From Vicinamibacteria bacterium (GTDB taxonomy: Bacteria > Acidobacteriota > Vicinamibacteria > Fen-336), in NCBI GenBank assembly GCA_025923995.1, contig JAICEW010000030.1, forward strand, positions 1-32,224: DNA of 32,224 nucleotides. The letters are read 5' to 3'. Position numbers and translations under genes: made by a program. Each line of letters starts with the position of its first letter. Position 1 is the first letter of the stretch. The notes beneath the pieces are model-generated. The model saw only the letters and a program-made list of their open reading frames with translations. It was not told the DNA's origin and made no database searches. Shown here in pieces: positions 1-32,224 of the stretch.

Positions 1-1181
1 CGACCAAGTCTCCCGAGGCGCTGCGGCTCCTCAAGGAGCTGCAGGGCCGCATCGAGAACTTCCAGTTCGGGCCCGCCAACGTCGAGCTGGGCAAGAAGCT
101 GGCCGCCGCCGATCCCAACTTCGCGATGGGCATCTACTACGCTTCGGTGGTCGAGCCCAACCAGGACGAAGCGGTCAAGGCCTACGAGCGCTCGCGCGAG
201 CTGGCCAAGAAGGCTTCCGAGGGCGAGCGCCGCTTCATCGAGGCCATGCAGTACAACCGCTTGAACCAGGGCGTGGACTTCCGCAAGTCCATCGACCCCC
301 TCGTCGGGATCGCCAACGACTATCCGGGCGAGCGGCTCGTGTTCATGATCCTGGGCCAGCTCTACAACGCGGACGGCAAGGGCGACCTGGCCGCGGAGGC
401 GTTCAAGAAGGCGCAGGCCATCGGCCCCCGCTCCGCTCGCGCCGAGGCGTTCCTGGCCGGGCACGCGCTGCTGCAGGGCCGCTACGCGGACGCGCGCGCG
501 CAGTACGAGGCGGTCGAGAAGAACCTGCCCAAGGGCTCCGTGCCGTTCGCCATCCGCTTCGGGACGACCTTCAGCCACCTGTACGAGGGCAACACCGACG
601 CCGCGCTCGCGTCCCTCAAGACCTACCTCGACGAGTACCGCGCGAACGGCCTCGACCAGCAGTTCCCCGAGGTCTTCATCTGGAACGCCATGGCCCGCAT
701 CAACCTGGAGAACGACCGGCTGGACGAGGCCATGAAGGACTACGAGAAGGGCTACGAGAGCATCCCCAACAGCAAGCTGCCCGAGGACCAGAAGACGACC
801 TGGCTGGGCCGGCTCCACCACGGCAAGGCCCGCACGCTGGCCCGCATGGGCAAGCACGAGGAGGCCTGGAAGGAGGTCGAGACGGTCCGCAAGATGATCG
901 TCGACGGCGGCGAGGCGGGCCGGCAGTACTGGAAGGCGTACCACTACCTCGCGGGCTACGCGAAGCTGCAGGCGGGGCAGAACGAAGCCGCGCTGGAGCA
1001 CCTGCTCCAGAGCGACGAGAACGATCCCTTCCACACGCTGCTGCTGGCGCGGGCCTACGAGCGGCTGGGCCGGAAGGCCGACGCCAAGGCCGCCTACCAG
1101 AAGGTCGTCGACTCCCAGGCGGCCGGCATCGAGCGGCCGCTCGCGTATCCGGAGGCGAAGAAGAAGCTGGCGACGCTCTAG
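1..1181 (+). CDS. TPR-repeat protein (5' end outside window)
   Basis: The reading frame is open from base 3 to the TAG at 1179-1181, so the gene begins before the window and the ATG at 126 is only an internal methionine. The visible 392 codons are almost entirely helical tetratricopeptide-like repeats, with typical A-x-x-x-Y/F-x-K-A patterns (for example around AAEAFKKAQAIGP and EAMKDYEKGYESIP) and a last repeat near the C-terminus (DAKAAYQKVVDSQ). No transmembrane segment or catalytic domain is visible in this part. TPR domains bind other proteins; in this type of genome such arrays are often the C-terminal part of a protein kinase or a secreted scaffold, but the missing N-terminus would decide this. 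Coding is certain, function unknown. Confidence 0.85.
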   Translation, partial: TKSPEALRLLKELQGRIENFQFGPANVELGKKLAAADPNFAMGIYYASVVEPNQDEAVKAYERSRELAKKASEGERRFIEAMQYNRLNQGVDFRKSIDPLVGIANDYPGERLVFMILGQLYNADGKGDLAAEAFKKAQAIGPRSARAEAFLAGHALLQGRYADARAQYEAVEKNLPKGSVPFAIRFGTTFSHLYEGNTDAALASLKTYLDEYRANGLDQQFPEVFIWNAMARINLENDRLDEAMKDYEKGYESIPNSKLPEDQKTTWLGRLHHGKARTLARMGKHEEAWKEVETVRKMIVDGGEAGRQYWKAYHYLAGYAKLQAGQNEAALEHLLQSDENDPFHTLLLARAYERLGRKADAKAAYQKVVDSQAAGIERPLAYPEAKKKLATL

Positions 1182-1195
1182 CGGTCGCGCCGTGA

Positions 1196-1232
1196 AGGAG
1201 CCCGCGAGGTGACGGTGGCCTCGCGGGCTCTT
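1196..1232. terminator. Bidirectional hairpin terminator between TPR gene and queG
   Basis: A perfect 12-bp inverted repeat, GAGCCCGCGAGG (1198-1209) and CCTCGCGGGCTC (1219-1230), encloses a 9-nt loop and can be extended by a G-T and an A-T pair. It starts 14 nt after the TPR stop codon and ends at the queG stop codon, in a convergent gap, so it can serve both strands. The flanking AA and TT bases give only a very short U-run on either side. Confidence 0.7.
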
Positions 1233-2267
1233 CTACGCGCGGTCCAGCCGCTCCAGGGCCCACCGCGCGTGCTCGCGCACGAGCGGGTCCTCGTCCGCGG
1301 CGAGCCGGTCGAGGATCGGCCGTTGCGACGGATCGCCGCCGTTGCCGATCGCGACGGCGACGTTGCGCAGCAGCCCGCGGCGCTTCGCGCGCTTGACGGG
1401 GCTGCGCCGGAACGCCTCGCGGAACCCCTCTTCGGAGAGCCCCGCGAGCCGTTCCAGGTCCGGGGCCACCAGTCCTTCGCGCGGCTCGAACGCGAGGCCG
1501 CCCTGGTGCCGCCGCCTGCGGTTCCAGGGGCACACGTCCTGGCAGATGTCGCACCCGAACACGTGCCCGCCCAGGCCCTCGCGCCGGTCCTCGGGGATCG
1601 CGCCCTTCAGCTCGATCGTCAGGTAGCTGATGCAGCGCGTCGCGTCCAGCTCGTAGGGCGCGGGCAGCGCCCCGGTCGGACAGGCATCCAGGCACGCGGT
1701 GCACGTGCCGCACATGTCGAGCCGTGGCGTGTCCGGCACCAGCGGCAGGTCCGTCACCGCCTCGCCCAGGAAGAACCACGAGCCGTGCTCGGGATGCAGG
1801 AGGCAGGTGTTCTTGCCCCACGCGCCCAGCCCCGCCGCGGCCGCGTACGCGCGCTCCACGATGGGGCCGGTGTCCACGTACGTGCGCGACTGGAAGGCGC
1901 CGGCCTCGCCGGCGAGCCGCGCCACGAGCCGTTCGAGGAGCGCCTTGAGGACGTCGTGGTAGTCGTCGCCCCACGCGTAGCGCGCGATCCAGCCGCCCGC
2001 CGTCGCCTCGGTCGAGTACGGGTGCGCCGTGTCGTACTGGAGGCCGACCGCGAGGACCGATCGCGCCCAGGGGAAGGCGACGCGCAGGTCCGCGCGCCGG
2101 TCCGCCTGGCCCGTGAGGTACGACATCTCCCCGGCGCGGCCCTTCGCGAGCCACGTCGCGAAGTGGGCCAGCTCCGGCGGAGGGTCGGGGGCCGCGATGC
2201 CGACCAGGTCGAAGCCCACCTCGCGCGCGAGCGTCTTGGCCCGAGCAGTGAGGGCCTCGGGGTTCAT
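1233..2267 (-). CDS. queG: Epoxyqueuosine reductase QueG
   Basis: This 344-aa protein catalyses the last step of queuosine synthesis, reducing epoxyqueuosine to queuosine in the wobble position of GUN-anticodon tRNAs, using cobalamin and two [4Fe-4S] clusters. The N-terminal DUF1730 region is followed by a double ferredoxin-type cysteine block: CGTCTACLDACP near residue 185 and GCDICQDVCPWN near residue 236. The C-terminal part is helical and HEAT-like (DPLVREHARWALERL), as in known QueG. The start is ATG at 2267 (MNPEALTARAK); the longer ORF-track frame merely runs upstream through nfo. The ATG overlaps the nfo stop by 4 bp (ATGA), so the two are translationally linked. Length and motifs fit the family; confidence is high. 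Confidence 0.95.
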   Translation of the reverse strand: MNPEALTARAKTLAREVGFDLVGIAAPDPPPELAHFATWLAKGRAGEMSYLTGQADRRADLRVAFPWARSVLAVGLQYDTAHPYSTEATAGGWIARYAWGDDYHDVLKALLERLVARLAGEAGAFQSRTYVDTGPIVERAYAAAAGLGAWGKNTCLLHPEHGSWFFLGEAVTDLPLVPDTPRLDMCGTCTACLDACPTGALPAPYELDATRCISYLTIELKGAIPEDRREGLGGHVFGCDICQDVCPWNRRRRHQGGLAFEPREGLVAPDLERLAGLSEEGFREAFRRSPVKRAKRRGLLRNVAVAIGNGGDPSQRPILDRLAADEDPLVREHARWALERLDRA

Positions 2268-3121
2268 GCGCGCCGCCGGCGGCCCAGGCCGCGCAGCAAG
2301 GCCAGCTCGCGCCGCCAGGCTTCGAGCCCGCCCGGCGTCTCCAGCACCTTGGGGACGTCGCGCAGGCGCGGGTCGGCCAGCAGGCGCCGGAACGTGCGCA
2401 GCCCCAGGAAGCCCTCGCCGATCGGCGCGTGGCGGTCCACGCGGCTGCCCAGCGGCTTGCGCGCGTCGTTGAGGTGGATGGCGCGCAGCTTCCCGAGCCC
2501 GACCACGCGGTCGAACTCCCGGAGCGTCTTCTCGTACCCGCGCGGCGTCGCGATGTCGTATCCGGACGCGAAGAGGTGGCAGGTGTCGAGGCAGACGCCG
2601 ACGCGCTCGGGCGACTGCACGCGCATCAGCACGTCGGCCAGGTGCTCGAAGCGATGGCCGACGCAGGAGCCCTGGCCGGCCGTGATCTCGATCGCTGGCA
2701 TCACGCGCGCGCGGCGGCAGGCGGCCAGCACGACGTCCAGGCTCTTCGCGACCGCGCGCACGCCCGCGTCCTCGCCCGCGCCCAGGTGCGCGCCGGGGTG
2801 GAACACCAGCAGCGGGATGCCCAGGTCGTGGCAGCGTGTCATCTCGACGCGGAACGCCTCGCGTCCGCGCTCGGTGAGGACCGGATCGGGGCTGGCCAGG
2901 TTGATGAGGTAGGACGCGTGCGACATGACCGAGCGCACGCCGCTTCCTTCCATCGCCTGACGGAACGCGTCCGCCTCCTCGCCGCCCAGCGGCCGCGCGG
3001 CCCACTGGCGCTGGTTGCGCGTGAAGACCTGGATGGCGGTCGCGCCGATGTCGCGGCCGTGCGCGGGCGCGTTGTGGAGGCCCCCCGCCGTGGGCACGTG
3101 GGCGCCGAGCAGGTCCGTCAC
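2264..3121 (-). CDS. nfo: Endonuclease IV (AP endonuclease)
   Basis: This 285-aa apurinic/apyrimidinic endonuclease acts in base excision repair and cuts 5' to abasic sites using a trinuclear zinc centre. All nine expected metal ligands can be placed: His in MSHASY, His in FHPGAH, Glu in IEITAG, Asp and His in CLDTCH, His in IHLND, Asp and His in RVDRHAP, and Glu in LETPGG. It is a TIM-barrel protein of normal length. The start is GTG at 3121, which overlaps the stop of the upstream DUF1285-like gene by 4 bp (GTGA). The 833-aa ORF in the track is this gene plus an antisense shadow of nadA. It sits in the middle of a three-gene overlapping operon with queG downstream. Confidence 0.95.
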   Translation of the reverse strand: MTDLLGAHVPTAGGLHNAPAHGRDIGATAIQVFTRNQRQWAARPLGGEEADAFRQAMEGSGVRSVMSHASYLINLASPDPVLTERGREAFRVEMTRCHDLGIPLLVFHPGAHLGAGEDAGVRAVAKSLDVVLAACRRARVMPAIEITAGQGSCVGHRFEHLADVLMRVQSPERVGVCLDTCHLFASGYDIATPRGYEKTLREFDRVVGLGKLRAIHLNDARKPLGSRVDRHAPIGEGFLGLRTFRRLLADPRLRDVPKVLETPGGLEAWRRELALLRGLGRRRRA

Positions 3122-3567
3122 GTGCGAACCGGGATCCGCCTCCGTCCGGCGCGCAGGAAGAACCGCCCGCCGTCCTCCTCGACGTGCTCCAGCAGCGTCT
3201 GGTGCGGGCCGCGGCCGAGTAGGGCCGCGAAGCAGCCGTCGCGCACGCGGCACTCGAACCGGCCCGTGGTCTCGCTCATCCCCAGCGCGTCGTCCCCGAT
3301 GCGCTCCGCCGAGCGGTCGTCCAGGAAGACCCAGGCCTCGTCGTGGTCGTCGTCGACGCGCAGGCTGACCACCTCGAACGGCGGGCCCTCGATCGTCACC
3401 GGCACCCGTTGCGCCCCGTCCACCACGAAGTCGCCCCTCTCCTCGTGCACGAGGCGGGCCTTCAGGTAGCGCAGCCCCTGCTCGTGCGCGACCGGCAGGT
3501 CGCCCACGCGCCACGAGCCGTCCGGGCACACGCGCAGCCCTTCGGGGATCAGGAAGGTGGGCGGCAC
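3118..3567 (-). CDS. DUF1285-like conserved hypothetical protein
   Basis: This is a 149-aa soluble protein without signal peptide or membrane segment. The pattern of an N-terminal PDGSWRVGDLPV-like strand, a hydrophobic helix (GLRYLKARLVHEE), then VTIEGPPFEVVSL and a later acidic loop (VDDDHDEAWVF) resembles the DUF1285 family, which has no firm biochemical role. It is the first gene of the operon with nfo and queG; its stop overlaps the nfo GTG. The start at 3567 is GTG with no Shine-Dalgarno; an AATAAT hexamer sits 7 nt upstream, so translation may be leaderless. The family assignment rests on pattern memory only. The reality of the gene is well supported by the overlap and codon position. 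Confidence 0.75.
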   Translation of the reverse strand: MPPTFLIPEGLRVCPDGSWRVGDLPVAHEQGLRYLKARLVHEERGDFVVDGAQRVPVTIEGPPFEVVSLRVDDDHDEAWVFLDDRSAERIGDDALGMSETTGRFECRVRDGCFAALLGRGPHQTLLEHVEEDGGRFFLRAGRRRIPVRT

Positions 3568-3574
3568 GCCCGCG

Positions 3575-3580
3575 ATTATT
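3575..3580 (-). promoter_or_regulatory. Candidate -10 box for the DUF1285-nfo-queG operon
   Basis: On the minus strand AATAAT (5 of 6 matches to TATAAT) lies 7 nt before the GTG start at 3567, in an otherwise very GC-rich stretch. Transcription would begin at or next to the start codon. No convincing -35 box was seen. Confidence 0.45.
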
Positions 3581-3628
3581 GTCGATCGGCACCCGGCGCG
3601 CGAGAGGGCCGTGCGGCTCGCCCCGCCC

Positions 3629-3634
3629 TATACT
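3629..3634 (+). promoter_or_regulatory. Candidate -10 box for nadA
   Basis: TATACT (5 of 6 matches to TATAAT) precedes the nadA start by 21 nt and the AGGAGG ribosome-binding site (3641-3646) by 6 nt. No clear -35 box is present at the expected distance. It implies a short leader of about 15 nt. Confidence 0.45.
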
Positions 3635-3655
3635 GGCTCGAGGAGGCGAACCGTC

Positions 3656-4747
3656 ATGGCCACGCAGGTCGTGCTGCCGGAAACGATCACCCGGGCGGGC
3701 GCCGACGAGATGCAGGAGCGCATCGCGGCGGCGAAGGCGGCGCTGGGCAAGCGCCTGGTCGTCCTGGGCCATCACTACCAGCGCGACGAGGTCATCCGCC
3801 ACGCGGACTTCACGGGCGACTCCTTCAAGCTGGCGCAGGCGGCTGCCACCCGGCCGGAGGCGGAGTTCATCGTCTTCTGCGGCGTGCACTTCATGGCGGA
3901 GTCGGCCGACATCCTCTCCGCGGACCACCAGAAGGTGATCCTGCCCGACCTCAACGCCGGCTGCACCATGGCCGACATGGCGGAGACGGACCAGGTCGAG
4001 GACTGCTGGGAGCAGGTGACGTCGGAGATCGGCGAGGACATCCTGCCGGTCACGTACATGAACTCCACGGCGGGCCTGAAGGCGTTCGTGGGCCGGCACG
4101 GCGGCGCCGTCTGCACGTCTTCGAACGCGCGGGCGGTGCTCGACTGGGCCTTCCGCCAGAAGCCGCGTGTGCTGTTCTTTCCGGACCAGCACCTGGGCCG
4201 CAACACGGGCTACCGCATGGGCATCCCGCTCCCGGCGATGCCCGTCTGGGATCCGTACGAGCCGGTGGGTGGCCTGGAAGGGCGTGACCTGCCCGCTGCC
4301 AGGATCATCCTCTGGAAGGGGCATTGCTCCGTGCACAACCGGTTCACGCCGGACATGGTCGACCGCCGGCGCGCGCAGATCCCCGGCGTGCAGGTGATCG
4401 TGCACCCCGAATGCCGCTTCGAGGTGGCCCAGAAGTCGGACGCCATCGGCTCGACCGAGGGGATCATCAAGACCGTGCAGGCCAGCCCGGCCGGCACGAA
4501 GTGGGCGGTGGGCACCGAGCTCAACCTGGTGACGCGCCTGGCCCGCGAGTGCGCGCCCGAGCGCCAGGTGGTGAGCCTGGACGACTGCTTCTGCGTCTGC
4601 AGCACCATGTTCCGCATCGACCCGCCGCACCTGCTGTGGGTGCTCGAGAACCTGGCCGAAGGGCGCGTGGTGAACCAGGTGAAGGTCCCTCCGCGCACGA
4701 CGCGGGAGGCCCGCATCGCCCTCGACCGCATGCTGGAGATCCGCTAG
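3656..4747 (+). CDS. nadA: Quinolinate synthase NadA
   Basis: This 363-aa enzyme condenses iminoaspartate with dihydroxyacetone phosphate to quinolinate in NAD biosynthesis, using an oxygen-sensitive [4Fe-4S] cluster. Typical motifs are LGHHYQRDEV near the N-terminus, DFTGDSF, GVHFMAESA, LPDLNAGC, VTYMNSTA, SSNA, PDQHLGRN, HPEC and ST-containing TEGIIK. Candidate cluster cysteines are in NAGC (about residue 102), GHCSVH (about 223) and the CVCSTM segment (about 314). The ATG at 3656 has AGGAGG 9 nt upstream; the longer ORF start at 3557 would run through the divergent promoter region. NadB and NadC are not nearby. It stands alone, divergent from the nfo operon and followed by a riboswitch, so it is probably its own transcription unit. 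Confidence 0.96.
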   Translation: MATQVVLPETITRAGADEMQERIAAAKAALGKRLVVLGHHYQRDEVIRHADFTGDSFKLAQAAATRPEAEFIVFCGVHFMAESADILSADHQKVILPDLNAGCTMADMAETDQVEDCWEQVTSEIGEDILPVTYMNSTAGLKAFVGRHGGAVCTSSNARAVLDWAFRQKPRVLFFPDQHLGRNTGYRMGIPLPAMPVWDPYEPVGGLEGRDLPAARIILWKGHCSVHNRFTPDMVDRRRAQIPGVQVIVHPECRFEVAQKSDAIGSTEGIIKTVQASPAGTKWAVGTELNLVTRLARECAPERQVVSLDDCFCVCSTMFRIDPPHLLWVLENLAEGRVVNQVKVPPRTTREARIALDRMLEIR

Positions 4748-4767
4748 ACTCGAAGCGAAGCACATTC

Positions 4768-6248
<1,481 letters not shown>

Positions 6249-6252
6249 CCTG

Positions 6253-6924
6253 GTGGGCGAGCCGGTCACGTTCGCGGCCAACGGCGGGACGTGCGGGGGC
6301 TACCTCGCGCGTCCCCCGTCTTCCGGTCCGGGCGTCGTCGTGATCCAGGAGTGGTGGGGCCTCGACGATCACGTCAAGTCGATCGCCGACCGCTTCGCGG
6401 CGGAGGGATTCGTCGCGCTGGCGCCGGACCTGTACCACGGGACGGTCACGAAGTCGCCGGACGAGGCGCAGAAGCTGCTCATGGCTCTCGACATCGCGCG
6501 GGCCGAGAAGGACCTGCGGGGCGCCGTCCGCTTCCTGCGGGACGACACGAAGTCGCCCGTGGGCACGGTCGGCTTCTGCATGGGTGGCACGCTCAGCCTG
6601 TACGCGGCGTGCGCGAACGGCGCCGACGTCGCGGCCTGCGTGGTGTTCTACGGAGGCCATCCGAAGGCGCCGTACGACTTCGACGGGCTCAGGGCGCCGG
6701 TGCTCGGGCACTGGGCCGAGAAGGACCCGGGCGCGAACGCCAACGCCGCGAACGTGGAGAAGGCGTTGCGCGAGCGGGGCAGGTCCTTCGAGTTCCACAC
6801 GTACCCGGGCACCGGGCACGCGTTCTTCAACGACACGCGACCGGTCCACGACCCCCGCGCGTCCGCGCTGGCCTGGCAGCGCACGCTCGCGTTCCTGCGC
6901 GCGCACCTCAAGCCGTCCGCGTGA
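6253..6924 (+). CDS. Dienelactone hydrolase family protein
   Basis: This 223-aa alpha/beta hydrolase carries the nucleophile Cys109 in GFCMGG, a probable Asp158 (AEKDPG) and His189 in GTGHAFFND, the Cys-Asp-His triad of dienelactone hydrolases. The EWWGL motif near residue 36 and the APDLYHG segment are also family typical. These enzymes open lactone rings in aromatic degradation, but most genomic members have unknown substrates. It lacks a signal peptide and should be cytoplasmic. The start is GTG at 6253, only 4 nt after the thiC stop, so it is co-transcribed with thiC and probably falls under the TPP riboswitch. Its stop overlaps the next gene by 4 bp. Whether it has a role in thiamine metabolism is unknown. 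Confidence 0.88.
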   Translation: MGEPVTFAANGGTCGGYLARPPSSGPGVVVIQEWWGLDDHVKSIADRFAAEGFVALAPDLYHGTVTKSPDEAQKLLMALDIARAEKDLRGAVRFLRDDTKSPVGTVGFCMGGTLSLYAACANGADVAACVVFYGGHPKAPYDFDGLRAPVLGHWAEKDPGANANAANVEKALRERGRSFEFHTYPGTGHAFFNDTRPVHDPRASALAWQRTLAFLRAHLKPSA

Positions 6925-7616
6925 TCGTCCGGGTCCCCACGCTGGTCGTGATCGGCGGCGGGGACGTGGGCGAGCGCTACGTGCGCCAGCTGGTGAGGGC
7001 GGTGGCGGCCGGCCGCCTGGAGACGGAGCGCATCGTCGTGGTGGACCGCGATCCCGCCTGCGCCGCTCGCGTCCACCACGACCCGCGGCTGCGCTTCGAC
7101 GTGGCGGACTGGTCCGAGTGGCTGGACGCGAACCTCGACCGTTGCGGTGCCGACGACCACGTGGTGCCGTACCACTGGGCGCCGCACCTGTTCCTCGACT
7201 GGCTGCGCCGCCAGGTGGGCCGCGCGGGCGCCTCCGCGCAGACAGGGGGCGAATGGCCCCCGCGCCGCACGCCGTACGAGGGCACGACCGCGGCGGGCGA
7301 TCGCGCGCTCTCGTACGCGACCTGGCCCTGCCCGCCCATGTGCATCGAGCCCGCCCTGTGCCCGCACACGCGCGGGGCCAGGGACTGGAGCCTGGCCGCC
7401 GACCTGACGGCGCCGCGTCCGGGAGAGGCGTCCGACGGCCACCTCGTCTTCCGCTGCCTGCACCTCGTGTACGGCGTCGGCACCACGCCGGTCGCGGCGC
7501 TCCGCGCCGCGCGCGACCGCGTCCTGGCGGGGCTGCATGGCGGCGGCCGCCGCACGTACCTGGTGTCGACGTCGAGCCACTGCCACGGCCTGGCCACACG
7601 TCTCGCGGTCGGCTGA
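6921..7616 (+). CDS. Unrecognised cysteine-rich protein with GGGDVG motif
   Basis: This 231-aa protein starts at GTG 6921, overlapping the preceding stop as GTGA, so it belongs to the thiC transcription unit. The N-terminus (VPTLVVIGGGDVGERY, then IVVVDRD after a helix) looks like a Rossmann-type nucleotide-binding beta-alpha-beta unit, with the acidic residue expected at the end of the second strand. Around residues 136-146 is a dense cysteine motif, CPPMCIEPALCPHTRG, that resembles a metal or iron-sulfur binding site. A second conserved-looking patch is FRCLHLVYGVGTTPV and the end holds SSHCHGLA. I do not recognise a named family. It could be an oxidoreductase or a metal-binding regulator; this is inference from motifs alone. 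Confidence 0.7.
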   Translation: MIVRVPTLVVIGGGDVGERYVRQLVRAVAAGRLETERIVVVDRDPACAARVHHDPRLRFDVADWSEWLDANLDRCGADDHVVPYHWAPHLFLDWLRRQVGRAGASAQTGGEWPPRRTPYEGTTAAGDRALSYATWPCPPMCIEPALCPHTRGARDWSLAADLTAPRPGEASDGHLVFRCLHLVYGVGTTPVAALRAARDRVLAGLHGGGRRTYLVSTSSHCHGLATRLAVG

Positions 7617-7654
7617 GGCGATCCGCCTGCGCGACAACGCGCCCCGCCCGGCCT

Positions 7655-7712
7655 TGACCTCCGAGGTCATCGCTTTCGGACCTCCGCGGACCGATGTTCT
7701 TCCGCGGAGGTC
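7655..7712. promoter_or_regulatory. Palindromic operator-like sites covering the hydrolase ribosome-binding site
   Basis: TGACCTC-C-GAGGTCA (7655-7669) is a perfect 15-bp dyad. A second, larger inverted repeat pairs GACCTCCGCGGA (7679-7690) with TCCGCGGAGGTC (7701-7712) across a 10-nt loop. The 8-mer GACCTCCG therefore occurs three times (7656, 7679 and inverted at 7705). The right arm contains the GGAGG (7706-7710) that serves the ATG at 7721. Either a repressor operator or an RNA hairpin that hides the ribosome-binding site would fit; the first dyad could also help end the thiC transcript. Confidence 0.5.
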
Positions 7713-7720
7713 ACGAGCGC

Positions 7721-8650
7721 ATGCAGAGAAGGGCTCTCTTCGGGTCGATGCTGTCTGCCGCGGCCGGCGCGGCGCTCTCGGGCGGCGGCGTCGCCTCGGC
7801 CGCTCCGGCCCGGCCGGGGATCATGGACGGGCGTGCGCGCCACTTCCTCGACGCCGGCGACGGCACGAGCCTCTTCTTCAAGGACTGGGGCGGCGGCCCG
7901 CCGGTCGTCTTCGTCTCGGCGTGGGGCCTCAACTCGGACGCCTGGGTTTACGAGATGACGTACCTGGCCGACCACGGCCTGCGCTGCGTCGCCTACGACC
8001 GGCGCGGCCACGGGCGCTCCAGCCAGCCCGGCCGCGGGTACGACTTCGACACGCTGGCCGACGACCTCTCGGTGCTGCTCGAGTCCCTCGACCTGCGCGA
8101 CGTGACGCTGGTCGGGCACTCGATGGGCTGCGCCGAGGTGGTGCGCTACCTCGCGCGGTACGGCGCGTCGCGCGTGGCCCGCGCGGTGCTCGTCTCGACC
8201 GTGACTCCCTGCACGGTGAAGTCGGCCGAGAACCCCGACGGCGTCGATCGCGCGATGCTGGACGCGGGGCGCGAGCGGCTGCGCCGGGACTTCCCGCGGA
8301 CCGTCGACGAGGCGGCGCCCGGCTTCTTCGGCCCGGCCAACCCGATCTCCAGCGCGACCCGCAGCTGGTGGACCGGCATGATCCTCCAGTGCTCGCTGCC
8401 TGCGCTCATCGAGCTGCACCGGGCGTTCACGGAGACCGACTTCCGGCCGGAGCTGCGCTCGCTGCCGGTGCCCGCCCTCCTCGTCCACGGCGACAGCGAC
8501 GTGTCCACGCCCCTGGACCGCACGGGCCGACGCTCCGCCGCGCTCGTCCCGCGCGGCCGGCTCGAGATCTATGCGGGCGCGGCCCACGGCCTGCCGCTCA
8601 CGCACGTCGACCGCCTGAACGCGGACCTGCTGGCCTTTGCGCGCTCCTGA
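7721..8650 (+). CDS. Exported alpha/beta hydrolase (Tat-like signal)
   Basis: This 309-aa alpha/beta-fold hydrolase has the nucleophile Ser134 in GHSMG, an acid in the HGDSDVSTP region and His289 in GAAHGLPL. FKDWG, the FVSAWGLNSDAW oxyanion-loop region and YDRRGHGRS match the non-haem chloroperoxidase/arylesterase group of hydrolases. The start at ATG 7721 is chosen because GGAGG lies 10 nt upstream and because it places twin arginines right at the front (MQRRALFG) followed by an Ala/Gly-rich hydrophobic segment ending near ASAAPA, a Tat-like signal. The ATG at 7694 would lie inside the hairpin loop with no ribosome-binding site. Substrate unknown; probably periplasmic. Confidence 0.85.
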   Translation: MQRRALFGSMLSAAAGAALSGGGVASAAPARPGIMDGRARHFLDAGDGTSLFFKDWGGGPPVVFVSAWGLNSDAWVYEMTYLADHGLRCVAYDRRGHGRSSQPGRGYDFDTLADDLSVLLESLDLRDVTLVGHSMGCAEVVRYLARYGASRVARAVLVSTVTPCTVKSAENPDGVDRAMLDAGRERLRRDFPRTVDEAAPGFFGPANPISSATRSWWTGMILQCSLPALIELHRAFTETDFRPELRSLPVPALLVHGDSDVSTPLDRTGRRSAALVPRGRLEIYAGAAHGLPLTHVDRLNADLLAFARS

Positions 8651-8654
8651 CCCT

Positions 8655-9185
8655 CTAGCCGGCGGGCGTGGCGACGGCCGACTCGAGTGCGCGACGGAAG
8701 GAGCGCGCGTCGAGAGCGGGATAGCGGTACAGGGCGGGCTCGATCGCGTCGAAGAGCTCGACGAGCCGGGCGCGCTGCACGAGCCCGCGCACCATCATCT
8801 CCCGCACGTCCCCGGTGTCCTGCGCGTGGCCGCGCTCGATCTTGGCCAGGGCCTGGGCGTAGAAGTCGTAGTGATGGAACGCGACGTGGCCTTCCTGCGT
8901 GACGAAAGGGCTCCGCGCCTCCCAGCCCGGCAGCTCCGGGATGAAGTGCGCGGGCGAGACCAGCTCGACGTTGAGCTGGAGCTCCTCCTTGAGGGCCGGC
9001 AGCGCCCGCAGCAGCGGGTCCGACTCGGGCTGGAAGACGAGGTCGACGTCGATCGTCGAGCCCCGCCAGCCCTCGAGAACGGCGCTGGCTCCGCCGGTGA
9101 GATAGGCGCGCGTAGGGGAATCCGACGCGCGCCCCAGAGCATGCATGAACCGGCGGATGCGGTCCCGGTCCGCTAGCTTCCGCAC
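8655..9185 (-). CDS. Nucleotidyltransferase-like protein (DUF6036-type)
   Basis: This 176-aa protein contains YLTGGASAVLEGWRGSTIDVDLVF near residues 28-51, the Gly-Gly, Arg-x-Thr and Asp-x-Asp arrangement of minimal nucleotidyltransferase folds such as DUF6036 and the AbiEii/MNT groups. Several such proteins are parts of toxin-antitoxin or abortive-infection pairs. The remainder is helical (FYAQALAKIERGHAQDTGDV, with the K-x-x-R/E-x-D pattern also seen in AbiEii-like proteins). The GTG start at 9185 overlaps the end of the upstream 89-aa gene by 13 nt, so translation is coupled. It converges on the alpha/beta hydrolase with a 4-nt gap. A toxin-antitoxin role is inference. Confidence 0.8.
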   Translation of the reverse strand: MRKLADRDRIRRFMHALGRASDSPTRAYLTGGASAVLEGWRGSTIDVDLVFQPESDPLLRALPALKEELQLNVELVSPAHFIPELPGWEARSPFVTQEGHVAFHHYDFYAQALAKIERGHAQDTGDVREMMVRGLVQRARLVELFDAIEPALYRYPALDARSFRRALESAVATPAG

Positions 9186-9442
9186 GGAAGCGCCCGCTCG
9201 AAGCTGACCAGGCGCCGCAGGAGCGCGTTGTATCGGCCGTGCGCGGCGTCGGCGTCGTCCCGGCTCAGCGCTTCGTAGAGGCCATGCTCGGGCTCGGGCA
9301 AGGCCTCGGGAACGTCGAGGCCTGCGCGCCGCAGCCGTGGCGCGCCGATCGACACGAGCCAGGCGGGCACGGTACGCCGGCCGCGGCGCAGGTCTTCGAT
9401 GCCTTCGCGGACCAGCTCCGCGCCGGGCAGGCCCTCGTCCAT
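9173..9442 (-). CDS. Small hypothetical protein paired with nucleotidyltransferase
   Basis: This is an 89-aa soluble helical protein whose features are EGIEDLRRGRRTVPAWLV, APRLRRAGLDVP and a C-terminal RYNALLRRLVSFERAL helix. I do not know its function. Its stop lies 13 nt inside the start region of the nucleotidyltransferase-like gene, so the two form a coupled pair, as in antitoxin-toxin or regulator-effector modules. The ATG at 9442 is preferred over the longer ORF-track start at 9505, because a TATCAT -10 box lies exactly 6 nt upstream on this strand and there is no Shine-Dalgarno, consistent with a leaderless transcript. The longer form would begin inside the Rieske leader and read across that promoter. 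Confidence 0.7.
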   Translation of the reverse strand: MDEGLPGAELVREGIEDLRRGRRTVPAWLVSIGAPRLRRAGLDVPEALPEPEHGLYEALSRDDADAAHGRYNALLRRLVSFERALPCGS

Positions 9443-9448
9443 GGGGGG

Positions 9449-9454
9449 ATGATA
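9449..9454 (-). promoter_or_regulatory. Candidate -10 box for the 89-aa/nucleotidyltransferase pair
   Basis: Minus-strand TATCAT (5 of 6 matches to consensus) is followed by six C residues and then the ATG at 9442. This puts the expected transcription start at the A of the ATG. No -35 box was found. Confidence 0.5.
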
Positions 9455-9462
9455 CCGCGTGC

Positions 9463-9468
9463 TAGACT
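9463..9468 (+). promoter_or_regulatory. Candidate -10 box for the Rieske-VWFA unit
   Basis: TAGACT (4 of 6 matches, of TANNNT form) lies 39 nt before the Rieske ATG, giving a leader of about 30 nt with a GAGGCGAGG ribosome-binding region (9494-9502). It nearly abuts the divergent -10 box on the other strand. No -35 box was identified. Confidence 0.35.
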
Positions 9469-9507
9469 CGCCTTTTGGGGCGTGCCCCGACGTGAGGCGA
9501 GGCATTC

Positions 9508-9816
9508 ATGGGTGAGTTCCATCGGGCGCTGGCCGCGGCCGACCTGCCGCCCGGCCAGTGCGCCGAGGCCGCAGTCGGCGGCAAGGCCGTGGCCATCTTC
9601 AACGTGGACGGACGGTTCTACGCCATCTCCAACACGTGCCTGCACCGCGGCGGGCCGCTGGGCCAGGGGATGCTGAGCGGGCCCAGCGTGATGTGCCCGT
9701 GGCATGCCTGGTCCTGGGACGTGACCACCGGCGAGAACACCGCCAACCCTGAGCTGAAGGTGCCCAGCTACCCGGTGAAGGTCGAGGACGGGCAGGTCCT
9801 GGTACAGGTGGACTGA
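9508..9816 (+). CDS. Rieske [2Fe-2S] ferredoxin-like protein
   Basis: This 102-aa single-domain Rieske protein has the two ligand motifs C-x-H (CLHRGGPLGQG, about residues 45-55) and C-x2-H (CPWHAWSWD, about 65-73). They bind a [2Fe-2S] cluster through two cysteines and two histidines. Length and absence of a signal or membrane segment match soluble Rieske ferredoxins of dioxygenase systems or NirD-like small subunits. No oxygenase, reductase or nitrite reductase gene lies nearby, so its redox partner is not known. The ATG is preceded by GAGGCGAGG at suitable distance. The stop codon overlaps the ATG of the VWFA gene by one base, so the two are probably translated from one message. Confidence 0.93.
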   Translation: MGEFHRALAAADLPPGQCAEAAVGGKAVAIFNVDGRFYAISNTCLHRGGPLGQGMLSGPSVMCPWHAWSWDVTTGENTANPELKVPSYPVKVEDGQVLVQVD

Positions 9817-11999
9817 TGATGCGTCTGGTGTCGCTCGCGCTGCTCCTGCTCGCCCCCGTGGACGCGCTGGCGCAGGAGCCCTCTCCCTCGCCCTCCGCTC
9901 CGCCGTCGATCCCTGCGTCCCCCGCTCCCGGAGAATCGCCGACGGAGCCCACGCCCACGTTCGCGGCCGGCGTGGAGCTGGTCACGGTGGACGTGGTGGT
10001 CACGGACAAGAAGAACTCCTCGGTCACCGGCCTGCGCCGCGAGGACTTCACGATCCTGGAGGACGGCCGGCCGCAGGAGATCTCGACCTTCGACGCCGTC
10101 CAGGTGCCGGACGCGCCGGCCGCGGTGCCGGCGCCCAAGCCCGCGCTCTCGGTCAACACGGACTCCGGCGAGCGCACCGCGCGCACCTTCGTGATCGTGT
10201 TCGACGACGTGCACCTCACCCTCTTCCAGGCCCAGCGCGCCAAGCTGGCCATCGCCCAGTTCCTGAAGACGGGCGTGCGCGAGGGCGACCGCGTGAGCAT
10301 CGTGGCCACCGGCGGGGGCGCGTGGTGGAGCACGCGCATGGAGGCGGGCCGCGAGGACCTGATGTCCATCCTGAAGCGCCTGGAGGGCCGGCTGGTGCCG
10401 GACACCTCGCCCGAGCGCATGAGCGACAACGAAGCCATGCGCATCCACGTCTACCGCGACAAGCAGGTGGAGGACCGCGTGGCGCGGCGGTTCGACACCT
10501 ACGGGGTGACCGCGCGGCAGAGCGCGCAGGAGACGCAGCCCTATGCGGACGGCGATCCCTTCGTGCAGGCGCGGGCGGCGGACGTCTACTACCAGGCCGC
10601 GTCGCGCAACCGGATCACGCTGCAGGTGCTGGAGCGCGTGCTGCTGTCGCTGGCCGCGACGCGCGGCCGCAAGTCCCTGATCCTGGTCTCGCAGGGCTTC
10701 ATCTACGACCCCCAGCTCGACGAGTTCAAGACGGTCGTGCAGACCTCGCGGCGCTCCAACGTCGCCATGTACTTCGTGGACACGCGCGGCCTGGGCGGCA
10801 TGCCCAGCTTCGCCACCGCCGAGTTCGGCCCCGCCATCGACAACCAGGACATCGGCGCCGCGTTCGGCGACGAGTTCGAGCAGTCGGCCGGCTCGGAGAC
10901 GCTGGCCTCGGACAGCGGCGGCTTCTCCGTCAAGAACACGAACGACCTGGGCCGCGGGTTCGACCGCATCGCGAACGAGACGAAGAGCTACTACCTGATC
11001 GGCTACCACCCGAACAACCCGAAGGAGGACGGCAAGTTCCGCAAGATCGAGGTCAAGGTCGCGCGGAAGGACATCAGGGTGCGGGCGCGCAAGGGCTACT
11101 TCGCGCCGGTGCCGGGCGGCGCGGTGAACGTGCGCAAGGACGCGGCGGGAGACCCGGACATCCAGGCGGCGCTCGACTCGCCGTACGAGGAGAAGGCCAT
11201 CCCGCTGCGCATGTCCGCCTGGGTGTTCGAGGAGACGCTGCTGGGCAAGGCCAACACCATCGTGGCCACCGACGTGGACGTGCGCGAGTTCGCGTTCAAG
11301 GAGCAGGAAGGCCGCTTCCTGGACACGCTCGAGTTCCTGCTGGTGGTCGCGCACCTGGAGTCGGGCGAGTTCTTCCGCTTCGACCAGAAGGTGGACATGA
11401 AGCTGCTGCCGGCCACGCGCGAGCGGCTCGGAAGGTCCTGGTTCCCGATCGTGCGCGATTTCGAGCTGGCGCCCGGGGCCTACCAGGCCAAGATCGTGGT
11501 GCGCGACGGCAACAGCCGGCGCATCGGCACGGTGGTCCACGAGTTCACGGTGCCCGACCTCACCAAGCTGCGCACGTCCTCGATCATCCTGAGCGACACG
11601 CTGCAGCCCGACAAGGCGGGCGAGCGGCCGCGCCCTGCCCTCGTGGTCCGGCGGACCTTCGCGCCCGACACCACGCTCTACGCGCAGTTCGAGGTGTACG
11701 GCGCCGAGAAGGAGAAGGGCTCGGGCATGCCCAAGGTGTCGGCGGGGTACCAGATCCGCCGCGAGGACGGCACCGTCGTCACCCGCATGGCCCCCACGCA
11801 GATCCTGCCCACCTCGCTGGGCAAGCTCTCGCGCCTGGTCGGCACGGAGCTGCGCGACGCGGTCCCGGGCTCCTACGAGTTCGTGCTGGAGCTGAGGGAC
11901 GAGATCGGCGGCGGCTCCGTGGAGATCCGCGAGCCGTTCCGGGTGGACGCGGCTGCGGTCAAGCCCGCCGCCCCGGCCCCCGTGCCCGGAGGCCCCTGA
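9816..11999 (+). CDS. VWFA-related secreted protein (acidobacterial TIGR03436 type)
   Basis: This 727-aa protein has a clear N-terminal signal peptide (LVSLALLLLAPVDALAQ) followed by a Pro/Ser-rich linker. The characteristic VELVTVDVVVTDKKNSSVTGL and REDFTILEDGRPQEI segment identifies VWFA-related proteins that are multiplied in Acidobacteria. The VWA fold follows (FVIVFDDVHLT for the first strand); its metal-ion-dependent adhesion site is degenerate, since the usual D-x-S-x-S is replaced by DDVHLT. A typical YYLIGYHP motif near residue 390 and KIEVKVARKDIRVRARKGYF close the domain; beta-rich modules make up the C-terminus. Export is likely, the ligand unknown. Two ATGs are adjacent (9816 and 9819); the first overlaps the Rieske stop. 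It ends 15 bp from the convergent secG. Confidence 0.9.
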   Translation: MMRLVSLALLLLAPVDALAQEPSPSPSAPPSIPASPAPGESPTEPTPTFAAGVELVTVDVVVTDKKNSSVTGLRREDFTILEDGRPQEISTFDAVQVPDAPAAVPAPKPALSVNTDSGERTARTFVIVFDDVHLTLFQAQRAKLAIAQFLKTGVREGDRVSIVATGGGAWWSTRMEAGREDLMSILKRLEGRLVPDTSPERMSDNEAMRIHVYRDKQVEDRVARRFDTYGVTARQSAQETQPYADGDPFVQARAADVYYQAASRNRITLQVLERVLLSLAATRGRKSLILVSQGFIYDPQLDEFKTVVQTSRRSNVAMYFVDTRGLGGMPSFATAEFGPAIDNQDIGAAFGDEFEQSAGSETLASDSGGFSVKNTNDLGRGFDRIANETKSYYLIGYHPNNPKEDGKFRKIEVKVARKDIRVRARKGYFAPVPGGAVNVRKDAAGDPDIQAALDSPYEEKAIPLRMSAWVFEETLLGKANTIVATDVDVREFAFKEQEGRFLDTLEFLLVVAHLESGEFFRFDQKVDMKLLPATRERLGRSWFPIVRDFELAPGAYQAKIVVRDGNSRRIGTVVHEFTVPDLTKLRTSSIILSDTLQPDKAGERPRPALVVRRTFAPDTTLYAQFEVYGAEKEKGSGMPKVSAGYQIRREDGTVVTRMAPTQILPTSLGKLSRLVGTELRDAVPGSYEFVLELRDEIGGGSVEIREPFRVDAAAVKPAAPAPVPGGP

Positions 12000-12014
12000 T
12001 CCGGGACGTTCCGG

Positions 12015-12401
12015 CTACGGGGCCGAAGGGGACGCGGCGGGCGCCGGAGCGGAAGCGGGCGGCACCGAGGCCGCGGGCACCGAAGCCGCGGGCACGGATG
12101 CCGCGGGGACGGACGGGGCCGCCACCGGGGCCGTCTGGCCGGCCTTGTCCAGCACCGAGGACGACTTGGGCCTCAGCATCGACAGCGCCAGGCAGGTGAT
12201 CATGAACAGGGCGGCCAGGATGGTGGTGGCCTTCGAGAGCACGTTCGCCGATCCGCGCGGACCGAAGGCGGTCTGCGTGCCGCCGCCGCCGAACGCGCTG
12301 GCCAGGTCCTGGTTCTTGCCCTGCTGGAGGAGCACCACGCCGATCAGGAACAGGCAGGCGATCACGTGGAAGACGATCACGAAGTAGTACGCGACGGTCA
12401 T
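12015..12401 (-). CDS. secG: Preprotein translocase subunit SecG
   Basis: This 128-aa protein is the small accessory subunit of the SecYEG channel in the inner membrane. Two transmembrane helices flank the conserved loop: an N-terminal helix (YYFVIVFHVIACLFLIGVVLL), then QQGKNQDLASAFGGGGTQTAFG, and a second helix (ILAALFMITCLALSML). The last 50 residues are an unusual Ala/Pro/Ser/Val extension with tandem AASVP units, absent from short SecG proteins. The start ATG 12401 has AAGGAA 6 nt upstream. Placement downstream of tpiA in a gap-pgk-tpiA-secG order is common in bacteria. A separate TATAAA box in the 87-bp gap to tpiA suggests that it can also be transcribed alone. Confidence 0.95.
   Translation of the reverse strand: MTVAYYFVIVFHVIACLFLIGVVLLQQGKNQDLASAFGGGGTQTAFGPRGSANVLSKATTILAALFMITCLALSMLRPKSSSVLDKAGQTAPVAAPSVPAASVPAASVPAASVPPASAPAPAASPSAP
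12062..12121. repeat. 15-bp tandem repeat inside secG
   Basis: About four imperfect copies of a 15-bp unit (GCACCGAAGCCGCGG and variants) stand head to tail. On the minus strand they encode the AASVP repeats of the SecG C-terminus. The unit keeps frame (5 codons), so copy-number change would lengthen or shorten the tail without breaking the gene. Confidence 0.8.
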
Positions 12402-12452
12402 TGAAGGTTCCTTCTCTCGCGGGCGGCCACCGGGGCACGCCCGAAACCCCGA

Positions 12453-12458
12453 TTTATA
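12453..12458 (-). promoter_or_regulatory. Candidate -10 box for secG
   Basis: Minus-strand TATAAA (5 of 6 matches to TATAAT) lies in the tpiA-secG gap, 51 nt before the secG start. No good -35 element was seen. It may let secG be expressed apart from the glycolytic genes. Confidence 0.4.
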
Positions 12459-12488
12459 GCACGGCCCGGCCCAGCGGGCGAATCGGCC

Positions 12489-13247
12489 TCAGCGGACGTC
12501 GGGCGGGTAGTGGACGATCTTGAGGAACGAGAAGGCCTCCAGCGAGGCGCCTCCCACCAGCGCGCCGTCCAGGTCGGCCTGGGCCATGAGGGCGCCGATG
12601 TTGTCGGGCTTCACGCTGCCGCCGTAGAGGATGCGCAGCGCCGCGGCGGCGGGCGCGCCGTGCGAGCCGGACACGTGCTTCCGGATGAAGGCGTGGACCT
12701 CCTGCGCCTGGTCCGGCGTCGCCGTCCGGCCGGTCCCGATGGCCCAGACCGGCTCGTACGCGACCAGCAGCGCCGCCACCTGGTCCGCGCTCAGCCCGCG
12801 CAGGGCCCGCTCGACCTGGCGCTCCACCACCTCCATCGTGCGCGCGCCCTCCCGCTCCGCCAGCGTCTCGCCGACGCAGACGATCGGCGTCAGACCGTGC
12901 GCGAGCGCCGCGCCGGTCTTGCGGGCGACGCCCTCGTCGGTCTCGCCGAAGAGCTGCCGCCGCTCGGAGTGGCCGAGGATGACGTGCGAGCACCCCACGT
13001 CCTTCAGCATGGCCGGCGAGACCTCGCCCGTGAACGCACCCTCCGTCTCGTGGTGCATGTTCTGACCGGCCAGCCCCACCCGGCTGCCCTTCAGGACCTG
13101 CGCGACGGCGGACAGCGCGGTGAACGGGGGAGCCATCACGACGTCGACGTCACCGGACGCTCCCTGGCACACGGCCTCCGCCAGCGCCTCGGCCTGCGCG
13201 ACCGTCTTGAACATCTTCCAGTTCCCGGCGATGACGGGTCGCCTCAC
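12489..13247 (-). CDS. tpiA: Triosephosphate isomerase
   Basis: This 252-aa TIM-barrel enzyme interconverts dihydroxyacetone phosphate and glyceraldehyde 3-phosphate in the cytoplasm. The active-site residues are visible: Asn and Lys in GNWKMFK near the start, His in ILGHSERR, and Glu in AYEPVWAIGTG, followed by the phosphate-gripping loop and GGSVKPDN. The length is normal. The start is GTG at 13247, which overlaps the pgk stop by 4 bp (GTGA), so it is translationally coupled to pgk. It is third in the gap-pgk-tpiA-secG cluster. The longer 332-aa frame in the track is a read-through of pgk in another frame and is rejected. Confidence 0.97.
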   Translation of the reverse strand: MRRPVIAGNWKMFKTVAQAEALAEAVCQGASGDVDVVMAPPFTALSAVAQVLKGSRVGLAGQNMHHETEGAFTGEVSPAMLKDVGCSHVILGHSERRQLFGETDEGVARKTGAALAHGLTPIVCVGETLAEREGARTMEVVERQVERALRGLSADQVAALLVAYEPVWAIGTGRTATPDQAQEVHAFIRKHVSGSHGAPAAAALRILYGGSVKPDNIGALMAQADLDGALVGGASLEAFSFLKIVHYPPDVR

Positions 13248-14431
13248 TTCGCGTCCTCCAGGCAGGCGACGCCGGGCAGCGGCTCTCCGCTCAGGAACTC
13301 GAGCGAGGCGCCGCCGCCCGTGGAGACGTGGTCGATGCGGTCGGCCAGGCCCATCTGGGTGACGGCCGCGACGCTGTCGCCCCCGCCCACGATCGAGACG
13401 CCGGGGCTGTCGGCCAGGGCCTTCGCCATCGCGAGCGTGCCCTGCGCGAACGGGGCCATCTCGAACACGCCCATCGGCCCGTTCCACAGCACGAGCTTGG
13501 CCCGGCCCGCCTCTTCCGCGTACGCCTTCGCGGTGCGGGCGCCGATGTCGAGGCCCATCCAGCCGTCCGGCACCTCCTCGACGGGCAGCGTCCGGTGCTC
13601 GGCGTCCTCCTTGAAGGCCGCGGCGACCACGTGGTCGACCGGCAGGCGCAGCTTGCCGCCCGCCTTCTGCATCAGGTCCTTCGCGAGCGGGATCTTGTCC
13701 TCCTCGACCAGGCTCTTGCCGGTCGCGATGCCGCGCGCCCGCAGGAACGTGTAGGCCATGCCGCCGCCGACGAGGAGAGCGTCCACCCGCGGCAGCAGGC
13801 TCTCGATCACTTCGATCTTGTCCGAGACCTTCGCCCCGCCCAGCACCGTCACGAAGGGCCGCTCGGGCGCCTCCAGGGCCATGCCCAGGTAGCGCAGCTC
13901 CTTCTCCATCAGCAGGCCGGCGACGGAGCGCGCGACGTGGTGCGCGACCCCTTCGGTCGAGGCGTGCGCCCGGTGCGCGGAGCCGAACGCGTCGTTGACG
14001 AAGATCGAGGCACCGCTGTCGGCGATCATGCGCTTCGCGAAGGCGGGGTCGTTCTTCTCCTCCTCCGCATGGAAGCGGACGTTCTCCAGCAGCAGCACGT
14101 CGCCGTCGCCCAGGGCCCCCGCCAGGTCGCTCACGGCCTGTCCCACGCAGTCGGGCGCCATGGTGACCGGCCGGCCCAGCAGCTCGCCCAGGCGGGCCGC
14201 CGCCGGCTTCAGGCTGAACTGCGGGTCGGGCCCCTTCTTGGGCCGTCCCAGGTGCGAGGTGAGGACGAGGCGCGCCCCGGCCTGGCGCAGGTGCTCGAGG
14301 GTCGGCAGCGACGCCCGGATGCGCGTGTCGTCGCTGATGGCGCCGCCCTCGAGCGGGACGTTGTAGTCGACGCGCACGAACACGCGCGCGCCGCGCACGT
14401 CGCCGAGATCCCGGATGGTGGCTTTCGGCAA
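13244..14431 (-). CDS. pgk: Phosphoglycerate kinase
   Basis: This 395-aa glycolytic kinase transfers phosphate from 1,3-bisphosphoglycerate to ADP. Family motifs run in order: VFVRVDYNVPLEGG near residue 17, DDTRIRASLPTL, LTSHLGRPKKG, LLENVRFHAEEEKND, FVNDAFGSAHRAHAS, FVTVLGGAKVSDKI, VGGGMAYTFL, LVLWNGPMGVFE and VGGGDSVAAV, ending with STGGGASLEFL. The start at 14431 is a TTG codon with GGAGGG 7 nt upstream; MPKATIRDLG aligns with the normal N-terminus, so this rare start is well supported. The gap stop lies 27 bp upstream and the stop overlaps the tpiA GTG. Confidence 0.96.
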   Translation of the reverse strand: MPKATIRDLGDVRGARVFVRVDYNVPLEGGAISDDTRIRASLPTLEHLRQAGARLVLTSHLGRPKKGPDPQFSLKPAAARLGELLGRPVTMAPDCVGQAVSDLAGALGDGDVLLLENVRFHAEEEKNDPAFAKRMIADSGASIFVNDAFGSAHRAHASTEGVAHHVARSVAGLLMEKELRYLGMALEAPERPFVTVLGGAKVSDKIEVIESLLPRVDALLVGGGMAYTFLRARGIATGKSLVEEDKIPLAKDLMQKAGGKLRLPVDHVVAAAFKEDAEHRTLPVEEVPDGWMGLDIGARTAKAYAEEAGRAKLVLWNGPMGVFEMAPFAQGTLAMAKALADSPGVSIVGGGDSVAAVTQMGLADRIDHVSTGGGASLEFLSGEPLPGVACLEDAK

Positions 14432-14458
14432 GTCAGTCCCTCCGTGTCGAGGGCCGTC

Positions 14459-15553
<1,095 letters not shown>

Positions 15554-15554
15554 C

Positions 15555-15560
15555 TAGCTT
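15555..15560 (+). promoter_or_regulatory. Candidate -10 box for the S51 peptidase gene
   Basis: TAGCTT (TANNNT form) stands exactly 6 nt before the ATG at 15567, so the expected transcription start is at the start codon. No convincing -35 box was seen. It lies beside the divergent gap promoter. Confidence 0.4.
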
Positions 15561-15566
15561 GCGGGG

Positions 15567-16379
15567 ATGTCGCTTGGGCTGAGGAAGTTGGGCGGTGTGG
15601 CGCTGGCGCTCCTTTCCTGCGGCGCGGCGGCCGCGGACGAGCGGCTCGTGCTGCTCGGAGGCGGTCCTCGGCCCCCCGAGGCCCTGTCCCGCTTCGCCGA
15701 GTGGGCGGGGGGGCGCAAGGCGCGCATCCTCGTGATCGCGTGGGCCAGCTCCGACCCCGCGGAGTCGTTCGACTCGTTGCGCGACGACTTCGCCCCCTAC
15801 CGCCCCGACCGCATGGACCTGGCGCCTTCGCCCCCGCTGGGACCGGGCGCGAAGGCGGATCTCTCGCGCCAGATCGAGCGCGCCACCGGCGTCTTCTTCT
15901 CCGGCGGGGACCAGGGCCGGATCATGGACGTGCTGCGCGACGGACCGCTGCTCGAGTCGCTGCGCGCACGCTACGAGGCGGGAGTGGTGTTCGGCGGCAC
16001 GAGCGCCGGCACCGCCTGCATGTCGAGCCTCATGATCACGGGCGACGGTGATTTCACGGTCATCGACGCCGACGCGGTCGGCGTGCGCGCGGGCCTGGGC
16101 CTGCTGCCGAACGTGATCCTGGACCAGCACTTCATCAAGCGCCAGCGGCAGAACCGCCTGTTCGGGCTGATCCTGAGGCATCCCGGTCGGCTCGGCCTCG
16201 GCGTCGACGAGGGCTCCGCCCTGGTCGTGCGCGACAACCGCCACGCCGAGGTGATGGGACGTGCGCCCGTGATGGTGGTGGACGGCCGCGACAAGCCCGG
16301 AGGGCTGGTGGTGCAGCTGCTGCAGCCGGGCGACCGCTACGACATCAAGAAAAGGAAGCGGGCGAAGGGGAACGACTGA
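15567..16379 (+). CDS. Secreted peptidase S51 family (cyanophycinase-like)
   Basis: This 270-aa protein belongs to the S51 group (cyanophycinase, aspartyl dipeptidase, Type-1 glutaminase-like fold). The nucleophile is Ser146 in FGGTSAGTA, followed by the family's LLPNVILDQHF segment with a catalytic or structural His; FFSGGDQGRIMD and the VDEGSALVV motif also fit. An N-terminal signal peptide (GGVALALLSCGAAAA before DERLVLLGG) suggests export. A cysteine in the hydrophobic stretch could instead mean a lipoprotein, but the lipobox LLSCG is close to the expected form. Cyanophycinases cut beta-Asp-Arg peptides; whether this one does is unknown, and no cyanophycin synthetase is nearby. The start has almost no Shine-Dalgarno and a -10 box 6 nt upstream. 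Confidence 0.88.
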   Translation: MSLGLRKLGGVALALLSCGAAAADERLVLLGGGPRPPEALSRFAEWAGGRKARILVIAWASSDPAESFDSLRDDFAPYRPDRMDLAPSPPLGPGAKADLSRQIERATGVFFSGGDQGRIMDVLRDGPLLESLRARYEAGVVFGGTSAGTACMSSLMITGDGDFTVIDADAVGVRAGLGLLPNVILDQHFIKRQRQNRLFGLILRHPGRLGLGVDEGSALVVRDNRHAEVMGRAPVMVVDGRDKPGGLVVQLLQPGDRYDIKKRKRAKGND

Positions 16380-16412
16380 GGCGAGGGCGCGTTGGTCCGC
16401 GCCCCCGGCCTC
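16378..16412. terminator. GC-rich hairpin between convergent genes
   Basis: GGGCGCG (16385-16391) pairs with CGCGCCC (16398-16404) around a 6-nt loop, and an outer pair GAGGC (16378-16382) with GCCTC (16408-16412) extends it. It follows the S51 stop and lies ahead of the end of the minus-strand peptide gene. No U-run is present, so factor-independent termination is uncertain. Confidence 0.4.
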
Positions 16413-16462
16413 GTACGTGAGGGATGTTCCGTTTGCTCGCGGAGGGGACTTCCCCTTGCTCC

Positions 16463-16621
16463 TTACTTCGGGCCGTTCCCGGGCCACCCGCCGCCGCCTT
16501 CGTCCGTCTCGATCCTGGTCGACGAGTCGGACGTCGCGGTGACGGTCTGGTCGACAGAGGCCTCATAGGTCACGAGGCCAACGGTGAACAGCAGAAAGGC
16601 GATCCAAGTCGCTTGACGCAT
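16463..16621 (-). CDS. 52-aa secreted or membrane-anchored peptide
   Basis: The ORF track shows this only as the tail of a longer frame, but an ATG at 16621 has a strong GGGGAGG ribosome-binding site 4 nt upstream and the product has an organised layout. It has a short basic start (MRQ), one hydrophobic segment (ATWIAFLLFTVGLVTY), and then a polar Thr/Ser-rich stretch ending in a glycine-rich tail, GGGGWPGNGPK. This fits either a signal peptide releasing a peptide of about 30 residues or a single-pass anchor. I recognise no family. It is divergent from the GAF/HTH regulator gene; a 7-bp stem lies in its leader just before the ribosome-binding site. Function unknown. Confidence 0.6.
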   Translation of the reverse strand: MRQATWIAFLLFTVGLVTYEASVDQTVTATSDSSTRIETDEGGGGWPGNGPK

Positions 16622-16635
16622 CGATCCTCCCCTGT

Positions 16636-16654
16636 AGCCGCCCCCTCGGCGGCT
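16636..16654 (-). other. Stem-loop in the leader of the 52-aa peptide gene
   Basis: AGCCGCC and GGCGGCT form a perfect 7-bp stem with a 5-nt loop. On the minus strand it ends 5 nt before the GGGGAGG ribosome-binding site of the peptide gene, so it could stabilise the message or limit initiation. This is structure only; no known riboregulator is recognised. Confidence 0.4.
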
Positions 16655-16715
16655 CACGAATGCGCATCCTTTAGCCAAAAGGGCGGGCTTGTCCAGCCCC
16701 TTCAGGGGGGCCCCA

Positions 16716-16744
16716 TTGACCGGGAAGCAAATGAGCCGTAAGGT
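16716..16744 (+). promoter_or_regulatory. Promoter of the GAF/Fis-HTH regulator unit
   Basis: TTGACC (16716-16721, 5 of 6 matches) and TAAGGT (16739-16744, 3 of 6, TANNNT form) are separated by exactly 17 bp. The -10 ends 6 nt before the ATG at 16751, giving a leaderless message. The same TAAGGT could be read as a weak ribosome-binding site (AAGG), so the two readings compete. Confidence 0.45.
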
Positions 16745-16750
16745 GTGCGC

Positions 16751-17332
16751 ATGCGTGACCTGCCTGAGCTCGCCGCACTCCTGGTTGGACCGGATCCGCG
16801 CCTGGCAGCGGACCGGACGTTGGGGTTCCTGATCGCGCGCAGCCGCGCGCGGGGCGGGGCCGTGCTTCAGCTCCGTGAGGGCGAGCCGATGCCCTTCGCC
16901 ACGCGCGACCTGGCGGCCCCGCGACTGGCCGAGGCCGCCGCGCTCTGGCGCTCGCAGCACACCCGGCTGGTGGCCGGCAAGGTGGTCAGTTCCGCCACCG
17001 GACTGATGGTGCCGCTCCGCGACGAGGGGACGCTCGTGGGGGCGCTCTATCTCGAGGATGGGGGATCGTTCGACGAAGCGAGCGTGATGGCGTCGCTGCT
17101 CACGCTCACCAAGGCGGTGGGGTCGCGGGACCATGTCGAGACTCTCGCCACCTACCTCCCGGCGGTTCCCGCCGACGAGATCCTCCGCGAGCAGATGCTG
17201 GCCGCGCTCGACCGGAACGAGTGGAACATCTCGAAGGTCGCGCGTATCCTTGGCGTCGCGCGCCGGACCGTGTACCTGCGGCTGGAGCGCTACGGGATTC
17301 CGCGAAAGCGAGTGCCCAAGACGCTGAGTTGA
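16751..17332 (+). CDS. GAF-like sensor with Fis-type HTH, transcriptional regulator
   Basis: This 193-aa protein has two parts. Residues about 15-130 look like a GAF-type sensor fold (GGAVLQLREGE, then TGLMVPLRDEGTLVGALYLEDGG, the usual GAF ending). The last 45 residues are a Fis/NtrC-type helix-turn-helix: MLAALDRNEWNISKVARILG followed by VARRTVYLRLERYGI. This is the sensor and DNA-binding part of an NtrC-family activator without the sigma54-contacting AAA+ domain, so it probably binds DNA without activating sigma54 itself. ATG 16751 is preferred to the GTG at 16745 because the promoter spacing supports it. The stop overlaps the next ATG by one base (TGATG), so the membrane-protein gene is in the same unit. 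Confidence 0.82.
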   Translation: MRDLPELAALLVGPDPRLAADRTLGFLIARSRARGGAVLQLREGEPMPFATRDLAAPRLAEAAALWRSQHTRLVAGKVVSSATGLMVPLRDEGTLVGALYLEDGGSFDEASVMASLLTLTKAVGSRDHVETLATYLPAVPADEILREQMLAALDRNEWNISKVARILGVARRTVYLRLERYGIPRKRVPKTLS

Positions 17333-18039
17333 TGAGCTCGAGAGAACTGCTGCTCGCGGTCGTGATCCTGGCGGCGGTGGCCGTCATCGCCGGGTTGATC
17401 GTGCGCGGCCGTGTGCGGCAGTGCTGGTCGTTCGCCGCCTACCTGTGCTCCGTCGTGACCTGCGGCGCCTTCTACATCCAGGACGCATACTTCACCAAGG
17501 AGTTCTGGATGACGCGCCAGATCATCTTCGACGTCCTCAAGACGGCGGTCGCGCTGGAGATCGCCTGGCAGGTGGTGCGCGCGTTTCCCGGCGCGTTGCG
17601 CACGGCCCGCGTTTTCGCGCTGCTCCTGCTGGTGGGCAGCACGATCCTCCTCGCGGCGGGCCTGTCGCACTCGTCCAACTACCTGGCCGTGCTTTTCGCG
17701 TGGCAGCCGAGGGTCGTGGCGTGCACGGCGCTGCTCTTCACCCTCACGGCGCTGCTCGTCGCCTGGTACCACCTGCCCATCCGGCGCCTGCACCGCGCGA
17801 TCATGGGCGGGTTCACCGTCTACCTGGCGTTCTTCGCGACCGTGCTGAGCATCCTGCAGCGGAGCTTCCACTCGCCCGAGGCGCGGTACTGGTACGGCCA
17901 GTTGGACTCGTACGCGTACCTGGCGCTCGTGGTCTACTGGGCACGGGCCGCCTGGGCCCGCGCCGAGGAGCCGATGCCTGAGCCTCTGGCCGTCCCGGAA
18001 CGTCGCGAAGCACCGGCGCTCGCGGAGAACGCCGCATGA
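17332..18039 (+). CDS. Multi-pass membrane protein of unknown function
   Basis: This 235-aa protein has about six to seven hydrophobic helices: LLLAVVILAAVAVIAGLIV near the start, AAYLCSVVTCGAFYI, an amphipathic KTAVALEIAWQVVRAF, VFALLLLVGSTILLAAGL, VVACTALLFTLTALLVAWY, GGFTVYLAFFATVLSIL and SYAYLALVVYW. A charged, Pro-rich tail follows. The layout resembles a seven-helix sensor or scaffold, but I see no catalytic motif. ATG 17332 overlaps the regulator stop; the longer ORF-track frame from 17221 reads through the regulator and is rejected. Its stop overlaps the next start by 4 bp (ATGA). The context suggests a membrane partner of the GAF/HTH regulator; this is inference. Confidence 0.8.
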   Translation: MSSRELLLAVVILAAVAVIAGLIVRGRVRQCWSFAAYLCSVVTCGAFYIQDAYFTKEFWMTRQIIFDVLKTAVALEIAWQVVRAFPGALRTARVFALLLLVGSTILLAAGLSHSSNYLAVLFAWQPRVVACTALLFTLTALLVAWYHLPIRRLHRAIMGGFTVYLAFFATVLSILQRSFHSPEARYWYGQLDSYAYLALVVYWARAAWARAEEPMPEPLAVPERREAPALAENAA

Positions 18040-18713
18040 CCTGGGCGATCGTCGCGGCCGGCGCGTCGCTCGTCGTCTTCCTGGTGCTCTCGCGCTACAT
18101 GCACAGCGCGCGGGTCCGTGACTGGCAGGCGCTGCCCACCGTGCGCACGCGCCGCTACCTGGCCGAGGTGGAGGACCAGATCGCGCTGGACGCGCAGGTG
18201 GTGGAGGAGGCCTACGGGGCCGCCGCCGGCTCGCGCGAGACGCCGGACGAGGCCGCGCACCTGCTGCGCTGCGCGTTCGACCTGATCCAGGCCACGCAGA
18301 CGGACCGGCTCCAGCGGCTGAAGCTGATGATGCAGTTCGCGCGCATGAGCGCGGCCATCCTGGTGGCGCCGCCGGTGCGCCCCGCGCGGTTCAAGCTGCG
18401 CGAGGTGCGCTCCGTCGCGGCCCTGGGGTGGCTGCTGCACCAGGTGCTGGTGAGCCCGACTGAGCGCTTCCTGGCCCGCCTGCGCGTGCTGGCCTGGGGC
18501 TTCTGGCTGGCCCTGCGCTCGCTACGCGGCGCGCGCGACCAGGTGAGCGAGAACCCCGCCATCGAGACCAACTGGGCGCGCTTCGAGAACGCCCTGGGCG
18601 ACTGGCGCACGCTCGACCAGGAGCACGCGTTCGCGGTGCGCCACCTGCTGCTCTCGCTGTCGGCCGAGCCGGGCGCGGTCGCGCCGGCGCCGGTCAACAA
18701 CCCACAGCCCTAG
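18036..18713 (+). CDS. Single-pass membrane-anchored hypothetical protein
   Basis: This 225-aa protein has one N-terminal transmembrane helix (TWAIVAAGASLVVFLVLSRYM) and then a helical, Arg-rich body without recognised motifs, ending in a short Pro/Ala tail. There may be a second, weakly hydrophobic segment near FLARLRVLAWGFWLAL. The ATG overlaps the previous stop as ATGA, so translation is coupled to the multi-pass membrane protein. Together with the GAF/HTH regulator they form a three-gene unit. The helical body could be a membrane-proximal signalling or scaffold domain, but I cannot assign a family. An 89-bp gap with a weak 6-bp hairpin separates it from waaA. Confidence 0.78.
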   Translation: MTWAIVAAGASLVVFLVLSRYMHSARVRDWQALPTVRTRRYLAEVEDQIALDAQVVEEAYGAAAGSRETPDEAAHLLRCAFDLIQATQTDRLQRLKLMMQFARMSAAILVAPPVRPARFKLREVRSVAALGWLLHQVLVSPTERFLARLRVLAWGFWLALRSLRGARDQVSENPAIETNWARFENALGDWRTLDQEHAFAVRHLLLSLSAEPGAVAPAPVNNPQP

Positions 18714-18802
18714 CCTCCCGGGGCGCTGCCGGGTGAGCGCCGTTTCGCGCGATACTTCCGACGAAAGCGAGCCCTCGTCCTTCGGGCCGGAAAGCGTGAG
18801 CC

Positions 18803-20065
18803 CTGTACTTCATCTATAGCGTCCTGCTGGCGGTCGCGTTCGTCCTGGCGGTGCCGTTCTATCTCTGGAAGGGGCGCGCCACCGGCCACTACTGGCGGAC
18901 GTTCCGGGCGCGGATGGGCCGGTTGCCGGAGGGGCTGGCCGCGGGCCGCGAGGGATGCGTCTGGATCCACGCGGTGTCGGTGGGCGAGGCGCTGGCCGCG
19001 CGCTCGCTCGTCGCGCCGCTCCAGGACGCGCTGCCGGGACGCCTCGTGCTCGTGTCGACCTCCACCGCGGCGGGTGGCGCGATCGCGGCCCAGGGGCTGC
19101 CCGCCGAGCGGCTGTTCGTCGCCCCCTTCGACTTCCCGTGGGCCGTCGAGTCCGTGCTGCGCGGCCTGCGGCCGTCGCTGCTGGTGCTGGTCGAGACGGA
19201 GCTCTGGCCCAACCTGATCCGGAGTGCGCGGCGGCGCGGGATCCCGATCGCGGTCGTGAACGGCCGCATCTCCGACCGGTCGTTCCCGCGTTATCGGCGC
19301 ATCCGTGGGCTGCTCCGCCACGTGCTCGCGCAGGTGGACCTGTTCCTCATGCAGGGCGAGACCTACGCGGAGCGCATCCGCGCCCTGGGCGCGCCGCCCG
19401 ACCGCGTGCGCGTGTCGGGCAACCTCAAGTACGACGCGCTCGGCGAGCCGCGCCCGCCCGCGGACCTGCAGGCGCTCGCGAACGGCGCGGGGCCGCTGTG
19501 GGTGGCGGGGAGCACGATGGCCGGCGAAGAGGAGCTGGTCCTGCGTGCGCTGCGCGAGCTGCGCGCCGTGCGGCCCGACGTGCGCCTCATCCTCGCGCCG
19601 CGGCGCCCGGAGCGCTTCGCGGAGGTCCCGGCCCTGGCGGAAGCCGCGGGCTTCCGCTGCGTGAGCCGCACCGCGCTCGGGTCCGCGGCCTGGCGCGACG
19701 GGGAGGTCCTGCTGCTCGACACGGTGGGGGAGCTGGCCGGCGTGTACGCGCTGGCCACGGTCGTGTTCGTCGGGGGCAGCCTGGTGCCGACCGGCGGACA
19801 CAACGTGCTGGAGGCGGCCGTGTGCGGCAAGGCGGTGGTGGTGGGGCCGCACATGGAGAACTTCCAGGAGATCGCGGACGCGTTCCGGGAGGAGGGCGCG
19901 CTCGTGCAGATCGACTCGGCCGCGCGGCTCGGGCCCGAGACCCTCGCGCTGCTGCAGGACGAAACCCGCCGCGAGCGCGTCGGAAGCAGGGCACGCGCGC
20001 TGGTGGACCGCAACCGCGGCGCGCGCCGGAGGACCGTCGATGCGCTGGCCGGCCTGGTCGCGTGA
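18803..20065 (+). CDS. waaA: 3-deoxy-D-manno-octulosonic acid (Kdo) transferase
   Basis: This enzyme transfers Kdo from CMP-Kdo to lipid IVA at the inner face of the cytoplasmic membrane. Motifs include IHAVSVGEAL with the catalytic Glu, STSTAAGG, VLVETELWPNLI, NGRISDRS, VSGNLKYD, VAGSTMAGEEE and VFVGGSLVPTGGHN. The ORF track begins at GTG 18851, but the frame is open back to the TGA at 18797, and the upstream residues LYFIYSVLLAVAFVLAVPFYLWKG are the expected N-terminal membrane anchor. The only possible start that keeps it is CTG at 18803, with GGAAAG about 8 nt upstream. This puts the catalytic Glu at residue 62, close to Glu60 as I recall it for E. coli WaaA. The protein is then 420 aa. 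It heads the LPS operon. Confidence 0.93.
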   Translation: MYFIYSVLLAVAFVLAVPFYLWKGRATGHYWRTFRARMGRLPEGLAAGREGCVWIHAVSVGEALAARSLVAPLQDALPGRLVLVSTSTAAGGAIAAQGLPAERLFVAPFDFPWAVESVLRGLRPSLLVLVETELWPNLIRSARRRGIPIAVVNGRISDRSFPRYRRIRGLLRHVLAQVDLFLMQGETYAERIRALGAPPDRVRVSGNLKYDALGEPRPPADLQALANGAGPLWVAGSTMAGEEELVLRALRELRAVRPDVRLILAPRRPERFAEVPALAEAAGFRCVSRTALGSAAWRDGEVLLLDTVGELAGVYALATVVFVGGSLVPTGGHNVLEAAVCGKAVVVGPHMENFQEIADAFREEGALVQIDSAARLGPETLALLQDETRRERVGSRARALVDRNRGARRRTVDALAGLVA

Positions 20066-21054
20066 CCGCGCGCCCGTGGCTGGCCCCCGCGGGCGCGCTG
20101 TACGGCGCGCTGGGAAGGGCTCGCCTGGGCCTCTACCGTCGCGGCGTGCTGCGGTCCGCCAGGCTCGGCGGGCCCGTGATCAGCGTCGGGAACCTGGCGG
20201 TGGGGGGCCGGGGCAAGACGCCGGTGGTGGCGATGGTCGCGGAGTGGGTGCGCGACGCCGGCCTGCCGGTCGCAGTGCTGAGCCGCGGCTATGGCGGGAG
20301 CTTCCGCGGCGACGCGCTCGTGGTGTCCGACGGTGAGGGCGTCCGCGCGGATGCCGAGGAAGCCGGGGACGAGCCGGTGATGCTGGCGCGGCGGCTGCCC
20401 GGCGTCGTGGTCGCGGTGGGCGCGCGCCGGGACCGAGTCGGGCGGGCGGTCGAGGCGCGGTTCGGCCCGCGGGTGCACGTCCTCGACGACGGGTTCCAGC
20501 ACCTGCGCCTTGCGCGCGACCTGGACCTGCTGTGCCTGCGGCCCGAGGACCTGCACGACCGGCCGGTTCCCGCCGGCGAGCTTCGAGAGCGGGCGTCGGC
20601 GGCGGTGCGCGCGGACGTCTACCTGGTCTGGGATGGACCTCCACCGCTCGAGCTGCCCGCGGATCGCTCGTTCGAGGTACGCCGTCGGCTGGAGGGATTC
20701 GTCGATCGCGACGGCGCGCCCGCGGAGGCCCCACGGCGGCCGTATCCGGTTGCGGGCATCGCCCGCCCCGATCTGTTCGCCGCGGACGTCCTCGCAGCGT
20801 GCGGGGGCACCGTTGGCGGTGCCTACTTCGCTGACCATCATCGGTTCCGGGCGGGGGAGCTCCGGTGGGTCGTGCGCGACGCGATCGCCAAGGGCGCCGA
20901 TGCGCTCGTCACGACCGAGAAGGACGTGCCGCGCCTGCCTCCCGTGGACGGGCTGCCCCTGCGCGCCCTGCGCATCGGCGTCGAAGTGACGGAGGCGGAG
21001 CGCCTGCGCGAGCGGGTGCTGGCGGTGGCGCGCCGGGTGGAGGCGCGCACGTGA
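20062..21054 (+). CDS. lpxK: Tetraacyldisaccharide 4'-kinase
   Basis: This 330-aa P-loop enzyme phosphorylates the 4' position of the lipid A precursor at the membrane. The signature VGNLAVGGRGKTPV is a Walker A motif at about residues 41-54, followed by LSRGYGG, GDEPVMLA, LDDGFQHL with the catalytic Asp, and late in the chain FADHHRF and ALVTTEKDVPRL. The N-terminal region that LpxK uses to sit on the membrane is short. The GTG at 20062 overlaps the waaA stop by 4 bp (GTGA), so it is translationally coupled. The 699-aa frame in the track is waaA read out of frame plus lpxK. Confidence 0.95.
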   Translation: MTARPWLAPAGALYGALGRARLGLYRRGVLRSARLGGPVISVGNLAVGGRGKTPVVAMVAEWVRDAGLPVAVLSRGYGGSFRGDALVVSDGEGVRADAEEAGDEPVMLARRLPGVVVAVGARRDRVGRAVEARFGPRVHVLDDGFQHLRLARDLDLLCLRPEDLHDRPVPAGELRERASAAVRADVYLVWDGPPPLELPADRSFEVRRRLEGFVDRDGAPAEAPRRPYPVAGIARPDLFAADVLAACGGTVGGAYFADHHRFRAGELRWVVRDAIAKGADALVTTEKDVPRLPPVDGLPLRALRIGVEVTEAERLRERVLAVARRVEART

Positions 21055-21980
21055 CGCGAGCGAAGCGCTTCGCCTGGGAGGAGCGCGCCGTCCGTGCGGC
21101 GTCCGCTCTCTGCGCCTGGCTGCCGCGCGGGCTCGTGCTGCGGCTGGGACGCGCGCTGGGGCGCCTGCTGGGCGACCTGGACCGGCGCCACATCGAGGTC
21201 ACGCGCGACAACCTGCGTCGCGCCTTCCCGGAGTGGCACGAGACGCGCGTGCGCCGGACCGCGCGTGACGTGTACGCGCACTTCGGCCTGGTCGTGTTCG
21301 ACATCCTCTGGCTCAGCCATCGGACGTCCGAGCAGGTGATGGCGCTGGTGGACGTCGTGGACGGGCACCATCTGGAGTCGCTGCGGCCCGAGGGCGGCAT
21401 CCTGGTCACCGCGCACCTGGGAAACTGGGAGCTGTGTGGCGTCGCCCACGGCTACGTCTTCCGTCCGGTGGGCGTGGTGGCGCGGCCCCTCGACAACGAA
21501 GCGCTCGATCGGCGCATGACGCTCTTCCGCGAGCGCGGCGGGAACCGGGTCATCTACAAGCAGAAGGCGCTGGCCCAGGTCCTGCGCGCGCTGCGCGAGC
21601 GGCGCGACGTCGCGTTCCTGATCGACCAGAACGTGCAGGAGAAGGACGGCATCTTCATCCGCTTCTTCGGCAGGCCCGCGGCGGCCACCACCGTCGCGGC
21701 CGCCCTCGCGGTCAAGACCGGCTGCCCCGTCATCGGTGCGCGCGCGGTGCTGTTGCCGAACGGCCGCTATCGGCTCGTGTACGACCCACCCATGCGCGCG
21801 CCCTCTACCGGCAACCGCGCGGCCGACATCGCCGCGATGACGCAGGCCCTGGCCGACACGATCGAGCGCTGGGTGCGCGAGACGCCGGAGCAGTGGCTGT
21901 GGATGCACCGGCGCTGGAAGACCCAGCCTTCTGCACAGCCGTCCTCGCCGCCGGTCGAGGCCGCGGAGCCCTCCGCCTGA
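21051..21980 (+). CDS. Lysophospholipid/lipid A acyltransferase (LpxL/HtrB family)
   Basis: This 309-aa LpxL-LpxM-type acyltransferase adds secondary acyl chains to Kdo2-lipid A. The catalytic H-x4-E motif is His122 and Glu127 within ILVTAHLGNWELCG. QNVQEKDGIFIRFFGR (acyl-ACP binding region) and the C-terminal HRRWK, a typical ending of the family, are present. A hydrophobic N-terminal region supports membrane association. It starts at GTG 21051, overlapping lpxK by 4 bp, and its stop overlaps waaF by one base. I cannot decide between LpxL and LpxM, and the C-terminus is extended by Pro/Ala-rich residues. Only one acyltransferase of this kind is seen in the operon. Confidence 0.88.
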   Translation: MTRAKRFAWEERAVRAASALCAWLPRGLVLRLGRALGRLLGDLDRRHIEVTRDNLRRAFPEWHETRVRRTARDVYAHFGLVVFDILWLSHRTSEQVMALVDVVDGHHLESLRPEGGILVTAHLGNWELCGVAHGYVFRPVGVVARPLDNEALDRRMTLFRERGGNRVIYKQKALAQVLRALRERRDVAFLIDQNVQEKDGIFIRFFGRPAAATTVAAALAVKTGCPVIGARAVLLPNGRYRLVYDPPMRAPSTGNRAADIAAMTQALADTIERWVRETPEQWLWMHRRWKTQPSAQPSSPPVEAAEPSA

Positions 21981-22948
21981 TGCGTGTGCTCGTGCGCGCG
22001 CCCAACTGGCTGGGCGACGTCGTGCTCTCGCTGCCGGCGGTCCGCGACCTGCGGCGCAACTTCCCGGAGGCGCGCATCGAGGTCCTGGCGCGTCCCGCGC
22101 TCGCGGCGCTCTACGGCGCGGTCGCCGAGGTGGACGCCGTGCGGGAGAGCCGGGGCGTGCGTGCCGACGCGCGCGCGATCGCCGGCGCGTTCGACGTCGG
22201 CGTGCTCCTGCCCAACTCGTTCGGGTCGGCCCTTGCGCTCCGGCTCGCGGGCCTCCCGGAGCGCTGGGGCTACTCGACCGACGGACGCGGGCCGCTGCTG
22301 ACGCGGCGCGCGACGGTCCCGCCCGCGGTTCGGGGCCGCAGCCAGGTGTACTACTATCGCGCCATGCTGGCCGGAGTCGGGCTGCGAGTGAGCGCTGCGC
22401 CTCAAACGGGCCTTCGTGCGCCCGCGGAGTGGCTCGACAGCGCCGACCGCCTGCTCGGGCCCGGGGAGTGGATCGGCCTCAACCCGGGCGCCGCCTTCGG
22501 TCCGGCCAAGCGCTGGCCCCTCAGTCGTTTCGCCGCGGTCGGCGACCGGCTCGCGCGCACGACGGGCGCGCAGGTCGCGATCCTGGGCGCGCCCCGCGAG
22601 CGGCCGGTGGCGGAAGCCGTGGCCGGCGCCATGAGCCATCCCGCGCGCGTGCTCGCAGGCGAGACGAGCCTGTCCGACCTCGTGGGCGTGCTGGCTCGCC
22701 TGCGCGTCCTGGTGACGAACGACTCGGGGCCGATGCACGTCGCGTCCGCGCTGGGGACGCCGGTCGCGGCCGTGTTCGGCCCCACCGATCCGCGCGAGAC
22801 CGCACCCGTCGGCCCGGCGCGCCTGCTGAGCGAGCGCGTCCACTGCGCGCCCTGCGGCCTGCGGGCGTGCCCGATCGACCATCGCTGCATGACGCGGGTC
22901 GCGGCCGACCGCGTCGCCGAGGCGGCCGAGGAACTGCTCGCCTCGTGA
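21980..22948 (+). CDS. waaF: Lipopolysaccharide heptosyltransferase II
   Basis: This 322-aa GT9 glycosyltransferase adds the second heptose to the LPS inner core. Characteristic stretches are VRAPNWLGDVVLSLPAV at the N-terminus, VLLPNSFGSALALRLAGL, GLNPGAAFGPAKRWP, VTNDSGPMHVASALGTPVAAVFGPTDP and a late cysteine group, HCAPCGLRACPIDHRCM. The ATG overlaps the preceding stop (TGATG). GT9 enzymes WaaF and WaaC are similar; the NWLGD and FGPAKRWP motifs favour WaaF here, while the gene at 25042 fits WaaC. It is coupled to gmhB by a 4-bp overlap. Confidence 0.92.
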   Translation: MRVLVRAPNWLGDVVLSLPAVRDLRRNFPEARIEVLARPALAALYGAVAEVDAVRESRGVRADARAIAGAFDVGVLLPNSFGSALALRLAGLPERWGYSTDGRGPLLTRRATVPPAVRGRSQVYYYRAMLAGVGLRVSAAPQTGLRAPAEWLDSADRLLGPGEWIGLNPGAAFGPAKRWPLSRFAAVGDRLARTTGAQVAILGAPRERPVAEAVAGAMSHPARVLAGETSLSDLVGVLARLRVLVTNDSGPMHVASALGTPVAAVFGPTDPRETAPVGPARLLSERVHCAPCGLRACPIDHRCMTRVAADRVAEAAEELLAS

Positions 22949-23535
22949 GGCCTGCGATCTTCATCGACCGCGACGGCACGCTGTCGCACGAGGTCGGCTA
23001 CGTCAACCACGTGTCGCGCTTCCGTCCCTTCGCCTACGCGGCCGACGCGGTGCGCCTCGTGAATCGCAGCCCCTTCGCGGTGGTGCTGGTCACCAACCAG
23101 GCGGGCGTCGCGCGCGGCTACTTCCCGGAGTCGCTGATCGAGCAGGTCCACGCCTCGCTGCGCGAGACGCTGGCCGCGGGCGGAGCGAAGCTCGACGGCA
23201 TCTACTACTGCCCGCACCATCCGACGGCGGGCGAGCCGCCCTACCGGTGCGACTGCGACTGCCGCAAGCCGCGGCCCGGCCTGCTCCGCCGCGCGGCGGC
23301 CGAGCTGGACCTGGACCTCACGCGCTCGTACGTCATCGGCGACCGGCGCGGCGACCTGGAGCTGGCCTGGAAGGTGGGCGCCAGGGCCGTGCTGGTGAAG
23401 AGCGGATACGGCCTGGGCGAGCTCACGTACCACGCCCCGTCCTGGCCGCGCCAGCCGGACCTGGTGGCGGAGAACCTCCTGGAAGCGGTCTCGCGCATCC
23501 TCACCGAGGCCGAGGGGGCGCGCGCCACCGCATGA
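22945..23535 (+). CDS. gmhB: D-glycero-D-manno-heptose 1,7-bisphosphate 7-phosphatase
   Basis: This 196-aa HAD-superfamily phosphatase removes the 7-phosphate in ADP-heptose biosynthesis. The nucleophile block is [10 protein letters not shown], with Asp8 and Asp10; [12 protein letters not shown] is motif II and CRKPRPGLL with [12 protein letters not shown] give motifs III and IV. The zinc-binding loop CPHHP...RCDCDCRKP is typical for GmhB. The GTG start at 22945 overlaps the waaF stop by 4 bp. It is placed between heptosyltransferase and heptose kinase genes, consistent with the pathway. Length is normal. Confidence 0.94.
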
Positions 23536-24563
23536 GCCCGCAGCCGCAGCCGCCCGAGGGCGGCCGCCTCCTCCACCTGATCGACGCGTTCGCGGGCCGG
23601 CGCATCCTGGTGCTCGCGGACCTGGTCGCGGACGAGTTCCTCTACGGCCGCATCGACCGGGTGAGCCGCGAGGCGCCGGTGCTGATCCTGCAGTACGACG
23701 GCACCGACCTGCGCCTGGGCGGCGGCGCGAACGCGGTCCACAACCTGCGGACGCTCGGGGGCCGACCGGTGCCGCTCGGCGTCGTCGGAGCGGACGACCA
23801 TGGCCGTCGCCTGCGCGCGCTGCTGAAGCAGACCGGGGTGCCGGTCACGGGCGTCGTGGCCGACCCCGCCTACGTCACGCCGGTGAAGACGCGCATCCTG
23901 GCCGGCGGCGTGCACTCCACCAAGCAGCAGGTCGTGCGCATCGACAAGGCCACGCGCCTGCCCGACCAGAGCGGGGCCCGCCGCCGCGTGCGGGCCGCGC
24001 TGCGCGAGTACCACGGGCGCGTGGACGGGGTGCTGGTCAGCGACTACGGGTTCGGCCTGATCGATCCCCAGATCGTCGGCGCGGCGGTCGCGTTCGCCAA
24101 CCGGCGCCGCGTGCCGGTGACCGTGGACTCCCGCTTCGCGCTGCTGGGGTTCCGCGGCATGACCGCGGTCACGCCCAACGAGCCGGAGGTGGAGGCCGCG
24201 CTGGGCGTCACCATCGGCCACGACGTGAAGAAGCTGGAGGCCGCGGGCCGCGCGCTGCTCCGCCGGCTGGGCGTGGCGGCCGCCCTGGTCACGCGCGGCA
24301 GCGACGGGATGGCGCTGTTCGAGCCGGGCCGCCCTCCGCAGCACATCCCGATCTACGGCTCGGACCAGGTGGCCGACGTCACGGGCGCGGGGGACACCGT
24401 GATCGCCGCGTTCACGCTGGCGCTCACGGCGGGGGCGACTCCCTCCGAGGCCGCGCACCTGGCCAACTACGCCGGCGGCATCGTCGTCATGAAGCGCGGC
24501 ACCGCCACCGTCTCGGCCGCGGAGCTCCGGCGGGCGGTGTCGCAGGACCAATCGCTCGCGTGA
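23532..24563 (+). CDS. rfaE1: D-glycero-beta-D-manno-heptose-7-phosphate kinase (HldE N-terminal type)
   Basis: This 343-aa ribokinase/PfkB-family enzyme phosphorylates D-glycero-D-manno-heptose 7-phosphate at C1. The first PfkB signature is the [16 protein letters not shown] segment, preceded by [13 protein letters not shown]; the second is the [13 protein letters not shown] block with the catalytic Asp near residue 280. [20 protein letters not shown] is also typical. In E. coli this domain is fused to the nucleotidyltransferase as HldE; here the two are separate genes with a 4-bp overlap (GTGA). The start ATG 23532 overlaps the gmhB stop. Confidence 0.93.
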
Positions 24564-25045
24564 CGCCGAGGCCCGCCCGAGAGAAGATCGGATCCCTCGA
24601 GGACGCTTCGCGCATGGTGGAAGAGGCGCGCGCGAGCGGCCGGACGGTCGCGCTGGCCAACGGCTGCTTCGACCTGCTGCACGTCGGGCACGTGCGCTAC
24701 CTGGCCGGGGCCAGGGCCGAGGCGGACGTCCTGGTGGTCGGCGTGAACGGCGACGCGTCGGTGCGGCGGCTCAAGGGAGAGGGCCGTCCGCTGCTCCAGG
24801 CCGCCGACCGCGCGCTGCTGGTGGCGGCGCTGCGCAGCGTCGATCGGGTGGTGGTGTTCGAGGAGGACACGGTCGAGCGGCTGCTGCTCACGCTGCGGCC
24901 GGACGTGCACTGCAAGGGCACCGACTACACGGCCGACACCGTGCCCGAGCGGGAGGTCGTGCGCTCCTACGGCGGCCGCGTCGCGATCGTGGGGGATCCC
25001 AAGGACCACGACACGCGCAAGCTGATCGAGAGGCTGCGCTCGTGA
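24560..25045 (+). CDS. rfaE2: D-beta-D-heptose 1-phosphate adenylyltransferase (HldE C-terminal type)
   Basis: This 161-aa nucleotidyltransferase makes ADP-D-glycero-D-manno-heptose from the heptose 1-phosphate. The HxGH motif is in [15 protein letters not shown] (about residues 36-50), with [25 protein letters not shown] and a CKGTDYT stretch that complete the cytidylyltransferase-like fold. It corresponds to the C-terminal half of fused HldE. Start GTG 24560 overlaps the kinase stop, and its own stop overlaps the waaC start, both by 4 bp. The epimerase HldD, needed for the final sugar in many bacteria, is not in the window. Confidence 0.94.
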
Positions 25046-26067
25046 AGACGCTGGTGGTCCGGCTGTCCGCCATCGGCGACGTGGTGCACACGCTGCCGGC
25101 CGCCGCGGCGCTGCGCCGGCACGGCTACGAGGTGGGCTGGGTGGTGGAGCCGGCCGCGCGGCCGCTGATCCAGGGCAACCCGCTGGTGTCGTACGTGACG
25201 CCGGTCCCGCCGGCGCGCGCGTTCCGGCTCGGCCCCTTCCGGCAGGCGGTGCGCGCGCTGCGCGGCGAGCGCTACGACGTCGCGCTCGACTTCCAGGGCC
25301 TGTGGAAGTCGGCGGCGTGGGCGCGCCTGTCGGGCGCGCCGCACGTCACCGGGTACGGCGGGCCCTGGCGCCGCGAGCCGCTCTCGCGCCTGCTCATCAA
25401 GGAGGCGATGTTCTTCCCGCCGGAGGTGCACGTCATCGACAAGAACCTGGCGCTGCTGCGTGCGCTCGACGTCAGCGCCGTGGGCACGCGCGACTTCACG
25501 TTCCCGCCGACCGCCGCCGAAGCGCGCACGATCGAGTCCCGCCTGCAGGAAGCGGGGCTGCGCGCGGAGCAGCTGGTGATCCTGAATCCCGGCGGCGGCT
25601 GGGACAGCAAGCTCTGGCCCCCGGCCGGGTTCGGCGAGGTCGCGCGCGGCCTGCGCGAGAGGGGCCTCACGCCGCTCGTGACCTGGGGTCCGGGGGAGGA
25701 GCGGCTGGCCTCGCGCGTGATCATGGCCTCGGCCGGCACCGCGGTGCTGTGCTTCCCGACCACGCTGCTGGAGCTGCTGGAGCTGGTGCGCCGCGTGCGG
25801 CTGATGGTGGCGGCGGACACGGGCCCGCTCCACCTGGCCTGCGCCGTCGGCACGCCCGTGGTCGGCATCTACGGGCCGACCGACCCGGCGCGCAACGGGC
25901 CCTTCTCGACCGCGGACGTCGTCGTGCGGCGGACGCCGCTGTGCGCGCCCTGCCATCGCCGCCGCTGCGACCTGCACGAGGGCGCGATGGAAGCGATCAC
26001 CTCGCTGGAGGTGCTGCGCGCCATCGACCGCAGGCTGGCGGACGCGCCCGTGCCGCGGACGGCATGA
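25042..26067 (+). CDS. waaC: Lipopolysaccharide heptosyltransferase I
   Basis: This 341-aa GT9 enzyme adds the first heptose to Kdo of the LPS inner core. Hallmarks are [20 protein letters not shown] at the N-terminus, [36 protein letters not shown]-like [13 protein letters not shown] and the nucleotide-sugar binding [44 protein letters not shown] is the WaaC-specific form of the N-terminal motif. The C-terminus holds a cysteine group ([12 protein letters not shown]). Start GTG 25042 overlaps the preceding gene by 4 bp and the stop overlaps the kinase ATG by 4 bp. Confidence 0.93.
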
Positions 26068-28628
26068 GCACCGAGGGCGGACCCGGAGCCGAGGCGCTGT
26101 GCCGCGAGATCGCGGCGCTCCCGGACCCCGAGCGCTCGGCGCGCCTGGCGGCGCTGCGGCGCGAGTCGCCCCGGCTCGCGCGCGAGGTGGAGGATCTGCT
26201 GGCCACCACGCTGGCCACCATGGGGATGTTCGAGACTCCGGCCGCGGGCGAGCCTCTCGCCCAGCCGGGGGCCGCGCCCTCGCGGCTGGGCGCCTGGCGC
26301 CTGGTCGAGCCCCTGGGCGAGGGCGGCATGGGCGAGGTGTGGCTGGCCGAGCGCATCGAGGGCGGCTTCAAGCAGCAGGCCGCGCTCAAGCTGGTGCGGG
26401 CCGCGGTCGCGCGGGAGCACGCGCTGGCGCGCTTCCGGCTGGAGCGGCAGGTGCTCGCGCATCTCAACCACCCGGCGATCGCCAAGGTGCTGGACGGCGG
26501 CATCGCGCCCGATGGCCGGCCCTGGTTCGCGATGGAGCTGGTGGCGGGCCGGCCGATCACGGACTTCGCGCGCGAGCGCTCGCTGCCGCTGCGCGAGCGC
26601 CTGCTGCTGCTGATCGCGGTGTGCGAGGCGGTCGACTACGCCCACCGGAGCCTGGTGGTGCACCGGGACCTCAAGCCGTCCAACATCGTGGTGACCCCGT
26701 CGGGCGAGCCCCGGCTGCTGGACTTCGGCCTGGCCAAGATGCTCGAGGCCGACGACGATCCCGGCCTCACGCGCACCCACATGCTGGCGTTCACGCCCGC
26801 CTACGCGGCGCCCGAGCAGGTGCTGGGCGGCGCCATCACCACGGCCACGGACGTGTACGCGCTGGGCGTGCTGCTCTACGAGCTGCTCACGGGCCGGCTG
26901 CCCCACGACCGGGGCGCGCGCAGCCCTGCCGCGCTGGCGGACATGGTGTCGCACGAGACGGTCACGCGCCCGTCGCTGGCGCTGCGGCGCGACCTGTCCG
27001 GCGTGCCGGCCGCTCCCGACGCGGTGCACCGGGCGCGCGCGATGGAGGGAGACGTCGACACCATCGCGCTGAAGGCGCTCCACCGCGAGCCCGAGCGGCG
27101 CTACCAGGGTGCGGCCGCGCTGGCCGACGACCTGCGCCGCTACCTGGAGGGGCGGCCCATCGCGGCCCGGCCGGACACGCTGGGCTACCGCGCGCGCCGC
27201 TTCGTGGGGAGGCACCGGGTCGTGGTGGCGCTGGCCGCCCTCGCGTTCCTCTCGCTGGCCACGGGGCTGGGCGCGGCGCTCGTGCAGCGCAACCACGCGC
27301 GGCGCGAGGCCGACCGCGCGCAGAGCGAGGCCCGCCGCGCCGAGCGCATCAAGGGCTTCGCGCTGGAGCTGCTCTCGCAGGCCGACCCGACCCAGAGCAC
27401 GCGCGGGCGGGAGATGTCGGCCGCGGAGCTGCTGCACAGCGCGGCCGCGCAGGTGGAGAAGGGGCTCGCGGACGAGCCCGCCGCCCGCACCGAGATGAGG
27501 ATGGTCGTGGCCCGCGGCCTGGTGAGCCTGGGCGAGTCGAAGGAGGCCCTGCCCCTGCTCGACCGCTCGCTCGCGGAGATGCGCTCCCGACCGACGGAGC
27601 CGGCGGCGCTCAGCCTGGCCCTGCACGAGAAGGCGAAGGCGCTCTTCAACTCGAGCGACCTCGAGGGCTCGCGGGCGGCCGCGGAGGAGGCGCTCGCCCT
27701 CCTGGACGGGCTGGGGGCGCAGGCCGACGCGGAAGCGCGCATCCGCGTCCGCACCACCCTGCTGCGGCTCGCCAACGTCCAGGGCCGGCACGCGGACGCG
27801 GTCGACATCGGCCGGCGGAACCTCGAGGAGCGTCGCGCTCTCCTGGGTCCGGACGCCCCCGCGCTCGCGCCCGACTGGAACAACCTGGCCGCGTCGCAGC
27901 TGGCGCTCGACCGCTACGCCGACGCGGAGCGCGGGTTCCGCGAGGCGTCGCGGCTGCTCGCGCTCGACCCCAAGGCGCCCGAGTCCCGGCAGGCCTGGAT
28001 CAAGAACGGGATCGGCTCGGCCGTGTGGAGCCTCGGACGGCTCGACGAGAGCCGACGCGAGCTGGAGCAGGCGCGCGAGATCGCCGTGCGCACGCTGGGG
28101 CCCGAGCACGAGCTGGTGGGCCTGACGCTGCTCAACATGGGCGTGACCGGCGCGCGTGAGGGGCGCACGGCCGACGCGCTGGCCCGCCTGGAAGAGGCCC
28201 GGACGATCTATGCCCGGCTCAACCATCCGCAGATCGCGCGCGTGGACCTCGAGCGCGGCGTGGTCCGCCTCACGCTGGGGCGCGACGCCGAGGCCGAGCG
28301 CATCCTGGCGGACCTGACGGCGCGCTTCGCACAGCGGCCGCAGGACCGCTCCGAGGTGCGCTACCGCGGGCAGGCCGCGCTGGGCCTGGCGCGGGCGCGC
28401 CTGGGGCGGACGGCCGAGGGCGCGGCCCTCGCGCAGGACGCGCTCGGCGAGCTCGAGAAGAGCGGGCTGGGGAGCAGCGACGACTACGCGTACTCCGCCG
28501 CCTACCTGGCGGAGATCCTGGAGCGGCAGGGCAAGGGGGACGAGGCGCGCGCCTGGCGCGAGCGCTCGCAGGCGACGCTGGTGTCGCTGCTGGGCCGGGA
28601 CCACCCGGCGCTGCGGACGGCGCGTTGA
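26064..28628 (+). CDS. Serine/threonine protein kinase with TPR-like C-terminus
   Basis: This 854-aa protein is a PknB-like transmembrane kinase. The glycine loop LGEGGMGEVW is near residue 84, VHRDLKPSN near 199, DFGLAK near 220 and the APE motif in YAAPEQVLGG; a substrate arginine (PERRYQGAAALADDLRRYL) closes the catalytic domain. A single membrane helix (VVVALAALAFLSLATGLGAALV) is at about 386-407. The rest, about 430-850, is TPR-like helical repeats (EALPLLDRSLAEM, YADAERGFREASRLL, DESRRELEQARE). The catalytic residues are intact. The ATG at 26064 overlaps waaC by 4 bp, so it is the ninth gene of the LPS operon; the longer frame in the track reads through waaC. A role in sensing or controlling envelope synthesis is inference. 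Confidence 0.93.
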   Translation: MSTEGGPGAEALCREIAALPDPERSARLAALRRESPRLAREVEDLLATTLATMGMFETPAAGEPLAQPGAAPSRLGAWRLVEPLGEGGMGEVWLAERIEGGFKQQAALKLVRAAVAREHALARFRLERQVLAHLNHPAIAKVLDGGIAPDGRPWFAMELVAGRPITDFARERSLPLRERLLLLIAVCEAVDYAHRSLVVHRDLKPSNIVVTPSGEPRLLDFGLAKMLEADDDPGLTRTHMLAFTPAYAAPEQVLGGAITTATDVYALGVLLYELLTGRLPHDRGARSPAALADMVSHETVTRPSLALRRDLSGVPAAPDAVHRARAMEGDVDTIALKALHREPERRYQGAAALADDLRRYLEGRPIAARPDTLGYRARRFVGRHRVVVALAALAFLSLATGLGAALVQRNHARREADRAQSEARRAERIKGFALELLSQADPTQSTRGREMSAAELLHSAAAQVEKGLADEPAARTEMRMVVARGLVSLGESKEALPLLDRSLAEMRSRPTEPAALSLALHEKAKALFNSSDLEGSRAAAEEALALLDGLGAQADAEARIRVRTTLLRLANVQGRHADAVDIGRRNLEERRALLGPDAPALAPDWNNLAASQLALDRYADAERGFREASRLLALDPKAPESRQAWIKNGIGSAVWSLGRLDESRRELEQAREIAVRTLGPEHELVGLTLLNMGVTGAREGRTADALARLEEARTIYARLNHPQIARVDLERGVVRLTLGRDAEAERILADLTARFAQRPQDRSEVRYRGQAALGLARARLGRTAEGAALAQDALGELEKSGLGSSDDYAYSAAYLAEILERQGKGDEARAWRERSQATLVSLLGRDHPALRTAR

Positions 28629-29152
28629 AGCTGTCGCGTCTGCGCGTCCCGGCCGGCTATCTGGTCGGCGCGCTGGTGATCGTCCTCGCGCGCCCCTCGC
28701 CGCTCGCGCTGGCGGCGGGAGCCGCGCTGGCCGCGGCCGGAGAGGCCGTGCGCCTCTGGGCCTCGGGTCACATCGAGAAGACGCGCCGCCTGGCCACCGG
28801 CGGGCCCTACGCGCACACCCGCAACCCGCTCTACGTCGGCAGCGTGCTCATGGCGATCGGCCTCGCGGTCGGCACCGCCAGCCCGTGGGTGGTGGCGGCG
28901 GTCGCGCTCTACTTCGCCGCGTTCTACCCGCCCGTGATCCGCGAGGAGTCGGCGTTCCTGCGCGAGAAGTTCGGAGAGGAGTACGCGGCCTGGGCGGCGG
29001 ACGTCCCGGCGTTCCTCCCGCGGCTCACACCAGGCGGGCCGCGGGCCACGCGCTTTCTCTGGACACGCGTCCGCGTGAACCGCGAGTGGCGCACGGCGCT
29101 GGCGGTGCCGCTGCTGGTGGCCCTGCTCTACGCGCGGGGGCGCTGGCTCTAG
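28625..29152 (+). CDS. Isoprenylcysteine carboxyl methyltransferase-like membrane protein
   Basis: This 175-aa protein has about four hydrophobic segments and the signature of the ICMT/PEMT-type membrane methyltransferases: GPYAHTRNPLYVGSVLMAIGLAVG (the conserved R-N-P-x-Y-x-G motif), and later REESAFLREKFGEEYAAWAADVPAFLPR (the E-E-x-x-L-x-x-x-F-G-x-x-Y block), which together bind S-adenosylmethionine. Bacterial members methylate unknown lipids or other substrates. It starts at TTG 28625, overlapping the kinase stop by 4 bp (TTGA), and is the last gene of the ten-gene chain. It converges on the permease gene with only 6 bp between, without a visible terminator. Confidence 0.85.
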   Translation: MKLSRLRVPAGYLVGALVIVLARPSPLALAAGAALAAAGEAVRLWASGHIEKTRRLATGGPYAHTRNPLYVGSVLMAIGLAVGTASPWVVAAVALYFAAFYPPVIREESAFLREKFGEEYAAWAADVPAFLPRLTPGGPRATRFLWTRVRVNREWRTALAVPLLVALLYARGRWL

Positions 29153-29158
29153 GCGCGC

Positions 29159-31906
29159 TCACTCCTGGCGCAGCGCCGTCATCGGGTCGAGACGCGAGGC
29201 CCGGTGGGCGGGCCAGTAGGCGGCATTGAGCGCGGCGAGAACGAGCAGGGCGGTCGCCGCGGCCAGGGTGAGCGGGTCGGCCGGGGCCACGCCGTACAGG
29301 CGGGCGCCGATCAGGCGCGCCGCCGCGAACGTGAGGGCCAGGCCGGCGGCCACCCCGATGCCGACGACCGCTCCCGTCTCGCGGAGGATCATCGCGATCA
29401 CGCCGCCGGGCCGCGCACCGAGGGCGATGCGGACCGCGATCTCGCGCGTGCGTCGCGCGATCTCGTACGAGAGCACGCCGTAGAGGCCGATGGCGGCAAG
29501 GGCCAGGGCGACGCACCCGAACACCGCGGCCAGCTGCGCGGTCGTGCGGTCCTGAGCCGTCAGGGGTGCCAGCTGCTCGTCGAGCGACGCCGCGTCGAGG
29601 ATGGGAAGACCGGCGTCGACGCGCGCGATCGACTTGCGGACGGCCGTCGTCATGGAGAGGGGCTCGCCCGACGTCCGGATGAGGAACGTGGGGGTCTTGA
29701 GCCGCGGGAGCGCCTGCAGTCCCGCCACGAAGTGGCGGGGCACGACGGCGTCGCGCAGCCCCTGGGTGCGTGCGTCGCGGGCGACGCCGACCACGCGGCA
29801 GCTCTTCGCCAGCGCGTTGCCGTGCTCCACCTGCGTGACGCCCAGCCCCAGCGGGTCGCGGCCGGCGAAGAAGCGGCGGACGAAGCTCTCGTTGACCACG
29901 CAGGCGTCGGCGGCACCCGCGGCGTCCGCCTCGGTGACCTCGCGACCCCTGACGACGGGGACGCCGAGTGTCGAGAAGTACCCCGGTCCGACGACGTCGA
30001 AGGCGGACGAGCGGTCGTCGTCGCCGGTGGGCTCGTGCCCTTCCGCACGGATGGTCGCGCTCGACTCGCCTCCGGTGAACAGGCCCAGCTGGGAGAAGCT
30101 CACCGCGCGCACTCCGGGGACGCGCGCGAGCTCGCCGAGCAGCTCGCGCAGCACGCCGCCGCGCCGGACGTCGTCGTAGCCGGCCTCGCGGAGGTCGACG
30201 CGCACCAGCAGCAGCCGCTCCGCGGGGTAGCCGAGGTCGGCGTGCTTCAGGTTGTGGACCGTGCGCGCGAGCAGGCCCGCGCCCACCAGCAGCGGGAGCG
30301 ACAGGGCCAGCTGCGCGCTCACGAGCGAACGGCCCGAGCGCCGCTGGCCCTCCCAGCCCACGGCGCCGCGGCTCTCCTGCCGCAGGCCCGCGCCCGCCTC
30401 GGTCCTCGTCACCTGCCATGCCGGAAGCAGCCCGAACAGGATCGCGGCGGCGACGGTGGCGCCCGTCAGGAACGTGAGGACCACCGGATCGAGATGGAAT
30501 CCCATACGGAAGTCCGAGTCGGACCTCGCCAGCATCCGGACGAGCGCGCCGTGGAGGGCGAAGGCCACGGCGAGCCCGGCCAGGCCCCCCAGGGCGGCCA
30601 CCGCCAGGCTCTCCGTCAGCAGCTGGCGGAGCAGCCTCGCGCGCGTCGCGCCCAGCGCCAGCCGCAGCGCGATCTCGGGCATGCGCGCGGTGCCGCGCGC
30701 CAGCAGGAGGGTCGCGAGGTTGGCGCAGGCGATCAGCAGGAGCACGCCGACGGCGGCCAGCAAGGCGGTCAGCGACTGCGAGAAGTCGGGCCGCCGCGAC
30801 GAGGCCCCGCGCGCGGCGGGCCGGACCTCGAGGCGCTGGTCCAGGTACTCGCTGCGCCGCGGCCCGGTGGCGATGGCGCCGTAGAAGGACTCGAGGCCGG
30901 CGCGGAAGACGGTGTTCGCCTCGGCGTCCGCCTGGGCCAGCGTCACGCCCGGCCGCAGCCTCCCGAACACGTGCAGCCACATGACCTTCTCCGGCGGCGT
31001 GTCGTGCAGGCGATCGGTGCCGGGCAGCACGAGCGGTTGCGCGCGCAGCGGGAGCCACAGGTCCGGCTGCTGGCCGGCGGTCTCGCCGATGAAGCCGGGC
31101 GCCGCGACGCCGACGATGGGGAAGGCCGTCTGGCGGACGATCAGCGTCCGGCCGAGCACGTCCGCCCGGCCGTCGAACCTCCGGCGCCAGTAGCCGTGGC
31201 TCAGCACGACGCCGGGCGCCTCCCGCCGATCCCCGACGCCGAAGACGCGGCCGATCGCCACGCCCGCGCCCAGGACCTGGAAGAACTCGTCGGAGACGAG
31301 CCGGCCGCTGGCCTCCTCCGGTTCGTCGTGCTCGAAGCGGACCCGCCACGAGCTCAGGCTGCACTGCGACGCCATCAGCTCGGAGAAGCTCCGGGCCTGG
31401 TCGCGCAGCTGCAGGAACTCCTCGTGGGAGAGCCAGGCCCGCGGGCCATCCGAGGCGTCCCAACGGCCCGTCCAGCTGCCGGACTCGTCCGGGTTCGACA
31501 ACATCACGAGCTGCTCGGGACGGTCGACGGCCGGAAGCGGCGCGTGCAGGATGCCGTTCCACAGCGCGAAGATGGCGGCGTTGGCCCCGATGCCCAGCGC
31601 GAGCGACAGGACCGCGAAGACGGTGAAGAGCGGATCGCGCCGGAGCCGCCGCAGGCCGTACCGAAGGTCGTGGGCGAGGGCCTCGAGACGCGCGCCGGCG
31701 CGCGCCTCGCGCACCTTCTGCCTGGTCGCCGCCAGCGGCCCCAGCTCGGCGGCGGCGGCGCGACGGGCGGCGTCGGCGGTCTGGCCCGCCCGGACCTTCT
31801 CCTCGACGGCCAGGTCGAGCACGGCCGCCAGCTCGTCGTCCAGTTCCCGATCGACGTGCGCGCGGTGCGCCAGGTTGCGCCAGAGGCTCGCCAGCCGGGA
31901 TCGCAT
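29159..31906 (-). CDS. ADOP-type duplicated MacB/FtsX permease
   Basis: This 915-aa protein is a permease of the acidobacterial duplicated orphan permease (ADOP) type. It begins with a cytoplasmic helical domain (WRNLAHRAHVDRELDDELAAVLDLAVEEKVRAG), then a membrane helix (FTVFAVLSLALGIGANAAIFAL), a first MacB periplasmic core and FtsX domain (IACANLATLLLARG, EIALRLALGATRARLLRQLL near residue 400), and a second copy ending in IARRTREIAVRIALGARPGG near residue 810. No ATPase gene accompanies it, hence orphan. Such proteins may move lipids, peptides or antibiotics; the substrate is unknown. The ATG at 31906 has GAGAGG 5 nt upstream and lies 9 nt after the PadR gene stop, so the regulator is upstream in the same unit. 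Confidence 0.92.
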   Translation of the reverse strand: MRSRLASLWRNLAHRAHVDRELDDELAAVLDLAVEEKVRAGQTADAARRAAAAELGPLAATRQKVREARAGARLEALAHDLRYGLRRLRRDPLFTVFAVLSLALGIGANAAIFALWNGILHAPLPAVDRPEQLVMLSNPDESGSWTGRWDASDGPRAWLSHEEFLQLRDQARSFSELMASQCSLSSWRVRFEHDEPEEASGRLVSDEFFQVLGAGVAIGRVFGVGDRREAPGVVLSHGYWRRRFDGRADVLGRTLIVRQTAFPIVGVAAPGFIGETAGQQPDLWLPLRAQPLVLPGTDRLHDTPPEKVMWLHVFGRLRPGVTLAQADAEANTVFRAGLESFYGAIATGPRRSEYLDQRLEVRPAARGASSRRPDFSQSLTALLAAVGVLLLIACANLATLLLARGTARMPEIALRLALGATRARLLRQLLTESLAVAALGGLAGLAVAFALHGALVRMLARSDSDFRMGFHLDPVVLTFLTGATVAAAILFGLLPAWQVTRTEAGAGLRQESRGAVGWEGQRRSGRSLVSAQLALSLPLLVGAGLLARTVHNLKHADLGYPAERLLLVRVDLREAGYDDVRRGGVLRELLGELARVPGVRAVSFSQLGLFTGGESSATIRAEGHEPTGDDDRSSAFDVVGPGYFSTLGVPVVRGREVTEADAAGAADACVVNESFVRRFFAGRDPLGLGVTQVEHGNALAKSCRVVGVARDARTQGLRDAVVPRHFVAGLQALPRLKTPTFLIRTSGEPLSMTTAVRKSIARVDAGLPILDAASLDEQLAPLTAQDRTTAQLAAVFGCVALALAAIGLYGVLSYEIARRTREIAVRIALGARPGGVIAMILRETGAVVGIGVAAGLALTFAAARLIGARLYGVAPADPLTLAAATALLVLAALNAAYWPAHRASRLDPMTALRQE

Positions 31907-31915
31907 GTGCGCCTC

Positions 31916-32224
31916 TCAGGCCTCGAGAGCGCGCGCGATGGCGAGGGCGATGCGGTTCCACTGCTGCGTCTCCTCGCCCAGCTGGCGCCGGCCCGCCTTG
32001 GTCAGCTCGTAGTACTTCGCGCGGCGGTTGTTCTCGGAGGCCTCCCAGCGCGCGGCCAGCCATCCGGCCTCCTCCAGGCGGTGCAGCGCGGGGAAGAGGG
32101 ATCCGGGCTGGACCACGAAGGTGCCGCCGGTGATCTGCTCGATGCGGCGCGAGACGCCCAGCCCGTGCTGCTCGCCGGCGGAGAGCGCCTTGAGGATCAG
32201 CAGGTCCAGCGTGCCCTGGAGCAG
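31916..32224 (-). CDS. PadR-family transcriptional regulator (5' end outside window)
   Basis: The frame is open to the window end, so about 102 C-terminal codons of a winged-helix PadR regulator are seen. The start is missing; the visible part begins LLQGTLDLLILKALSAGEQHG, the standard PadR N-terminus, so only a few residues are lacking. The recognition region is GSLFPALHRLEEAGWL and the wing includes RRAKYYELTKAG; a C-terminal helix (WNRIALAIARALEA) follows. It ends 9 nt before the ADOP permease ATG. PadR proteins usually repress their neighbours in response to a ligand, and this pairing with ADOP permeases is frequent in Acidobacteria. The ORF-track start at 32116 (GTG) is an internal valine. 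Confidence 0.93.
   Translation of the reverse strand: MLQGTLDLLILKALSAGEQHGLGVSRRIEQITGGTFVVQPGSLFPALHRLEEAGWLAARWEASENNRRAKYYELTKAGRRQLGEETQQWNRIALAIARALEA

Follow-up and report, generated by a model that had tools for sequence, protein, structure and literature searches.

A widespread two-gene module of a DUF6036 nucleotidyltransferase and a small helical protein as a candidate toxin-antitoxin system

Among the described two-gene systems that include a nucleotidyltransferase (NTase), the one that would serve as the nearest working model for the gene pair presented here is MenAT1 of Mycobacterium tuberculosis (MenA1-MenT1, genes rv0078B-rv0078A), whose antitoxin is a short helical protein devoid of a DNA-binding domain (PMC10435456); MenA1 lies over the active sites of a pair of MenT1 toxins, which extend tRNA ends (PMC10435456). 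Toxin-antitoxin transcripts in M. tuberculosis are predominantly leaderless (PMC8485053). In AbiE, the NTase subunit AbiEii is characterized by four motifs, namely G[G/S]-x15-DhD with an arginine, K-x6-R (motif III) and +DxxD (motif IV) (PMC3985639). RelS-RelI was also considered and is unrelated. DUF6036, a curated Pfam family of uncharacterised function, is not mentioned in the literature searched, and the gene pair presented here is real, widespread and unnamed.

The pair is located in a 32,224-nucleotide stretch of Vicinamibacteria DNA (contig JAICEW010000030.1), hereafter the window, belonging to a 6.8-Mb draft genome in which each of the two genes is single-copy. Both open reading frames and their overlap are found on the minus strand exactly where the original prediction had placed them (Table 1). 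Elsewhere in the window, an ordinary TPP riboswitch (Rfam RF00059; 4762-4869, +) lies upstream of thiC, and the Rieske protein is flanked by a 727-aa ORF (9816-11999, +), VWFA-like by eye and without a Pfam match at 1e-5, which is kept beside the Rieske protein in a relative; the many partial matches of its DNA among relatives point to a multi-copy family.

Table 1. Coordinates of the gene pair, its predicted promoter and its neighbours in the window
Feature	Position	Strand	Remark
Small gene, all-helical protein of 89 aa, ATG start	9173..9442 (stop codon included)	-	Proposed antitoxin
DUF6036 nucleotidyltransferase (NTase), 176 aa, GTG start	8655..9185	-	Proposed toxin
Frame overlap of small gene and NTase, 13 nt	9173..9185	-	
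Predicted -10 element TATCAT, leaderless-type promoter of the pair	9449..9454	-	End lies 6 nt upstream of the ATG (9442)
Alpha/beta hydrolase, neighbour of the pair	7694-8650	+	
Rieske protein, neighbour of the pair	9508-9816	+	

The larger protein had been proposed to be a DUF6036-type NTase, and the Pfam search agrees: it matches PF19502 with 30.1 bits (5e-7) for a gathering cut-off of 23.6, as do 57 of 57 aligned NTase relatives at E <= 0.01. The predicted GGASAVLEG motif is present; so is the second motif, read as R-x-T-x-D-x-D-L, but it is one residue longer (R-G-S-T-I-D-V-D-L, hence R-x-x-T-x-D-x-D-L). The motif residues comprise G31-G32, R41, T44, D46-x-D48, E74, K115, R118, H120 and D123-x-x-D126, with G31, G32, R41, T44, D46, D48, K115, R118, H120, D123 and D126 invariant across 57 sequences and the catalytic residues invariant among intact copies. 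The first two residues, M/V1-R2, are conserved in all 57 aligned homologues and the GTG start thus fits the family. AlphaFold models a confident NTase fold (pLDDT 97), the best structural matches of which are NTases at weak E-values (5uvd, TM1012 and MenT1), that to MenT1 (8an5) being itself weak (E 0.16, TM about 0.47); the antibiotic adenylyltransferases LnuA and ANT(2'') are also among the fold matches. The proposed comparison with DUF6036 and AbiEii profiles gave a split answer, since DUF6036 is matched above its cut-off while the window NTase has no Pfam match to the AbiEii/MenT family PF08843 (DUF1814) at E <= 10, a family reached weakly by 5 of the 57 relatives (best 0.001). Motifs I-IV resemble those of AbiEii but their spacing differs (x13 between G-G and D-x-D, a K-R distance of 3), and the NTase is therefore not assigned to AbiEii/DUF1814; the basic residue of motif IV preceding D123 is mostly Gln in the relatives. 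A profile of the NTase family searched against the PDB did not find MenT proteins, and membership in AbiE/MenT was rejected on spacing, Pfam and these PDB profile matches, despite the likeness of the motifs.

The small protein has no sequence match in Pfam, NCBIfam, PADLOC or the PDB, and a fold search of the PDB and BFVD returned nothing credible; that it should fall outside known antitoxin families, as anticipated, is borne out in every library searched. Its description as a small helical protein is in line with the AlphaFold model, in which five helices are predicted (mean pLDDT 94). Residues P6, G14, G41, L55, H68, Y71 and S80 are invariant at the loci found via the NTase, and H68 and Y71 are present in 53 of 53 loci not chosen by that motif; as the pattern used to scan for small proteins required AHSRYNAL, the invariance of H68 and Y71 was measured on NTase-found loci. 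These two residues likely mark the functional face of the small protein, which is conserved as strongly as the NTase. In a deep sister subgroup (L014, L120, L121, L122), the N terminus of the small protein is prolonged by a basic stretch such as ARRAAAARWIAARFG, and the two frames no longer overlap.

The original prediction hinged on the co-occurrence of the two genes in other genomes, and they do co-occur: in about 700 genomes from three phyla (199 + 200 + 297), 48 of 48 close NTases adjoin a small gene, in either order. In the same-phylum sample of 199 genomes, a close NTase is present in 24 and the small protein in 26; all 24 NTases adjoin a small gene, and the two remaining small genes either have no NTase (G083) or reach the contig end (G133). 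Searches starting from the NTase give 16/16 adjacent pairs in the phylum to which L085 belongs (200 genomes; the tree puts L085 among Gemmatimonadota) and 8/8 in that of L071 (297 genomes; Actinomycetota), and a scan with the small protein only yields 80 loci under many phylum names, with an NTase adjacent in nearly all of them; L041, L069, L070 and L082, which are contig ends, were left out. The module is carried by about 12% of the genomes of the phylum, nearly always as one copy, and is present in at least 14 phyla (14 NCBI phyla in the NTase tree); that tree implies 18 changes of phylum where 13 is the minimum, and mis-binned MAGs may account for part of this. The 13-nt overlap geometry of the window is common to most small-first relatives across phyla. 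The predicted antitoxin-first order holds at this locus but is not universal, several lineages being reversed (L010, L011, L079, L084, L167-L169, L171-L173 and the Leptolyngbya plasmid); Leptolyngbya boryana, a cultured species, carries the NTase-first form. At L049 (5998-6948, +), the small protein and the NTase form a natural in-frame fusion, joined by about 54 linker residues, whose fold could show how the two proteins meet; in L056, a near relative, the NTase is gone. With a dN/dS of 0.04-0.21 for both genes in those close pairs that were not saturated, both are, to judge from their sequences, under purifying selection, and because they are also conserved across phyla the pair is not a chance arrangement. 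Among more distant DUF6036/AbiEii-like NTases, those of L149 and L150 adjoin Xre-type helix-turn-helix genes and those of L151-L153 are followed by other small ORFs; it seems that NTases of the DUF6036 type exchange partners.

The small gene had been remarked to appear leaderless, which is plausible in the window, where TATCAT precedes the ATG, and holds family-wide: a -10-like TANNNT is found 4-11 nt, mostly 6-7 nt, before the small-gene start in 76 of 101 distinct loci (NTase-first ones left out), compared with 77 of 946 long ORFs of the same loci and a mean of 10/101 in shuffled upstream regions. The Fisher p for this enrichment is about 3e-50, a value that overstates it as related loci are not fully independent. 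No -35 consensus was found upstream of the small genes, and at several loci lacking the -10 box the small gene begins at the extreme end of the upstream gene.

Site occupancy varies among relatives. In G004, the Rieske/VWFA-like block is preceded by a different gene and the module lies on another contig, and in G005 block and module are likewise on separate contigs; no exact empty site corresponding to that of the window was recovered, the flanks of relatives being too diverged or carrying other genes, and the comparison thus speaks to different site occupancy only. Truncated tmRNA 3' ends, located directly upstream of the module at L038 (1417-1500, +) and L101 (1813-1856, -), look like attachment-site leftovers of an integrated island. 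Plasmid matches of the module are confined to Leptolyngbya, plasmids of these phyla being poorly sampled. Adjacency in 48/48 cases, carriage by about 12% of genomes and differing sites together correspond to the co-inherited, patchy and mobile gene pair expected of a toxin-antitoxin system, and the comparison shows the small gene and the NTase to be one unit, scattered patchily over unrelated sites, whose frames overlap and whose promoter is predicted to be leaderless.

This raises the question as to what the unit does. The original prediction offered toxin-antitoxin or defence; the former is supported indirectly, by an asymmetric decay of the two genes, by patchy, unrelated sites and by the fold match to MenT1, while the latter is not supported. 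Abortive infection (an anti-phage system built on the NTase/small-protein pair) has a precedent in AbiE, a related NTase pair that confers phage resistance (PMC3985639), but it is most improbable here: neither protein matches a PADLOC family at E <= 10, a survey of 128 ORFs around the module returned diverse, mostly metabolic families with no recurrent partner or defence neighbour and with isolated, loose PADLOC matches to broad models, and no module carriers were found among phages and viral contigs; a defence island and phage carriage were rejected on these same grounds. The decay of the genes bears on which of them would be the toxin. The NTase is absent or broken beside an intact small gene at 14 of 76 small-ascertained loci with downstream DNA available (L022, L024, L026, L028, L037, L042, L046, L056, L068, L078, L084, L089, L090 and L096, the damage resting on one lesion each at L078 and L084), no NTase being left anywhere in the genome for L028, L046, L056, L089 and L090, versus a damaged small gene in 1 of 48 NTase-ascertained genomes (L184, where the NTase is intact and the small gene is reduced to its C-terminal H-x-x-Y-N helix). 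The difference (Fisher p = 0.009; 0.016 without L078 and L084) is between two sets gathered by different routes, and when the unbiased sample of 199 genomes is taken by itself it amounts to 2/25 versus 0/24, which is not significant. Its direction fits an NTase that does harm once the small protein is missing; it favours the NTase as toxin and the small protein as antitoxin, as in MenAT1 and AbiE, and argues against type VII roles, in which the HEPN protein is the toxin and the MNT protein the antitoxin. A type VII-like pair with roles reversed, whose NTase would be an antitoxin inactivating a toxic small protein by nucleotide attachment, for instance on Tyr71, as MntA does on HepT, draws on the invariant H68-x-x-Y71, reminiscent of the modified Tyr of the HepT RX4HXY motif (PMC7641770), and on an intact G-G-x13-D-x-D motif in the NTase. 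It is nevertheless quite improbable, since at least five genomes keep an intact small gene without any NTase copy, which a toxin could not do, no conserved Arg lies 4-6 residues before H68, and 89 aa is short for a HEPN domain. No HEPN/DUF86 Pfam match exists in 62 small-protein members, nor any HEPN fold match, and with the RX4HXY motif, the HEPN family and the fold all missing, a HEPN/MNT identity of the pair was rejected.

In pairs of the HI0073/HI0074 type, an NTase is associated with a substrate-binding or activating small subunit. By analogy, the module may be a non-toxic two-subunit enzyme that modifies a metabolite, a drug or RNA, a niche trait its host can do without, with the small protein as its substrate-binding or activating subunit; we consider this unlikely, yet the strictness of H68 and Y71 (53/53), together with the enzyme-level conservation of the small protein, is not usual in antitoxins and leaves such an enzyme a live rival. 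Purifying selection on both genes, the single-copy, patchy yet chromosomal occurrence, the natural fusion at L049 and the resemblance of the NTase fold to LnuA and ANT(2'') are all compatible with it. Pathway neighbours, however, are not conserved, the intact small gene outlasts the NTase, which is odd for a mere subunit, and the mobile unit holds two genes and nothing else.

A horizontally mobile two-gene toxin-antitoxin module, with the DUF6036 NTase as toxin and the small protein as antitoxin, stands as the best reading of these sequences, and a somewhat probable one, although single copies, the lack of phage or viral carriers and plasmids found only in Leptolyngbya are unusual for an addiction module. 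The fuller proposal of a new toxin-antitoxin family of at least 14 phyla, in which a DUF6036 NTase toxin is countered by a five-helix antitoxin not described before, its H-x-x-Y site invariant, and expression relies on a leaderless promoter that is conserved and a 13-nt overlap that is fixed, is evenly balanced. In such a toxin-antitoxin module, the NTase would stop growth by adding nucleotides to RNA or protein in the manner of MenT and AbiEii, the tRNA end being the leading guess for its target. The antitoxin, which has no recognisable DNA-binding domain, would block the NTase by direct binding, plausibly through its long C-terminal helix bearing H68-x-x-Y71. In small-first lineages, a message without a leader would have its antitoxin translated before the toxin, whose start falls within the last codons of the antitoxin gene, and leaderless start and overlap would together keep the antitoxin ahead of the toxin. 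If the pair does work as toxin and antitoxin, the antitoxins of NTase toxins (AbiEi/MenA3-type, MenA1 and Xre) would gain a further class, present in major uncultured phyla of soil and groundwater; the pair would also give DUF6036 a directly testable function and provide a clear example of how a mobile module keeps a leaderless, overlapping layout across phyla.

By comparison with described systems, the pair shares with HepT-MntA (HEPN/MNT, type VII) a small NTase encoded beside a helical partner with invariant His and Tyr, but this partner is not HEPN and has no RX4HXY motif, the NTase belongs to DUF6036 rather than PF01909, and the loss pattern implies opposite roles. Xress-MNTss of Streptococcus suis likewise places a small partner gene in an operon with an NTase, which is reported there as the toxin (PMC8406773); its antitoxin Xress is an Xre helix-turn-helix repressor, which the small partner here is not. 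Like AbiE (AbiEi-AbiEii, type IV), the pair is a bicistron with the proposed antitoxin first and overlapping frames, by 4 nt in S. agalactiae (PMC3985639), and NTase motifs I-IV are recognisable (PMC3985639); unlike AbiEi, which has a winged helix and autoregulates at two inverted repeats, the small partner has no recognised DNA-binding domain, the spacing from G-G to D-x-D is 13 instead of the 15 of AbiEii, and Pfam AbiEii is weakly matched in 5/57 members. From MenAT1 it departs in that the NTases have no sequence match to each other (Pfam DUF6036 here, DUF1814 in MenT1) and that MenA1 has 68 aa and two resolved helices, compared with 89 aa, five helices and an invariant H-x-x-Y in the small protein. 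What it would have in common with MenAT1 is an NTase toxin (about 190 aa in MenT1) and a short helical antitoxin whose gene usually lies upstream (PMC10435456), and its NTase fold matches the MenT1 structure 8an5.
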